Below, in pieces: positions 1 to 64,000 of a stretch of 64,000 bases of DNA. Source of the DNA: Gammaproteobacteria bacterium. Its GTDB lineage: Bacteria; Pseudomonadota; Gammaproteobacteria; Eutrophobiales; Eutrophobiaceae. How positions within the stretch are numbered: position 1 is the stretch's first letter; each line of letters starts with the position of its first letter. The stretch covers positions 186,001 through 250,000 of the forward strand of contig JAJFKL010000030.1 of assembly GCA_021773235.1 (NCBI GenBank). The letters run 5' to 3'. The notes beneath the pieces were generated by a model. That model did not search any database. It saw nothing but the letters and a program-made list of their open reading frames with translations, and was not told where the DNA came from. The position numbers and the translations under genes were made by a program.

Positions 1-132
1 GGCACGAACTATATAATTTCAGGTCATAAAGCTAAATTGAATTTGAGTTATGTCAGTGGTGATACCAATGCCAGTGGTTATGCCGGTAGAGACGTAGATA
101 AAATTACTTTTGGTATTCAGGTTCAATATTAA
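1..132 (+). CDS. Porin, C-terminal fragment (cut by window edge)
   Basis: Frame 1 is open from the first base to a TAA at 130-132 and encodes the last 43 residues of a protein ending in Gln-Tyr. The segment SYVSGDTNASGYAGRDV closely matches the end of the next gene (NYVQGDANASGFAGRDV), so this is a paralogous outer-membrane beta-barrel whose final strand ends in an aromatic residue, as porins do. Only the tail is present, so substrate and full length cannot be judged. It lies 46 bases upstream of the second porin in the same orientation, which points to tandem duplication. Confidence 0.8.
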   Translation, partial: GTNYIISGHKAKLNLSYVSGDTNASGYAGRDVDKITFGIQVQY

Positions 133-178
133 AAAGTGAACCCAAATTGCCACCGGTGTCCAAACATAAGGACGACTA

Positions 179-1336
179 ATGATTGAAGTACAATCGCTTA
201 ATATAGGTAGTCTCTTTCGACGTGCTATATGTTTTTTAATCGCTAGTCTTTCATTTACTTTTACTATGCCAGTAATTGCCGGAGTAAAGTTTGAGCATAG
301 TGATACTGTCTGGCTAAGTGTTGGCGGCGGCATCCGTATGCAGTTGGATTCCAGAAAAAGTGACGCCGATAATAATTCGGATTTTTCATTTGATAGTATT
401 CGTTTGTATGTTGCCGCTCAAGTTCACAAATATCTAAAGTTTAGTATCAATACAGATAAACAGAACCACGATTCAACCGATCTTATCGATGCGATTGCTC
501 GAGTAGAAATTAATCCAAGTGTTAATTTTTGGTTTGGGCGTACGTTAGTTCCCGGCGACCGTGTCGAGCTTAATGGTCCTTTTTATGGGCTTACCTGGAA
601 TCAATATCGACAACCGTTATTTCCGGCTGATCAAGGTGGCGCTGCGGGTAGTTTAGGACGTAATGAAGGCGGTGTGTTTTGGGGGACTACTGGCAAGGTG
701 CATTATGCATTAGGTATCTTTGATGGCTTAAAAGGTTCTAGCAATCAGGATAACAATAAACTTTACGCTGTTCGCTTGGCTTATCATTTATTAAATGTTG
801 AATCTAATTTTGGTTATTACACAAGCTCAACTTACTTTGGAGAGCAGGGTAACATACTAACGCTAGGCTTCTCATTGCAAAATCAGATAGACGGTACAGG
901 CAGCGCTGTTGAGTCTGGTGATTTTTATAGTTACACCTTTGATGTTCTATCCGAGACGGTAATGTCCAATGGTGGCGTTATCACTATAGAAGCAGATTAC
1001 AAAAAATTTGATTCAGATTTTACGCCTGCTTCTCCACCTGTTGGAGGATCAAGTAGCTGTTTCTGCCTGTTTGATGGTTATTCTGTTTTTGGCACAGTGG
1101 CTTATTTATTTCCCAAGGAAATTGCATGGGGCAAGTTTCAACCTTATGCGCGTTATGTAGAAAATAGTCCTAGCGATGCGCGGTCGAGTGATTCCATTGA
1201 GCTGGGTTTGAATTATGTTATCGATGGTCAAAATACCAAGCTGAGTTTTAATTATGTTCAGGGCGATGCTAACGCCAGCGGTTTTGCCGGAAGGGATGTG
1301 GGCAGGGCTACATTTGGATTACAGCTACAGTTCTAG
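179..1336 (+). CDS. Outer-membrane porin (OprO/OprP-like)
   Basis: This 385-residue protein has a hydrophobic signal segment at about residues 14-34 (FLIASLSFTFTMPVIA) with a likely signal peptidase cut after VIA. The mature part alternates polar and hydrophobic residues as in a beta-barrel, has a porin-like early segment (SVGGGIRMQLDSR) and ends in a terminal Phe. It should form a diffusion channel in the outer membrane, of the phosphate-selective OprO/OprP type by general look; the substrate is not readable. The start is backed by AAGGA about 9 bases upstream. It is the second member of a tandem pair and is convergent with the GMC oxidoreductase gene. Confidence 0.75.
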   Translation: MIEVQSLNIGSLFRRAICFLIASLSFTFTMPVIAGVKFEHSDTVWLSVGGGIRMQLDSRKSDADNNSDFSFDSIRLYVAAQVHKYLKFSINTDKQNHDSTDLIDAIARVEINPSVNFWFGRTLVPGDRVELNGPFYGLTWNQYRQPLFPADQGGAAGSLGRNEGGVFWGTTGKVHYALGIFDGLKGSSNQDNNKLYAVRLAYHLLNVESNFGYYTSSTYFGEQGNILTLGFSLQNQIDGTGSAVESGDFYSYTFDVLSETVMSNGGVITIEADYKKFDSDFTPASPPVGGSSSCFCLFDGYSVFGTVAYLFPKEIAWGKFQPYARYVENSPSDARSSDSIELGLNYVIDGQNTKLSFNYVQGDANASGFAGRDVGRATFGLQLQF

Positions 1337-1337
1337 T

Positions 1338-1358
1338 ATTAATAGTAAAGCTATTAAT
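1338..1358. terminator. Weak AT-rich hairpin between convergent genes
   Basis: ATTAATAG and CTATTAAT form an 8-bp stem around a 5-base loop, just after the porin stop and touching the stop codon of the convergent oxidoreductase gene. The stem has little GC, so a role as a shared terminator is only possible. Confidence 0.3.
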
Positions 1359-2926
1359 TAAATATTCTTCTTACCCATCTGTTCAGCAATATAGTCAGCT
1401 TGTCTAATGGCGAGCGTGACGATTGTTAAAGTTGGATTTTCCGCAGCCCCAGTTGTGAATTGACTGCCATCCGAAATAAACAAGTTTTTGATATCGTGCG
1501 TTTGACCAAAGCCATTGCAGACACCATCAGCCGTTTTTGTGCTCATGCGGTTAGTTCCCAGATTATGGGTTGATGGATACGGCGGTGTTTCCCAAACTGT
1601 TTTTGCGCCGGCTGCTTCGTATACCATAGTGCCTTGTTTATAAGCATGATTACGCATCGCAATATCATTTTTGTGATCATCGAAATGAACATTAGGTACG
1701 GGTTGTCCATGCTGGTCTTTTTCTGTCGCGTGTAATGTGACGCGATTCTTTTCTTGCGGCATATCTTCACCAACGATCCACATCCCTGCCATGTGATCAT
1801 AATCTTCTAATGCATCACTAAACTTCTTACCTGAAGCACCGGGGTCTAAAAATGCGGCCATGAATGGAAGGCCAAGTGATAGAGTTTCTAATTCATAACC
1901 ACCCGCGAACCCTCTACTAGTATCATGTATATTTTCATCAGCAATTATTCCTGCCATTGTTGTACCGCGATACATCTTCACAGGTTTTTCAAACGTTGCG
2001 TAGACTGAACCGGTTGTATGGCGCATATAGTTTCTACCAACCTGGCCAGAAGAATTTGCCAGCCCATCTGGATACATAGAGCTAGCTGAATTGAGTAATA
2101 AGCGAGGTGATTCTATTGAATTACCAGCGACGCAAACAATGCGTGCTTTTTGTAAATGTTGATTACCATCCTTATCAGAATACAAAATACCGCTGACTTT
2201 ACCATCTGCATCATGTTTAACTTGTAATACATGTGATTCGGATCGTAGTTCTATATTCCCGGTCGCTTCAGCTGCAGGAATCTCAGTGTACAAGGTTGAC
2301 CATTTAGCGCCCGTCTTACAACCCTGGAAACAAAAACCGAGCTGTTGGCATGCGGCACGACCTTTTCTTGGGCGACTATTGATCGCCATGCGTCCAGTAT
2401 GTACTTCTTTATAGCCCAGTTTTTTTGCACCGGCATGCATGACCTTAAAATTATTATTGCCGGGTAGTCCAGGAATACCATTTGTACGTGTGACGCCCAT
2501 CTTGTCTTCAGCCTTGGCATAGTAAGGCTCAAGGTCTTTCAGGGTTAAAGGCCAGTCGATCAGATTAGCATCATCTATATTTCCATAGTGTGTTTCTGCT
2601 CTAAATTCATGATCCTGAATACGAAGACTAGCTCCGGCCCAATGAGTTGTAGTACCGCCGACTGTTTTACAGATCCAAGCGGGAAGATTTGGAAAGTCTT
2701 TTGCAACACGCCAATCACCGGAGGTAGTACGCTTATCTAACCAGGCCAATTGACTAAATGAAGGCCATTCGTCATTAACAAAATCGGCAATGGTATGGTG
2801 CTTGCCCGCTTCTAATAAGATTACTTTAATGCCTTTTTGGCAAAGCTCGTTTGCCAAAGTACCGCCACCGGCACCAGATCCAATAATGACTACGGCAGAG
2901 TTATCTTTCATATCAATCTTAGCCAA
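1358..2926 (-). CDS. GMC family oxidoreductase (FAD), large subunit of a gluconate-dehydrogenase-like enzyme
   Basis: This 522-residue protein opens with a dinucleotide-binding motif (VVIIGSGAGGGTLA, about residues 12-25) and closes with a GMC C-terminal motif (NLFISDGSQFTTGAAENPT). These mark FAD-dependent alcohol or sugar-acid dehydrogenases of the GMC superfamily, and the overall form resembles the flavoprotein subunit of membrane gluconate 2-dehydrogenase. The TTG start is preferred because AAGGAG lies 8 bases before it; an ATG five codons on is the alternative. The gene for the Tat-targeted small subunit lies 17 bases upstream. No signal peptide of its own is visible, so export together with the partner is likely. 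No cytochrome subunit gene follows. The substrate is unknown. Confidence 0.85.
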   Translation of the reverse strand: MAKIDMKDNSAVVIIGSGAGGGTLANELCQKGIKVILLEAGKHHTIADFVNDEWPSFSQLAWLDKRTTSGDWRVAKDFPNLPAWICKTVGGTTTHWAGASLRIQDHEFRAETHYGNIDDANLIDWPLTLKDLEPYYAKAEDKMGVTRTNGIPGLPGNNNFKVMHAGAKKLGYKEVHTGRMAINSRPRKGRAACQQLGFCFQGCKTGAKWSTLYTEIPAAEATGNIELRSESHVLQVKHDADGKVSGILYSDKDGNQHLQKARIVCVAGNSIESPRLLLNSASSMYPDGLANSSGQVGRNYMRHTTGSVYATFEKPVKMYRGTTMAGIIADENIHDTSRGFAGGYELETLSLGLPFMAAFLDPGASGKKFSDALEDYDHMAGMWIVGEDMPQEKNRVTLHATEKDQHGQPVPNVHFDDHKNDIAMRNHAYKQGTMVYEAAGAKTVWETPPYPSTHNLGTNRMSTKTADGVCNGFGQTHDIKNLFISDGSQFTTGAAENPTLTIVTLAIRQADYIAEQMGKKNI

Positions 2927-2943
2927 GATTATTTCTCCTTATA

Positions 2944-3501
2944 CTAATGTGCTTTTGGGCTATCGGATTCAGGTGGGTTAGGTAACCAGTCCAGATCATC
3001 AAAGCCGCGATTGATATAACCACCATGTTCGGCAGAAGAACCTTCGTAGCCGAAGTGATCCCAAAGGTCTTTATTATTATAAATTCCAGTAACGCATTTC
3101 GATTTAATTTGATTAAAAAATGCAGTGGTATCTATCTGCTTCAGAACAGTTCCACGCTTGTCGGCAGCCAGTGCCTGCCAATCTCCTTTGGCTAGTTTGT
3201 CGAGATTTGCAATGCCCTCTTTAAGTTGCGTTGCTGATTCTGCGCTCGCTTTTGCATCGGCGTCTAAAGCTTCTACGACAACGGCATAAAACTTATCTTC
3301 GATCTTGTCATGCGGAAACATTTCCCGGGTCATACGCAGTAAGGTCTTGCTCTCGTGCTCATTAAGAACCGCAAGTTGAGCGGACCATCCAGTAGTTGGA
3401 AAGACAAGTGAGACAGCGCCGGAAGACGCTACGACAGCACCAGCAAGGGTTTTGCCGCTATTGCAGAGAAACTCTCTGCGGTTGATGTGTTTGTTCTTCA
3501 T
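2944..3501 (-). CDS. Gluconate 2-dehydrogenase subunit 3 family protein (Tat-exported)
   Basis: This 185-residue protein starts with a twin-arginine signal: NRREFL at about residues 7-12, then a hydrophobic stretch (LAGAVVASSGAVSLVF). The rest fits the small subunit that accompanies GMC-type dehydrogenases, and the GMC gene follows directly in the same operon. Known systems use this subunit for periplasmic export and folding of the flavoprotein. The upstream 200 bases, shared with the divergent antiporter gene, should hold promoters for both; I could not define boxes with confidence. Confidence 0.8.
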   Translation of the reverse strand: MKNKHINRREFLCNSGKTLAGAVVASSGAVSLVFPTTGWSAQLAVLNEHESKTLLRMTREMFPHDKIEDKFYAVVVEALDADAKASAESATQLKEGIANLDKLAKGDWQALAADKRGTVLKQIDTTAFFNQIKSKCVTGIYNNKDLWDHFGYEGSSAEHGGYINRGFDDLDWLPNPPESDSPKAH

Positions 3502-3702
3502 AAATATCCTTATACCAGGTTAGATTGATATTTCGGCAGGGAATGAGTGTCTCGTTGACATGACCCCTGTATTCATTTCAAAAACGCTTTAAGTATAATT
3601 GGGTTTTTTATGTATATCTACAGGTTTCCCATTTCGTCTCTGTGAATAATTTATACTTAATTACATCTATAAAAATTAATTTAGTAAGCGCATAATTTTC
3701 TT

Positions 3703-4869
3703 ATGCATCAGACAGCTGAAATACTATTATCCATCGGCGGGATAATGTTACTGGGATTGGTAACAGACATGCTTGGCCGACGCACATTCCTGCCTCGCGT
3801 TACCTTGCTGTTATTGTTTGGCATGATCATCGGCCCAAGTCTGCTCAACCTTCTTCCTGAGATCTTCATCTCTCGCTTTGAATTGATCGCGAACATCGCT
3901 CTGATCATGGTGGGTTTTTTAATCGGTGGAAAACTATCCAAAAAGTTATTTAAAAGCTTAGGTAAGGAATTAATCTGGATTTCCTTAGGCGCGGTCATCG
4001 GGACGGTTAGTATTGTCAGTCTTGCATTAATTGTTGCAGGTGTCTCTGCAGAGATGGCGATACTGTTCGGATGTATTGCAACAGCGACGGCACCTGCTGC
4101 AACACTGGATGTTGTTGAAGAGTCGAAAGTAAAGAGCCATTTTTCCAGATTGCTTGTATCAATCGTTGCACTGGATGATGCCTGGGGATTAATTGTATTC
4201 AGTCTCGGTCTGGCAATGATCGGATTAATGACCGGGATAAATGGAATGTTACCGCCTTTGTTATTAGCGCTTAAAGAGATCTTTGGGGCGGTACTGATTG
4301 GTCTAGCTGTGGGAATGCCAGCAGCTTATTTAACCGGTCGTATTCAACAAGGCCAACCAATGCTGTTTGAAGCATTGGGTATTGTCTTTCTTTGTGGGGG
4401 GCTGGCAATCTGGTTCGAAGTGTCATTCTTGATTGCCGCTATTGTTATGGGCATGACAATTGTGAATCTGGCTAGACATCATAAATATCCTTTTCATGCG
4501 ATAGAGGATATTGAGTCGCCGTTTATTATTTTATTTTTCGTGATGGCAGGCGCGTCGCTTGAACTGGATTCATTATCAAGTATTGGTGTGATTGGAACGG
4601 TTTACATTCTTGCACGTATTGCAGGCAAGATTATCGGGGTTAAATTTGCCGGGGAGATTTGTAAGGCAGATAATTCGGTAAAGAACTGGATGGGCCTGGC
4701 CTTGTTGCCCCAAGCCGGCGTTGCCATGGGTATGGCATTGGTTGCATCCAGTCATTTTCCGGAATATCGCCAGTTGTTATTGTCTGTCATTATCAGTACT
4801 ACGATCTTTTTCGAATTGATAGGGCCAGTGATTACGAACAAGATCTTGAGAAAAACGGCTAATAATTAA
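3703..4869 (+). CDS. CPA2-type cation/proton antiporter membrane domain
   Basis: This 388-residue protein is made almost entirely of hydrophobic helices, about 11-12 by eye, with the short loops usual for the Na+/H+ exchanger domain of the KefB/CPA2 group. The segment IVALDDAWGLIVFSLGLA contains the paired Asp residues typical of the ion-binding helix. There is no TrkA-N domain after the membrane part, so it is the short form. It should exchange Na+ or K+ for protons at the inner membrane. No strong Shine-Dalgarno precedes the ATG. Its stop codon overlaps the stop codon of the der remnant on the other strand. Confidence 0.85.
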   Translation: MHQTAEILLSIGGIMLLGLVTDMLGRRTFLPRVTLLLLFGMIIGPSLLNLLPEIFISRFELIANIALIMVGFLIGGKLSKKLFKSLGKELIWISLGAVIGTVSIVSLALIVAGVSAEMAILFGCIATATAPAATLDVVEESKVKSHFSRLLVSIVALDDAWGLIVFSLGLAMIGLMTGINGMLPPLLLALKEIFGAVLIGLAVGMPAAYLTGRIQQGQPMLFEALGIVFLCGGLAIWFEVSFLIAAIVMGMTIVNLARHHKYPFHAIEDIESPFIILFFVMAGASLELDSLSSIGVIGTVYILARIAGKIIGVKFAGEICKADNSVKNWMGLALLPQAGVAMGMALVASSHFPEYRQLLLSVIISTTIFFELIGPVITNKILRKTANN

Positions 4870-5021
4870 CGTTTTTTTACAAATTTCATTAGGCGTTTAC
4901 GTTTATTAATTTGTCTTTGGGTTAATACATTCTTTTTACCCTTGAACGGATTGTTGCCGTGTTTGAAATCAACAAGTACATTGGTACCTACTAATTTTAA
5001 TCGTTTCCTAAATACACTCGC
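4866..5021 (-). pseudogene. der: Remnant of a second der (engA) gene, last 51 codons
   Basis: Read on the minus strand, this stretch encodes ASVFRKRLKLVGTNVLVDF and continues to LMKFVKKR and a stop, matching the C-terminus of the intact der gene at 6117-7514. By hand alignment about 133 of 156 bases agree (near 85%), and most differences are silent or conservative. No homology is visible beyond the Ala codon. It is therefore a truncated, untranslated piece. The mostly silent differences suggest it diverged as part of a working gene before it was cut, for example by arriving from a relative. It and the intact der end flank the PPK2 gene in direct orientation. Confidence 0.85.
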
Positions 5022-5178
5022 CTTTCAGTTTTCTCTTTGATTTTCTTCCGTGTTTATCTGACCTAGATCAATAATATAAAGAAATGGCTGTCTATACTTA
5101 GATTATAGGTTAGATACACACCGAGACTACATAAGTAGTGCTGTTGAAAAGTGAACTCATTATAAAGGGAAGAGAATT

Positions 5179-6051
5179 ATGGCTAAGAAAAAAACGACCA
5201 AGCATAAGAAAAAAATACCTACAAAAGTGGATGCGTATCATGAAGATGATCCAAGACTAAGAGGGGAAAAAGAAGAGAAGCTATCAAAAAAACTTTATGA
5301 AGAAGAAATATTTCGGCTTCAGGTAGAACTAGTCAAGTTACAAGAATGGGTAACGAAGAAGGGGCTTAAAGTGGCGGTCGTATTTGAGGGGCGTGATGCC
5401 GCTGGTAAAGGTGGGGTTATCAAACGCATTATTGAACACATGAGTCCCCGGATCTGTAATATTGTTGCGTTACCCGCACCCACGGAACGTGAAAAAACGC
5501 AGTGGTACTTTCAGCGCTATATTGCGCATCTTCCTGCAGCAGGTGAGATCGTTCTGTTTGACAGAAGCTGGTATAACCGTGCCGGAGTAGAAAGGGTTAT
5601 GGGTTTTTGTACCGATGATGAGTATAAGGAGTTTTTGCGTTTTTGCCCTGAATTCGAATGTTCTTTGGTGCGGTCTGGAATTATCCTCGTTAAGTATTGG
5701 TTTTCGGTTAGTAATGTAGAGCAGGAAAGGCGCTTTCAGGGACGTGCATTGGAGCGGCACAAGTTATGGAAACTAAGTCCCATGGATATGGAGTCCAGAT
5801 CGAGATGGATGGATTACTCCAAGTGCAAAGATGAAATGTTTTTCAATACTGATATTCCACAAGCACCTTGGTATGTTGTTCCTTCAGATGATAAGAAACG
5901 TGCTCGCTTGAATTGCATATCACACTTACTGGATCTGATTCCGTATAAGGATTTAAAACCTAAAGTTCCGAAAATTCCGCCACTGAAGGAAGAAAAAGGC
6001 TATAAACGCTCGGCAATGCATACACAGACATTTGTGCCGAAAAAATATTGA
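5179..6051 (+). CDS. ppk2: Polyphosphate kinase 2 (PPK2 family)
   Basis: This 290-residue protein has the PPK2 Walker A (FEGRDAAGKGG, about residues 69-79), the FDRSWYNRAGVERVMGF Walker B and lid region, and a basic N-terminus rich in Lys. PPK2 enzymes transfer phosphate between inorganic polyphosphate and nucleotides, mostly making NTP from NDP in the one-domain class I form seen here. A good ribosome site (AGGGAAGAG) precedes the ATG. The gene stands alone between the der remnant and intact der, convergent with der. Its position between two der 3' ends suggests acquisition by recombination. Confidence 0.93.
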   Translation: MAKKKTTKHKKKIPTKVDAYHEDDPRLRGEKEEKLSKKLYEEEIFRLQVELVKLQEWVTKKGLKVAVVFEGRDAAGKGGVIKRIIEHMSPRICNIVALPAPTEREKTQWYFQRYIAHLPAAGEIVLFDRSWYNRAGVERVMGFCTDDEYKEFLRFCPEFECSLVRSGIILVKYWFSVSNVEQERRFQGRALERHKLWKLSPMDMESRSRWMDYSKCKDEMFFNTDIPQAPWYVVPSDDKKRARLNCISHLLDLIPYKDLKPKVPKIPPLKEEKGYKRSAMHTQTFVPKKY

Positions 6052-6116
6052 ACCAAAATAGTCAGTATCGATTGATACATTAGTTAAATGGTTAATGGAT
6101 TTGACGAGATAGTGTG

Positions 6117-7514
6117 TTAACGTTTTTTTACAAACTTCATTAAGCGTTTTCGTTTATTAACTTGTCTCGGTGTTAATATATTCTTTTTGCCTTTGAATGG
6201 ATTGTCGCCGTGTTTGAAGTCTACTAGTACGTTTGTTCCTACTAGTTTTAATCGTTTACGATATACACTGGCTAGATAGCGTTTGTAGGCATCTGGGACT
6301 TTATCAGTTTGATTGCCGTGGATAATGACACGGATCGGATCAGTGCCGCCTAAGTGGGCATAGCGGAGTTTTATTCTTCGACCTTGTACCATGTGCGGTG
6401 GGTGTTTTGCGACAGCATCTTCTAGGATGTCGGTCATGTCGGATGTAGAGACATTGATGTTCAGCGATTTTTCAATTTTATTTATGGTTTTAAATATATT
6501 GCCAACACCGGTACCGTGCAATGCTGATGTGAAATGGTATTGTGCATAATCGATGAAGCTGAATTTGTGTGATAGCAGAGCTTTGACACGCTCTTTGTCC
6601 GAAGCTTCCATGCCATCCCATTTATTGACGATGATAATAAGAGACTTGCCACTGTCTTCTATCATGCCTAAGAGAGTAGTGTCTTGATCGGTAACACCTT
6701 CACTGGCATCGATGACAAGAACTATGATGTTGGCAGCATCGATAGCTTCAAAAGATTTCAAGATGCTAAATTTTTCAACCATGTCGTGCACTTTGCTTTT
6801 TCTGCGCACACCAGCGGTATCGATTAAGATGTATTCCTTTCCATTCTTCTCGAACGGTATCTTTATACTGTCGCGTGTTGTACCGGGGTGATCAAAGGTA
6901 AGTACGCGATCTTCACCAATCATGCGATTGACTAAAGTTGATTTGCCCACATTGGGGCGACCTAGCACTGAAATTGCGATGCCTTCCAGTTCCTCTTCTT
7001 CATCTTCAATTGTATGGGGAATTGTTTCTGAGACAGCATCGAGCAATTTTTCTATACCGTCGCCACGTTTCGATGAGATGGGCCATACTGAATCAATACC
7101 AAGACGATAAAAATCACTAATTGCTACTTCGCTTTCATAACCTTCAATTTTATTGACGGCTAAAAATATTGGTTTATCTAACTTTCGAAATTCTGCAGAG
7201 AGGATCTCATCAACAGCGGTTAAACCATCGCGACCATCGACGATCCAGACCAATACCGAAGCCTCACTTGCTGCAAGCATCGATTGTTCGGTCATTAGTT
7301 CGGCAACGTCCTGACTGTCATGATCTTCTTCGCCAATACCGCCCGTATCAATAACCAGAAATGATCGTGAGCCATGTAGTGCTACGCCGTATTGACGATC
7401 ACGAGTAACGCCGGGACGATCAGCGACGAGGGCATCACGACTTGATGTCAGGCGATTGAAAAAAGTAGACTTGCCGACGTTGGGTCGACCAACGATAGCG
7501 ATAACGGGTCTCAT
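6117..7514 (-). CDS. der: Ribosome-assembly GTPase Der (EngA)
   Basis: This 465-residue protein has two tandem GTPase domains, each with GRPNVGKS as G1 (near residues 8 and 186), followed by DTGG/DTAG and NKxD-type motifs (AVNKIEG, IVNKWDG), then a KH-like domain with a basic end (KRKRLMKFVKKR). Der binds 50S precursors and is needed for large-subunit assembly. It is the last gene of the hisS-yfgM-bamB-der block, 64 bases after bamB, as in other gammaproteobacteria. Length is slightly below the E. coli protein. Its 3' end is duplicated at 4866-5021. Confidence 0.97.
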   Translation of the reverse strand: MRPVIAIVGRPNVGKSTFFNRLTSSRDALVADRPGVTRDRQYGVALHGSRSFLVIDTGGIGEEDHDSQDVAELMTEQSMLAASEASVLVWIVDGRDGLTAVDEILSAEFRKLDKPIFLAVNKIEGYESEVAISDFYRLGIDSVWPISSKRGDGIEKLLDAVSETIPHTIEDEEEELEGIAISVLGRPNVGKSTLVNRMIGEDRVLTFDHPGTTRDSIKIPFEKNGKEYILIDTAGVRRKSKVHDMVEKFSILKSFEAIDAANIIVLVIDASEGVTDQDTTLLGMIEDSGKSLIIIVNKWDGMEASDKERVKALLSHKFSFIDYAQYHFTSALHGTGVGNIFKTINKIEKSLNINVSTSDMTDILEDAVAKHPPHMVQGRRIKLRYAHLGGTDPIRVIIHGNQTDKVPDAYKRYLASVYRKRLKLVGTNVLVDFKHGDNPFKGKKNILTPRQVNKRKRLMKFVKKR

Positions 7515-7578
7515 GAGTTGTTGCTAGACTTGAGTGGTTGAGTTGTTCACTAGTAATGCCGAAGTATTTAAATAAAAT

Positions 7579-8925
7579 TTATTCTTCATCTTCTTCGTCA
7601 TCACCAGAGAATATGTCCAGAAAACCGCCAAAGAAAGAACTCTCTTCTTCTTCACTTTCTGGCGTTTCCTCTTCCAGAGTAGTGACTTCTACGGGGCTTG
7701 ATTCTTTAACTATACTAGGTTTGTTGGGTCTACCTGTTACTTCATTATCCTTATAGTTATACGCTGCCAGTTTGCCGCCACTTGAATAGGCGAAGAGCAT
7801 GCCATTTGCAACGATGGGCTTAGTCAGGATGGGATCTTCCTCAACTTCAATTCGAGCTGCAAAGTCTCCTGTCTCTTTATCTAACCAATGTAAGTAACCC
7901 TCTAGATCACCAACAATGACCTTATCACCGAGAATGGCCGGACCAGTTACTTTCCTGTGCGCCAATTTCTCCTGCTTCCATACGGAGCCACCTGAAAAAC
8001 GATCCAGGGCCCAGATGTTTCCTAAATAATCGGTAACATAAAGGTGTTCGGCATCGGCACTTAACTCAGAGTGTGAGGATATGTCTCGTTGCCAAAGTAC
8101 TTGGCCAGTGTCTAATGATAATGCTGAGACATTGGCTTGAAATGTAGTGACATAGATTGAATCGCCTAAAATCAAAGGTTGAGAATCGATATCGACCATG
8201 CGCTCAAGTTGACTTCGGCCTCGCGGAATGGCGACCTTTGCTTCCCAGATTAACTTGCCGGTTTTTACTTCAAGGGCTGTGAGTCTGCCGCCATCAAATC
8301 CAGCAATGACCAGGCCATTCGCAATGATAGGTGTGCTGGTACCGCGTAATGTCAAATTAGGTACGGTGCGGTCATAGATCCAGAGACGATCACCTGTAGC
8401 TGCATCAAGCGCGAAGATTTTTCCGTCGATAGTTCTAACGACAACGACACCATCTGATTCTCGTGGTGGAGACAAAACTTCACTAGAGACTTTTGTGCGC
8501 CATGCTTCTTCTCCTGATTCACTAATCAGAGCAAGGACATCACCTTCACTGGTGCCGACTAAGACAAGGTTTTCATCAGCACCAGGCCCACCCGTGACGG
8601 GCAGATCGCTGTCATTTTCCCAGACGCTTTTACCAGATTCGGCATGAAGGGCCACGATTTCTCCACGAGTATCGGCAATAAAGACATGTTCACCCTTAAC
8701 CACCGGGGTAAGTTTGATAAATAATTCATCAGTACCTTTACCAATATTCTCTGACCAAACTTGATTTAGATCAGCGGTTGCAACTATATCGACTAGCGGT
8801 GATGGCGGTTCAGAATTATCGTCATCGCTCGCAAACATAGACTCAACAACTTTTTGGGTACTACTACAGCCAACGCAAGTAGAAAATATAATGAGTAATA
8901 CTAAGGCACGCAAAGGTGAATACAA
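7579..8925 (-). CDS. bamB: Outer-membrane assembly lipoprotein BamB
   Basis: This 448-residue lipoprotein has a signal ending in the lipobox CVGC (Cys at about residue 20) and repeated PQQ-type blades (for example ALDAATGDRLWIYDR, ALEVKTGKLIWEAK), forming an eight-bladed propeller. BamB is the accessory lipoprotein of the BAM complex that inserts beta-barrels such as the porins at the left end. The C-terminus carries an unusual acidic, Glu/Ser-rich tail of about 45 residues after the propeller, absent from the E. coli protein. The start is TTG, one base after the stop of yfgM, with AGGTAG in the yfgM end as ribosome site. Confidence 0.93.
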   Translation of the reverse strand: MYSPLRALVLLIIFSTCVGCSSTQKVVESMFASDDDNSEPPSPLVDIVATADLNQVWSENIGKGTDELFIKLTPVVKGEHVFIADTRGEIVALHAESGKSVWENDSDLPVTGGPGADENLVLVGTSEGDVLALISESGEEAWRTKVSSEVLSPPRESDGVVVVRTIDGKIFALDAATGDRLWIYDRTVPNLTLRGTSTPIIANGLVIAGFDGGRLTALEVKTGKLIWEAKVAIPRGRSQLERMVDIDSQPLILGDSIYVTTFQANVSALSLDTGQVLWQRDISSHSELSADAEHLYVTDYLGNIWALDRFSGGSVWKQEKLAHRKVTGPAILGDKVIVGDLEGYLHWLDKETGDFAARIEVEEDPILTKPIVANGMLFAYSSGGKLAAYNYKDNEVTGRPNKPSIVKESSPVEVTTLEEETPESEEEESSFFGGFLDIFSGDDEEDEE

Positions 8926-8926
8926 A

Positions 8927-9559
8927 TTAACTTCTACCTAAATCATCGAGTTTCATTTGCAAAACCGATTGAGCATCAGCAGATCCCTTTGAGTTTACTA
9001 GTGACTTTTCATAGGCTCTTATTGCTTCATCAGATTTACCTTGTATGACATAGATGTCACCGCGCAATTCATCATAGCGAGCAACAAAATCACCGGGTTT
9101 GCTTACATTCAATGTATCACTTGCGAGTTCAAGCTTATCGCTAGCGATTAAAACTCGTGCCAAGCGTAAGCGTGCAATATGCTCAAATTCTGCTTGTGAA
9201 CTATTTTCCAGCACCCAACGAAAATGTGTCTCGGCTTGCTCGAGTTCGCCAGCTTCAGCGGCAACTTTACCTAGCATTAGCGATGCAAATACAGCATAAG
9301 TGCTGGCATTATAGTCATCAAAAATGCGGTTGGCATAAACCAGAACATTTTCCTCGTCATTGGTACGTGCAGCAACGATCATCTGTTCATATAGTACTGA
9401 AGCCTGTTCGGCTTGCACTACCATATGACTGTCATAGGCGCGCCAACCAAAGATTGCGGTAATTCCTATAACAACACCGGCAATAATCGACTTACCGTTT
9501 TCGTTCCACCATTTTTTTATGGCTTCAACTTGTTCTTCTTCTGTCTTGTAAACATCCAC
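8927..9559 (-). CDS. yfgM: YfgM-like ancillary SecYEG translocon protein
   Basis: This 210-residue protein has a short cytoplasmic start (YKTEEEQVEAIKKWWNENGK), one membrane helix at about residues 22-42 and a periplasmic region of TPR-like helices. This is the layout of YfgM (formerly UPF0070), which works with PpiD at the Sec translocon. Its place between hisS and bamB is the standard one. It runs into bamB with a 1-base gap, suggesting coupled translation. About 110 bases without a gene separate it from hisS. Confidence 0.9.
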   Translation of the reverse strand: MDVYKTEEEQVEAIKKWWNENGKSIIAGVVIGITAIFGWRAYDSHMVVQAEQASVLYEQMIVAARTNDEENVLVYANRIFDDYNASTYAVFASLMLGKVAAEAGELEQAETHFRWVLENSSQAEFEHIARLRLARVLIASDKLELASDTLNVSKPGDFVARYDELRGDIYVIQGKSDEAIRAYEKSLVNSKGSADAQSVLQMKLDDLGRS

Positions 9560-9670
9560 TTCTAAAGTCTCCTGGGAGTTCTTGATTGCTCAGTGTGGTG
9601 GTACCACACGCAGAGGGCGCACATTATAACGTGGGTTTTACGTTTGTTTAGTGCTATTTATGCTAATAGG

Positions 9671-10942
9671 CTAGAACGACAAGCTTGTACGGAGGAAATT
9701 TGCTATTTCAGGCCATTTGATGACTGTTTGTGGGGTATCCGCTCGTAAAAACTTGATAGATACCTGATTTTGCGTAATTTCATCTTCCGCTAGCACAAGC
9801 GCGAGTTTTGCCCCGGATTTATCTGCTTTCTTGAACTGGCTTTTCAGACTGCCACCACCACAATGAGTCAAAACCCTAAGGTTAGGAAGCTGGTCTCGTA
9901 GTTGTTCAGCCAACAAAACTCCACGTTCGGTTGCTTGTTCTCCGGATAATATTAAATATACATGGGGTGATTGCTTATCTGGCATTTTGCTAACATCAGT
10001 TAATTCCAGTAAACGCTCGAGTCCCATTGCAAATCCAACAGCGGGTGTTGGCGTAGCGCCGTGGTGTTCAACCAAACCGTCATAACGCCCACCAGCACAA
10101 ACGGTGCCCTGTGCGCCGAGTTGAGTAGTAATCCATTCAAAAACCGTTTTTCCATAATAATCCAGACCCCGGACAAGCCTTGGATTCACCTTATATTCGA
10201 CTCCAGCACCATCCAGTATCTCCTTCAGGCCAGCAAAATGATCGGCAGACTCACTATCGAGGTGCTCTTCCAATGTTGGTGATTCGTTAATCAAGTCCCG
10301 CATATCAGGGTTTTTGCTATCGAGTATACGTAACGGGTTTTGTTCTAGCCGTACAAGACTATCATCATCAAGCTTGTCTTTATTGGAAGAGAAATAATCG
10401 ACCAGTATTTTTCTGTAATTCGCACGTGAGTCACTAGTTCCGAGAGAATTTATTTCAAGGCTAATATCACTTAGATTCAATATCTTCCATATTCGATCAC
10501 ACATTAATATCTGTTCTGCATCTATGTCAGGACCAGTAAAGCCAAATGCTTCTACACCTATTTGATGAAATTGCCGTTGTCGTCCTTTTTGTGGGCGTTC
10601 GTGTCGAAACATGGGCCCAATATACCAAAGTCGTTGGGTTTGATTATGGAACAGGCCATGCTCAATCCCAGCCCGTACACAGCCGGCTGTTCCTTCAGGT
10701 CTTAACGTTAAACTGGTTTCATTTCTGTCATCGAAGCTATACATTTCCTTGGAAACAATATCTGTGTTGTCTCCGATAGAACGTTTGAAGAGCTCAGTTT
10801 TTTCAACTATTGGGAGGCGTATTTCCTGATACGCGTATTGCTTCAGGATAGAATTGATGGATTCTTCTAGGTATTGCCAGCGCGGCGTGTCTTGCATGAG
10901 TATGTCATGCATACCACGAATCGCTTGTATCTTAGCCATCAA
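9671..10942 (-). CDS. hisS: Histidyl-tRNA synthetase
   Basis: This 423-residue class II synthetase shows motif 1 and 2 regions (motif 2 [19 protein letters not shown]), the two histidine-specific motifs ([15 protein letters not shown] and CAGGRYDGL) and motif 3 ([12 protein letters not shown]). It charges tRNA-His in the cytoplasm. Length fits the family. It follows rodZ after 74 bases; ispG, which often separates these two genes in gammaproteobacteria, is not here. Confidence 0.97.
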
Positions 10943-11016
10943 AAATCTCCAATAGTCGCTTAAAAAAAGCGCAGTTTAGCAGAAAGAAACGAATGTATTT
11001 ATGAACAACTTTATTG

Positions 11017-11928
11017 TTATTCGGGTAATTTGAATCGGGCAATACCGTTATTGGAATAACGCGAGTGATTAAATGCTTTGCCATTAAATTTGATAGTGAC
11101 GCCGGGTGAAAAGCCGAATAATACGCTAAATGGCGCTGTTCCATGAATGGAATATGTTTCACCGCCTAGCGCAAGGTCATGAAATAATTTTTTATCATTG
11201 GCATCATTTATTTCAATCCAGGAATCTCGTTTCACTTCCAAATCAATTTTGTCAGGGCCTGAACCGGTGTTAGAGGATGGTGATTTATTATCAATGCCTT
11301 CAATAGGTAATATGCCAAGTGTTTGTTCGCCATTATCCGATTGCAATTCAAGTGTGTCGTCATGCTTGTCAGTCGTCGGTGAAGGAGATTCAACCTCTGG
11401 GATATTTTTAGGCGATTGCCATGAGTCTGGGTGGTTTATGATATCGTATGTAATATCAACACCATTAATAGTTGTTTGCGAGTTGTAATTTGCCGGTTCA
11501 TTCATTGAGGAAGTCTCAACAACAAAGTTACTTTGGTACCAGATTAACAATAACAATACGAGCCCCAGAGTTATCAGGTAGGTGAATGCTTTAACAGGTT
11601 TATCACTGCTACTCACCTGCGATGGTTGTTTCACTTCAGGTAAAATCTCGGGTGGTGGTTGAGGCGAATCGGAATTATAAAGCGTAATGATATGATCCGG
11701 ATCGACACCTACTATCTTGGCATAACTACGTAGATAACCTCTCACATAAGTTGCAGCGGGCATTCCTTCATCACTGTCTTGTTCAATTGACTCAACGATT
11801 TTTATATCGAGGTGAGTACGTTTTGCAATCTCTTGTGACGATAGGCCCTGTTTTTCACGTTCAGTACGAAGTACCCGCCCCGGCGTGTCAAATGCTTCTG
11901 TGTTATTATTGTTTGAAGTTTCAGACAT
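11017..11928 (-). CDS. rodZ: RodZ-like cell-shape protein (HTH, membrane helix, DUF4115)
   Basis: This 303-residue protein begins with a Cro-like helix-turn-helix (LRTEREKQGLSSQEIAKRTH, about residues 19-38), has one membrane helix near residues 114-132 (LITLGLVLLLLIWY) and a periplasmic DUF4115-type beta domain at the end (WIEINDANDKKLFHDL). RodZ links MreB filaments to the wall-synthesis machinery. Its start codon overlaps the pilF stop by one base (TAATG), so the two are translationally coupled. The linker between membrane and beta domain is long and rich in Ser, Pro and Asp. Confidence 0.88.
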   Translation of the reverse strand: MSETSNNNNTEAFDTPGRVLRTEREKQGLSSQEIAKRTHLDIKIVESIEQDSDEGMPAATYVRGYLRSYAKIVGVDPDHIITLYNSDSPQPPPEILPEVKQPSQVSSSDKPVKAFTYLITLGLVLLLLIWYQSNFVVETSSMNEPANYNSQTTINGVDITYDIINHPDSWQSPKNIPEVESPSPTTDKHDDTLELQSDNGEQTLGILPIEGIDNKSPSSNTGSGPDKIDLEVKRDSWIEINDANDKKLFHDLALGGETYSIHGTAPFSVLFGFSPGVTIKFNGKAFNHSRYSNNGIARFKLPE

Positions 11929-12704
11929 TATTGAATCCTTGATTCACGTAATAGCGTTGCTTCTTGAGAGTCGGGATAATTATTTTTCAACTGTAACACA
12001 TAACTGGAAACGGCATCTTTGTCACCGAGTTCTTGTTCAATCTGTATTCCGAGCCAGAGACTTTTTGCGGAATGACGGGCAACTTGCTGGTAACGTTGTA
12101 AGTAGCCCCGTGCCGATAAATGATTTGGAATATTGAATGATATTTCACACATTTTTATCAATGCTTGTGGGACACTCGGGTTTAATTGCAATGCTTGTCT
12201 ATAATACTTCTCAGCGTCATTTTCTCTCTGATTATTACTAAGACATAAGCCAGCGTTAGTAATAGCAATCTCTGGTGATTCATATAATGGGTTTGCTGCG
12301 GCCTTTAAGAATGTTTTTTCGGCTTCTTCAAGCCTGTTTTGATGACACAGATAATTACCATAGTTATTGAGTGTGGACGAATCATTGCTATTTAAGCTCA
12401 ATGCACGTTTAAAATTCTTTTCAGCTTTTTTGTTATCGCCAAGCTGTTGATAGAGTAAGCCAGTGACATTATATATTGGTGCATAAGCTGGATCGGCTTT
12501 TTTTGCTTTATCCAGATTTTTTAATGCGTTTTCATACGCCCCCTGTTTCATATACTCAATGGCTAGATCAAGATTAGCAGCTGCAACCTCATTAGTAGTC
12601 TGTGATGCGCTTATGTTTTGATTCGATGGGCGAACCTGATTACAGGCCGTAAGTGTAATAAATACTGCTAGTATTAAAATTATATTTTGTTTTAGTAGTG
12701 ACAT
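11928..12704 (-). CDS. pilF: Type IV pilus assembly lipoprotein PilF/PilW (TPR)
   Basis: The open frame is longer, but the ATG at 12704 is the likely start: it gives a lipoprotein signal with lipobox LTAC and overlaps the rlmN stop by one base (TAATG). The mature protein of about 240 residues is built of TPR units (AIEYMKQGAYENALKNLDKA and similar). PilF is the outer-membrane pilotin that helps the PilQ secretin assemble. Its place between rlmN and rodZ is conserved in gammaproteobacteria with type IV pili, so pilus genes are expected elsewhere in the genome. Confidence 0.9.
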   Translation of the reverse strand: MSLLKQNIILILAVFITLTACNQVRPSNQNISASQTTNEVAAANLDLAIEYMKQGAYENALKNLDKAKKADPAYAPIYNVTGLLYQQLGDNKKAEKNFKRALSLNSNDSSTLNNYGNYLCHQNRLEEAEKTFLKAAANPLYESPEIAITNAGLCLSNNQRENDAEKYYRQALQLNPSVPQALIKMCEISFNIPNHLSARGYLQRYQQVARHSAKSLWLGIQIEQELGDKDAVSSYVLQLKNNYPDSQEATLLRESRIQ

Positions 12705-13792
12705 TAGATTAACTCTGCTTGGTGCTTTTGATGCCGGGCTGCTTTTGAGGCTACTTTGCCAACAAGCTGACCACAAGCTGCATCTATATCATCACCACGT
12801 GTCTTACGTGTAATGGTGAATATTCCCGCCTTCATCAAAATATCTCTAAATGCGTTAATCGTATCCATCTCCGAACAAGTATAATTCGTCCCCGGGAATT
12901 TGTTAAACGGGATTAAGTTTACTTTTGAAGGTAAGCCCTCCAGGCACTTCACAAGTTCACGTGCATCCTGAAGACTATCATTAACGCCGTTAAGCATGAC
13001 GTATTCAATTGTAACCGCATCATCATCCCGCCCTTCAGAAAAGCGTTTACACGCAGCCAGTAGATCGATCAATGGAAATGAGCGGTTAATCGGGACAATA
13101 CTATTACGCAATTCATTGTTACTGGCATGTAATGAAATGGCGAGACTCACATTTGTATCATCTTTCAATCTGTCTATCTCGGGGATTATCCCTGAAGTGC
13201 TAACAGTGACGCGTCGACGTGCAAGACCGAATGCGAGGTCATCTGTTAATAGATTTATGGCTTTGAGTACATTGGCATAATTGAGCAATGGTTCGCCCAT
13301 ACCCATAAATACGATATTTGTAATCATGCGTTTGCCGCTTTCAAAACAACCGAGTGCTTTGTTAGCGATCCAGACCTGGCCGATTATTTCACTGGTAGTC
13401 AGATTACGGTTAAAGCCTTGCTGGGCGGTTGAGCAAAACTTGCAGTCCAGCGGGCAGCCGACTTGTGATGAAATACAAAGCGTACCTCTGTCATTCTCGG
13501 GTATGAATACAGTCTCAACAGAGTTTTTGTTATCTAACTGTACAAGCCATTTGCGTGTACCATCCTCAGATTTTTGTTCAGTAATGATTTCCGGTAGTTT
13601 AATGACGGTATTTTCTTCAAGTTTGCTGCGTAAGCTCTTACTCAAGTTGGTCATTGATGGATAATCAATGACCCCATGATGAAATATCCATTTGATAATT
13701 TGTTGCGCGCGAAAAGATTTATCACCAATCTCATCGAAATAAGCTTCTAGAGATTCTCTATCATAATCAAGGAGATTGGTTTTATCAGTCAT
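12704..13792 (-). CDS. rlmN: Dual-specificity 23S rRNA/tRNA adenine-C2 methyltransferase RlmN
   Basis: This 362-residue radical-SAM enzyme carries CPLDCKFC at about residues 111-118 as its cluster motif and the conserved start of the domain (GTLCISSQVGC). RlmN methylates A2503 of 23S rRNA and A37 of some tRNAs, using a protein-bound methyl on a C-terminal Cys (AACGQL near residue 345 fits). It sits 6 bases after ndk and overlaps pilF, as part of one operon. Confidence 0.96.
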   Translation of the reverse strand: MTDKTNLLDYDRESLEAYFDEIGDKSFRAQQIIKWIFHHGVIDYPSMTNLSKSLRSKLEENTVIKLPEIITEQKSEDGTRKWLVQLDNKNSVETVFIPENDRGTLCISSQVGCPLDCKFCSTAQQGFNRNLTTSEIIGQVWIANKALGCFESGKRMITNIVFMGMGEPLLNYANVLKAINLLTDDLAFGLARRRVTVSTSGIIPEIDRLKDDTNVSLAISLHASNNELRNSIVPINRSFPLIDLLAACKRFSEGRDDDAVTIEYVMLNGVNDSLQDARELVKCLEGLPSKVNLIPFNKFPGTNYTCSEMDTINAFRDILMKAGIFTITRKTRGDDIDAACGQLVGKVASKAARHQKHQAELI

Positions 13793-13798
13793 GCCTTT

Positions 13799-14245
13799 TT
13801 ATCGTGTTTGTGGGCAAATTTCATTAGTTTTAAAGAAAAAGTCAATTTCTCTTTGAGCGCTAGCGCTACTATCTGAACCATGTATCGCATTTTCGAGGGC
13901 GCCATCTTTTTGTTCATGTTCGGCATAGAGGTTACGAATAGTACCGGTTTCTGCATCTTTGGGGATTGTTGCGCCCATGATTTTTCTCAGGGTAGGGATG
14001 GCATTTTCACCCTCAAGCACCATTACCAATACCGGGCCGGATGTCATATAGCCGGCTAATGAAGCATAAAAAGGGCGTTCCTTATGCTCTTCATAGAGTA
14101 CTTCTGTGTGTTTATCTGACATATGCAGCATTTTTGCTGCTATAACACGAAGGCCTGCTTCTTCTATCATCGCTAAGATATTGCCGGTGTTGTTTGCGGC
14201 AACTGCGTCAGGCTTAATTATCGTGAGTGTATTTTCAAGTGCCAT
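13799..14245 (-). CDS. ndk: Nucleoside diphosphate kinase
   Basis: This 148-residue protein shows the NDK signature around the phospho-histidine (NAIHGSDS, His about residue 122) and the usual N-terminus (ENTLTIIKPDAV). It moves the gamma phosphate between NTPs and NDPs. The length is slightly above the common 141-143 because of a short C-terminal extension. It heads the ndk-rlmN-pilF-rodZ-hisS-yfgM-bamB-der run and is separated from the SUF cluster by 150 bases that probably contain its promoter. Confidence 0.97.
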   Translation of the reverse strand: MALENTLTIIKPDAVAANNTGNILAMIEEAGLRVIAAKMLHMSDKHTEVLYEEHKERPFYASLAGYMTSGPVLVMVLEGENAIPTLRKIMGATIPKDAETGTIRNLYAEHEQKDGALENAIHGSDSSASAQREIDFFFKTNEICPQTR

Positions 14246-14397
14246 TTAACCAAATCTCCCTAGATCATTACTTATTATCAAATCGCGAGATTATACGTGT
14301 TACAGCGTCGTTGATGAAACTACCAATGCCATTAATTTTGTATATAAAGCAGTAATCTAGCCGAAAATGTTAATTAAAAGCTGGAAATCCCGGTAAT

Positions 14398-14736
14398 TTA
14401 ATCCCAACGGTCGTCAGTAACCTGAATTATTCCATTTTCTACACGGACTGGAAATGTCGTGGTTGGCTCATAGGCTGGTGGTGTTAAAGCGTCGCCCGTT
14501 TTCACACAAAAACGAGCGCCGTGGCGTGGGCAGATGATTTCTGAGCCGTCGATGACTCGTTCTGGATCGAGACCACAGCCGAGCATGGGAGAACCGTCGT
14601 GAGTACAGACATCTTCAATCGCATGATATTCACCATCCAGATTAAAGACAGCGATCATGACATTATCAACATCGACCAGTTTTGCTTGTCCGGGTAATAG
14701 CTCCGTTTCCGGCGCGACAGTAAACCAACCCGCCAT
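14398..14736 (-). CDS. Rieske-type [2Fe-2S] ferredoxin
   Basis: This 112-residue protein has the Rieske ligands Cys-x-His (CTH, about residues 42-44) and Cys-x2-His (CPRH, about residues 69-72), each in the right loop. It resembles stand-alone Rieske ferredoxins of the NirD/BphA3 group, which pass electrons in the cytoplasm. It begins one base after sufT and closes the SUF operon. A role as an electron donor for cluster assembly, or simply as a client of the pathway, is inferred from position only. Confidence 0.85.
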   Translation of the reverse strand: MAGWFTVAPETELLPGQAKLVDVDNVMIAVFNLDGEYHAIEDVCTHDGSPMLGCGLDPERVIDGSEIICPRHGARFCVKTGDALTPPAYEPTTTFPVRVENGIIQVTDDRWD

Positions 14737-14737
14737 G

Positions 14738-15295
14738 CTAATACATTCCTGTTTCTAAACGTGCTGCCTCTGACATCATTTCCTGATTCCAGGGCGGTTC
14801 GAATGTAACCTCAACATTTACACGAGTGACATTAGGGACAGTTAATACTTTTGTGCGGACATCATCGGCTAGAAAGTCACCCATACCACATCCGGCAGCT
14901 GTTAGTGTCATTACGATATCAACCTGGTTGCCATCAGCACCGAGAGGCGTGATATCACATTCATAGATGAGTCCAAGTTCGACGATGTTTATAGGTATCT
15001 CTGGGTCATAACATGTTCGCATTTGATCCCAGACTAAATCTTCATCAACGCTGCCATCACCAGTGACTTCTTTTTCAATTGTTTCATCAATGCTGTCTTC
15101 AATTTCAAAGCCAAGGGCATCTGCATCTTTTGCAGCAATCCTGGCGAGGTTGCCATTTACATTTACGGTGTAACTGCCACCCAAAGATTGTGTGATTAAT
15201 ACAACGGTGCCTTCAGGCAATTCGAGTGGCGTGCCGACAGGGATTAAGACTGCTTCGCAATCACGTTCTAAGGTTATTGGTTTGTTTTCTTGCAT
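14738..15295 (-). CDS. sufT: Iron-sulfur cluster assembly protein SufT (MIP18/DUF59 family)
   Basis: This 185-residue protein has the DUF59 core in its second half (DQMRTCYDPEIPINIVELGLIY, then MTLTAAGCGMGDFLADDV) with the conserved Asp-Pro-Glu and a reactive-type Cys in TAAGCGMG. An N-terminal extension of about 80 residues precedes it, as in the longer SufT form. SufT helps maturation of Fe-S proteins in bacteria that use SufU. It lies 9 bases after sufU and just before the Rieske gene. Confidence 0.88.
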   Translation of the reverse strand: MQENKPITLERDCEAVLIPVGTPLELPEGTVVLITQSLGGSYTVNVNGNLARIAAKDADALGFEIEDSIDETIEKEVTGDGSVDEDLVWDQMRTCYDPEIPINIVELGLIYECDITPLGADGNQVDIVMTLTAAGCGMGDFLADDVRTKVLTVPNVTRVNVEVTFEPPWNQEMMSEAARLETGMY

Positions 15296-15304
15296 GACAA
15301 TTAA

Positions 15305-15751
15305 TTATTCTGTTTTAACGGGCGTGTTATCACCTTGCAGTGCTGAATGAAGTGTGTGCCAACAGAGTGAAGCGCATTTCACTCTAGCCGGGTAATCTTT
15401 AACGCCAGCTAATGCAGCTAGCTTGCCGAGTAGCTCAGCATCATAGTCGTCATCGGTGGTGACTAAATTATGGAACTCATTAAATAAAGTTTCTGCTTCG
15501 TCGAGTGTTTTTCCTTTCATGGCATCGGTCATTAGTGAAGCCGATGCGACTGAAATTGCGCAACCCGATCCATCAAAAGCGATATCACTAATTTTATCAT
15601 TAGCGGTTTTTAAGTAGAGTGTGAGTTTGTCACCACATAATGGGTTAAACCCTTCAAGTGTCGTGTCAGCGTTCTCGAGTTTGCCAAAATTACGCGGACT
15701 ACGGTTGTGATCAACTATTACTTCCTGATATAAATCTTTTATATCAAACAT
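15305..15751 (-). CDS. sufU: SufU scaffold/sulfur-transfer protein
   Basis: This 148-residue NifU-N/SufU family protein has the expected ligands: Cys-Gly-Asp in NPLCGDK, Cys in GSGCAISVASASL, and Cys in VKCASLCWHTL near the end. SufU accepts sulfur from SufS in organisms that lack SufE. Its presence in an otherwise gammaproteobacterial SUF operon, with no sufE in the window, explains how SufS is activated here. Its ATG overlaps the sufS stop (TAATG). Confidence 0.93.
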   Translation of the reverse strand: MFDIKDLYQEVIVDHNRSPRNFGKLENADTTLEGFNPLCGDKLTLYLKTANDKISDIAFDGSGCAISVASASLMTDAMKGKTLDEAETLFNEFHNLVTTDDDYDAELLGKLAALAGVKDYPARVKCASLCWHTLHSALQGDNTPVKTE

Positions 15752-17013
15752 TAGTTAAATACCTTCTGACATTTATCGATGGCTTGTATCAAGGCGTCTA
15801 CTTCTTGTCGAGTATTGTAGAAAGCGAATGAAGCCCTGGCCGTTGCTGGAATATTGAACCGTTCCATTACCGGCATCGCACAATGATGACCAGCACGAAT
15901 TGCTACACCTTCGCCATCAAGGATGGTGCCAATATCGTGTGGATGTATTCCATTCAAGGTGAATGAAAGAATACTGGTTTTATTTTTTGCTGTGCCTACA
16001 AAATTCAAGCCAGTAACTTGAGAAGCTTGCTCATTGGCATAATTGAGTAATTCATTTTCATATTGCGCAGCTGCTTCAAGTCCAAGCTCAGTCACATAAT
16101 CAATCGCTGCACCTAAACCAATAACACCTGCGATATGAGGCGTTCCTGCTTCAAACTTATAAGGTAAAACGTTATAGGTGCTTTTTTCCATCGTGACCAT
16201 CTGGATCATGTCGCCACCGCCTTGATAAGGCGGCATCGATTCTAATATGGATTCTTTACCATAAAGCACACCAATGCCAGTTGGGCCAAATAGCTTATGA
16301 CCAGAGAAGACATAGAAGTCACAACCGAGTTCTTTCACATCAATTCGTGTATGCGGAACGGCTTGCGCGCCATCAACTAATACTTTTGCACCAACAGCGT
16401 GGGCTTTATCGATAATGGTTTTGATTGGGTTGATCGTGCCTAATGCATTAGAGATATGGCCTACGGCAACAATACGTGTTTTATCGCTGAGTAATTTTTC
16501 ATACTCTTCGAGGATTAATTCCCCTGCATCATTTATCGGAATATAGTTTAGTTTTGCGCCAGTCTGTTCACTAAGAATTTGCCAAGGGACAATGTTCGAA
16601 TGATGTTCGAGTTCAGTAATAATGATCTCATCACCAGCTTTTAGTGTGTTGCGGCCAAGACTCTGTGCGACTAGATTGATGGCTTCCGTTGCTCCACGTA
16701 CAAACACGATCTCTTTTGTTGAGTCCGCATTAATAAATTCTTTAACCTTGTCACGCGCTTTTTCGTAAATTGCTGTCGCTTTTTCGCTAAGCGTATGCAC
16801 GCCACGATGAATATTAGAATTCGATTCGCGATAGTATGCATCTAAGGTTTCTATAACTTGTTTAGGTTTTTGCGAAGTAGCCGCATTATCAAGATACACC
16901 AATGGCTTACCGTGAACCTCTTCATTCAATATAGGAAAATCTTTACGGATGTTCTCTATGTCAAACGTAGCAGGTGTATTTATTATATTGTTTGCAGTAT
17001 CAGGTTTGTTCAT
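15751..17013 (-). CDS. sufS: Cysteine desulfurase SufS
   Basis: This protein of about 420 residues is a PLP-dependent desulfurase: the cofactor Lys lies in FSGHKLFGPTG and the catalytic Cys in RAGHHCAMP. It removes sulfur from cysteine for cluster building and hands it to SufU. I place the start at the ATG of MNKPD (17013); a GTG four codons earlier (17025) is possible but has no clear ribosome site. It overlaps the end of sufD by 14 bases, a sign of tight coupling. Confidence 0.95.
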   Translation of the reverse strand: MNKPDTANNIINTPATFDIENIRKDFPILNEEVHGKPLVYLDNAATSQKPKQVIETLDAYYRESNSNIHRGVHTLSEKATAIYEKARDKVKEFINADSTKEIVFVRGATEAINLVAQSLGRNTLKAGDEIIITELEHHSNIVPWQILSEQTGAKLNYIPINDAGELILEEYEKLLSDKTRIVAVGHISNALGTINPIKTIIDKAHAVGAKVLVDGAQAVPHTRIDVKELGCDFYVFSGHKLFGPTGIGVLYGKESILESMPPYQGGGDMIQMVTMEKSTYNVLPYKFEAGTPHIAGVIGLGAAIDYVTELGLEAAAQYENELLNYANEQASQVTGLNFVGTAKNKTSILSFTLNGIHPHDIGTILDGEGVAIRAGHHCAMPVMERFNIPATARASFAFYNTRQEVDALIQAIDKCQKVFN

Positions 17014-18343
17014 TAGTAAACTCACGAATTAATGCGGCATCAGGTAATTGGCCAATGACCAGACGTTCCAGACGGTTTCTAATCGGTGCGAAGCTTATAT
17101 TGCTGATAAGTTCGTCAGCAAAGGCATAGGTTAATAAACTGCGAGCTGTTTCTTCATCAATCGCACGTGAACGTAGATAGAACAACATATTTTGATCAAG
17201 TTGTCCGACGGTTGCACCATGGGTGCATTTAACATCATCGGCATATATTTCAAGTTCAGGTTTGGTGTCAATCTCTGCATCATCAGACAATAGTAGATTG
17301 GCATTGTTCTGATGCGCTTCGATTTTCTGCGCATCTTTGTGGACGATAACCTTGCCGTTAAATACGGCGCGACTTTTCCCATTGAGTACACCGCGATAGT
17401 TTTCTGTACTGAGTGTGCGTGGTTTTAAGTGGTCAACACGGGTGTGATTATCCACATGTTGTTTGTCACCGGTCATATATAGGCCATTCATAATTATTTC
17501 AGCGCCTTCAGCTGCAAGTTGCCCATGTATGTCATTGCGAACCAATGCCCCGCCTAGCGAAATAGAATGCGATTCAAGCTTGCTGTCCTTGCCCTGCATC
17601 ACATTCAGGTTACCAATATGATAGGCATTCAAGCTTTCTTGCTGAATCTTATAGTGTTTAAGAATTGCACTGGGTGATAAAGCAACCTCTGTTACTGCAT
17701 TGGTAAAATAATTTGCATCATCAAGACCAATGTAACTTTCAATCACCGTTGCTTCGGAATTTTCACCCATAACGATAAGGTTTCTAGGGTGTGTAGCAAG
17801 AGAACCGTTGCTGTCTTTTGCCAGGTATAAAATATTGATAGGTTTTTCAATAACAGTATTAGCCGATACCTTAATAAAGGTGCCGTTCTGTATAAATGCG
17901 GTATTTAATGCTGTGAAAGGACTAACCTTATCATCCGCATACTTTGTTAAATGCTTCGCCAATAGGACTTGATCATTTGATAAAGCATCCAGCATATTTT
18001 CAACGACTAAACCTTTGTCTAATCCCTCAAGGCTAGAATGTTCTTTTGAAAACACACCATTAATGAAAACCACTTCTATGCAGTCAAGTCCATCAAAGCG
18101 TACGGCATTAATCTCATCAGTACTGATTGAAACAGCTGTTTCAGTTACATTAGAAAATGATTTTTTCTTAATCGGACGTACGTCAGTATATTTCCAGTTT
18201 TCAAGTCTTGAGTTTGGAAACCCGGTCTCTTTAAAAAGGTTTAAAGCTGATTGGCGACTTTCAGAAAACCAGTCATCGTTTTTTAACTGATCAAAGTCGC
18301 TAATATAGTTTTGGATATTGTCGCTCATGTTTTCTGGACTCAC
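17000..18343 (-). CDS. sufD: SufD, SufBCD scaffold component
   Basis: This 447-residue protein has the SufD/SufB beta-helix core, including [21 protein letters not shown], where the Cys and His are conserved. SufD joins SufB and SufC in the scaffold that assembles [Fe-S] clusters. I chose the GTG at 18343 because AAGGAAG lies about 8 bases upstream and the codon overlaps the sufC stop (GTGA); an ATG five codons later is the alternative. Confidence 0.94.
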
Positions 18344-19089
18344 GCAGCTTCTTCCTTGATCCAGTCGTAGCCTTTTTCTTCAAGTTCTAGTGCCAGCTCA
18401 GGTCCGCCTGATTTAATAATCTTGCCATTACTTAAAACATGTACGTGATCGGGTTTAATGTAATCCAATAAGCGTTGGTAATGTGTTACTAAAATAATAG
18501 AGCGTTCTTCATTACGTAAACTATTTACACCTTCAGATACAATTTTTAATGCATCTATATCAAGACCAGAATCCGTCTCATCTAGAATGGCAAGTTTCGG
18601 TTCAAGCACAGACATTTGAAATATCTCGTTACGTTTCTTTTCGCCGCCTGAAAAACCTTCATTAACAGATCGATTGAGCAGATCTTCTTTCATTTTGACG
18701 ATCTTCATCTTCTCTTTGATCAGTCCTAGGAATTCGACAGCGTCTAATTCAGATTCGCCACGATATTTACGTACCGCATTAACCGCCGCTTTTAATAAAT
18801 AAACGTTATTAACACCTGGTATTTCTACTGGGTATTGAAAGGCGAGAAACACGCCAGCCCAAGCACGCTCTTCTGGCGCTAGTTCAAGTAAGTCGTTGCC
18901 TTCGTAAGAAACGGATCCTTTGGTAACCTCGTAACCATCTCTACCGGCAAGTACATTTGCCAGAGTGCTTTTGCCAGAACCGTTTGGTCCCATAATGGCA
19001 TGCACTTCACCTGCTTTTACGTTCAGGTTTAAACCTTTGAGTATTGCTTTGTCACCAATCTTTGCGTGTAAATCTTGAATGTCTAACAT
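18340..19089 (-). CDS. sufC: SufC ATPase of the SufBCD complex
   Basis: This 249-residue ABC-type ATPase has Walker [10 protein letters not shown] (about residues 35-43), signature [10 protein letters not shown] and Walker [13 protein letters not shown]. The TDSGLD form and the KKRNE signature are characteristic of SufC rather than transport ATPases. It powers rearrangement of the SufBD scaffold. It lies 39 bases after sufB and overlaps sufD. Confidence 0.96.
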
Positions 19090-19128
19090 TGTTTCTTCCT
19101 AAATAATAAATTCTTTAGCCGATATTCA

Positions 19129-20577
19129 TTAGCCGACAGCACCCTCGAGCGTGATGCCTAAAAGTTTTTGTGCTTCAACAGCAAACTCCATGGGCAATTC
19201 TTTGAAAACTTCTTTACAGAAACCATTAACGATCATGTTGACCGCATCTTCTTCCTTGATGCCGCGTTGCATGCAATAAAATAATTGATCATCACCGATC
19301 TTCGATGTTGATGCTTCATGTTCAACGGTAGCGCTAGAATTTTTCGCTTCGATATAAGGGAAGGTATGTGCGCCACATTGATCGCCCATTAATAAGGAAT
19401 CACATTGCGTATAGTTTCTGGCGTTTTCTGCGCTTTTACTTATCTTGACTAGACCACGATACGATTGCTGCGCATGTCGTGCAGAGATTCCCTTGGAAAT
19501 GATGGTGCTACTAGTGTTCTTGCCAATGTGAATCATCTTCGTGCCAGTATCAGCTTGTTGATGGTTATTCGTTACTGCAACCGAATAAAATTCACCGACT
19601 GAATTATCACCTTTTAAAATACAGCTAGGATACTTCCAGGTAATAGCTGAGCCGGTTTCAACCTGGGTCCATGACACTTTTGAATTATTACCGCGACAAT
19701 CTGCACGTTTAGTTACGAAGTTATAAATACCACCGACACCGTTCTCATCACCCGGATACCAATTTTGTACCGTTGAGTACTTGATCTCAGCATCTTCCAA
19801 AGCAACCAACTCGACAACAGCTGCATGTAATTGGTTTTCACCTCGCATCGGTGCAGTACAGCCTTCCAAATAACTAACATGACTTTTTTCATCTGCAATG
19901 ATTAAGGTGCGTTCAAACTGTCCGGTGTTAGAGGCATTGATTCTAAAGTAAGTCGATAACTCCATTGGGCAACGCACACCTTTTGGGATATAGACAAACG
20001 AACCATCGGTAAAGACGGCTGAGTTTAATGCGCCGAAAAAATTATCTGCAGCCGGGACTACTGAACCTAAATACTTTTTAACAAGTTCAGGGTGCTCTTT
20101 AACGGCTTCTGAAAAAGAACAAAAAATAACACCGGCATCGGCAAGTTTGCCTTTAAAGGTTGTTGCGACAGAGACACTGTCGAAAACTGCATCAACGGCA
20201 ACACCTGCGAGGAATTTTTGTTCTTGCAATGGAATACCTAATTTTTCATAGGTCTCTAATAACTTTGGATCAACTTCGTCGAGACTATTAGGTCCATCGT
20301 CTTTCGATTTAGGCGCGGAATAATATGAGATCGCTTGATAATCAATGTGTTCAATATCCAGATGCGCCCAGGTTGGGTCTTCCATGGTTAACCAATGACG
20401 GTATGCCTTTAGTCGCCATTCGAGCAACCACTCTGGCTCTTCTTTCTTTTTAGAAATAAAAGTAATAATTTCTTCATTGAGACCTGGTTCAACCGTGTCA
20501 GTCTCGATGTCGGTAACAAAACCATGTTCGTAGTCTTTGTCTACAAGGTCGTCCATGCTTTCAGTGTTAGATGCCAT
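19129..20577 (-). CDS. sufB: SufB, cluster scaffold protein
   Basis: From the ATG at 20577 ([10 protein letters not shown]) the protein has 482 residues, the usual SufB length; the longer open frame would overlap sufA and is not needed. Conserved stretches include [29 protein letters not shown] and the late [16 protein letters not shown] region around the cluster site. SufB is the main scaffold on which the nascent cluster forms. It follows sufA by 4 bases. Confidence 0.96.
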
Positions 20578-20581
20578 TGGT

Positions 20582-20935
20582 CTAGGTTTCCAGTTCTTCT
20601 TTAAGGCTAAAGCTCTCACCACAGCCACAAGATTCTTCTACATTGGGATTGTTAAACTTAAATCCAGCGTTTAATCCTTCGCGAACAAAGTCGAGTTCAG
20701 TTCCTGCAAGATAGCGTAGGCTTAGGTCATCAATAATGATCTTGATGCCATTTGATTCAAGCGTCTTATCTTCTTCGTTTATAGCTTTGGCTGTTTCAAT
20801 AACATATTGATAACCAGAACAGCCGGTGGTTTTAACACCCACGCGCAAACCAATGCCATCAACATCTTTAGCCAAGACGCCTTCTATATGCTGTTTAGCA
20901 CTGTCAGTCAGGTTAATTGTTGTTTCATTTGTCAT
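20582..20935 (-). CDS. sufA: A-type iron-sulfur carrier SufA (IscA/HesB family)
   Basis: This 117-residue protein shows the A-type pattern of one Cys in the middle ([12 protein letters not shown]) and a paired CGCGESF near the C-terminus. A-type carriers move assembled clusters from SufBCD to client proteins. It sits between iscR and sufB, 8 bases after iscR. IscA or ErpA would look similar; position decides for SufA. Confidence 0.92.
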
Positions 20936-20943
20936 AGTATTTA

Positions 20944-21399
20944 TCAGCTTTGTGATTGCATCATGATGAAGTCTTGTCGTTCAGATACTTGTTTAACGTT
21001 ATTACGTTTGATCAAATCGTCTAATGTAAGCCCATTCAAAAAACCTGAAATGTGCATATTTAATTCCATCCATAAATCGTGCGTTAGACAACGCAGGTCG
21101 CCTTGGCAGTTTTGCTTACCTTTGCACCGCGTAACATCTATCGGTTCATCAACAGAATATATGACTTTGGCAACGGTAATTTGATCAGCATCCTGCGCCA
21201 AACGATAACCGCCACCTGGACCACGTGCACTTTCAACGAGACCATTTTTCTTCAATTTGCTGAATAGCTGTTCTAGGTATGTCAGCGATATATCCTGACG
21301 TTGAGAAATATCCGACAGATTTACCGGGCCGCTACTATCATGTAACGCCACATCGAGTATTGCGGTTACGGCATAACGGCCTTTGGTTGTCATTTTCAT
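20944..21399 (-). CDS. iscR: IscR-like Rrf2 family Fe-S regulator
   Basis: Starting from the ATG at 21399 ([19 protein letters not shown]) the protein has 151 residues. It has the N-terminal winged helix of the Rrf2 family and the cluster-binding triplet Cys-x5-Cys-x5-Cys ([13 protein letters not shown]) with the following His, exactly as in IscR. IscR with a [2Fe-2S] cluster represses type 1 sites and so sets SUF output by cluster demand. The open frame starts upstream at 21438, within the promoter zone, and is not preferred. A near-consensus IscR site lies 47 bases before the start, so autoregulation is likely. Confidence 0.93.
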
Positions 21400-21445
21400 C
21401 GTAAATATCTCTGGTATTGCCCATATTTGGGTCGGCAAGGGTCAC

Positions 21446-21470
21446 ATAACCTAGTGATTTAGTCAAGTAT
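21446..21470 (-). promoter_or_regulatory. Type 1 IscR binding site before iscR-suf
   Basis: On the minus strand, ATACTTGACTAAATC followed by ACTAGGTTAT fits the published type 1 IscR consensus (ATASYYGACTRWWWYAGTCRRSTAT) at 22 of 25 positions by hand count. TTGACT inside it could serve as a -35 element, as in E. coli iscR. This supports feedback control of the whole operon by Fe-S cluster status. Confidence 0.75.
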
Positions 21471-21573
21471 ATATCAGACAAAATCAGTCGGATATAGTTT
21501 GAGGTGAAAATTGATCATTAAATCAATAAGTTAAGTTTTATCAGGAAAGGGTGAAACTGAGGGGTTAAGGTTT

Positions 21574-21789
21574 TTATTGAACGTAATGTAAGATTATTTG
21601 GACAATTCCAAAGAGGGTAATCAGTAGGCAAAAAACTAAAAAGAAACCCATGATGACATAGACCTTAATACCATTTTTTTCTATATATGCTTCATCGCGA
21701 TCCATGTTTTCTTGTGACTGGACGCCAAAGAAAGAGGCCAAAAGGCTAAATGCAATTTGAAATATACTCGGGTCTTTTTTACTAGTCAT
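21574..21789 (-). CDS. DUF2970 family small membrane protein
   Basis: This 71-residue protein has a conserved-looking N-terminal half (FQIAFSLLASFFGVQSQENMDRD) and one strong membrane helix near the C-terminus (VIMGFFLVFCLLITLFGIVQIIL). This matches the DUF2970 family, small inner-membrane proteins of unknown role in proteobacteria. It lies 15 bases after cysE in the same direction. Confidence 0.75.
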   Translation of the reverse strand: MTSKKDPSIFQIAFSLLASFFGVQSQENMDRDEAYIEKNGIKVYVIMGFFLVFCLLITLFGIVQIILHYVQ

Positions 21790-21804
21790 TTGTCTTGTCC
21801 AATA

Positions 21805-22485
21805 TTATTTCTTTTTAAGCTCTTCTAATTCTTTCTCTACCTTATGCAGGTGATCTAATACTGATTCCAGTCCATTCTGTACCGGATCCGGCATGTCTTT
21901 GCTTTCGGCATAAGCAGTAAAACCAATCTTTTTTGCCATGGCCTCACGTTGAGCATCTTTATCATCATCTGATCGTTTTACAATGATATGGCCCGGTACG
22001 CCAACGACAGTTGCACATTCTGGGGTGTCTTTAACAACAACGGCATTACAACCAACGCGTGTACCGGTCCCAAGGGTAATTGGGCCTAATATTTTTGCGC
22101 CAGCGCCAATGACTACGTTGTTTTCCAGGGTAGGGTGTCGTTTGCCTTTGTTCCAAGTGGTGCCGCCAAGCGTCACACCGTGATAAATTGACACATCATC
22201 GCCTACTTCTGAGGTTTCACCGATAACAATCCCCATGCCATGATCAATAAAAAAGCGACGTCCAATTTGTGCGCCAGGGTGAATTTCAATGCCGGTAATG
22301 AAACGGGCAAAGTGCGCCATCAAACGAGCGATAAAATACAATTTCTTGTTCCACAACCAATGATTAAAACGATGCAAGATGATGGCTTGAAATCCAGGGC
22401 AGGTGAAGACTGTTTCCAGTACTGAACGCGCAGCAGGGTCACGCTCAAATACTACGTCGATCTCTTCTTTGATTGTTGAAAACAT
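21805..22485 (-). CDS. cysE: Serine O-acetyltransferase
   Basis: This 226-residue protein has the short CysE layout: an alpha-helical N-terminus and a left-handed beta helix with hexapeptide repeats ([22 protein letters not shown] and [14 protein letters not shown]). It makes O-acetylserine from serine and acetyl-CoA, the first step of cysteine synthesis. A position next to iscR-suf is common and makes sense because cysteine supplies the sulfur for SufS. The start codon overlaps the valS stop. The last 50 residues are charged and likely a coiled coil. Confidence 0.94.
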
Positions 22486-25271
22486 TATTTATCTATTAGT
22501 TTCAATATTGATTGAAGCTGAGTTTCAAAGGTTTTAATTTCATTTGTTTTATCAGCAAGTTTTTGTTTCACGCCTTCGACCACATCTGCGGGGGCTCGTT
22601 CAACAAAGCTTTTGTTATTTAATTTTCCTTCCATGCCGGCCTTTTCTTTTTGCAATTTGACTATTGTACTCTCAAGTCGCTTTTTTTCAGCCTCCGGGTC
22701 AATGAAATCGGCTAATGGCACCAATAGTGTCGTTTCACCCGCCAAGGCCATGACGGCATCATCCATTTCAGTATCAGCCTTATTAATAGACTCGATCCTC
22801 CCCAGTGTTTCTAAGTAGGCTTTATGTTTATCTAGCCAATCGTGTTCATTAGAATTACCGTTGCGAACAAAAACGGTTAATGATTTTCCTGGCGATATAT
22901 CACGTTCTGCGCGAATACGGCGCACACCCATAATAAATGATTTAATCCATTCTATTTGTTCTACAGCGCTATTGTCGGTTTCGAGTTCATCTTGCTTGGG
23001 AAAAGATTCAAGCATGACACTCTCTCCTTTTTTATCTAAAAAGACTGCTACTCGATGCCAAAGTTCTTCGGTAATAAAAGGTATAAAAGGATGTAATGCG
23101 CGTTGTAAGGTCTCGAGTACGTTTAATAAGGTATAGAGTGTGCCGCGCTTTTCTTCATCGCTTGCCTCAGAGCTGTTTAAAGTTGTTTTGGATAACTCAA
23201 TATACCAGTCACAATATTCGTCCCAGGTGAACTCATAAAGTGCTTGCGAGGCAAGATCAAAGCGATAGGTTTTCATGCCTTCATGTGTTGCTGATACTGC
23301 ATCAGACAATTTACTGGTAATCCAGCGTTCAGCTAAACCAAATTTCATCTCGCCTTCGTCGAGTTTAATTGACTGAGCCTCTACATTGCTTATGACGTAG
23401 CGCGCTGCATTCCAGAGCTTATTACAAAAGTTTCGATAACCCTGAATTCGGCCTGTTTCAAAATTGATAAAACGGCCTTGTGTTGCCAATGACGCAAATG
23501 TAAATCGTAATGAGTCTGTTCCATATGACTCGATCCCATCAGGAAAATGTTTACGCGTTGCTTTTTCAATCTTTGCTGCCATCTGCGGCTGCATCATTCC
23601 ACTTGTACGTTTGCTGATTAGTTCTTCAAGCTGAATTCCATCGATCAAGTCAATCGGGTCAAGCACATTACCTTTAGACTTGGACATCTTCTGTCCTTCA
23701 CCGTCGCGAACCAAACCGTGGATATAGACTTCCTTGAAGGGAACATCATCCATAAACTTAAGCCCGAACATAATCATGCGCGCGACCCAGAAGAAGATGA
23801 TGTCAAAACCGGTGACTAAAACATTAGTTGGGTAGAATTTATCTAGCTCAGGTGTCTTCTCAGGCCAACCCAAAGTAGAGAAGGGCCATAGAGCAGAAGA
23901 GAACCAGGTATCGAGCACATCTTCATCTTGTTTGAGATTGATATCACCCAGGTTGTTTTTCTCTCGTACAGCGGCCTCGTCATGACCAACATAAATATTG
24001 CCTTCATCGTCATACCAGGCCGGGATACGGTGACCCCACCAGAGTTGACGGCTGATACACCAGTCTTGAATATTATTCATCCATTCAAAATAGGTCTTGT
24101 CCCAGTTCGCGGGTACAAATTTAATGTCACCGTCTTTTACTGCTTTGATTGCAGGATCTGCAAGCGGCTGGATTTTTACATACCATTGATCGGTTAGATA
24201 AGGTTCAACAACGGCATGTGATCGATCTCCACGCGGAACCATTAATTTATGGTCATCTATCTTATCGAGTAGTCCTTGTTGCTCAAGATCGGCGACTATT
24301 TGTTTCCGTGCTTCGTAACGATCCATGCCACGATATTTTTCAGGGGCTTCATCGTTAACTGCAGCATCAACCGTAAAAATATTTATTTTTTCCAGCTCAT
24401 GTCGTTCGCCCATTTCATAGTCATTGAAATCGTGTGCGGGAGTAATCTTTACGCAGCCGGTACCAAATTCCGGGTCAACATAATCATCAGCAATAACAGG
24501 TAATATACGATCAGTTAAGGGAAGTAATACTTTCTGACCGACCAGGTTTTTATAACGTTCATCATCGGGGTGAACGGCAACCGCGGCATCACCAAGCATG
24601 GTTTCGGGCCTAGTCGTCGCAACTACAATATATTCGAGTCCATCAACAGGTGTCTTTAATGGATAACGCATGTGCCACAAATGGCCATTCTCTTCTTCAG
24701 AGATGACTTCTAGATCGGATATAGCGGTATGTAATACCGGGTCCCAGTTGACCAAGCGTTTTCCACGATAGATCAAACCTTCATCATGCAAGCGTACAAA
24801 GGTTTCTTTTACTGCTTCTGAGAGACCATCATCCATGGTGAAACGCTCACGTGACCAGTCCATTGATGTCCCAAGGCGGCGTGATTGACGTGTGATGGTA
24901 TTGCCCGAGTGCTCTTTCCAGTCCCAAACCGCTTCAATAAATTTTTCTCGACCAAGATCATGACGTGAGATATCTTTTTGCTGGAGCTGTCGCTCAACAA
25001 CCATCTGCGTGGCAATACCAGCGTGATCAGTGCCACATTGCCATAAAGTGTCATTACCATTCATGCGATGGTAACGCGTTAAGACATCCATCAATGTTTG
25101 TTGAAAGGCATGACCCATGTGCAAGCTTCCTGTCACATTAGGTGGAGGCAGCATGATGCAATAAGAATCGTCGCCGTCCTTGCTATTGTTCCCGGGGGCG
25201 AAGTAATTTTTCTTCTCCCAATTCTCGTAGCAATTGGCTTCTATTGTCTCGGGCTTATAGGTTTTATCCAT
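22485..25271 (-). CDS. valS: Valyl-tRNA synthetase
   Basis: This 928-residue class I synthetase has the HIGH-type motif ([15 protein letters not shown], about residues 42-56) and KMSKS ([13 protein letters not shown]). The editing domain lies between them, and a C-terminal coiled coil ends the protein ([19 protein letters not shown]). It charges tRNA-Val. Length fits the family. It follows holC and a small unknown gene, the usual pepA-holC-valS order with one insertion. Confidence 0.97.
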
Positions 25272-25378
25272 CTTTATAACAAATATTATTTGGGGCTAAA
25301 TGATAAGTAGCCCTATTATTGGGAGGCGTATTGTCCACATGCAGACCATTTAGAGCAATCTTTATTAAGGCTTTTCAG

Positions 25379-25777
25379 TTATTCCTTTTTATCTGTGGTG
25401 TCTTTTTTGGTTTGGAATTCTTTGATTAATCGCGTTTTTACTTCATCAATGATGCTGTCCTTGAGCATGATAATTAATTCATCCAGGTCCTCAGATATTT
25501 CTTTGTCTACTTTATCTATGATGTCATTAATAAGCTGGTCGTCTTTATCGATTTGCTTAAAAGTCTGTTCCAGGTCTTGGTTCAGATCATCCTGAGTGAA
25601 GAGATCGACTAAAACAGGGATGCCATCTGTACCTACTTTTAAACGCGGTAGTTTTGCTTGTTTTGATTCTGTCTTTTTTTTAGCTAGAAGATCTTCTAGC
25701 TCATCGATTTTATTAACCAGATTATTCCGATCTGAATCAGATAATGGCTTTGGCGGGGTATGTGAAGAATCAATCAT
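25379..25777 (-). CDS. Unknown small acidic, helical protein between holC and valS
   Basis: I do not recognise this 132-residue protein. It has a coiled-coil-like N-terminal segment (NNLVNKIDELEDLLAKKK), a middle motif KVGTDGIPVLVDLF, and a long acidic helical half (LNQDLEQTFKQIDKDDQLIN). The charge pattern is regular and the ORF overlaps the holC end by 8 bases, so it is likely a real gene translated with holC. Its place between genes for a DNA polymerase III subunit and valS is not informative about function. Confidence 0.7.
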   Translation of the reverse strand: MIDSSHTPPKPLSDSDRNNLVNKIDELEDLLAKKKTESKQAKLPRLKVGTDGIPVLVDLFTQDDLNQDLEQTFKQIDKDDQLINDIIDKVDKEISEDLDELIIMLKDSIIDEVKTRLIKEFQTKKDTTDKKE

Positions 25778-26210
25778 TTCCTGTCAGGTCTTCAATCTTG
25801 TGATCGTGTATTTCGTAATTTGCTTCTTTATATAGGCGATACCGTTGACGGGCTAATTGTTTATTTGATTCATTACCGCCGACAATTTCAATTACCCTAT
25901 CGAAACTGGGTGCAAAGCCCGGAATGTCAGAACCAAGGTTAATCATAACTTGTGACCGGCTTGGATAATCGTTGCTATGGCCAATCGTAACGGGAGTTTC
26001 ATCATTGATATTCCCATTAAAAATTTCGTGAGGTATGAAACTGGTATCTTTATGCACCCACAGTAAATCATCAAACTTTGTCGCATTTTCTTCAGACTGC
26101 GTATGGATATGCACTCGATTTCCACTTGCCCAGGCTTTGGTTGCAATGGCACAGGCGAACCGGTCTACACTGTTCCCGTCAGACAAGATGTAAAAATCAA
26201 CACGCGACAC
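25770..26210 (-). CDS. holC: DNA polymerase III chi subunit
   Basis: This 146-residue protein has the HolC pattern: RVDFYILSDGNSVDRFACAIATKAWASG at the start and DDLLWVHKDTSFIPHE in the middle. Chi links the clamp loader (through psi) to single-stranded-DNA-binding protein. The start is GTG. The position 18 bases after pepA and before valS is conserved across proteobacteria. Confidence 0.92.
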   Translation of the reverse strand: MSRVDFYILSDGNSVDRFACAIATKAWASGNRVHIHTQSEENATKFDDLLWVHKDTSFIPHEIFNGNINDETPVTIGHSNDYPSRSQVMINLGSDIPGFAPSFDRVIEIVGGNESNKQLARQRYRLYKEANYEIHDHKIEDLTGND

Positions 26211-26228
26211 TGTAATTCGACCTCAAGA

Positions 26229-27719
26229 TTACTTTGTTTGATTTAGGATATATTGCATCAACAATGAAACTGGACGCCCAGTCGCGCCTTTATTGCTTCC
26301 CGAAACCCAACCTGTACCAGCAATATCCAGATGAGCCCAATGATATTTCTCTGCAAAGCGAGACAAGAAGCATGCTGCAGTGATTGTACCTGCATCGCGT
26401 CCACCTATATTAGCTATGTCTGCAAAGGGGCTATTCAGCTGTTGTTGATATTCATCCCATAATGGCAATTGCCACGCGCGGTCACCGGATTCATCACCAG
26501 CATTGAGCAATTCTCTCGCTAAAGGATTGTGATTACTTAATAAGCCTGTTGCATGTTTTCCCAGAGCCATTACACATGCACCTGTTAGGGTCGCGATATC
26601 GATGACGACTTCAGGGTTAAAGCGTTCACTGTAGGTAATAGCATCGCACAATATTAATCGACCTTCGGCATCAGTATTGAGCACTTCAATAGTTTGCCCA
26701 GACATACTGGTAAAGATATCGCCCGGATTGGTCGCCGTGCTACTCGGCATATTTTCAACAGCAGGAATTACCCCCACAACATTTATTGGCAAACCCAGCT
26801 CTGCTACGGCAGAAATTGTGCCAAAAACACTCGCGCCGCCACACATATCGTATTTCATCTCATCCATTGCAGCACCGGGCTTAAGTGATATACCGCCGGT
26901 ATCGAAGGTAACGGCTTTACCAACCAATACGATCGGTTTTTGTGCTTTTTTAGAGCCTTTATACTCCATGGTGATTAATTTTGCGGGTCTGGCGGAGCCT
27001 TGGGATACAGAAAGCAAGGACCCCATACCCAGTTTTTTCATATCGGCTTCTTCTAAAATATCTACCGTTAGAGAACGATTCCCTTTGCCCAGCGCAGTTG
27101 CTTGTTGTGCAAGATAGCTTGGTGTGCACACATTAGAAGGTCTGTTACCAAGATCACGAGTAAACTTAATGCCATTAGCAATAGCTCGACCTTCTCGCAT
27201 TGCGATTTCACCTTCTGGCAATTCACGACGTGTAGGTACGGTAAATGTGATTTTTCGTAATGGGCGTCTGTCCGCTTTCTTTTTTGTTTTTAATTCATCG
27301 AACTGATACAAGCTGTGCTCTGCAACCTGGACTGCTTGCCTGATCTTCCAATGATGGTCGCGTCCTTTTATCGTCAATTCGCTAAGGTAGTTAACACCAT
27401 CCAGAGAACCCGTTTTATTCAATGCTTGAATACTATTCGCTATGATTGTGCGGTAGTTTCGTTCATCGATTTCTCTTTCTTTACCACAGCCGATCAACAA
27501 CACACGATCTGCAATCATGCCAGGGACATTGTGTAGTAATAAAGACTGGCCTTTATTGCCGTCCATATCACCACGGCGAATCAGGTTAGACAGATATTTT
27601 TTACTAACCGCATCAATGGCTTTGGCCGCGGTTGATAGTCGACGTGATTCGAAAATACCAACAATTACGCAAGCTGTTCGTTGTTTTTCAGGGTTCCCGC
27701 TTTTTATATTGAAATCCAT
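26229..27719 (-). CDS. pepA: Leucyl aminopeptidase (PepA, M17)
   Basis: This 496-residue protein has the M17 signature [10 protein letters not shown] (about residues 353-362) and the metal and substrate region [19 protein letters not shown]. PepA removes N-terminal residues in the cytoplasm with two metal ions; in E. coli it also serves as an accessory in Xer recombination. It is divergent from lptF, the 218 bases between them holding promoters for both, as in many gammaproteobacteria. Confidence 0.96.
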
Positions 27720-27937
27720 ACCAGCTCCAAGATTGTTAACATTTAAAGATAGATTATTATTTGGTTAATAACGTTACGCTGATGCGTTAATTTATTCTGC
27801 ACTTTGACATCAAGCGTGTCATAATCGTTCCGCTTTTTGTTAAAAACAGTGAAAAATGGTCAAAACCGTAATTTTAGTCAAGTTTATTCATTTATCTTCA
27901 ACTAAGCAAAGCCGAGTTTTAGTATGAGGCCAGAATC

Positions 27938-29047
27938 GTGATTATCCAGCACTACATCTACAGGGAGTTGTTGCAAAAACTATTGTGGATACTCAGTTTG
28001 CTTATCCTTGTCATTGCTAGTAATCGTTTTGTTGGTTTTCTAGCCGATGCTGCAGAAGGCAGTCTGCCGGCAGATATGGTGTTCTTAATGTTGGCATTCA
28101 AGATGTTAGCGACACTACCAAAGATTCTACCGATTTCGATACTTGTTGGTATGTTGCTCGCATTCTCGCGCATGTCCAGTGACAGAGAGTTGGTGATACT
28201 GGCCGCGTCCGGAGTAAGTCAGCTTTTTCAGATTGGCGTGGTGCTTCGGTTTGCTCTGGTGTTTTGTTTGTTTGTGTCTGTTATTACTCTGTATTTTGCG
28301 CCTTGGGCAGAACAGGGAGTACATAACCTAAAAGAAAGAGCCAAACAAGAATCTGATATTTCAGGGATAAAAGCCGGGCAGTTTAAGGAGTTTAGTAAAG
28401 GTGATCGTGTTGTTTACGTTCAGAAGCCGTCACCCGATAACGTTTCAATGGAAGAGGTCTTTTTACAAGTAAGGCAGAATGCAAACCTTGGTGTTCTAAC
28501 CTCCGATAGCGCCCGTTTTAAAGTGGATAAAAAATCAGGTAATAAATATATCGTCTTCAGTGATGGACGCCGATATGTAGCCGAACCAGGCTTGCTTGAT
28601 TACCAGATAACTGAATATGAAAAATACGCAATTCTTACAGAGAGCGCACAAGCTAATACCGCTGGTGGTAAGACCGGGGCATTATTAACGACTGAAATAA
28701 TGGGCTCCGACAATAAAGTTCATCAAGCCGAGTTTCAATGGCGTATTTCTCTTATCCTTTCCTGTTTGTTTTTGTCGCTACTTGCGATATTGCTGATTCA
28801 ATCTCACACCAGTGAACGTCGATATATGCCATTTGTAATTGGTATCTCAATCTATCTCATCTATAGCAACTTACTCGGTATTGCAAAGACCTTACTGAGC
28901 CGAGATGTTCTTCCCGGGTTTATTGGCTTGTGGTGGGTGCACATAATATTAATCGGGGTATTACTGGCATTTTATTACTTACCAAAATATAGATACATGA
29001 AGAAAGATGAAGATGAACATCAATTTATACCAGCAGATGGTTCTTGA
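27938..29047 (+). CDS. lptF: LPS export permease LptF
   Basis: This 369-residue protein has the LptF/LptG fold: three N-terminal membrane helices, a periplasmic beta-jellyroll of about 170 residues (GDRVVYVQKPSPDNVSMEEV) and three C-terminal helices. With LptG and LptB it extracts lipopolysaccharide from the inner membrane. The start is GTG, backed by GAGG 8 bases upstream. It is followed by lptG after 5 bases. Confidence 0.93.
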   Translation: MIIQHYIYRELLQKLLWILSLLILVIASNRFVGFLADAAEGSLPADMVFLMLAFKMLATLPKILPISILVGMLLAFSRMSSDRELVILAASGVSQLFQIGVVLRFALVFCLFVSVITLYFAPWAEQGVHNLKERAKQESDISGIKAGQFKEFSKGDRVVYVQKPSPDNVSMEEVFLQVRQNANLGVLTSDSARFKVDKKSGNKYIVFSDGRRYVAEPGLLDYQITEYEKYAILTESAQANTAGGKTGALLTTEIMGSDNKVHQAEFQWRISLILSCLFLSLLAILLIQSHTSERRYMPFVIGISIYLIYSNLLGIAKTLLSRDVLPGFIGLWWVHIILIGVLLAFYYLPKYRYMKKDEDEHQFIPADGS

Positions 29048-29052
29048 AATAA

Positions 29053-30114
29053 ATGATACTTGATCGATACATAGGCCGAAGCATTATTGTTACCAGCATA
29101 TTAGCTTTGTTTGCGCTGGTTGCCGTATTTTCATTTTTCTCTTTGGTAGATCAACTCGATGATACTGGTCGAGGCAATTACGGAGTTGCAGATGCTATTC
29201 AATATGTTTTGCTGACTATTCCGCGTTTGAGTTTTGAGCTTTTTCCGATAGCGATTGTTATTGGCAGTATGGCTGCACTTGGTATGTTAGCAAACACATC
29301 TGAGCTGGCTGTTATACGCACATCAGGGGTATCACAATCGCAGCTGGCCTATTCTTTAATTAAGACTGGCTTGGTCTTTGTTGTGTTCAGCATATTAATC
29401 GGAGAAGTCATTGCGCCAGTGACAGAACAGGCAGCTCAGCAGAAACGTTCGATAGCATTGACCAAACAAATTTCAATGAAAACAAAACACGGGTTTTGGT
29501 CTCGTGATGGTGATAATTACATCAATATAAGAAAGATTTTGCCTGGAGACCGTGTTGAAGAAATCTACATTTATGAATTTGATAAAGAGCATCATTTGAG
29601 GTCGAGCATCTATGCAAAACACGCAGAATATGATCAAGACAAATGGGTGCTGCATGATATTTTAAAAACTGAGATTTCAGAAGCACAAGTAATAAACAAT
29701 CACTACGACACAGCTGAGTGGGAAGCATTATTAAACCCAGAGGTTATTAATATGGTTACCATCAAGCCACGTTATTTGTCACTTTTAGGTTTGATCAGCT
29801 ATATCGATTATCTCAAGGCTAACAATCAAAGTAGCAAACAATATGTGCAGGCATTCTGGTCAAAATTAATCAGCCCCTTTTCAATTATTGCGATGATATT
29901 GTTGTCTATCTGTGTTGTCAGATGTGAGGCACGACCAATGGGTTTAGGCCAACGTGTTTTCATTGGTGCATTAATCGGTATTACTTTTCATTTATTAAAC
30001 CAAGTGAGCGGCCATCTTGGCATTGTTTACGGCGTGCCGGCCTTTCTTAGTGTCTGTTTGCCGACGGCCGCAGTTTTTTCTTACATCTATTACAGGTTAA
30101 GTAATAGCTATTAA
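29053..30114 (+). CDS. lptG: LPS export permease LptG
   Basis: This 353-residue protein has the same architecture as LptF, with the LptG-type start (ILDRYIGRSIIVTSILALFAL) and the late GQRVFIGALIGITFHLLNQ helix region. It pairs with LptF in the LptB2FG exporter. The order lptF-lptG and divergence from pepA are standard. It is convergent with the RDD gene, 10 bases apart. Confidence 0.93.
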   Translation: MILDRYIGRSIIVTSILALFALVAVFSFFSLVDQLDDTGRGNYGVADAIQYVLLTIPRLSFELFPIAIVIGSMAALGMLANTSELAVIRTSGVSQSQLAYSLIKTGLVFVVFSILIGEVIAPVTEQAAQQKRSIALTKQISMKTKHGFWSRDGDNYINIRKILPGDRVEEIYIYEFDKEHHLRSSIYAKHAEYDQDKWVLHDILKTEISEAQVINNHYDTAEWEALLNPEVINMVTIKPRYLSLLGLISYIDYLKANNQSSKQYVQAFWSKLISPFSIIAMILLSICVVRCEARPMGLGQRVFIGALIGITFHLLNQVSGHLGIVYGVPAFLSVCLPTAAVFSYIYYRLSNSY

Positions 30115-30124
30115 ATTATTAAAA

Positions 30125-30550
30125 CTAATCTTTACTTACAATTAATCTGGTTTTTGACAACTTGTCATGCAAAGCAAGTTTGTTTTTGTCAAATAAAGAC
30201 CAGACAAAACCAAGCCCGAGAAGTAATAAAGATAGTAGCGCAGAGAAGAACCTTAGTGATGCCTGTTTCCAGTTTGGGTTTTGCATCGATTCGTTTATGA
30301 CATAAATATGCCAGCTACGCATGCCTAATGTTTGTCCGCCTTTTACCCAATGCCAACCGAAATACAAAAAACTAATTGATAATAAAAAAGCATTGTATGC
30401 AAGATTGCCGCTTTCAATTGCATCACCACCGATGATGAGTATTAAGATGGAAGTGGCAACAAACAGAACGGCAGTGAGCAATAAGCAATCATAAAATATT
30501 GCTGTAAGGCGACGCATGAGATTGCAGGGTATTTGATCTTCTTTATTCAA
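30125..30550 (-). CDS. RDD family membrane protein
   Basis: This 141-residue protein begins with the RDD pattern in variant form (NLMRRLTAIFYDCLLL), has about three membrane helices and the TLGMRSWHIYVI motif. RDD proteins are of mixed or unknown function, some linked to ion transport. Its start lies only 26 bases from the left attachment repeat of the integrated element. Before integration it would have lain directly downstream of tRNA-Glu on the same strand, so its original promoter may have been separated from it. Confidence 0.8.
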   Translation of the reverse strand: MNKEDQIPCNLMRRLTAIFYDCLLLTAVLFVATSILILIIGGDAIESGNLAYNAFLLSISFLYFGWHWVKGGQTLGMRSWHIYVINESMQNPNWKQASLRFFSALLSLLLLGLGFVWSLFDKNKLALHDKLSKTRLIVSKD

Positions 30551-30575
30551 TTTATTATGACTGTTAATTGTTATG

Positions 30576-30617
30576 GTGCTCCCTACGAGACTCGAACTCG
30601 TGTTTTCGCCGTGAGAG
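30576..30617. repeat. Left attachment site attL (42-bp core repeat)
   Basis: This copy starts GTGCTCCCTACGAGACTCGA and ends GCCGTGAGAG, identical to the 3' half of tRNA-Glu at the right end. It is the displaced tRNA 3' fragment left by integration. The match stops at the anticodon-loop region, the usual crossover zone for tRNA-targeting tyrosine integrases. Confidence 0.93.
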
Positions 30618-30726
30618 AAAGGAAACCTGTACTTCTGTGGACTTCCATAAACACTAAAAACCCTTTAGTATTGCGGTTATCGTCCACTTTCGTCTTTTGG
30701 AGTCCATGGAGATATACCCCCATAAT

Positions 30727-30747
30727 TTACCTAAAAGTTACCTAAAT
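30727..30747 (+). promoter_or_regulatory. Candidate integrase arm-type site, left
   Basis: Two direct TTACCTAAA copies 11 bases apart (TTACCTAAAAG then TTACCTAAAT) occur here, and the same 21 bases recur at 47276-47296 inside the right end. Paired short direct repeats near both att cores are what arm-binding domains of tyrosine integrases recognise. Binding is inferred. Confidence 0.6.
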
Positions 30748-30786
30748 TCAGTTTTCACAATCTCTCAGGGAGCGTGAGAAGCTATT

Positions 30787-32052
30787 ATGGCACGATTAGC
30801 AAGAGAGTCTAAGCTTGAAACACGAGAGGCGAGAAGTAAGCTGAAATCGTCTCACGAGCCGTATTGGAGGAAGATTGAACCGGGTTTTCATTTAGGTTAT
30901 CGCAAAGGAAAGCGCACAGCAGGAACTTGGATCGCTCGTTATTCACTGGATGGAAAGTATAAGAAAAAAAGTTTAGGTAATGCGGATGACTTCCGCGATG
31001 AAAACGGTGTTGATGTTTTTAAGTTTGCAACGGCACAAGCTGAAGCAATCGTATGGGCAACATCACTTGTTAAAAAGTCGAAAGGGATTCATGAAGGCCC
31101 GTTTACTGTTAGAGATGCCGTTAAGGAATACATGGACTGGTTCGAAGTTCATCGTAAATCGGTCTATCAAACGCAGCGTGCCTTTGATTTTCACATCATT
31201 CCGATGTTTGGTGATAAAGAGGTCTCCGAATTAACCACTCGTCAAATTCGAAAGTGGCATGAGTCGCTAGCTAAAACTCCCGCGCAGATCAGAACCGGTA
31301 AATCCAGCAAAGAAACGAACTATCGAAAGGTGAATGATGTCCGATCGCGTAAGGCAACGGCCAATAGAGTGCTCACGATCTTAAAGTCAGCCTTGAATCA
31401 TGCGTGGCGTGAAGGATTTGTTGAGTCTGATTCAGAGTGGCGCAAATTAAAACCGTTTCGCAATGTCGATAAGGCCAAAATTCAATACTTGAATGAACGG
31501 GAATGTAAGCGACTTGTTAATGCGTGTGCGCCTGATTTCCGGTTATTAGTCCAGGGTGCGCTCTATACCGGTTGCCGCTACGGTGAACTTGCCAATATGA
31601 AGTGTTCGGACTTCAACACGCGAGCAAGCATTATTTCGATAGCCGATTCAAAGAGTGGTAAGGCCAGACATGTCCCGGTAACGAATCAAGGAAAGGAATT
31701 TTTTAAAAGACAGAAAGCGGGGCGTAAAGGTTCTGAGTTTATGTTTAGAAGGGAAGATGGTGAACAATGGGGACAGTCACATCAAATCAGACCTATTGCG
31801 GCTGCAAGTAAGATAGCGAAGATTGATCCTCCCGCCTCGTTTCATGTACTTCGGCATACCTACGGATCGGCCTTGGCAATGAATGGCGTTCCTCTACAGG
31901 TCATAGCAGAAGCATTGGGCCATGCTGATACTCGAATCACGAGTAAGCACTACGCACATCTGATGCCTTCTTATGTGGCAGATACGATAAGGGCGAACCT
32001 GCCAGACTTTGGGAAGTTTGAGCAGGATAATGTGAGGGAAATACAAGTATGA
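30787..32052 (+). CDS. int: Tyrosine-type site-specific integrase
   Basis: This 421-residue protein has a C-terminal tyrosine-recombinase domain with the catalytic set: Arg in ALYTGCRYGELANM, Lys in DSKSGKARHVPV, His-x2-Arg in FHVLRHTYGS, a late His in ALGHADTRIT and the nucleophile Tyr in SKHYAHLM. A central SAM-like core-binding domain and an N-terminal arm-binding region with WIARYSLDGKYKKKSLG come before. It would integrate and excise the element at tRNA-Glu. It lies 170 bases inside attL and overlaps the next gene by ATGA. Confidence 0.95.
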   Translation: MARLARESKLETREARSKLKSSHEPYWRKIEPGFHLGYRKGKRTAGTWIARYSLDGKYKKKSLGNADDFRDENGVDVFKFATAQAEAIVWATSLVKKSKGIHEGPFTVRDAVKEYMDWFEVHRKSVYQTQRAFDFHIIPMFGDKEVSELTTRQIRKWHESLAKTPAQIRTGKSSKETNYRKVNDVRSRKATANRVLTILKSALNHAWREGFVESDSEWRKLKPFRNVDKAKIQYLNERECKRLVNACAPDFRLLVQGALYTGCRYGELANMKCSDFNTRASIISIADSKSGKARHVPVTNQGKEFFKRQKAGRKGSEFMFRREDGEQWGQSHQIRPIAAASKIAKIDPPASFHVLRHTYGSALAMNGVPLQVIAEALGHADTRITSKHYAHLMPSYVADTIRANLPDFGKFEQDNVREIQV

Positions 32053-32555
32053 ATGATGATAGTGATACGAATGATTTATTAGGTATACCGGATGAGATAC
32101 ATAATTTACACCTTGAAGAATTACAAATCAGGTATGAGCGTGGTGACAAAGTGGCATTATTTAGAGCCATCGGTTACTGCGGAAAAAATAATTTGTTATT
32201 ACCAGAGTGGTTGATCCAGTCTTTTTGTGACTCTTGGTACAAATGGGTCAGATACGATGTTAAAACATTGGGCGAAGCATTCGAAATTGAATGGCCGAAA
32301 GGTAAAAGTCTTGCGGCTGCAAAAAAGAAAAGAAACAAAGAGTTTGAAGTTTATACTCGTATAACAAGGCTCCATGAGGGTGGAGAATCTATTGATGAAG
32401 CCCTATTCCAAAAAGTAGGTCACGACCTAGGTTTAGGTAAAACACTGACATCTGAATATTATTATTCTGTGAAGCAACTAATTGAGCATGGTGCTCCATT
32501 TGGTGTCAAAGCTCTTTTGGCTCCTTTTGTTGTTACAGACTTCCGGGAAAAATAA
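32049..32555 (+). CDS. Unknown protein coupled to the integrase
   Basis: I do not recognise this 168-residue protein. It is soluble and charged, with LEELQIRYERGDKVALFRAIGYC near the start and a basic middle (KGKSLAAAKKKRNKEFEVYTR). Its ATG overlaps the integrase stop (ATGA), so it is made together with integrase and may help excision or control of the element. No membrane segment or catalytic motif is visible. Confidence 0.7.
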   Translation: MNDDSDTNDLLGIPDEIHNLHLEELQIRYERGDKVALFRAIGYCGKNNLLLPEWLIQSFCDSWYKWVRYDVKTLGEAFEIEWPKGKSLAAAKKKRNKEFEVYTRITRLHEGGESIDEALFQKVGHDLGLGKTLTSEYYYSVKQLIEHGAPFGVKALLAPFVVTDFREK

Positions 32556-32633
32556 CAATATTGCGGAAATACTTAAATAAATATCATCAATAGACTTCTA
32601 CACATCATTAACAATGTGTAAGGAGTTTACTAG

Positions 32634-32840
32634 ATGTCACAAGAAAACAATTCTGATGTATTCGATATAAGTACGTTCTGTAAATCAAACAAAATAAGCA
32701 GAGCACTTTTCTACCAACTCCAAAAAGCAGGCAACGGCCCACGAATTATGAAAGTGGGAAGACGTACATTGATCACTCCTGAAGCTGCTGCTGAATGGCG
32801 CAAGAAGATGGAACAACAAAGTTCCCCAGTGGCTGCCTGA
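32634..32840 (+). CDS. AlpA/excisionase-like helix-turn-helix regulator
   Basis: This 68-residue protein has a MerR-type helix-turn-helix: DISTFCKSNKISRALFYQLQ, then GNGPRIMKVGRRTLITPEAAAEW, the pattern of AlpA-like regulators and excisionases. In satellites and P4-like elements such proteins switch on excision and early genes. AGGAG lies upstream, directly after a 7-bp inverted repeat (TACACAT/ATGTGTA, 32599-32620), which could be an operator or mask the ribosome site. Confidence 0.8.
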   Translation: MSQENNSDVFDISTFCKSNKISRALFYQLQKAGNGPRIMKVGRRTLITPEAAAEWRKKMEQQSSPVAA

Positions 32841-32855
32841 TTAAAGTAAGACAGC

Positions 32856-33359
32856 GTGGCTAATCACCCAAGACAAAAAATCAAAGGAAGGAGAGAGTCT
32901 GGAACATTCGTGGCTCTACCTCATGCCTGTATGAATCACGCAAACTTTATAGCACTCAGCCCGTACGCTGTGAAATTTTTAATCGATTTATATGCTAATT
33001 ACAACGGTTCAAACAATGGTGATTTTTGTTGTACTTGGTCGATGATGAAAAAACGAGGATGGAAATCAGAGGCAACACTAAGCAAGGCACGTAAAGAGCT
33101 TTTATATTACGGGTGGATAATTTGTTCACGCCGTGGTGGTAGAAACATTCCTTCTCTCTACGCTGTAACGTTTCAATCAATTGATGAATGTAATGGGAAG
33201 CTGGATTTAAAAGAAACAACAACGGCTCCGGGAAACTGGAAAGAAACCAAAACCATCACATGGAAGGAATCTAAAAATAAATCCTTACTACGCAACGTGG
33301 TGCAACTTACTACACCTCCCGTAGTAACAGAGGAGGATAAGCCATGTTTAGCTATGTAG
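32856..33359 (+). CDS. Winged-helix protein, candidate replication initiator
   Basis: This 167-residue protein has a predicted winged-helix core (IALSPYAVKFLIDLYANYNG, then TLSKARKELLYYGWIICSRR), like N-terminal domains of phage replisome organisers and plasmid initiators. There is no helicase or primase domain. Its last 60 bases run into a set of dyad repeats (TTACTACACCTCCCGTAGTA), so the gene end encodes TTPPVV from the repeat. An initiator placed next to iterons is a familiar arrangement, hence the suggestion; transcriptional control is the alternative. The true C-terminus may vary with repeat number. Confidence 0.6.
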   Translation: MANHPRQKIKGRRESGTFVALPHACMNHANFIALSPYAVKFLIDLYANYNGSNNGDFCCTWSMMKKRGWKSEATLSKARKELLYYGWIICSRRGGRNIPSLYAVTFQSIDECNGKLDLKETTTAPGNWKETKTITWKESKNKSLLRNVVQLTTPPVVTEEDKPCLAM

Positions 33360-33423
33360 TTACTACACCTCCCGTAGTAGTCAGGGCACTTTTAGCACAA
33401 TCGTTACTACGCCTCCCGTATAC
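33285..33423 (+). repeat. Iteron-like dyad repeats (four copies, outer two degenerate)
   Basis: TTACTACACCTCCCGTAGTA occurs perfectly at 33307-33326 and 33360-33379, with weaker copies at 33285-33302 (TTACTACGCAACGTGGTG) and 33404-33423 (TTACTACGCCTCCCGTATAC). Each copy is itself a dyad, TACTAC facing GTAGTA around CACCTCCC. An AT-rich run (TTTATATATATG) follows. Two readings are possible: a replication origin bound by the neighbouring winged-helix protein, or RNA hairpins that show CACCUCC, the anti-Shine-Dalgarno sequence, in the loop next to GAGGAGG at 33330-33336. Confidence 0.7.
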
Positions 33424-33581
33424 CTTTATATATATGCCATGGGGTTGTCTATTACTTCCCGGTACTAGGCAACGCATAGGGGGTAAGGGGGTGGTCTATT
33501 CCCTGGGAACTGAGACCTACCTGACCGATCCCCCTCATTCGTTTATGTTTTTGCAAATAAGAATCCAAGGAATTTCAATAG

Positions 33582-33992
33582 ATGAAACGCGGTCCTAAAT
33601 CAAAATCAGTCGATCTACATATCGTCGAAGGCACTCATAACGCAACAAGACATGGAAATATTGAAAGATCAGGTAGAAATGTCGAAGGCCTCACGCCGAT
33701 CAGGGATATGCCAGATGATGTTGCAGAAATTTGGAATAGAAATGTTGATTTGATTTGGTGGAATACGAAGCTAGAAAGCAGTTTTTTTGATACTTGGTGC
33801 GACATGGAAGCTGATCTTGTTTTGTTTAAGCAAGGTAAAGTAACTCGCTATACATGGACTCCCGCTATGTTTACTCAGTATAGGGTGTTAGCCGCAGAAC
33901 TAGGGATAGGAACCTCAAACAGGAAAGACGCTTTACAAACATCCAGACCATCATCGACGAGTGAACATTTTGATGATGGCGGCTTCGCTTGA
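33582..33992 (+). CDS. terS: Phage terminase small subunit, P27 family
   Basis: This 136-residue protein matches the P27 small-terminase pattern by eye: start KRGPKSKSVDLHIVEGTHNATRHG, the middle PDDVAEIWNRNVDLIWW, and a late LAAELGIGTSNRKDAL in place of the usual LGLTPSSRxRL. TerS selects DNA for packaging. The element has no large subunit, so this TerS probably redirects a helper phage's TerL to the element, the hallmark of PICI-type satellites. A region of about 220 bases before it, with G5TAAG5 and a CCCCC run, has no gene and might hold a cos-type site. Confidence 0.7.
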   Translation: MKRGPKSKSVDLHIVEGTHNATRHGNIERSGRNVEGLTPIRDMPDDVAEIWNRNVDLIWWNTKLESSFFDTWCDMEADLVLFKQGKVTRYTWTPAMFTQYRVLAAELGIGTSNRKDALQTSRPSSTSEHFDDGGFA

Positions 33993-33999
33993 GGAATAG

Positions 34000-34383
34000 A
34001 TGATGGCAAAAATAATTCAGTTTCCCGTAGCAAATAAGGAAAAAATAAAATACGAAATGGCCGAGAAGCTATATGGAATTTTGACTGATGAGAAAAAAGA
34101 AGCTTGGGATGAAATTAAAGCCCTTGTTCCACCAAAGCCATTGGAATGGTTCCAAACCGTTGGCGCTGACTGCTTGCTACAGGCAGCAGATCTGCTTGTA
34201 ACCCTAAGGAACGATCCAAAAAAGAAAGGATATAAAACATTAAGACGAATACTTAATTCCATCTTATTTCAATACAAAGTGCCATTGGCAGACCGTAAGA
34301 GGATGGGGCTTGCACCGGGAAGAATTAATCTTGTCGTGATAAGTAAAGCAGAAGTTGATCGATTGAAACAACGAACTAACTAA
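34000..34383 (+). CDS. Unknown protein between terS and the fibre-like gene
   Basis: I do not recognise this 127-residue protein. It is mostly helical and basic (KIIQFPVANKEKIKYEMAEK, TLRRILNSILFQYKVPLADR). It follows terS by 7 bases and precedes the large gene by 13, so all three look co-transcribed. A packaging or capsid-related helper function is possible from position, but nothing in the sequence shows it. A second ATG follows the first directly and either could start. Confidence 0.65.
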   Translation: MMAKIIQFPVANKEKIKYEMAEKLYGILTDEKKEAWDEIKALVPPKPLEWFQTVGADCLLQAADLLVTLRNDPKKKGYKTLRRILNSILFQYKVPLADRKRMGLAPGRINLVVISKAEVDRLKQRTN

Positions 34384-34396
34384 ACGAGGAAATACA

Positions 34397-36382
34397 ATGT
34401 CATCAGATTTTGATAGTTTCGATCAGTCCCCTTTAGGCGCATTTATTCAATCACCGCTAGGCGCTAGAGGTTTACAGTCAGAATCTATTCAAACTGGCAC
34501 AGTGTTTGTTGGCTCTACAGCATCACGATCAACATCAATACCGTTTAACGGGCTTAGATTTACTGTAGGTGGAAGCTCTCCGAATTATACAATCGACCCA
34601 ATAGATCAAGCGTTTCCAGATGATACGCCTGTTAGACTAACAATTGATGGCGTGGGGGTATTGCCAGCGCCACTAGCAGAAAGCACAACTTATTATGTTG
34701 TTAATTCGGATGATACAAGTTTAGATTTATCAGCAACGGAAGGCGGAAGCGCAATTGAATTAACCAGCACTGGCACAGCGCCAATGATCATCGGATCAGA
34801 CTTTGCGATAGCCAGCAATCTTAGTGTATTAACTAACGACTCAGCAAAATATGATCCTGTAACTGGCGCATGGTCAGCAGCAGACGGAGGCGGCAATTTT
34901 AACGCAACAATTAGCCAACTAATCGCTATCGGTGGCATTGTCTACGCGAGGGAAGGCGGCAACGTTAGATATTATGATCGCTGGTCAAATGACTGGATAC
35001 TAATGTCACCCGGCTTTACTGTCAGAGATATTATTGATTACAACGGCACATTGTTGGCAGTTGGTGTTTCAGTTGGCGTAGGTAAAATTAAAACATTCAA
35101 CGCGACAACTAATACATGGAGTGCCTTTGTAAGCGTTCCACCAATATCACCCGACACAGACAATTATGATTTTTATGATGCCGCCTATGATTCTGTAAAC
35201 GATGTGTTGTGGATTTGCGGGGAAAGGCCACCCACGACAGCAGTAATTTTTAAATATAAGTCAGGAAACTGGTCAAGAACAACCTACGGAGCATCAATAG
35301 ACAGATTTACTAAGATAGGATTTCTTGGTTCAACTGCTTATGTCATACATAGGCGTGAGAGTGCTTCAAGAAGATGGTTAAGAAAGTGGGACGGGATTGA
35401 CGCGTCTGGCGCACTTCCAGTCATGACAGACGATGCTGCTAATCCCGGTGGGCTTGTATTAAACAATCAATTTGCTTTTGATATATTCAATCTTAATAAT
35501 CGGCTTTTTGTTTGCGGAAGTTTTGACGAATGGCGGGTACGAGAATCTGGTGTAACGACAGATCATGTTGTTGGGAATATTGTAGAAATAACAGGCGATC
35601 TAACATTCAACGGCATTAATGGTGGCCTTGCTAATTCCGTTACAACGATGTCAGAGTCGAACGGTAAATTGATATTATTATCATCACAAACAATGAAGGC
35701 CGCAGGCGGTACTAAACCGGGCGCGTCAGGGTTAGCGCAACTAAACGGATCAGCATTAGGTTTATTTCAATCAAGCTGTGGCGCAGACAGGGTTACTGCT
35801 TTTGTTGATTCGGGCTTAACAGAAACGACAAGCCTAAATTCAAGCATAGCGATAACAGTCCCGGCAGATGGTTCAGCGCACCATGACGACGACACTATAA
35901 CATTTACTGGAACGGCAACAGATGATCTAGATGGTGATATAAGTGCATCAATCGCGTGGAGTTCAGATATAGATGGCTCAATAAGTACGGGCGCATCTGT
36001 TAGCACAAGCGCGCTATCAGTAAACGATCACACCATCACAGCAAGCATCACTAATTCAAGAACATTAACATCAACCGATACTATTGATATATCAGTCGAA
36101 GTATTAACAATAACTTCTGTTTCTCCAACTAGCGGATCAGAATCAGGCGGCACATCTATAACGATAACAGGTAAACAGTTCACAGCTTCAACAACAATTA
36201 CTTTTGATGGTAACTCAGCAACAAGTGTTGTATTCGTTAACTCAACAACGATCACTTGTGTAACTCCAGCAGGGACAGGTACAGTTGATATAGTTGTAAC
36301 GGATGGGGCGGAATCAGACACGCTTACAAACGGATTTACTTATTCGAGTGATGAACCTCCACCACCTCCACCACCGATATAA
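34397..36382 (+). CDS. Large fibre- or adhesin-like protein with SPLGA start, propeller, Ig-like and IPT/TIG domains
   Basis: This 661-residue protein begins with a repeated motif (QSPLGAFIQSPLGARGL), a form I associate with phage structural or host-contact proteins. Residues about 130-460 contain kelch-like blades (YDPVTGAWSAADG, FNATTNTWSAFVSVP) and probably form a beta-propeller. An Ig-like domain (FTGTATDDLDGDISASIAW) and an IPT/TIG domain (ITSVSPTSGSESGGTSITIT) follow, then a poly-proline end. There is no signal peptide. In this setting a virion-attached receptor-binding protein is the best guess; it would let a satellite alter tail specificity. That is inference. Confidence 0.65.
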   Translation: MSSDFDSFDQSPLGAFIQSPLGARGLQSESIQTGTVFVGSTASRSTSIPFNGLRFTVGGSSPNYTIDPIDQAFPDDTPVRLTIDGVGVLPAPLAESTTYYVVNSDDTSLDLSATEGGSAIELTSTGTAPMIIGSDFAIASNLSVLTNDSAKYDPVTGAWSAADGGGNFNATISQLIAIGGIVYAREGGNVRYYDRWSNDWILMSPGFTVRDIIDYNGTLLAVGVSVGVGKIKTFNATTNTWSAFVSVPPISPDTDNYDFYDAAYDSVNDVLWICGERPPTTAVIFKYKSGNWSRTTYGASIDRFTKIGFLGSTAYVIHRRESASRRWLRKWDGIDASGALPVMTDDAANPGGLVLNNQFAFDIFNLNNRLFVCGSFDEWRVRESGVTTDHVVGNIVEITGDLTFNGINGGLANSVTTMSESNGKLILLSSQTMKAAGGTKPGASGLAQLNGSALGLFQSSCGADRVTAFVDSGLTETTSLNSSIAITVPADGSAHHDDDTITFTGTATDDLDGDISASIAWSSDIDGSISTGASVSTSALSVNDHTITASITNSRTLTSTDTIDISVEVLTITSVSPTSGSESGGTSITITGKQFTASTTITFDGNSATSVVFVNSTTITCVTPAGTGTVDIVVTDGAESDTLTNGFTYSSDEPPPPPPPI

Positions 36383-36448
36383 GGGAGCGGGAAATAGACA
36401 TCAGAGCGTTTGCTATACTCCGTAAAGGAAATACAAAAGGAGAGTATT

Positions 36449-36553
36449 ATGGAAATGGTCGCCGGATGGATGATTATTGCAGTGTTCCTGTTTTTTTACA
36501 CTGCTGATGATATTGTGGATAGTACTACCGTTCTTAATAATGGGAACAAATAA
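36449..36553 (+). CDS. Tiny membrane protein, probably frameshifted at a T7 run
   Basis: With AAGGAG upstream, the ATG at 36449 reads MEMVAGWMIIAVFLFF and then ends after 34 codons. At a run of seven T (36491-36497) a shift of one base would continue into another open frame to 36665, giving FFTLLMILWIVLPFLIMGTN and a charged tail. The joined product of 71 residues looks like one small membrane protein with a cytoplasmic coil. Either one T was gained, or the run supports slippage. The small size and place after a virion gene recall holin-type proteins, but that is a guess. Confidence 0.55.
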   Translation: MEMVAGWMIIAVFLFFYTADDIVDSTTVLNNGNK

Positions 36554-36771
36554 ACGACTAGATAGAATTATTAGCCTGCTTACTATTAGCGGAAGTGATC
36601 AAGCTGAAATGTGTAAGAGCTTGTCAAAACTAACTGACGATGTAGATAAATCGCTTACTCAATAGGTGAATGAAGAAAGATATTGTACGGGATGAACATA
36701 TCGAGAAACTTGGTTAAATATCAAAACTTATCAGAGTGATATTCTCAGGACATAGTCTGATACTTAACAAG

Positions 36772-37239
36772 TTATTCTATTTTTAATGGGTTTAGTGCTC
36801 CTCCTTTCGTGATTGACACTATAAATGGGCCATTATGGTTATCGGCGTATTTTTTCATTTTGTCGATTGTTTTAACTGCAATATCAGCCATATCTTTTCC
36901 TGATAAGTTACCAGACGTATATCTGAAAACTTTTGCTTTATATTTTTTAATAGCTTGGATCTCAATTTGCCTATGTCGAATACGTTTATCTTTTGTAATT
37001 GCTAAGCGATTATTTCTACCAACATATTCAATCCATTCTTCATCAAGCGCACCACTATGCAATGCATCATGGACAGTTTCGACTTTTGCACCAGCTTTTC
37101 GTAAAGCATCAGGCACAGCATGCTTACCAATTGCTTCATCAATAAAAAAAATGTGCTCTTTGGCTTTTTTAAGCTGCTTTGAGCTCGCAGCGGATCGCTT
37201 CCTCGATCTCTTCCTCTTGACGTTCATAATCTGATGCAA
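36772..37239 (-). CDS. PIN-like toxin (VapC45 type)
   Basis: This 155-residue protein has a PIN-like core with acidic residues in the right order: FIDEAIG, ALDEEWIEYVG and AITKDKRIRHRQ. It resembles VapC45-type toxins, which are ribonucleases paired with a DUF433 antitoxin. It overlaps the end of the antitoxin gene by up to 71 bases; a start at the second Met (37227) is also possible, and the basic first 25 residues may be dispensable. No transcription partner lies downstream. Confidence 0.7.
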   Translation of the reverse strand: MHQIMNVKRKRSRKRSAASSKQLKKAKEHIFFIDEAIGKHAVPDALRKAGAKVETVHDALHSGALDEEWIEYVGRNNRLAITKDKRIRHRQIEIQAIKKYKAKVFRYTSGNLSGKDMADIAVKTIDKMKKYADNHNGPFIVSITKGGALNPLKIE

Positions 37240-37870
37240 GGTCTTTTACTGAATCACCAGCTTTGTAGCGCTCTGCAATTATTTCGGTGGGGATACCTGA
37301 CCCAGCAATAACAGGTCTGCCAAATGCTAATCCTGGCTGGATAACAATAATCTTCGGTGATTCCGCAATTTCCGTATGAGTAAAAGGAAAAAGTTTTTGT
37401 GGGAGCCCTTCTGAGTCCCATTCAATACGTTTAAGCGCAGCATCTAATAGTTCACGCATACCTTGTTGCCCATCTTTACTAATATTTATTAATTGCCCCA
37501 AATGTTCAATGAATAGACTTGACCCGTCTGTTTCGAACTCATGTTTAAGTAAAGGATGTGGCTTTCTAAATGTTTTATGTAAATAATCAATTGCAGAACG
37601 AACCTCTTGCAATTTAACTTTGTATTCTTTTGTTATTGTTCCAAGAATATGAACTTCCACAAGATTATAAAATGAAAGTAAAGTTGGAGTCCCCATTGAA
37701 GCAGGAATTATTACTGGTTGATATGTGTCTTTTCCAGTTACCCAATATCGGATAGTAGATTCAGCAATATTCAAATAATGGGCAACTTCAGGTATTGAAT
37801 AGGCTTGGGAGTCCCTGAAATCAGAAATCTTCTTCTTTGCACTCATACAGAATTTTGAACCCTCAATCAT
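37169..37870 (-). CDS. DUF433-type antitoxin (VapB45-like)
   Basis: This 233-residue protein has an N-terminal MerR-like helix-turn-helix (AYSIPEVAHYLNIAESTIRYW) and a C-terminal DUF433 motif (GRPVIAGSGIPTEIIAERYKAGDSVKDLASDY). This two-domain layout with a PIN-like gene directly after it is the VapB45/VapC45 arrangement. It should bind its own promoter and neutralise the toxin. The pair lies on the minus strand in the middle of an otherwise plus-strand part of the element, a typical cargo module. Confidence 0.75.
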   Translation of the reverse strand: MIEGSKFCMSAKKKISDFRDSQAYSIPEVAHYLNIAESTIRYWVTGKDTYQPVIIPASMGTPTLLSFYNLVEVHILGTITKEYKVKLQEVRSAIDYLHKTFRKPHPLLKHEFETDGSSLFIEHLGQLINISKDGQQGMRELLDAALKRIEWDSEGLPQKLFPFTHTEIAESPKIIVIQPGLAFGRPVIAGSGIPTEIIAERYKAGDSVKDLASDYERQEEEIEEAIRCELKAA

Positions 37871-38005
37871 TGTAGGCTGGTAATTATTGTATTTTAGACA
37901 TATTTTCCCCGGAAATGTTAGAGAATTATCCTAGATCAGGAAATTATGTTGTAATATGTAGGTAAATATATATCTAAGTATTTAAAAACATTCCTATTTA
38001 CACAA

Positions 38006-38179
38006 ATGGCAAAGAAAACCACAAAAAAGAACATCTCAGGCCAAGTCCCTGAAGGAGACACACGTCTCGTTGCCAACATCCGCAAAGACATCCATAAGAA
38101 GCTCAAACACGCCGCTGTAGACCAAGAAACCACCATAGGTGACATCTTGGAAGACCTTATTCAAAAACACCTAAAATAA
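38006..38179 (+). CDS. Ribbon-helix-helix DNA-binding protein
   Basis: This 57-codon gene is too short for the ORF track. It reads MAKKTTKKNISGQVPEGDTR and then VANIRKDIHKKLKHAAVDQE with a final LEDLIQKHLK: a basic start, a beta strand and two helices, as in CopG/Arc-type repressors. No clear ribosome site precedes it. It is divergent from the antitoxin gene and could regulate the HNH operon downstream, where a perfect palindrome (AGGTATATACCT) lies. A partition or copy-control role is also possible. Confidence 0.65.
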   Translation: MAKKTTKKNISGQVPEGDTRLVANIRKDIHKKLKHAAVDQETTIGDILEDLIQKHLK

Positions 38180-38230
38180 GCTTATATTCACCGTAGTATG
38201 TATACGCATGATCAGTATATTTATTAATAT

Positions 38231-38242
38231 AGGTATATACCT
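38231..38242. promoter_or_regulatory. Perfect 12-bp palindrome before the HNH gene
   Basis: AGGTATATACCT lies 90 bases before the HNH start and 52 bases after the ribbon-helix-helix gene. Short palindromes of this size suit ribbon-helix-helix dimers, and a related half-site (TAGGTAAATATATAT) lies before that gene. An operator role is inferred. Confidence 0.4.
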
Positions 38243-38331
38243 CTTTACATAAGCCAATATGTTTCATATAGTTTCATTGTGTATTACCGTCCATTACGGT
38301 CTATACAGGTGTTTAGTCATACGGAGACAAT

Positions 38332-38715
38332 ATGGAATCAGTAGCACAGATATTACCCATTCTTGAGAACCTGCAAACCTCAATGTCAATGATTGAGGAG
38401 CGAGTTACATCATTCGTTCCCCGTAAGCACATCACAGACACTGTCAAACAACGGCACATCAGCGTAGTAGTAACGCTCGGTTGTAAGTGCCCTTGTTGTG
38501 GTACGACTCAAATAGTGGATGAGCTTGGGAATGTATTGGATGCTGAGTTCGATCATTTTTACAGTCGAGAAAGGCGTGATTATGTTGATACTTGGCTAAT
38601 TTGTCGGGAGTGTCATCTAAACATGAAGGAGAGAAGTGAATATTTGCCTGAGTTTCAGGTGTACCAGAGACGGGCAAAGAATATTGATAATGGTCAGATG
38701 ACGTTTGGTTTTTAA
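38332..38715 (+). CDS. HNH endonuclease-like zinc protein
   Basis: This 127-residue protein has the HNH layout with zinc Cys pairs: CPCC (about residues 46-49), AEFDHFYSRERRD with the central His, and LICRECHLNMK at the end. In cos-type phages with P27-family terminases an HNH protein is needed with TerS and TerL for cos cleavage, so this gene may belong to the packaging-hijack set even though it lies 4 kb away from terS. A homing or defence nuclease is the alternative. Confidence 0.7.
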   Translation: MESVAQILPILENLQTSMSMIEERVTSFVPRKHITDTVKQRHISVVVTLGCKCPCCGTTQIVDELGNVLDAEFDHFYSRERRDYVDTWLICRECHLNMKERSEYLPEFQVYQRRAKNIDNGQMTFGF

Positions 38716-38732
38716 ATGAGGAGGAATATCAA

Positions 38733-38969
38733 ATGAATATTAGCTTGAGTGAAATTGCTGAAAGACTTACAGATGTGAATGTGAAGGTTTGCGCAGCTGG
38801 GGGCCTTAATAAGATGATCCATGATAGTGAAGTACAAAAGGATTTTGAAGGTGGCCATTCTTTAGATGGTTACACAACAGGATGCGCATTTACGGCAATT
38901 GAAGCGACAGTTAGTGATGTTACACATGAACTAGAATTTATTATAAATAAATTGAAAGAAGCTGAATAG
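38733..38969 (+). CDS. Unknown small acidic protein
   Basis: I do not recognise this 78-residue protein. It has a helical, acidic build (ISLSEIAERLTDVNVKVCAA; ATVSDVTHELEFIINKLKEA). A strong ribosome site (GAGGAGG) precedes it, 17 bases after the HNH stop. It opens a run of tiny genes that each carry a good ribosome site and overlap by ATGA. Confidence 0.65.
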   Translation: MNISLSEIAERLTDVNVKVCAAGGLNKMIHDSEVQKDFEGGHSLDGYTTGCAFTAIEATVSDVTHELEFIINKLKEAE

Positions 38970-39002
38970 AAGTTATCGATAATATTAATTCTGGAGGTAA
39001 TG

Positions 39003-39164
39003 ATGACAATTGAAGAACACGATCGTGTAAACGAATTACTTAATGAATGTGAAACCATCAGCGCGTTACTTTGGGACTCAGAAGATACGGGCGCAGAAAC
39101 AGCTCAAAATGCTGGGGTTATGCTTCACAAAAGGATTACGGAGATAAAGGAGGTGATTACATGA
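39003..39164 (+). CDS. Unknown tiny protein (53 aa)
   Basis: This gene is too short for the ORF track. It reads MTIEEHDRVNELLNECETIS and ends ITEIKEVIT; GGAGG lies 5 bases before the second of two adjacent ATG codons, which I take as the start. It is all-helical and acidic. Its stop overlaps the next ATG (ATGA), showing coupled translation. Confidence 0.6.
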   Translation: MTIEEHDRVNELLNECETISALLWDSEDTGAETAQNAGVMLHKRITEIKEVIT

Positions 39165-39241
39165 ACGTACCTTGTCTAAAAGAGCTTATATATAAACTTC
39201 ACCAAAATGAATTGATTAAAGCCAGAGGTCGTGAAAGATGA
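39161..39241 (+). CDS. Unknown micro-protein (26 aa)
   Basis: MNVPCLKELIYKLHQNELIK plus six residues. It is preceded by an essentially perfect Shine-Dalgarno (AAAGGAGGTGAT) 7 bases from the ATG, and both ends overlap neighbouring genes by ATGA. The strength of the ribosome site is the main reason to accept so small a gene. Confidence 0.5.
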   Translation: MNVPCLKELIYKLHQNELIKARGRER

Positions 39242-39426
39242 AAAATAAGCACATGCTTACTGCTCTAAAAATCAGGATTGCCGCAACTAAAACAATACTT
39301 CGAGAAATACCGGAAAAAGATTGTAGTAAAGTGGCCGGTTTTGCAATGCTAGATGTTGAAGACATGTTAACTGATATGGAAACATTGATTAATTCTGGGT
39401 TAATAAAAAAGGAGGCCAGACCATGA
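39238..39426 (+). CDS. Unknown small helical protein (62 aa)
   Basis: Reads MKNKHMLTALKIRIAATKTI and continues with an acidic helix (AMLDVEDMLTDMETLI). AGAGG precedes the ATG. It overlaps the genes on both sides by ATGA. I do not recognise the family; its size and amphipathic helices suit small phage-type regulators, but no function can be given. Confidence 0.6.
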   Translation: MKNKHMLTALKIRIAATKTILREIPEKDCSKVAGFAMLDVEDMLTDMETLINSGLIKKEARP

Positions 39427-39575
39427 GCTTGAGAGACAATATTCATAAGATAGACATACTAATCGATGCGATGGTTACCATGAATGACAAAGGCGATTTA
39501 GACCCAGCAGACGCAAGACATCTGCTAGATATGATGAAGCTCTATTCTAGAGAAGCCATTGAAGCATCAACCTAA
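39423..39575 (+). CDS. Unknown tiny protein (50 aa)
   Basis: Reads MSLRDNIHKIDILIDAMVTM and ends YSREAIEAST. AAGGAGG lies 7 bases upstream and the ATG overlaps the previous stop. It is the last of the ladder of tiny genes; a strong terminator follows 90 bases later. Confidence 0.6.
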   Translation: MSLRDNIHKIDILIDAMVTMNDKGDLDPADARHLLDMMKLYSREAIEAST

Positions 39576-39665
39576 GCGATAAGTTACATACAATATGCCG
39601 GCCAGTAATCAAAGGACAAACCCAAGTCCAACCTCATTAAATACATAGTCCACTAACCACACCAA

Positions 39666-39690
39666 GCCCCGTCTTTATGGCGGGGTTTTA
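39666..39690 (+). terminator. Intrinsic terminator after the tiny-gene operon
   Basis: CCCCGTC and GGCGGGG form a 7-bp stem (one G-T pair) around TTTAT, followed by TTTTATT. It ends the plus-strand operon and separates it from the minus-strand block that starts at 39707. Confidence 0.85.
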
Positions 39691-39706
39691 TTCTCAGAAT
39701 TGTTAT

Positions 39707-39973
39707 TTACCACGCAATAATATTTTTCCATTCAGTTCTTAGTTTTAAATTTTTACAGGGTATTCGCTCCAGATGGTCGCCATTTACACTCGTCCTTTGG
39801 AGAGTTCCTGTAACAAAGCATAGATGTGTTCTTGGATCTACCATATATGCAAACGACTCATTTTTAAATATTTGAGTATATATACCGCTTTGTCTTTTCT
39901 TTACCACTGGCACATCAGCCAGCACAGACAGTGAGATCATTAATAATGAAATATACATAAATAAATTTCTCAT
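39707..39973 (-). CDS. Small secreted protein of unknown function
   Basis: This 88-residue protein has a signal peptide (FMYISLLMISLSVLA, cut likely after VLA) and a mature part of about 70 residues with two Cys that could form a disulfide (HLCFVTGTLQRTS; RIPCKNLKLR). I do not recognise the family. It is the last gene of the minus-strand accessory block; the hairpin repeat that separates other genes there is not seen on its upstream side. Confidence 0.6.
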   Translation of the reverse strand: MRNLFMYISLLMISLSVLADVPVVKKRQSGIYTQIFKNESFAYMVDPRTHLCFVTGTLQRTSVNGDHLERIPCKNLKLRTEWKNIIAW

Positions 39974-40029
39974 AATTATAATTTTCCTTAGTTCCTCATA
40001 ACTTTTGATAAAATTAGCAACTTTTATTC

Positions 40030-40569
40030 TTAATTGATTACAATCTTGATTAAGCCTGCTTCCATTAAACTATCTCGGATATGCTGGTCATCGGTATCTG
40101 TCACAACTATATATTTGATACTTGCCTTAGTGAGTGCCGTCTCTTTAGTTTCATCTCTAATTTCATAATTCCCTTGATAATGACCTTCTCCATAATATTC
40201 AATGACAGCAACTGGGTTAAATTGCTTATCGGTAATCAAAAAGTCACTTCTCTTTGAGTTTATAGCTTTATGACCATCTGCATTTTCGCATGTGATAACT
40301 TCACCAAGGCTAGCTTGAGGGTTAATGCAATAATCGTTCTTTAATAGTTTTACCAATGTCCAGTAGATAGACTTTTCATGGCTGTTTAAAAGTTTTCTTT
40401 TACTGTATTGAAAAGCTTGGGCACTAACTAGTAATTGTTCATCACGGTAGAGTTGATTCTTTTCGTAAGAAGAGTTTTTTATATATCTCTTATAATTATT
40501 TTTCTTACTCCCAGCACTAAGTGATCCAATTATAAAGATAATAATTACAAGTAAGATCAAAAATTCCAT
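40030..40569 (-). CDS. DUF2726 protein with N-terminal membrane anchor
   Basis: This 179-residue protein has one N-terminal membrane helix (FLILLVIIIFIIGSLSAG) and a DUF2726 domain, including KRSDFLITDKQFNPVAVIEYYG and a later KYIVVTDTDD. The D-x-n-(V)IE-x pattern suggests a restriction-nuclease-like fold; the key Lys is not obvious, so activity is uncertain. DUF2726 proteins are often found in mobile and accessory regions. A degenerate copy of the hairpin repeat lies just before its start. Confidence 0.7.
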   Translation of the reverse strand: MEFLILLVIIIFIIGSLSAGSKKNNYKRYIKNSSYEKNQLYRDEQLLVSAQAFQYSKRKLLNSHEKSIYWTLVKLLKNDYCINPQASLGEVITCENADGHKAINSKRSDFLITDKQFNPVAVIEYYGEGHYQGNYEIRDETKETALTKASIKYIVVTDTDDQHIRDSLMEAGLIKIVIN

Positions 40570-40589
40570 GTGATTTTCACCAGTTTTTT

Positions 40590-40648
40590 AAGTTTGCTTT
40601 GAGTTACTTAAATTGTAGCTTTGCTATCAGCTAGAAGCGACCAGAATG
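40590..40648 (-). repeat. Intergenic hairpin repeat, copy A (degenerate)
   Basis: Plus-strand arms AAGTTTGCTTTGAGT and CTAGAAGCGACCAGAATG keep the spacing of the family but have lost several bases. It lies between the DUF2726 gene and the 164-residue membrane-protein gene. Confidence 0.5.
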
Positions 40649-40658
40649 CTAAATCTTT

Positions 40659-41153
40659 TTAGGCAGCTTTCAATATTGCAGCAAGAATCGCTAGATAACC
40701 CAACACAACGGGAAATATATAATTGAAAAATAGCCATAAGTAATATCTTGAATCGGATAATAAAACCTCTCGGTCAAAATAATACCAATTATACTCTGAT
40801 GTTATTTGTACAGTTTTGGACGTTAGCTCTTTCCAGCTCTGTTTTGATTCTCTGAAACTAGGATACGCATAAATAACGAAAGCAATAAAAAAGTAAATGC
40901 AGGTGAGCAGTAAAATTGTAAAAAGCATATTTACGCTTAACCCTGGAAGTTCAAATAGAGATAAATTGAAACTTGCTGGTTTTACGTCACCGAAATATGA
41001 AATAAGTGTGATACTCGATGTAGCCAACAAATTGCGTCTCTCAAGGCGAACAAAATTGTCGTAAGATTCACCAATAATTGAATCTAGGCCGTCTGCCTCT
41101 TCAGAATTGTACCTTGTGGTTATTGTTCGTTTTTTCATAAGATACTTAACCAT
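40659..41153 (-). CDS. Unknown membrane protein (cassette-like gene)
   Basis: This 164-residue protein has about three membrane helices (SITLISYFGDVKPASFNL is between; MLFTILLLTCIYFFIAFVIY; IFPVVLGYLAILAAI). I do not recognise the family. The first ATG lies inside repeat copy B; a start at Met 6 (41138) is as likely. It stands alone between repeat copies A and B, all in the same orientation as its neighbours. Confidence 0.6.
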   Translation of the reverse strand: MVKYLMKKRTITTRYNSEEADGLDSIIGESYDNFVRLERRNLLATSSITLISYFGDVKPASFNLSLFELPGLSVNMLFTILLLTCIYFFIAFVIYAYPSFRESKQSWKELTSKTVQITSEYNWYYFDREVLLSDSRYYLWLFFNYIFPVVLGYLAILAAILKAA

Positions 41154-41207
41154 GTCCGCTTTGAGTCGCTCTAATTATTATTCTCATATCGGCCAGAAGC
41201 GGAAGTC
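41151..41207 (-). repeat. Intergenic hairpin repeat, copy B
   Basis: Plus-strand arms ATGTCCGCTTTGAGTCGCT and CGGCCAGAAGCGGAAGT can pair through CCGCTT/AAGCGG, with about 25 bases between. It separates two single genes. Confidence 0.75.
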
Positions 41208-41209
41208 AC

Positions 41210-41506
41210 CTACTCAACTCCGCTACGTTTAGAGATTATTAGTTTTGTGGTTTTATAATCTAAGAAATAAAACCCTATAACAAACAGGATCGTAAGAATT
41301 AAAGCCAAAAAGAAATTTACAAATACAAAAGGCAGTATAAGCAATAAAGGTAATACTCCACTACCAAGTATATTCATCACCCAAAACTGACCATTAAGAT
41401 TCCTATTAAGTTTAGATTTGCATTGGCCACATGAAATATCCGTCCATCTCGTTATTTTTATAAGCGAAATCGCAGGTATTTTAGAATCGCATTTCGGACA
41501 TTTCAT
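41210..41506 (-). CDS. Zinc-ribbon small membrane protein (cassette-like gene)
   Basis: This 98-residue protein starts with a four-Cys ribbon (MKCPKCDSKIP, then ISCGQCKSKLNR) and has two membrane helices (VLPLLLILPFVFVNFFLAL; LTILFVIGFYFL). Small proteins of this build are common in accessory DNA and of unknown role. It is bounded by repeat copies B and C. AAAGGAT precedes the ATG. Confidence 0.65.
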   Translation of the reverse strand: MKCPKCDSKIPAISLIKITRWTDISCGQCKSKLNRNLNGQFWVMNILGSGVLPLLLILPFVFVNFFLALILTILFVIGFYFLDYKTTKLIISKRSGVE

Positions 41507-41529
41507 ATCTAAATTATCCTTTTATTTTT

Positions 41530-41587
41530 ACATCCGCTTTGGATAGATTTTATCCTAGCTCTGAGTTCGGCCAGAAGCGGACGTAAT
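41530..41587 (-). repeat. Intergenic hairpin repeat, copy C
   Basis: Plus-strand arms ACATCCGCTTTGGATAGA and CGGCCAGAAGCGGACGTAA pair through TCCGCTT/AAGCGGA. It separates the zinc-ribbon gene from the next single gene. Confidence 0.75.
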
Positions 41588-41591
41588 ATTT

Positions 41592-41912
41592 TCATTGCTC
41601 ATAAAGATGAAAACTTAATATTTCTCTTCGCGTGATAGGAGTATCAATTCCTTTAACATTTAGGTTATATGTCATTGATGTATTCAATTGACTATAAATT
41701 TCTTTAGATGTAATAAATAAGCCTTTGTCAGTACCTATTAGATGCTCTGTCCCGTTGATCGGAGACTTAATAGCATGTGCATGCTGAGTTTTCTTATTTT
41801 CAATTGTTAAAAATACTGTTTCTTTAGATAATTCAATTACAGTAATTAGTGAAGCCACTATAAAAACAATGGATATAACCCCAATCACTAAAATATTTCT
41901 AATATTTAACAT
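41592..41912 (-). CDS. Unknown single-pass membrane protein (cassette-like gene)
   Basis: This 106-residue protein has one N-terminal membrane helix (ILVIGVISIVFIVASLITVI) and an exported or periplasmic part without Cys. I do not recognise the family. AAGGA lies before the ATG, within repeat copy D. It is bounded by copies C and D. Confidence 0.55.
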   Translation of the reverse strand: MLNIRNILVIGVISIVFIVASLITVIELSKETVFLTIENKKTQHAHAIKSPINGTEHLIGTDKGLFITSKEIYSQLNTSMTYNLNVKGIDTPITRREILSFHLYEQ

Positions 41913-41959
41913 TCCTTAATACTTTTTTATAGCTCTAAAATCGGCCGAAAGCGGACACA
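41908..41959 (-). repeat. Intergenic hairpin repeat, copy D (one arm decayed)
   Basis: The right arm TCGGCCGAAAGCGGACACA is well kept; the left arm is reduced to ACATTCC, where the start of the neighbouring gene lies. The GAGCTA-type middle (plus strand TAGCTC) is shared with copy C. Confidence 0.65.
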
Positions 41960-41966
41960 TTATAAT

Positions 41967-42302
41967 TTAATCAGTAATAAAATATGCTTTAAATTGAATA
42001 CCTAGAAAAATCAAAAGCGAAATAATAGAAATGAAAAATAACGGTTTATTCAGTAAAGGTATTTCTGATACGCCTCTCTTTTTTCGAGGTAGGCTAAAAC
42101 ATATAAATGAAGCAACAAATCCGAACCCAAGTTGATATGGCGCATAACCATAAAAATACCATGAAAGAATTGCTAGAGTTAAAAATGTAATAAATAGAAC
42201 ATAGCCAATCTTTCTAACGAATATCTCTTTACTTTTTCTAGATATAACAGTTGCTTCTTCAAGAACTGAATCGGCTTCTGAAATGGCTTTCTCTTTATTC
42301 AT
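41967..42302 (-). CDS. Unknown membrane protein (cassette-like gene)
   Basis: This 111-residue protein has a charged helical start (EADSVLEEATVISRKSKEIF) and three membrane helices. I do not recognise the family. Its ATG lies directly against the inner edge of repeat copy E. It is bounded by copies D and E. Confidence 0.6.
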   Translation of the reverse strand: MNKEKAISEADSVLEEATVISRKSKEIFVRKIGYVLFITFLTLAILSWYFYGYAPYQLGFGFVASFICFSLPRKKRGVSEIPLLNKPLFFISIISLLIFLGIQFKAYFITD

Positions 42303-42303
42303 C

Positions 42304-42369
42304 TTAAGTCCGCTTTGGGTCGTTAGCTGAATATTAATACTATCCTACACTGACTGAAAGCAGACATTA
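42304..42369 (-). repeat. Intergenic hairpin repeat, copy E
   Basis: Plus-strand arms AAGTCCGCTTTGGGTCGTTA and CTGAAAGCAGACATTA face each other with about 30 bases between. It is the outermost copy of the array and lies upstream of the first minus-strand cassette-like gene. Confidence 0.7.
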
Positions 42370-42479
42370 ACACCTACCCAATAGAGATGAGTCGAGATAG
42401 TCCGAATGTTACCCAATAGTGAGGATTAAAATAAAATATGTGAGGTGTAATATTTAGCCAAAGTATAAGGTGATACATA

Positions 42480-42662
42480 ATGATAAAAGAGTCCATTCAA
42501 CAGACCGTCCGGTTAATAGAAACCCTTCAGGAAGTTAGCCCTGAAGATTATCAAGATAAAAAGTATGAGCTAGATATTCTTGTTCAGCATATGAGGTTTG
42601 TTATTGGGCGGTTAGATAAAAAAAAGAGTGCGTTAAAAACACCAATTAAGTTGCTGTATTAA
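42480..42662 (+). CDS. Unknown small helical protein (60 aa)
   Basis: MIKESIQQTVRLIETLQEVS continues as a helical, charged protein ending in a basic tail. AAGGTGAT upstream is a good ribosome site. It is similar in style to the tiny genes at 38.7-39.6 kb, and alone on the plus strand here. The 200 bases after it hold no gene that I can support. Confidence 0.5.
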   Translation: MIKESIQQTVRLIETLQEVSPEDYQDKKYELDILVQHMRFVIGRLDKKKSALKTPIKLLY

Positions 42663-42859
42663 GAATACCGATAATTACAAAGTAGATAGTAAACATTGTG
42701 AAGCCTGGGAATATAAAGGCCAGAAAAAGAAAACATCCTTTTTTACCAACGATACATAACTATTCTGAATCATGTGTATTTTGAGAAAAATTAACGTCGT
42801 AAATCGCCACACTGAAACGATGTTCTCTGAGGACCCTTGGAAAATATTTTCCTAAGTTT

Positions 42860-44164
42860 CTATCTGTCGAAGAACAATTGTTCGATAAAACTAGTAGAAA
42901 GATTATATATATTTAATATTTCTTGTTTACAGTTAAAAATTAAATTATCTAATTCGATTAATAAATCAGGAAAGTACTTATTAACAATAACCTTAATAAT
43001 AATAAACAATACTAAATACTTCAATACAAGCAGGACATAATGTAAAGAGGTAACTAATTTTGTTGGATTTGTAGCTGTACTTTGTGGCTCAAATTCGGAA
43101 TTTAGCATATACCGACACCAAATATCCTCAGCATGTCCAATAGATAACATATCACTATGATTGGTATCTTTGAGACGTATATTAATCAAATTGTAAGCAT
43201 GATTATCATTTAAAAAGAAAGCGCCTGAACTTCCAGCTCCTAGGATAGTATGACTAGCAATAACAGGAAGAGAGTCACCATCCCCACACACATTTAATAC
43301 TCTTTTTATAGTAACACCATGATTTTTTTCAGGTTGTGTGAAATTTTTCCATTTGTATTTAATAGGAAGTATTGAACCATTGAGAATTACCGCATCTATT
43401 TCTATTCGATTATTAACCTTTTCTGCAAGGTCTAGCGCTTTAGCTAAAACAATGCTTCCAAAACTATGCGCTATTATAGACAACTTTTTTTTTGGATTTT
43501 TTTGTTGAGCGGAATTTATTCTGTTTAATAATTCTTCGGAAAGGTTTCTTCTTGCCCTAAAATTTATTGCAAAATTGATAATGTCGAAAAAACCATATCT
43601 GAAAATGGAAGATCCAATATTTTTTTTGAGCAATACATCATGAGCTTCTTCAGCCCAAGTTGCATGCGTTCTTATGCCATGAGTAAGAACAGCATGGACA
43701 GGTTCAGGAATTTTATTATATTCTATTCTGCCTAATATTAACTGGTGGTCTTCTGGTATTTCTAAATCGAATAAATCATCGACACGACATATATCAGAAA
43801 TATCAGAATCAATATCAAGTAAGGATGAAATATAAATTAGTTGAGCTATGGACCTTATGTCATCATAGTCTTGTTCTCCAAATAAACTAATAATAATCCC
43901 ATTGAACTCATTACTGATAAAAACCCTTTTTTCAAGTTTCTGTTTAATTATTGCTATAAAATAAGAATTATCAGACTGTTTTTTTAGATATTGCGCCATG
44001 TGATTAGCATCAAATGCGCCTCTAGATACTATTGTTTTTTTTGAAGCGTCATCAATATTTTCTACAATGTAGTTACATTCCTTAACGTTCTCATAAAGAA
44101 TGGCGCTCACAAGATCATCGTCAACAGAATGATCAATCCATACATAAATATTATTTTCAGGCAT
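42860..44164 (-). CDS. Alpha/beta-hydrolase with C-terminal membrane anchor (operon partner of the zincin gene)
   Basis: This 434-residue protein has an N-terminal region of about 150 residues that I cannot assign, then an alpha/beta-hydrolase core: oxyanion-type THGIRTHATW (from 161), nucleophile elbow IAHSFGS with Ser near 234, a likely acid in CGDGDSLP (about 293-300) and candidate His at 337 or 344. A membrane helix follows near 370-395 (YVLLVLKYLVLFIIIKVIV). It should act as a lipase, esterase or similar at the membrane. It starts 4 bases after the zincin gene, so they form a unit. The region is markedly AT-rich against the backbone. Confidence 0.65.
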   Translation of the reverse strand: MPENNIYVWIDHSVDDDLVSAILYENVKECNYIVENIDDASKKTIVSRGAFDANHMAQYLKKQSDNSYFIAIIKQKLEKRVFISNEFNGIIISLFGEQDYDDIRSIAQLIYISSLLDIDSDISDICRVDDLFDLEIPEDHQLILGRIEYNKIPEPVHAVLTHGIRTHATWAEEAHDVLLKKNIGSSIFRYGFFDIINFAINFRARRNLSEELLNRINSAQQKNPKKKLSIIAHSFGSIVLAKALDLAEKVNNRIEIDAVILNGSILPIKYKWKNFTQPEKNHGVTIKRVLNVCGDGDSLPVIASHTILGAGSSGAFFLNDNHAYNLINIRLKDTNHSDMLSIGHAEDIWCRYMLNSEFEPQSTATNPTKLVTSLHYVLLVLKYLVLFIIIKVIVNKYFPDLLIELDNLIFNCKQEILNIYNLSTSFIEQLFFDR

Positions 44165-44168
44165 GCCT

Positions 44169-46439
44169 TTATGAATCAGATCCAGGCGTTCTAATAAAGA
44201 AATTACTTCTGTTTTTTAATGACATAATTAATGCTGTTGAACTCTGAAGGTTTTTTTGGTCGAGTCTTTTCAATATTATTTTTTTAACAAGCAAAAAAGG
44301 ATTATCTATTTTATTTGAAATCATATTACCATCTAAAATATCTGAAACATTAGACTCAATATCATCGTATTCTTTATTTATGTACTCTCTAAATTCTTCA
44401 TTTTTGTATTCATTGAAAATATTCATTAAATTAATATAAGCAGTAAAAAGTTGTATATGTAATGTTTTTTCTTCATTAACCGTTTCCAACTTTTCACCGT
44501 TTATCACATTTCCCGTAAGTTTATTAACTAAATCAATATGATTAGACCATAAGTCCAAGCAAAAAAGTGTATATTCATCAGGGTTTTCATCGACCATTAA
44601 TTCACACAGCTTATTTTCATACTGTATAAAGTAAACAAATAAACTCCTAAAATAATAGTCAGTGAAGCTCGAATGGAAAATAGGTAAATATTCCCATGAT
44701 TGCCAAATATGCAATATATAACGTTCAATATCTTTATTATAAAAATGATAAAAGTCATACCAATGTGCAAATATTTCATACACTTGATCTATATACTCTT
44801 CATCATCAATTAGGCTTGAATCACGCATAGGCCACCATTCACGTTTAATACTTACAAGTTCTTCCTCCCTATCAAATCCAATATCAAGCCTCAAAAAAAT
44901 AGCGTGTGATATTTCATGAGTTAATGTTAGCCAATTACCTCTACTATCACATGGATCGTATAGAGCTACTAAGGGCAAGTTTATTACCTCTCCAAAAGTA
45001 GCTTTAAAACCTGATGAATCATTAAATGTGGGAAAACCTTTAGCTATCTTTTCCCCAGAATAGCTATCTGTAAAATCTGACCAGGTAGAAAATATAAAAT
45101 TAATAAAGTCTTCAACAGCTAAAAGGTTTCCAAAAATACCATCACTAAATGGTAAAGGTAACTCGTGGGAAGAGAACAAAGCATTGAATCCACTATCAAT
45201 TCTTTGCGCAAGACCTCTTTCAGCAGATTCAGCCGACTGCATTAAAACACTTTCAGATACATGCATATCTATTTGTTCATTTTTACGAATGAAATCACAA
45301 TAGTTATTAATTTCTTCTTCTAGACAATGTAGGAAATTACCAATACTTCTAGATAAAGGATAATATGATGGATTGCATGTATATGAAGTAATGGTATTAG
45401 AGATATTTTTAATTCTATTTGCTAAACGAGGATTTTTATCCTGTAATAACCTTGGTATTTCTAATCGATAATTATCATGATTAACTTTATAAATTAAAGG
45501 TTTGTGTGTACTCTCGCTAAATTTATCTTGTAAATGTGTTCGAGTTGAAAGAGCTGCGCGATGCTCTTGTTCCCACTTCTTTCTAAAATTAAGTATCTTT
45601 TCAATTAACAAATTTGTATCTATATTATTAGTAGTATTAACAACTATGTCTTCTTCCCCTAACAATGCTGAACATTGGTAATATTCTTCACTAAAATAAG
45701 CTGGGATATAATTTTCAAAACCAGGTGGGCAATTAACTGAGATAGCTGCTGAAGATTCGCCTTCAATACCCGTAACAGAAACACTTTTTTTGTTGTATTT
45801 TATATTATTATAAGAGATACAAGGAATGGATCTTGTATTCATAAATACTGGGAATTTACTAAATTCTTTATCAACAGCGGGGAAACAGTCATCTGCTATA
45901 AGCTCACGACACTTCAAGCAAAGTATCCAGATGTCTTCAACTTTATTGCTTTTAACAATCCCATATAGTTCTGACCTTCCATATCCACCAAATAATGATA
46001 GTTCGATATTCTTATTACGAGCTATTTCGTTAATTTTTTCTAACAATACTGAATACGCAGTTAATGAGGATGCAACACCGGAGTCTTCAGAATAAAACCA
46101 TTTATCTAACTCTAAAAATAGAAAACCTATAACAGGAGCATCACTTAACCAAGGCGTAATATCAGGTGAACTATATGCGGGGGTAGCAAAATTATAGGCT
46201 ATGAGAGGTTTAACTGTCCTAATGCCTTCAAAAGAATAATAAACTAAATCATCTTCAAAACTTTCTATATTAAATATAGCTACAACGTCATATTGACCAA
46301 ATGCTTTGAATAGATTTGTACATCCTTTATCTTTTAATTTCTGTACTACATGCTCTTCAGAACCAGCATCAATATGAAAAAAAAGACCTGCTAGAAATGT
46401 TTCCCCAACTCTAAGTGAAACTTCATCTTCCATAGTCAT
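44169..46439 (-). CDS. Large protein with tandem sensor-like N-terminus and HEXXH zincin domain
   Basis: I do not recognise this 756-residue protein as a whole. Residues about 14-85 (FFHIDAGSEEHVVQKLKDKG, then FGQYDVVAIFNIES) resemble the ferredoxin-like RAM fold of Lrp/AsnC sensors, and a second similar unit may follow (about 100-180). The C-terminal half has THEISHAIF at 507-515, an HEXXH zinc motif, with Glu 555 in YEIFAHWYDF as a likely third ligand, the gluzincin spacing. No signal peptide or membrane helix is present. Operon with a membrane-anchored hydrolase suggests a sense-cleave-act pathway. The function is inferred. Confidence 0.6.
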   Translation of the reverse strand: MTMEDEVSLRVGETFLAGLFFHIDAGSEEHVVQKLKDKGCTNLFKAFGQYDVVAIFNIESFEDDLVYYSFEGIRTVKPLIAYNFATPAYSSPDITPWLSDAPVIGFLFLELDKWFYSEDSGVASSLTAYSVLLEKINEIARNKNIELSLFGGYGRSELYGIVKSNKVEDIWILCLKCRELIADDCFPAVDKEFSKFPVFMNTRSIPCISYNNIKYNKKSVSVTGIEGESSAAISVNCPPGFENYIPAYFSEEYYQCSALLGEEDIVVNTTNNIDTNLLIEKILNFRKKWEQEHRAALSTRTHLQDKFSESTHKPLIYKVNHDNYRLEIPRLLQDKNPRLANRIKNISNTITSYTCNPSYYPLSRSIGNFLHCLEEEINNYCDFIRKNEQIDMHVSESVLMQSAESAERGLAQRIDSGFNALFSSHELPLPFSDGIFGNLLAVEDFINFIFSTWSDFTDSYSGEKIAKGFPTFNDSSGFKATFGEVINLPLVALYDPCDSRGNWLTLTHEISHAIFLRLDIGFDREEELVSIKREWWPMRDSSLIDDEEYIDQVYEIFAHWYDFYHFYNKDIERYILHIWQSWEYLPIFHSSFTDYYFRSLFVYFIQYENKLCELMVDENPDEYTLFCLDLWSNHIDLVNKLTGNVINGEKLETVNEEKTLHIQLFTAYINLMNIFNEYKNEEFREYINKEYDDIESNVSDILDGNMISNKIDNPFLLVKKIILKRLDQKNLQSSTALIMSLKNRSNFFIRTPGSDS

Positions 46440-46511
46440 TAATAGCTAAGATTATATTAGAACAATAATAGTAACATTATTGACACTAAATCTAGCAAGA
46501 AGAAAAAGGGT

Positions 46512-46733
46512 TTATGTGTTTGCTAATCTTTCGATAGAGGCAAACAATCTAGCTTTTGATTTATCTTTAGGTTTGGTATTTAGGGAACGACACATTTTAT
46601 CTGTAGCGTTCATAGGACGGGTCAGCGTTCCATCGAGACCATAAACTGAGGACGACGTAACACCTCGACTACGAATTTTATTTGATAAAATTCGCTTATT
46701 AAAACTTGAACTAGTTAAAGGTTTTTTAGACAT
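46512..46733 (-). CDS. Unknown small basic protein
   Basis: This 73-residue protein is basic and low in complexity (SSSFNKRILSNKIRSRGV, NTKPKDKSKARLFASIERLA). I do not recognise it. It lies 72 bases upstream of the zincin gene on the same strand and could be a small regulator of that operon, or not a gene at all; the bias toward Lys, Arg and Ser is weak evidence. Confidence 0.4.
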   Translation of the reverse strand: MSKKPLTSSSFNKRILSNKIRSRGVTSSSVYGLDGTLTRPMNATDKMCRSLNTKPKDKSKARLFASIERLANT

Positions 46734-47187
46734 CTATCTTACTTATAAAAAACTCGTCTTCTTATATATGTACTTAGAGACGTTTTTTCAATCCATTTAC
46801 AGGGAAGAGGAGTATAAGAACAAATATTTCGACTTTCAATGACCAATTTCAGATTTCTCCATAATTATTCACTCTATATCGGGCAGAATGTTTATATACT
46901 TTAGAAGTATATAATGCCATTAATATCATATAGATATATTACACTATTAATACTAATTCTGGTATATGTCTTATATAACTAACTGTAGACTCCTATAGAT
47001 CTTAGGTCAAGTAGAATATACAAATTCAATGACCAGCTCATCAATATCTAGTGGTTTTTATATTTTCGAACGCAATATATTGATTAAGTTTCAAAATAAA
47101 AACTTGTAGCACTGACCCTATTTCAAAAATGCAGAAAGAATTTAGATCCAGCCTAAAATAATAATAGCCGAAAACCTACTCATTTCT
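46734..47187. other. Gene-free AT-rich stretch
   Basis: About 450 bases between the last small ORF and the dyad cluster near attR. I see no ORF with a ribosome site, no tRNA and no clear terminator. Runs such as ATATAGATATATTACAC suggest promoter-like composition only. Confidence 0.5.
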
Positions 47188-47256
47188 ACTGTTTACCGGT
47201 AAACAGTGAATAAATGTTTCTAGAGAAACGAAAAATGCAGGGTTTCCCGGGAAACC
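47188..47256. promoter_or_regulatory. Three phased GTTT-N6-AAAC dyads inside the right end
   Basis: ACTGTTTACCGGTAAACAGT (47188-47207, perfect), GTTTCTAGAGAAAC (47216-47229) and GGTTTCCCGGGAAACC (47241-47256, perfect) share arms GTTT and AAAC. Their centres are 25 and 26 bases apart, about two and a half helical turns. They lie 20-90 bases from the right arm site. Binding by the element's regulator, excisionase or a host factor is inferred. Confidence 0.6.
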
Positions 47257-47275
47257 GGGAAAATCAAGGCATAAA

Positions 47276-47296
47276 TTACCTAAAAGTTACCTAAAT
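47276..47296 (+). promoter_or_regulatory. Candidate integrase arm-type site, right
   Basis: The same pair of TTACCTAAA repeats as at 30727-30747, identical over 21 bases, 46 bases inside the right core repeat. The different distances from the cores (109 and 46 bases) are usual for attL and attR. Confidence 0.6.
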
Positions 47297-47342
47297 AGCA
47301 TATTTTAAATAACAATAAATGCTGAAACCATTGATATATGGT

Positions 47343-47384
47343 GTGCTCCCTACGAGACTCGAACTCGTGTTTTCGCCGTGAGAG
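47343..47384. repeat. Right attachment site attR (42-bp core repeat within tRNA-Glu)
   Basis: Identical to the left copy over 42 bases. It makes up the acceptor, T-arm and anticodon 3' part of tRNA-Glu, so the tRNA stays intact after integration, its 3' part being supplied by the element. Confidence 0.93.
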
Positions 47385-47416
47385 GGCGACGTCCTGGGCC
47401 ACTAGACGAAGGGAGC
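47344..47416 (-). tRNA. tRNA-Glu (anticodon CTC)
   Basis: The minus strand begins GCTCCCTTCGTCTAGTGGCC and folds into a standard cloverleaf: 7-bp acceptor (GCTCCCT/AGGGAGC), anticodon loop CTCTCAC with CTC in the middle, and T-loop GTTCGAG. The CCA end is not encoded. It reads GAG codons. It is the integration target of the island, with the element lying on its 3' side. Confidence 0.93.
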
Positions 47417-47479
47417 AATGAATATTGAACTGCGTTATTATAGGCATCATTAAGACACCCTCAAACAGATAATTGTTAA

Positions 47480-48811
47480 ATGACAACCCCTGAAGAGTCC
47501 CAAAAAGTTACCAAGCTTAAAATAAAACCGACGATTATTACGCGTGATCAACATACGGTATCACGTGCAGCGATTAGCGAGAATGCCCTGAAGGTGTTGT
47601 ATCGCTTGAAGAATGCAGATTATAAGGCGTATTTAGTCGGCGGTGGTGTGCGAGATATCCTGCTAGGCAGAGAGCCCAAGGATTTTGATGTTGTTACTGA
47701 TGCAAAACCTGAACAGATAAGGGAGCTATTTCGCAACTGTCGATTAATTGGTCGTCGTTTTCGTTTGGCACATGTCCGTTTTGGGGATGAATTGATTGAG
47801 GTCTCTACCTTTCGAGCACCGCATCATGTCTCTGATCAAGGTGAAGGTCATGTAGAAGCTGGCAGAATAATTCGTGACAATGTCTATGGTGATATTGATG
47901 ATGATGTTTGGCGGCGTGATTTCACCATCAATGCCTTGTTCTACAATATAAAAGACTTTTCTATTGTTGATTATGTTGGTGGTGTGAAGGATCTCGAAGC
48001 AGGTCAATTGAGATTGATTGGTGATCCGGCGCAACGTTATGTAGAAGACCCCGTGCGTATGCTGCGTGCTATTCGGTTTTCATCTAAGTTGGGCTTGAGA
48101 ATCCATCCTGAAGCTGAAGCACCCATTGGTGAGTATGCAGCGCTATTAAAAGATATTCCTGCAGCTCGCTTATTTGAAGAGATGCTCAAGTTATTTATGG
48201 GTGGTAGTGCCCTGCAAACTTTTGAGTCGTTGCGACATTACAATTTATTTCAATATCTGTTTCCACAGACAGATAAGTTGCTGGATACGCAAGAACGAGA
48301 TTACCCGCATACCTTTATTATGCAGGCATTGAAAAATACAGATCAAAGGATCAATGAAGGTAATACAGTGGCACCTGGTTTTTTATTAGCAGCATTATTA
48401 TGGGAACCTATGCGGGTTATCGCTGATGAACATATTGCCAATGGCCTGTCAGAAATGGAAGCAGTGCAGTTGGCTGGTGATACAGTGATTTCAAGACAAA
48501 TTTTGAGTACAGCAATGCCGCGTCGATTTACACATATGGCGCGTGATATTTGGACTTTACAAGTCAGATTAAAAAAGACTAAAAAACGCGCAATACGCGT
48601 ATTAATGCATCCAAAATTCCGAGCGGCTTATGATTTTCTATTATTACGTGCTCAAGCGGGAGAACCGCTAGATGAATTTGTCGATTATTGGACAAAAGAA
48701 CAACTGGAAGAACCTTTGGCCGGTAAAGATAAAATAAAGTCTGGATATCATAAACCGCGATCACGACGACGTCCGCGTAAGAACAAAAAAAATAATTCAA
48801 CTGATTCATGA
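47480..48811 (+). CDS. pcnB: Poly(A) polymerase I
   Basis: This 443-residue nucleotidyltransferase has the class II signature (LVGGGVRDILLGREPKDFDV) and the following RRDFTINALFYN motif; the C-terminus is strongly basic (HKPRSRRRPRKNKK), as in PcnB rather than CCA-adding enzymes. It adds poly(A) tails to RNA 3' ends and so speeds their decay. It opens a five- or six-gene operon and overlaps folK by ATGA. Confidence 0.93.
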   Translation: MTTPEESQKVTKLKIKPTIITRDQHTVSRAAISENALKVLYRLKNADYKAYLVGGGVRDILLGREPKDFDVVTDAKPEQIRELFRNCRLIGRRFRLAHVRFGDELIEVSTFRAPHHVSDQGEGHVEAGRIIRDNVYGDIDDDVWRRDFTINALFYNIKDFSIVDYVGGVKDLEAGQLRLIGDPAQRYVEDPVRMLRAIRFSSKLGLRIHPEAEAPIGEYAALLKDIPAARLFEEMLKLFMGGSALQTFESLRHYNLFQYLFPQTDKLLDTQERDYPHTFIMQALKNTDQRINEGNTVAPGFLLAALLWEPMRVIADEHIANGLSEMEAVQLAGDTVISRQILSTAMPRRFTHMARDIWTLQVRLKKTKKRAIRVLMHPKFRAAYDFLLLRAQAGEPLDEFVDYWTKEQLEEPLAGKDKIKSGYHKPRSRRRPRKNKKNNSTDS

Positions 48812-49299
48812 TTATTGTTTATATCGGCCTGGGTAGTAACCTGGGAGGAGATTTTGCATCACCTAAGCAGAATATTGCCTCTGCCATAGAGGCGCTTGGA
48901 GAGATACAATCTACACAAATGATTAGCGCATCCTCTCTATATGAAAGTAAGCCAGTTGGTCCGCAAGATCAGGGTGATTATATTAATGCGGTTGTGAAGC
49001 TGGAAACGGATCTTGATGCAATAGCGTTGCTGGAGTGCTTGCAAGCGATTGAAAATGATCATGGTCGGGAACGTAAGCAACACTGGGGTCCAAGAACACT
49101 GGACCTGGATATATTATTGTTTGGTGATCAAATTATTGATAATGAAAGATTAACGGTTCCTCATGCAGAGATAGGCAACCGTCCTTTTGTGTTAGTACCT
49201 TTAGCTGAAGTTGAGCCTGATTGTGTTATTCCAGAAAAAGGTTTAGTGGCTGATTTAATCTCGAAATTAGATCAAGCTGGATTGAAGGTAATGCCATGA
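48808..49299 (+). CDS. folK: 6-hydroxymethyl-7,8-dihydropterin pyrophosphokinase
   Basis: This 163-residue protein has the HPPK signatures YIGLGSNLGG at the start and WGPRTLDLDILLFGD in the middle. It activates the pterin for folate synthesis. It overlaps pcnB and the next gene by ATGA each. pcnB-folK-panB is a common gammaproteobacterial order. Confidence 0.96.
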   Translation: MIIVYIGLGSNLGGDFASPKQNIASAIEALGEIQSTQMISASSLYESKPVGPQDQGDYINAVVKLETDLDAIALLECLQAIENDHGRERKQHWGPRTLDLDILLFGDQIIDNERLTVPHAEIGNRPFVLVPLAEVEPDCVIPEKGLVADLISKLDQAGLKVMP

Positions 49300-49940
49300 A
49301 GCAAGGACATCCGGATTATATTGTTGTTGAAGGACCGATTGGTGTAGGTAAGACAACACTAGCCAAACGATTAGCAAAAACATTTGATACTGAATTGATG
49401 TTGGAGCTTGCAGCAGAAAATCCATTTTTACCGCGTTTTTATTCCGATCCAAAATCAGTCGCTTTACCTACGCAACTCTTCTTTTTATTTCAGCGTGCCA
49501 AACAACTGGAAGCTTTGCGTCAAACAGATATGTTTAAACCCGTTCAGGTATCCGATTTCTTGATTGAAAAGGACAAGCTGTTTGCCTCGGTTACCTTGGA
49601 TGATGATGAGCTAGCGCTATATCACCAGGTTTATGACAGACTAACTTTGGACTCACCTGTCCCCGATCTTGTTATTTATCTACAAGCCCCAATAGATATA
49701 TTAATGCAACGTATAATAGAACGTGGTCATGACTATGAGCGGCCAATGAACCGAAATTACCTTAAAAAGATATCAGAGACTTATGTCGAGTTTTTTTATC
49801 ATTACACAACAGCACCATTGCTAATAGTAAATACAAATGATTTTGATCTGTCGGGAAATGATAGAGACTATAATCTTTTATTAGAACACATCAAACATCT
49901 TCCGCCGGGCAGGCACTATTTCAACCCGATTGAATTATGA
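49296..49940 (+). CDS. Deoxynucleoside kinase
   Basis: This 214-residue protein has a P-loop (VEGPIGVGKTTLA, about residues 11-23), the DFLIEKDKLFAS substrate segment and the lid RIIERGHDYERPM, as in the dNK/dGK/dAK family. It phosphorylates deoxynucleosides for salvage; specificity cannot be read. It sits between folK and panB, an arrangement seen in other gammaproteobacteria. It overlaps panB by ATGA. Confidence 0.9.
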   Translation: MKQGHPDYIVVEGPIGVGKTTLAKRLAKTFDTELMLELAAENPFLPRFYSDPKSVALPTQLFFLFQRAKQLEALRQTDMFKPVQVSDFLIEKDKLFASVTLDDDELALYHQVYDRLTLDSPVPDLVIYLQAPIDILMQRIIERGHDYERPMNRNYLKKISETYVEFFYHYTTAPLLIVNTNDFDLSGNDRDYNLLLEHIKHLPPGRHYFNPIEL

Positions 49941-50734
49941 CACAGAAAATTACCATAACGACATTAAAGCAAATGAAATCAACAGGCGAAAAGATCGCTT
50001 GTTTGACTTCATATGATGCCAGTTTTGCAAAACTACAAGACGAAACAGGCGTGGATGTTTTACTTGTTGGTGATTCTCTCGGGATGGTCTTACATGGAGA
50101 TGAGACGACATTAAATGTGACCATGACCGATATGATCTATCATACTGGTTTAGTAAGCAAAGTGTGTCAACGCGCCTTCGTCATAAGTGACATGCCATAC
50201 GAAAGTTATACTTCAGCTATGCAGGCACTGGAGAATGCAAAACGTTTGTTTAACGAAGCTAATGCTGACATGGTCAAATTGGAAGGCGGGGCAGAAATAA
50301 GCGAAGCCGTTTCAATGATTACAGAAGCAGGCATCCCTGTTTGCGGTCACCTTGGCTTGATGCCGCAGTCTATTCACGAGTTAGGTGGTTACCGAGTACA
50401 GGCGAAGACGGAAGCTGAAGCAAAAAAGCTTAAGCAAGATGCTCTATCATTACAAGCATCTGGTGCAGATTGTTTAGTGTTGGAGTGTGTGCCAGCTAAA
50501 GTAGCTACAGAAGTCAGTGATATGTTAGATATCCCGGTTATTGGAATAGGTGCGGGTGTAGATTGCGACGGGCAAGTCTTAGTGGTGTATGACATGCTTG
50601 GTTTAAGCGATAAGGAGTTTAAATTTTCAAAGAACTTTCTAAGTGGTAAAGGATCCATAGCCGATGCATTGAAAGATTACGTTACAGCAGTTAAAGATAA
50701 CTCTTTTCCGAGCGCTTCTCATTCATACGAATAA
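49937..50734 (+). CDS. panB: 3-methyl-2-oxobutanoate hydroxymethyltransferase
   Basis: This 265-residue TIM-barrel enzyme has the PanB motifs YDASFAKLQDETGVDVLLVGDS (read in two parts: metal-binding Asp in VGDS) and VCGHLGLMPQSIHELGGY. It makes ketopantoate, the first committed step of pantothenate synthesis. The stop overlaps the panC start (TAATG). Confidence 0.96.
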   Translation: MTQKITITTLKQMKSTGEKIACLTSYDASFAKLQDETGVDVLLVGDSLGMVLHGDETTLNVTMTDMIYHTGLVSKVCQRAFVISDMPYESYTSAMQALENAKRLFNEANADMVKLEGGAEISEAVSMITEAGIPVCGHLGLMPQSIHELGGYRVQAKTEAEAKKLKQDALSLQASGADCLVLECVPAKVATEVSDMLDIPVIGIGAGVDCDGQVLVVYDMLGLSDKEFKFSKNFLSGKGSIADALKDYVTAVKDNSFPSASHSYE

Positions 50735-51582
50735 TGGAACGAATAGAAAAAATAAACGCGCTTCGGGAGAAGTTAGACTCAGTACGCAAAGCCGATAAGA
50801 AAATTGCTCTGGTCCCTACCATGGGTAATTTGCATGAAGGACATCTCTCTCTAGTAAAACAGGCACAATCATTAGCTGACTATGTTGTCGTTAGTATCTT
50901 TGTAAATCCAACGCAATTTGTAGCCGGCGAAGATTTTGATAACTATCCACGTACACTAGATGCCGACCTCGAATATTTGAAACGTTTAAATGTCGACCTT
51001 GTTTTTATACCTGACATGGGTGAGGTTTATCCTGATGATGTTCAGCTTACAACAGAGGTGATCGTACCCGAGCTTGATTCAATCTATTGTGGTGAATATC
51101 GGCCCGGACATTTTAAAGGTGTGGCAACGGTAGTATGTAAACTATTTAATATTGTTCAGCCGGATATTGCTGTGTTTGGTGAAAAAGATTATCAGCAATT
51201 ATTAGTTATACGTAGTTTGGTAAAAAACCTTAACTTACCCATAAATATTTATGGAGCGGTTACACTGCGTGAAACGGACGGATTAGCAATGAGTTCCCGT
51301 AATGTGTATCTGAATGAGGCTGAACGCCAAAAAGCGCCATTTTTATATAAAGCTATAATGGAGGTAGCTGAATCACTAAAAAGAGGCGAATCAAATTATG
51401 AAAATCTCGAAAAAAATGCGATTTCATCATTAAAAGAAGCTGGATTTAATCCGGAATATTTCAGTATATGCGATTCAAAAACACTAAAATTACCTATAAA
51501 TCAAGGGCTTGTGATTTTAGCGGCGGCATGGCTAGGAAAAGCTCGATTAATTGACAATGTTGCAGTGCAATCCTATGATTGA
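50734..51582 (+). CDS. panC: Pantothenate synthetase
   Basis: This 282-residue protein has the nucleotidyl-transfer motifs [14 protein letters not shown] (HIGH-like) and [10 protein letters not shown] (KMSKS-like), plus [15 protein letters not shown]. It joins pantoate and beta-alanine. It is followed by panD after 56 bases, so the three pantothenate genes lie together with one more gap than the earlier overlaps. Confidence 0.96.
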
Positions 51583-51638
51583 CCTCCTTTCGATCTCGGG
51601 TAATATCCGGATTTAAATCGACAAGCTTAAAGAAAATT

Positions 51639-52019
51639 ATGGAAATTACGGTTTTAAAAACAAAATTACATCAAGCCTGTGTTACACATGCTGAACTTGA
51701 ATACGATGGGTCTTGTGCCATAGATGGTGTCTTGCTTGATAAAGCTGGAATCCATGAATACGAGCAAATCGATATCTATAATATTACTAATGGTGAGCGT
51801 TTTACGACCTATGCTATTAGAGCTGAAGAAAATTCACGCATAATATCTGTGAACGGCGCTGCCGCACATAAAGCCAACCCGGGTGACCGCGTTATTATTT
51901 GTGCTTATGGTCGGATTAATGAGAATGAGGTAAGTAAATTTAAACCAACGCTTATCTATCTAGATGAAGAGAATAATATTACCCGCGTAAAAGACCATAT
52001 CCCGGTACAAGCTGCCTAA
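51639..52019 (+). CDS. panD: Aspartate 1-decarboxylase (proenzyme)
   Basis: The open frame begins earlier, but the ATG at 51639 ([20 protein letters not shown]) gives the usual 126 residues and full match to the family. The YDGSCAID motif holds the Gly-Ser bond that cleaves itself to make the pyruvoyl cofactor. PanD makes beta-alanine for PanC. It is convergent with the regA-like gene, with one base between the stop codons. Confidence 0.95.
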
Positions 52020-52020
52020 G

Positions 52021-52542
52021 TTAGTTCTCTTTATCGTTTTCCGGTTTTTTTTTCAATTTTCTTTGCAAGGTGCGTCTGTGCATGCCTAGCTGGCGTGCTG
52101 CATTCGAAATATTACCATCACATGCATTGAGTATTCCTTGAATATGATTCCATTCAACTTGATGTAGTGGTTTTGCTTTATCGAGAGTGTCTTCTCTTTC
52201 TTTATTGAACATCTCGATAATTTCATCTGTGTCGGCAGGCTTGGTTAGATAATTAATAGCGCCAAGTTTTATCGCTTTTACCGCAGTATTGATACTGGCA
52301 TAGCCGGTAAGTACAACAATTCGAATGTTGGGACATAGAGTGCATAGTTTTGGAATTAAAGTTAATCCAGAACCTCTAGGCATATTCAGATCAACAATAG
52401 CAAACTCAAAATTATTTTCTTTCGCAATATTTTCAGCCTCAATAATATTTTCGGCACATTTTACCTCATAACCGCGTTTTATCAGTGCTTTCGATAAGAC
52501 TCCTCGTAAGGTTATATCATCATCTACCAGTAGTAAGTTCAT
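52021..52542 (-). CDS. regA: Response regulator of the RegA/PrrA/ActR family
   Basis: This 173-residue protein has a receiver domain (LLLVDDDITLRGVLSKAL, phospho-Asp in AIVDLNMPRG, Lys in LTKPAD) and a short Fis-type helix-turn-helix at the end (NISNAARQLGMHRRTLQRKL). This is the compact RegA build. RegA-type regulators set respiration, carbon fixation and related genes by redox state. It overlaps the kinase gene upstream by 4 bases. Confidence 0.9.
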   Translation of the reverse strand: MNLLLVDDDITLRGVLSKALIKRGYEVKCAENIIEAENIAKENNFEFAIVDLNMPRGSGLTLIPKLCTLCPNIRIVVLTGYASINTAVKAIKLGAINYLTKPADTDEIIEMFNKEREDTLDKAKPLHQVEWNHIQGILNACDGNISNAARQLGMHRRTLQRKLKKKPENDKEN

Positions 52543-53789
52543 TGTTTAGTATCAGCCAGTAATATAGAAAGTGGAATAGTGATATTGATGGTTGTTCCCT
52601 CGCCTTCACTTTCAATTGAGAGTGTGCCACCAAACCGTTCGATTGTTGTTTTCGATAGAAATAGGCCAATACCCATGCCTTTCTCTATGCCACTTCCAGA
52701 AACAATACTGTTGCCTATATGCGCCAAAATATTTTTATCTATACCGTGACCGTTATCTTTTATGCAGATGGTAAGTTCAACATTATTCCAGTTAGAAATA
52801 ACCATTATTCTTGACGGTGAGGCTTGCGCGCTATTTACTAAAATATTGGTAATCGCGTAAGTTAAGCTTCGATCGATAACAATATTTGGGGAGCTGTCCC
52901 CATTATCAAATTGTTTAATGACTTCTATATCAGTCAGTCCACTCTCCCATTCATCAATTAGCTCAACCAGAAAGTCTTTTAATGGTAGCTTCATGCCTGA
53001 ATCTGCTTGTAACTCGCCAGCATCTTTTGCCATCTTGGAAATAATAGATTTACACCGTGAAATTTGGCTTTTTAGTAATGCTACATCATCTGCTAGGCCA
53101 CTATTTTTGTCAGAATACTCATTCTCCATCTCACTAGTAAGTATAGCTATAGTTGCTAATGGCGTTCCTAGTTCATGAGCAGTGTTTGCGGCCAAGGTAC
53201 CTAAGGCAATTATTTGTTCATTTCGTAGTGATGCTTCTCTTGCCTCAGCAAGTAGTTGTTGGTGCTCTCGTAGGTTTGAGGAAATGCGTGAAACAAAATA
53301 AGCAATTAAGCACACACTCAAAATAAAGCCATACCACATACCCCAAAGATGCAAATTAACAGTCTCATCATGATGTTGATGATTGCTTAAAGGAACCTGA
53401 AAAAACATCAACGTTGTGTAGCTTGTAATAGTCAATAGAGTAAGAGACCAGGTATAACGACGTGGCAAACTTGCGGAGGAAAAAATCACAGGAATAACAA
53501 ATAATGAGATTAACGGATTAGCAGATCCGCCTGAATAGTAAATCAACAGAGATAAGGTAATGATGTCGAATAGTAATTGAGCAAGAAATGATTTCTTTGA
53601 AACACTATTTTGCTTTTTTAGATAGAACCACGAGTAAAACGTAATAATTAATGATATGACTACGATACTGCAAATTGGTATTAAGGGTAGAGATGTCGAT
53701 GTGACAAATTTCAAATAAATAAAGACGATAATAATCCCGAATAGGCTGAATAATCGGATTAGTAGCAGGTATCTGAAATTTTCTATCAT
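52539..53789 (-). CDS. regB: Redox-sensing histidine kinase of the RegB/PrrB family
   Basis: This 416-residue protein has six membrane helices, then an H-box AAHELGTPLATIA, N-box, and G-boxes DNGHGID and GMGIGLFLSK. Two RegB marks are present: YSGGSANPL in the membrane part (the GGxxNPF quinone site) and a Cys in SQISRCKSIISKM, at the place of the redox-active Cys of RegB. Autophosphorylation should thus respond to quinone and thiol redox state. It forms an operon with regA. Confidence 0.9.
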   Translation of the reverse strand: MIENFRYLLLIRLFSLFGIIIVFIYLKFVTSTSLPLIPICSIVVISLIITFYSWFYLKKQNSVSKKSFLAQLLFDIITLSLLIYYSGGSANPLISLFVIPVIFSSASLPRRYTWSLTLLTITSYTTLMFFQVPLSNHQHHDETVNLHLWGMWYGFILSVCLIAYFVSRISSNLREHQQLLAEAREASLRNEQIIALGTLAANTAHELGTPLATIAILTSEMENEYSDKNSGLADDVALLKSQISRCKSIISKMAKDAGELQADSGMKLPLKDFLVELIDEWESGLTDIEVIKQFDNGDSSPNIVIDRSLTYAITNILVNSAQASPSRIMVISNWNNVELTICIKDNGHGIDKNILAHIGNSIVSGSGIEKGMGIGLFLSKTTIERFGGTLSIESEGEGTTINITIPLSILLADTKQ

Positions 53790-53812
53790 TATGACAGGTT
53801 AGAAAAAATTGC

Positions 53813-53853
53813 GAAAAAAAACCAGCTGTATCTAGTTAGAAAATACAGCTGGT
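53813..53853 (-). terminator. Intrinsic terminator of the cytochrome c gene
   Basis: On the minus strand ACCAGCTGTAT pairs with ATACAGCTGGT, a perfect 11-bp stem around an 11-base loop, followed by eight T. It lies about 80 bases after the cytochrome stop and just before regB, so the kinase operon should need its own promoter in the short gap. Confidence 0.88.
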
Positions 53854-53933
53854 TGTCATATCAAAAAAACAAAAATTGGAGATGATTATTTTCTGGATAT
53901 AAGATTAAAGCATTATCTATGCTTGCCCCTGAA

Positions 53934-54338
53934 TTACTTGCCTAAGGGCATCTTGATCAAGTTGCCAGGGCCGAGAACGTCATCACCACGTGCAACCAGA
54001 TAAGCGTATAGGTTTTCCAAATTATCCATTACTCGCTTATTGGTTTTATGGGGACGCATCATTGTGCCGGATTTACCATTAGTCACAATATTAAAAAAAT
54101 CATCTTTGCTTAATTTTTGAGTTACGCTTTGACCAAGGTTGGGACCAACAGCACCAATTCCGCCTTTACCATGGCAGGTGCCACAACCGCCGCCATTATA
54201 TGTTTTCCAGCCTTCCATTGCGTTGGCGCTGATGCTTCCGTCAACCACTTGATAGGGCTTTTCGTCTCCCGCAATAGCGGAAAAAGAAATCATGCTTGCC
54301 ATTGAGCTGATAGCAATTGATTTAATTAATTTGTTCAT
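53934..54338 (-). CDS. Periplasmic class I cytochrome c
   Basis: I start the gene at the ATG at 54338 (MNKLIKSIAISSMASMISFS), which has AAGAGGAAT before it and yields a signal peptide cut after AIA; the track frame begins 26 codons earlier. The mature protein of about 110 residues has one heme site (CGTCH), an axial Met candidate in GTMMRPHKTN and ends YLVARGDDVLGPGNLIK. It resembles small cytochromes that accept electrons from quinoprotein alcohol dehydrogenases (PedF/XoxG-like), but the partner is unknown. Confidence 0.85.
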   Translation of the reverse strand: MNKLIKSIAISSMASMISFSAIAGDEKPYQVVDGSISANAMEGWKTYNGGGCGTCHGKGGIGAVGPNLGQSVTQKLSKDDFFNIVTNGKSGTMMRPHKTNKRVMDNLENLYAYLVARGDDVLGPGNLIKMPLGK

Positions 54339-54472
54339 AAATATTCCTCTTGCTAGATTCTTTATCTGTTTATTATATTTTGGACAGTAGAATACATAAA
54401 TAATCGGCATAAACAATGTGGCAGAATGTCACAGCTATTTCATGATTCTAGTGTTAATGTTAGATACATATT

Positions 54473-55234
54473 ATGAGAAAAAATTCAAAAAAAGCAGGCG
54501 TTATTATCATTGGTAATGAAATATTGTCAGGTCGTACTCAAGATCTAAATATTGCATATATTGGTAAAAACCTTGAGAAGCTTGGAATTATTTTAGCCGA
54601 AGTTATCGTTATTCCAGATGTTGAAGACACAATCATTGAAAGAGTAAGGTCTTACTCGGATAAATTTGATTACGTTTTTACGACAGGCGGTATCGGTCCA
54701 ACGCATGACGATATCACCACAGCGTCTATTGCTAAGGCGTTTTCTGTAAAACTTATACGTCACCCTGATGCTGTCGCTACCATGGAAGGCTACTATGATC
54801 CGGGGAACTTAACCGAAGCGCGATTAAAGATGGCTGATATTCCAGAAGGCGCGACGCTTATTGATAACCCAGTTAGTGGCGCACCTGGCATACAGCTCGA
54901 AAATGTTTTTATCATGGCGGGTGTTCCCGAAATTATGCAAGCGATGCTCGATGGCTTGGCAGAAAGATTGATTGGTGGTCCTCCGATTTTAACAGCGAGT
55001 GTCAGTACTAATTTGACGGAGAGTAAACTCGCAGCAGGGATGACCAAGATTCAGGATGAATGTACAGAAGTAAGTATCGGTAGTTACCCCTACTTCAAGC
55101 GTCGCAAGCTAGGTGTAAATATTGTGTTACGTTCTACTGATAAAATATTACTATTAGAACAGCTAGCATTAATAACAACACTTATTGAAGAAACAAAAGG
55201 TATTGTTATTGAAACAATAACGCCTGAGACATAA
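54473..55234 (+). CDS. CinA N-terminal (molybdopterin-binding-like) domain protein
   Basis: This 253-residue protein has the MoaB/CinA-N fold motifs VIIIGNEILSGRTQDLN at the start and FTTGGIGPTHDDITTASIA. The C-terminal nicotinamide-nucleotide deamidase domain of full CinA is missing, so it is the short form. Related stand-alone proteins hydrolyse ADP-ribose or are unassigned. It is followed by the carbonic anhydrase gene after 9 bases. Confidence 0.88.
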   Translation: MRKNSKKAGVIIIGNEILSGRTQDLNIAYIGKNLEKLGIILAEVIVIPDVEDTIIERVRSYSDKFDYVFTTGGIGPTHDDITTASIAKAFSVKLIRHPDAVATMEGYYDPGNLTEARLKMADIPEGATLIDNPVSGAPGIQLENVFIMAGVPEIMQAMLDGLAERLIGGPPILTASVSTNLTESKLAAGMTKIQDECTEVSIGSYPYFKRRKLGVNIVLRSTDKILLLEQLALITTLIEETKGIVIETITPET

Positions 55235-55243
55235 GGACAACTC

Positions 55244-56101
55244 ATGAATAAAGCACTCTACTTATCATCAATGGTCATAGCTTTTGTTGCCGTCCATGTA
55301 CAAGCCAAATCCAGTGATGTGGATATGGTGGACAATGAAAAAATTGCTGAACAGCGACTGAATCTTGCTAAAAACACTGAGGGGAAAGGATTTGGTCCTC
55401 AATCCCCGCGTAATATTGATTCTGCTGTAGGCAATAATAAGCGCATATTCAGTTCAGCACCGGCATCCAGTGAAATGAATTTATGCAATATACACTTTCA
55501 TAAAAATGCAGAGCATGCGGGCGGCCAATTTGATAAATACGCGGGCAACGGTGATGGTCACGGATTTCAGACTGGATACCAGTATTCAGGAGAATTAAGT
55601 ACGGGTGAATCGAAGCTTGTTAAAGCGGAGATGTGTCCAAGCAAGCATGGTGGTCTTGAGTCTGGAGATACTGTCGAAATTCATTATGTGCATTCATCAG
55701 CTAAGGTAAAACCAGGCGCTACTTTAGGTGCTTGTCTTAGTGACGCGATTAAAAATCCTCAATTACGTGTAGAAGCTCAGGTGTATGTGTTGGTTAATGA
55801 TAGCAATGCTCTGGATTTTGCTGAGTTGACTAAGGTGGGTCAAAAAGAGGGTGTTTATCAAGCGATGAACATTCCAAGTAATACAGGCGCTCCAATTATA
55901 TATGAAGGCTCGACTACGGGGCCTGGCTACAATGAGACTGGTTCGCCGTTACAGGTAACCTGGAGTGTTCGACCTAATGTTGCCAAGGTTAATATAGAAA
56001 CCGTTGGTGAATGGTGTAAAGATAATATTTTCAAAGAAGATCATGCACATGGTGTTAGAAACCTTGTTACTAATCCAGATCTTCTTTCTCCCATCAAATA
56101 A
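55244..56101 (+). CDS. Delta-class carbonic anhydrase, exported
   Basis: This 285-residue protein has a signal peptide (LSSMVIAFVAVHVQA) and the delta-class zinc pattern: NIHFHKNAEHAGGQF with two His, later VEIHYVHSSA. It interconverts CO2 and bicarbonate in the periplasm or outside. Delta-class enzymes are known from diatoms and scattered marine bacteria, so this supports an aquatic origin. Four Cys could form structural disulfides (LCNIHF, AEMCPSK, LGACLSD, GEWCKDN). A hairpin that may end transcription follows. Confidence 0.88.
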   Translation: MNKALYLSSMVIAFVAVHVQAKSSDVDMVDNEKIAEQRLNLAKNTEGKGFGPQSPRNIDSAVGNNKRIFSSAPASSEMNLCNIHFHKNAEHAGGQFDKYAGNGDGHGFQTGYQYSGELSTGESKLVKAEMCPSKHGGLESGDTVEIHYVHSSAKVKPGATLGACLSDAIKNPQLRVEAQVYVLVNDSNALDFAELTKVGQKEGVYQAMNIPSNTGAPIIYEGSTTGPGYNETGSPLQVTWSVRPNVAKVNIETVGEWCKDNIFKEDHAHGVRNLVTNPDLLSPIK

Positions 56102-56137
56102 TTATCTGACATTTAAGAATTAGCATTCCTAACAAGC

Positions 56138-56173
56138 AAAATCAGTCGGCTACAAAATGCGGCGGCTGATTTT
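56138..56173 (+). terminator. Probable terminator after the carbonic anhydrase gene
   Basis: AAAATCAG and CTGATTTT form an 8-bp stem, extended by CG/CG beyond a mismatch, and followed by a T-rich run (TTGGCTTTATATT). It lies 36 bases after the stop and also marks the 3' side of tRNA-Leu on the other strand. Confidence 0.5.
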
Positions 56174-56205
56174 GGCTTTATATTCTACTAATAAGAGAAT
56201 CAAGA

Positions 56206-56290
56206 TGGTGCCGAGGGCGAGAATCGAACTCGCACTTCCGAAGAAACCGGATTTTGAATCCGGCGCGTCTACCAATTCCGCCACCCCGGC
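56206..56290 (-). tRNA. tRNA-Leu (anticodon CAA)
   Basis: The minus strand begins GCCGGGGTGGCGGAATTGGT and folds into a class II cloverleaf with a variable arm (GGTTTCTTCGGAAGT region), anticodon loop TTCAAAA with CAA in the middle, and an encoded CCA end. It reads UUG codons. The well-known false ORF with AGVAELVDAPDSKSG on this strand is the tRNA itself. Confidence 0.95.
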
Positions 56291-56378
56291 TTTGAAGTAC
56301 AGATAAGCAGGCGGCAAGTATAAGGAAAGTCTGCGCAGGGTCAAACATTAAGCTGTTTTTCTGCTAACATCGCGCGCC

Positions 56379-58531
<2,153 letters not shown>

Positions 58532-58533
58532 TA

Positions 58534-59427
58534 ATGGCAACTATTTTTGAACGACTGCCGATACTCGGTGTGGGTGCCAGTTTAAGCCTCTCTTCGAAAC
58601 CTGATCCGGTAACATTGGTAAAGGCACAAGGTGGTCCAAGTTTTGTCGAGTATGCCGGGTTGGTTGATGTCGATGCCGTCATCGATGAAGTTGAACGTTT
58701 GCATGCAGCAGGCGCACCGGTTTTATATCACCCTTCTTATATTAATTTTTGTGGCTCTTTTCCGAATTCAAAAGACTGGTTGGAAGCAACTGCTGAACAT
58801 ATTTCTAAAGTTAACTCTGCCTGGTTTGCCCAAGACGTTGCGTATTGTTTTTGGGAACAGGGCGCTGCCTATTCAACTTCATTGGGATATTTTGTTCCAC
58901 CTGTCTTTAATCAGGCCTCATTAGATCGGGCGATTGAACGCGTTAAAGAAGTGCAGTCTATAGTGCCGGTTACCGTTACAGTCGAACCGCCACCGCTGAC
59001 ATTTTATGCCGGTTCGATGGACTTGTTTACCTTCTTTGGTGAGCTGGCAGAACGCACCGACTGTGCCATCTTATTAGATATGGGGCATCTGGTTTCGTAT
59101 GAGATGGCGAGCGGCAGGAAAGTAAAAGACGCTATCGAGCAGTTACCGTGCGAACGTGTCATAGAAATTCATATTGCCGGTGGTCGTTTAAAGCAAGCTG
59201 CCGATGGTCCAATCTATGTCGATGCGCATGAAACGGCCATTCTTGATGAAACATGGGGCATGTTAGAAGCAATGTTACCTGAACTACCTAATGTCAAAGC
59301 CGTCTGTTATGAATGCGAAGGCGTACAAGAAAGCAGTGTGCTACCCACGCTTAAAAAGATACGTCGTTTGGTAAAAGAACATAGCGCAAGCAATGAACTC
59401 ATAAAAAGTTTGGATAACAAGGCATGA
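58534..59427 (+). CDS. MNIO (DUF692) family enzyme
   Basis: This 297-residue protein matches the DUF692/MNIO family by eye: GVGASLSLSSKPDPVTLV at the start, a TIM-barrel core with VEPPPLTF and CAILLDMGHLVSYEMASG, and IEIHIAGGRLK. MNIO enzymes hold two or three irons and modify peptides, as in methanobactin and bufferin pathways. Here it overlaps a gene for an unknown partner by ATGA and sits between tgt and yajC, with no visible precursor peptide gene. Whether it is a RiPP enzyme or has another role is open. Confidence 0.85.
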   Translation: MATIFERLPILGVGASLSLSSKPDPVTLVKAQGGPSFVEYAGLVDVDAVIDEVERLHAAGAPVLYHPSYINFCGSFPNSKDWLEATAEHISKVNSAWFAQDVAYCFWEQGAAYSTSLGYFVPPVFNQASLDRAIERVKEVQSIVPVTVTVEPPPLTFYAGSMDLFTFFGELAERTDCAILLDMGHLVSYEMASGRKVKDAIEQLPCERVIEIHIAGGRLKQAADGPIYVDAHETAILDETWGMLEAMLPELPNVKAVCYECEGVQESSVLPTLKKIRRLVKEHSASNELIKSLDNKA

Positions 59428-60341
59428 GTTTCGAACAACAAGAACGGGTGTTGTTTGAACTATTGTTTAATCGTCAATTGCGCGATCAATTTTGTAATGA
59501 CCAATCTGTTGCCTTAAAAGATTATGATCTTGATGAAGCGGAACAAAACGACTTAAAAGCAATCCGCCCAGAGGCATTGCAATTGGATGCAGCAATGCGC
59601 GCGGATTTAATTCTGTCGCATATCTGTAAAACATTCCCCATTAGTTTCAGTGTTACATCATCTATAAGTAATGGTCTCGATACCTTAAAAAAACTGATCG
59701 ATATTACGACTATGCAAACAAAGCCTATCGAACGAGCAACCATGTTCGGCAATCGTTTGGGTCAGCACTATCCAAACTTTTCTTTTTCATCAGAGTCGGA
59801 AAGAGATATTGCCAAAGCTATATTGGAAGCAGAACTGGGTCTGGTCTGGACAGGTGCTTCCTTGAAACAAGTCGTTTTAGATAATGGTGAAGTTCCAGAC
59901 AACGAATCTAATTTGGAACAAGACTGGATAAATAAACCGATCAAGCTCGCCGCTTATGTCAGCGCATCAGTCTTGCCGCAGTCATTTGCAAAGATTAAGC
60001 AACGGCTGTGTAAAGTTGATGATGATTGTCTATGGCGGCATTTAAATAAAACGCCCTTATCAGCATCAATCAGAAAGAAAACTTTACAAACAAAAGAGCC
60101 GCGATTATTAGTGGCACGAGCGAAGCTCAGTCGAGCATCAAAATGTGAACCTGTCATCGAGCATAGCACTATGGAACTCAGCGAAGGTTTCGCGCCTTTA
60201 TTCCAGCATGTGAATGGGTCGATGAGTGTGGCGCAGATACTGGAACAACTTAAACAGATCGGTGCACAAGAACAGATGTTAGAAAGCATACAGATGGCGT
60301 TTCAGCAGTTGCTTGAAACTGGGATGTTGGGACATGGTTAG
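59424..60341 (+). CDS. Unknown protein, likely partner of the MNIO enzyme
   Basis: I do not recognise this 305-residue protein. The first 65 residues (RVLFELLFNRQLRDQFCNDQ) look like the N-terminal DNA-free helical domain often seen in MNIO partner proteins; the end (PLFQHVNGSMSVAQILEQLK) resembles a PqqD/RRE-like or winged-helix unit for peptide binding. ATGA overlap with the MNIO gene points to joint action. Substrate or peptide recognition is inferred. Confidence 0.65.
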   Translation: MSFEQQERVLFELLFNRQLRDQFCNDQSVALKDYDLDEAEQNDLKAIRPEALQLDAAMRADLILSHICKTFPISFSVTSSISNGLDTLKKLIDITTMQTKPIERATMFGNRLGQHYPNFSFSSESERDIAKAILEAELGLVWTGASLKQVVLDNGEVPDNESNLEQDWINKPIKLAAYVSASVLPQSFAKIKQRLCKVDDDCLWRHLNKTPLSASIRKKTLQTKEPRLLVARAKLSRASKCEPVIEHSTMELSEGFAPLFQHVNGSMSVAQILEQLKQIGAQEQMLESIQMAFQQLLETGMLGHG

Positions 60342-60464
60342 ATAAAGGGCTGTTTCCTTGAATTCCAGATAATTAGCCCCATAAATCAATTAAGGCGTTA
60401 TCTTTACTGAATCTCAGCCAATTTATGGCATAATGCGCGCTTTTTAAACTCCGAGAACTTATCA

Positions 60465-60791
60465 ATGTTGGATTTTTTCGTTAGTAATGCATGGGCAGCA
60501 CCCGCACAACAGGAACCTGGTCTGGCCAGCTTTCTACCGCTAATTATATTATTTGCCGTTTTTTACTTTTTTCTTATACGTCCCCAGCTAAAACAGGCAA
60601 AACAGCACAAGGCGCTCGTTTCAGCCTTAGCCAAGGGCGATGAGATCGCCACAAATGGCGGAATACTCGGAAAAATAAAAGAGGTTGGTGATAACTTCCT
60701 TTTGGTAGAGATTGCAGAAGGCACAGATGTGAAGGTACAAAAACAGTCTGTCTCTGTTGTCATGCCGAAAGGCACACTAAAAACCCTTTAA
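60465..60791 (+). CDS. yajC: Sec translocon accessory protein YajC
   Basis: This 108-residue protein has an N-terminal membrane helix (FLPLIILFAVFYFFLIRPQ) and the conserved KGDEIATNGGILGKI segment. YajC joins SecDF at the translocon. It precedes secD by 43 bases, in the standard tgt-yajC-secD-secF order apart from the two inserted genes. A promoter may lie in the 123 bases before it. Confidence 0.95.
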   Translation: MLDFFVSNAWAAPAQQEPGLASFLPLIILFAVFYFFLIRPQLKQAKQHKALVSALAKGDEIATNGGILGKIKEVGDNFLLVEIAEGTDVKVQKQSVSVVMPKGTLKTL

Positions 60792-60834
60792 GTTAAATTA
60801 TTAAAAATACATTACTTTTAAGTAGGCTATTGTC

Positions 60835-62694
60835 ATGAATCGTTATTCTCCCTGGAAATACAGTTTTATTATTATTCTGATTGGATTGGGAGTCTTGTTT
60901 GCACTGCCAAACTTGTATGACAAAGATCCATCGCTGCAAATATCTGCCTCTGGCGCATCTGAGGTCAGTGAATTAACTGAATTCCAGGTCAGCACCGCGC
61001 TAGAAGAGGCTCAGATACCGTTTAAGTCAATTAAGGTAGGCTTGGAAAATCTGACTATTCGATTTAATGATACCGAGACACAGCTGAAAGGAAAGACTGT
61101 CGTCGAAAAATCATTAGGCAGAAACTACTCTGTTGCGCTCAACTTAGCCCCGGCAACACCTGACTGGCTAGCCAAATTTGGTGCTGAACCCATGTTCCTG
61201 GGGCTCGATCTACGCGGAGGTGTTCATTTCTTGATGCAAGTGGATATGGAAGCGGCCGTTTCAAAGGCGGAAGACCGATATATGTCCGATTTGCGCAGCA
61301 TACTGCGAGAAAACAAAGTTCGTTATAAAACCATTACGCGTCATAAAACAGGTGGTTTATTGGTTCGTTTTAAAAATGATGATGAACGCAATAATGGACA
61401 GACACTAATCGAAGATGAGTTTCAGGAGCTTGATGTCACGGTTCTGGAAGCAGGTAGTGGTGAATCGCAACTGGTTGCCAAGTTAAAAGAACAAGTAGTA
61501 CTCGAAACGCAAAAGCTGGCCTTACAGCAAAATATTACAACACTCAGAAAGCGTGTAAACGAGTTGGGTGTTGCAGAACCGGTTATTCAACAGCAAGGTC
61601 TTAGTCGGGTCGTAGTACAGCTTCCCGGTGTGCAAGATACGGCAAAAGCAAAGAACATTTTGGGTGCTACCGCCACGCTTGAGTTCAGAATGGTCGATGA
61701 AGATCATATTGCGCAAGATGCTGTGGATGGCCGTGTTCCAGCAGGTTCTAAACTTTATTATCAACGTGGTGGTCAGCCTATCCTGTTAGAAAAACAGGTG
61801 ATGCTCACTGGTGATTCAATTATTGATGCGGCATCAGGTATCGATGGTTTGAGTGGGCAACCCAATGTGACCATTACCCTTGATGGTAAGGGTGCAAAAC
61901 GAATGAGCGCAGCGACGCGCGACAATGTGGGTAAACGACTCGCGGTTGTCTTCATAGAAAATAAAGTAGAAGTCGTTGAAGAAAATGGCGAGCTTGTTGA
62001 AAAGAAAGAAATCATAGAAGAAGTCATTAATGCGGCGGTCATCCGCGAGCAACTCGGAAAACGATTTCAAATTACCGGTCTTGAATCAACAAAAGAAGCA
62101 AGAACACTTGCATTATTGCTTCGTGCTGGCGCATTGGCAGCACCAATTTACATTATAGAAGAACGCACAGTTGGCCCAAGCTTAGGACAGGATAATATCG
62201 ATAAAGGTTTTAATTCAGTACTAATTGGGTTTGCACTGGTACTTGTGTTTATGGCTGTTTATTACAAGGTCTTTGGTCTTATCGCCAATGTTGCGCTTGC
62301 TTTAAACCTGGTCTTGATTGTTGCCTTGTTATCATTACTGCAAGCTACACTGACCTTACCAGGCATTGCCGGGATTGTATTGACGGTCGGTATGGCAGTT
62401 GATGCGAACGTGTTGATCTTTGAACGTATTCGAGAAGAAGTTCGTAACGGTAATTCACCGCAAGCAAGTATTCACGCTGGTTATGAAAAAGCATTCTCAA
62501 CAATTGCGGATGCAAACATCACAACTTTGATTGCGGCATTAGTCTTATTCAGTTTTGGTACCGGCCCTATTAAAGGTTTCGCTGTGACATTGTCATTGGG
62601 TATTTTGTCGTCAATGTTCACTGCCATTATGGTATCGCGTGGCTTAGTCAATTTAATCTATGGCGGACGTCGCATAGAGAAGTTGAAAATATAA
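60835..62694 (+). CDS. secD: Protein translocase subunit SecD
   Basis: This 619-residue protein has the first membrane helix, a large periplasmic P1 domain (GLDLRGGVHFLMQVDM as D1-like motif), and five C-terminal helices with GMAVDANVLIFERIREE, which carries the key acidic residue. SecD uses the proton gradient to help pull proteins out of the Sec channel. Length matches E. coli SecD. Confidence 0.97.
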   Translation: MNRYSPWKYSFIIILIGLGVLFALPNLYDKDPSLQISASGASEVSELTEFQVSTALEEAQIPFKSIKVGLENLTIRFNDTETQLKGKTVVEKSLGRNYSVALNLAPATPDWLAKFGAEPMFLGLDLRGGVHFLMQVDMEAAVSKAEDRYMSDLRSILRENKVRYKTITRHKTGGLLVRFKNDDERNNGQTLIEDEFQELDVTVLEAGSGESQLVAKLKEQVVLETQKLALQQNITTLRKRVNELGVAEPVIQQQGLSRVVVQLPGVQDTAKAKNILGATATLEFRMVDEDHIAQDAVDGRVPAGSKLYYQRGGQPILLEKQVMLTGDSIIDAASGIDGLSGQPNVTITLDGKGAKRMSAATRDNVGKRLAVVFIENKVEVVEENGELVEKKEIIEEVINAAVIREQLGKRFQITGLESTKEARTLALLLRAGALAAPIYIIEERTVGPSLGQDNIDKGFNSVLIGFALVLVFMAVYYKVFGLIANVALALNLVLIVALLSLLQATLTLPGIAGIVLTVGMAVDANVLIFERIREEVRNGNSPQASIHAGYEKAFSTIADANITTLIAALVLFSFGTGPIKGFAVTLSLGILSSMFTAIMVSRGLVNLIYGGRRIEKLKI

Positions 62695-62733
62695 AAAACT
62701 GAAATCCAGAACGTAACACGTAGAGAATTTATC

Positions 62734-63669
62734 ATGGAAATGCAAAAAACACGGTTTAATTTTGACTTTATGAGTAAACGGAAGGTTGGCTTAGTCGTCT
62801 CCAGTTTACTAATCATCATGTCTATTATTTCAATATCTTTGGAAGGTTTAACTTTTGGAATTGATTTTACCGGAGGCACATTGATTGAAGTTGGTTATTC
62901 AGAGTCTGTTGATTTAGATGCCATTCGAACTTCCTTAAGTAATTCAGAGTTTAAAGACGCCACTATTCAGTACTTCGGTTCTGCCAATGATGTCTTAATA
63001 AGAATTCCTCCAAGTGAAGGGTTAAACAACGCTGATATCAGTAATAAAACACTGAGTTTACTTAAGGATACCGGCGCAAACATTGAAATGCGTAGAATTG
63101 AGTTTGTCGGACCACAGGTTGGCGAAGAACTAAAAGACGATGGTGGTTTAGCCATGATCTATGCGCTTATGGGTATTTTTATTTATGTCGCACTACGTTT
63201 TCAGAGACGTTTTGCTGTCGGTGCAATTGCAGCACTTGTACATGATGTGTTAATCACATTGGGTATATTTTCAATTACACACTTTGATTTTGATTTAACT
63301 GTGCTTGCGGCAATACTCGCTGTGATTGGTTATTCCTTGAACGATACTATTGTTGTCTTTGATCGCGTTCGTGAAAATTTTCATAAAGTTCGCGAGGCCA
63401 CGCCAACAGAAATATTCAACGTTTCGCTAAACCAAACATTGAGCAGAACCTTAGTGACTTCATTAACAACACTATTTGTATTAGCGGCGTTATTCATCTT
63501 TGGCGGTGAAATTATTCATAGCTTTGCGACAGCTTTGATTATTGGTGTATTAATCGGAACCTACTCGTCTATCTTTGTTGCCAGTCCGGTTACACTAGCA
63601 TTGGGTATCACCAGAGAAGACTTAATGCCGGTGCAAAAAGAGGGCGCCGATCTGGATACCATGCCATAA
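62734..63669 (+). CDS. secF: Protein translocase subunit SecF
   Basis: This 311-residue protein has six membrane helices, the FGIDFTGGTLIEV motif and IGYSLNDTIVVFDRVREN, the equivalent of the SecD motif. It pairs with SecD. It follows secD by 39 bases and ends the operon; a gap of 150 bases precedes pdxB. Confidence 0.97.
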   Translation: MEMQKTRFNFDFMSKRKVGLVVSSLLIIMSIISISLEGLTFGIDFTGGTLIEVGYSESVDLDAIRTSLSNSEFKDATIQYFGSANDVLIRIPPSEGLNNADISNKTLSLLKDTGANIEMRRIEFVGPQVGEELKDDGGLAMIYALMGIFIYVALRFQRRFAVGAIAALVHDVLITLGIFSITHFDFDLTVLAAILAVIGYSLNDTIVVFDRVRENFHKVREATPTEIFNVSLNQTLSRTLVTSLTTLFVLAALFIFGGEIIHSFATALIIGVLIGTYSSIFVASPVTLALGITREDLMPVQKEGADLDTMP

Positions 63670-63820
63670 ATAGCTTCCCACGAATGATCTTTTGTTCTCA
63701 TGCTTCGTTAAAAATGTGCTCGAATCTTCATTTATTATCTATAAACTCAGATTCTGTGCGCATTTTTGCCTCGCCTGAAAACAAAATCTCTATCCGTGAA
63801 AAGCTATTTATCGAAATGTA

Positions 63821-64000
63821 GTGGCTCAATCACTATCCATTGTTGCTGATCGGCAAATACTTCTAGCCGAAGAGACGTTCTCAAGGTTTGGTGAGGTCGA
63901 GTTAGTTGATGGCCGTTCTATTAATCAATCTACGATCATGAACGCCGATGTATTATTAATAAGATCGGTAACAAAGGTAGATGAATCTCTTTTAAAGAAT
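63821..64000 (+). CDS. pdxB: Erythronate-4-phosphate dehydrogenase, N-terminal part (cut by window edge)
   Basis: From the GTG at 63821 the frame stays open to the window end (60 codons). It reads SIVADRQILLAEETFSRFGE, then ADVLLIRSVTKVDESLL, matching the start of PdxB (ILADExxPYAEELFSRFG, ADALMVRSVTKV). PdxB oxidises 4-phosphoerythronate in pyridoxal phosphate synthesis. An in-frame stop at 63797 limits the start; no strong ribosome site is visible. Confidence 0.85.
   Translation, partial: MAQSLSIVADRQILLAEETFSRFGEVELVDGRSINQSTIMNADVLLIRSVTKVDESLLKN

Follow-up and report, generated by a model that had tools for sequence, protein, structure and literature searches.

Four inverted repeats lie at the 3' end of a short winged-helix gene in the genome of a gammaproteobacterium (GCA_021773235.1, contig JAJFKL010000030.1), and the locus raises the question of what these repeats are for. 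The initial annotation of this DNA left two readings side by side: origin iterons read by the winged-helix protein, or RNA hairpins whose loops pair with ribosome sites and control translation. Comparison of the 64,000-nucleotide stretch analyzed here, referred to as the window, with related loci indicates that the four repeats very probably belong to a replication origin and serve as binding sites for its initiator, the winged-helix protein encoded by the gene that they overlap.

The repeats and the integrated element around them

The 20-bp sequence TTACTACACCTCCCGTAGTA is present in two exact copies (iterons 2 and 3 in Table 1); no other site in the window comes within three mismatches of it, and the number of exact copies expected in shuffled windows is 0. 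The first and last copies are degraded and read TTACTACGCAACGTGGTGCA and TTACTACGCCTCCCGTATAC, respectively. Iteron 1 is taken as real despite its poor sequence because its 22-bp offset from iteron 2 is the spacing found in many relatives. The window spacings of 22, 53, and 44 bp correspond to about two, five, and four helical turns. Two perfect and two degraded copies at the end of the winged-helix gene are what the initial annotation had described, and they occupy exactly 33285–33423. Its placement of a CACCTCC loop in each copy holds for the two perfect copies and not for the degraded ones, which carry GCAACGT (first) and GCCTCCC (last); the first C of the heptamer is, moreover, the last base of the left arm. 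The GAGGAGG that it saw past the second copy is present at 33330–33336, three rather than four bases after the copy at 33307.

The automated dyad score of the window itself is low (3.2) because the scanned stretch started within copy 2; the exact repeats stand independently of this score. An 84-aa open reading frame running through copies 3 and 4 (33344–33598) was taken as spurious, since it has no profile match and stop codons break it in some relatives, L021 and L034 among them.

Table 1. Positions of the repeats, neighboring genes, and attachment sites in the window
Feature	Position	Strand	Basis or remark
attL, left attachment repeat	30576–30617		42-bp exact repeat shared with 47343–47384
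Tyrosine integrase gene	30787–32052	+	Phage_integrase PF00589, E 6e-28
Small AlpA/excisionase-like DNA-binding protein gene	32634–32840	+	Open reading frame; assigned by position and appearance
Winged-helix replication initiator gene (putative), 167 aa	32856–33359	+	Recognition helix from residue 72; PHROG relatives; AlphaFold2 model
Iteron 1, degraded	33285–33304	+	Dyad center 33295; within putative initiator gene; 22 bp before iteron 2, a common family spacing
Iteron 2, perfect dyad TACTAC-ACCTCCC-GTAGTA	33307–33326	+	Center 33317; within putative initiator gene
Iteron 3, perfect dyad	33360–33379	+	Center 33370; just 3' of putative initiator gene
Conserved spacer GTCAGG...TTTT, iteron 3 to 4	33380–33393	+	T-run kept across relatives
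Iteron 4, degraded right arm	33404–33423	+	Center 33414; family dyad position 7–10 bp upstream of end element
AT-rich end element CCTTTATATATATGCCA, probable DNA-unwinding element	33423–33439	+	Motif conservation and low stability
attR, right attachment repeat	47343–47384		In tRNA-Glu gene 47343–47416 (−)

The array belongs to a 16.8-kb insertion bounded by a 42-bp exact direct repeat, the right copy of which lies in a tRNA-Glu gene. Its genes follow the order tyrosine integrase, small DNA-binding protein, winged-helix protein, with the repeats after them. The small protein has no Pfam or PHROG match; its equivalent in a second element of the same genome, on contig C14, matches the phrog_66 excisionase (E 1e-4). 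Beyond the repeats, the product of 33582–33992 resembles a terminase small subunit by eye, with no profile match, and no primase profile was found among the element proteins scanned. The element is likely a satellite. Eleven other genomes of the same genus do not have the winged-helix gene, as expected for a mobile element.

The C14 element (L009, 4283–7660, − strand) carries the same array, there with loops GCCTCCT, ACCTCCT, and GTCTCCC, and the protein of the adjacent gene is 75% identical to the winged-helix protein of the window. A terminase small subunit gene (Terminase_2, E 1e-32) lies beside the module, and the integrase is unrelated to that of the window element. Two elements with a shared putative initiator–origin module and near-identical iteron arms coexist in one genome, and the near-equality of their arms makes cross-talk between them possible.

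The window element also carries cargo. Directly after the putative replication region lies an unusual gene, 34397–36382 (+), for a 661-aa protein with a C-terminal IPT/TIG domain and a proline-rich tail. A DUF433/HTH protein and a PIN-like (PIN_10, DUF5615) protein encoded at 36772–37870 (−) probably form a toxin–antitoxin pair inside the element. Two adjacent cargo genes at 42860–46439 (−) are candidates for an undescribed defense or effector pair. The product of one has an alpha/beta-hydrolase (DUF676-like) domain; that of the other is 756 aa long, has a possible HExxH-type motif (HEISH), and matches nothing in Pfam or PADLOC.

Arrangement of dyads and AT-rich motif among relatives

A whole-genome search found the winged-helix protein in 20 further genomes, and a profile made from a four-sequence alignment found 57 GTDB loci and 29 IMG/VR loci. 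Single-protein queries of the IMG/VR and GTDB contigs returned nothing, and a 17-sequence alignment held no stretch conserved enough to serve as a search query. After removal of near-duplicates, 91 distinct loci from Gamma- and Betaproteobacteria, IMG/VR contigs, and one phage record were analyzed. Among the 70 loci with enough flanking sequence, where genes were named by eye from the sequences, an integrase-like gene is present in 51, an AlpA-like gene in 25, and capsid, portal, or terminase genes in about seven.

Nearly all of the 91 relatives have three to four dyads at fixed distances, the last of them centered 8–9 bp before a conserved AT-rich motif, CCTTTATAKATNTACCA (33423–33439 in the window), which is usually the least stable DNA nearby. 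A motif model trained on a subset of the same loci finds this motif in 84 of the 91 relatives and in 8 of 175 control stretches; none is detectable in the other seven relatives. Dyad scores above 10 are reached in 58 of the 91 loci and in only three upstream control stretches. The dyad finder was blind to the AT-rich motif and the motif scorer was blind to the dyads. In 47 of the 55 loci that have both, a dyad center falls 7–10 bp before the motif, where chance would place no more than 0.04 per locus; likewise in 47 of the 55, a dyad lies about 52 or 43 bp before it. The common center-to-motif layouts are 117/95/52/8, 126/94/51/8, and 139/116/42/8, while that of the window, 127/105/52/8, is identical to the layout of one relative, L044. 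The family spacings of 22, 32, 43–44, and 53–54 bp are all close to whole helical turns.

Arm sequences vary widely among relatives while their palindromy is kept: counted from the dyad center, positions 3–7 pair in 75–85% of cases and positions 1–2 in 30–34%. Across 42 non-redundant loci, the T-run between iterons 3 and 4 has T frequencies of 71–88% at positions −32 to −30 relative to the end element. In 65 of 84 loci, the AT-rich motif ranks within the least stable 2% of stretches in the 520 bp of that locus; the averaged stability profile is anchored on the motif and is therefore partly circular. An exact-pattern scan of IMG/VR for the motif returned nine contigs, none with a dyad array or winged-helix gene adjoining, so the AT-rich motif alone is not diagnostic. 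Relatives that have the initiator and lack the repeats had been named by the initial annotation as evidence that would count against it; the relatives do have the repeats, and in them the dyad survives whereas the loop does not.

The winged-helix protein and the repeat arms

The AlphaFold2 model of the protein (pLDDT 84) is a winged helix in which residues 72–85 constitute the recognition helix. With overall identity controlled, residues 71–76 are the best of 114 six-residue segments for half-site similarity (partial r 0.207, 0/1000 permutations), and the second best, residues 88–93, is the wing. Sharing of residues 72–73 raises half-site identity by 0.222 (null sd 0.025, 0/2000 permutations, protein pairs 25–50% identical), more than any other of the 118 adjacent residue pairs. 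The sequences are related and therefore not independent, and the permutations leave some kinship in place, an effect limited by the restriction to pairs 25–50% identical. The matching is also seen class by class. Residue class SEA goes with half-site ACTAC in five of five cases, the window included, SRD with ACACG (6/6), SND with CCG (6/6), SKA with GGTAC (5/5), and SPE with TACGGA (3/3). This is strong comparative evidence that the winged-helix protein binds the dyad repeats.

Profile and structure searches point weakly to replication proteins. Among 56 members compared with PHROG, 27 match DnaD-like helicase loaders and 11 match O-like replication initiation proteins (best 1e-6), all weakly. 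The 17 members compared with Pfam give only weak generic helix-turn-helix matches (MarR, GntR, HTH_36) and no match to the O-protein or RepA_N models. The best PDB matches by profile are RepA_N plasmid initiator chains (E 0.005–0.05, weak), and the best Foldseek match is 5kbj, a RepA Rep–iteron complex (E 0.017, also weak).

Function of the array and its known counterparts

Because the layout is conserved and residues 72–73 predict the arm sequence, the repeats are best read as origin iterons recognized by the winged-helix protein. The initial annotation's first reading is strongly supported: across the family the dyads keep their place and geometry, and where the recognition helix differs, the dyad sequence differs with it. 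The repeats, the constancy of their geometry, the conservation of the AT-rich motif, and the agreement of recognition helix with arms are read directly from sequence, and from them we infer the function of array and protein: it is highly probable that 33285–33439 is the replication origin of the 16.8-kb integrative, satellite-like element and that the winged-helix protein is its initiator. An initiator dimer would sit on each of the four dyad iterons, with one recognition helix per half-site (ACTAC in the window). Since the iterons are phased on the DNA helix, the bound dimers would assemble into one nucleoprotein complex. This complex may melt the adjoining CCTTTATATATATGCCA, where the replicative helicase would then be loaded, allowing the element to replicate autonomously after excision.

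The same protein and sites could instead serve transcription, with the repeats as operators through which the winged-helix protein only regulates its own operon or downstream genes. Residue–arm matching demonstrates binding specificity rather than function, and many winged-helix regulators look similar in Pfam, where the protein has its weak MarR, GntR, and HTH_36 matches. However, an operator role does not sit easily with four helically phased sites at the gene's 3' end beside an unstable AT-rich motif, nor with profile matches to replication proteins, and it is improbable. Autoregulation could coexist with origin function, as it accompanies many iteron systems. Markedly less probable still are RNA hairpins that display CACCTCC and pair with Shine-Dalgarno sites such as GAGGAGG to control translation. 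The heptamer CACCTCC corresponds to the conserved 3'-terminal sequence of bacterial 16S rRNA (no 16S gene is present in this incomplete assembly), and the predicted fold pairs the CCUCC of copy 2 with GAGGAGG. Yet dyads with CCTCC-type loops occur only in this genome's two elements, and the relative L019 keeps TACTAC/GTAGTA arms around the loops GGAATAT, AGAATCT, and AATTCCC. Arm mismatches are as often A-C (64) as G-T (51), so there is no G-U preference or RNA-type wobble tolerance; the RNA folds no better than shuffles (z = +0.58), and CACCTCC is not enriched in the window (5 observed against 3.0 expected). With loop variation, mismatch types, RNA fold, and chance counts against it, the initial annotation's second reading was rejected. 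Judged from the loops of the relatives, the likeness of CACCTCC to the anti-Shine-Dalgarno sequence is a coincidence of this one genome.

The least probable alternative, to which we give almost no weight, is that the repeat is kept as coding sequence (TTPPVV) for the protein, or that the copies are tandem transcription terminators. Copy 2 does encode TTPPVV at the protein C terminus, but copies 3 and 4 lie outside the gene in the window. Across the family, the array contains the stop codon in 55 loci, lies downstream of it in 21, and lies upstream of it in 7, whereas distances within the array and to the AT-rich motif are fixed. The distance from stop codon to motif is free to vary (sd 70, range −177 to 230), and coding position therefore does not matter. 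Terminators are disfavored by the absence of a U-run directly after the dyads.

Read as a replication origin, the array has several counterparts. Iteron plasmids of the R6K, RK2, and P1 type have initiator sites helically phased at about 22 bp beside a DNA-unwinding element; the dyads described here differ in lying at the mixed family spacings given above rather than as uniform direct repeats, and the initiator belongs to another family. The lambda initiator gene contains four iterons, inverted repeats about 19 bp long, and an AT-rich stretch adjoins them (PMC7466680). The O/ori-lambda system of lambdoid and Stx phages shares with this module a winged-helix initiator, four inverted-repeat iterons in the initiator gene, and an adjoining AT-rich stretch. 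Copies 1 and 2 are inside 32856–33359 and copies 3 and 4 just after it, with a similar arrangement in relatives, and CCTTTATATATATGCCA follows immediately, 8–9 bp past the last dyad center. By this analogy, the array would work like ori-lambda, with dyad iterons that overlap the gene of the initiator and adjoin AT-rich DNA. In contrast to lambda O, the protein is only about 150 aa and has no Pfam-level match; the iterons are at the gene's 3' end and beyond rather than mid-gene, the 17-bp AT-rich motif is conserved, and the module resides in integrated elements and is almost absent from phage records.

The nearest parallel among satellites is RepA of PLE, a Vibrio cholerae phage satellite, whose winged-helix N domain acts on semi-palindromic iterons (PMC7145576, PMC8263062). 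With PLE RepA and the RepA_N plasmid initiators, the protein would share a winged helix on semi-palindromic iterons and the lack of a primase or helicase domain. It differs in having no Pfam RepA_N match, its dyads are shorter and without a poly-A center, and a tyrosine integrase and AlpA-type genes are found here where a serine recombinase is found there. In gene order, the elements described here resemble Gram-negative PICIs, cf-PICIs, and PICMIs, in which an integrase, AlpA, and a replication gene are followed immediately by the origin and then by a terminase small subunit (PMC6092414, PMC10803314, PMC10111431). In the window element, the integrase is matched by profile, whereas the AlpA-like and terminase-like genes are putative; some relatives carry capsid, portal, and terminase genes too. 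PICIs, however, use a primase-type Rep (pri-rep) and have, 3' of rep, an AT-rich region with an iteron set on each side (PMC6092414), and cf-PICIs and PICMIs also replicate with a primase-type Rep. The window element has a primase-less, 167-aa winged-helix protein and one iteron set on one side, and it therefore falls outside the PICIs on Rep type and iteron arrangement.

No paper describing this replicon family was found in the open-access literature, and the family appears not to have been described previously. Its putative origin layout and protein-to-DNA matching rule recur in about 80 related elements. On balance, we favor the view that these elements are an undescribed satellite-type replicon family of Proteobacteria with a universal origin design of four phased dyads and a conserved 17-bp melting motif, in which initiator and iterons co-evolve by a two-residue code that sets the half-site and gives each element a private origin. 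If this code is true, private origins would avoid cross-talk with competing elements. A hypothetical protein of dozens of integrated elements would become a likely replication initiator with a defined origin, and some 60 initiator–iteron pairs make up a natural series in which shifts of initiator specificity can be studied.

Dyads spaced in this fixed way ahead of CCTTTATAKATNTACCA form an origin signature with which more such elements can be located; phage and plasmid databases contain almost none of them. The gene is present in one plasmid and in one phage record, the 16-kb Pseudomonas vB_Pae_U1 (PP003913.1, L013), where it is annotated as replication protein O. In sequence, this record resembles an integrated element, not a typical phage, and at 4221–4826 a gene annotated as DNA primase starts within its iteron array. 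In another relative (contig G011:C15), two putative initiator–origin modules, L015 and L017, lie less than 1 kb apart on opposite strands.
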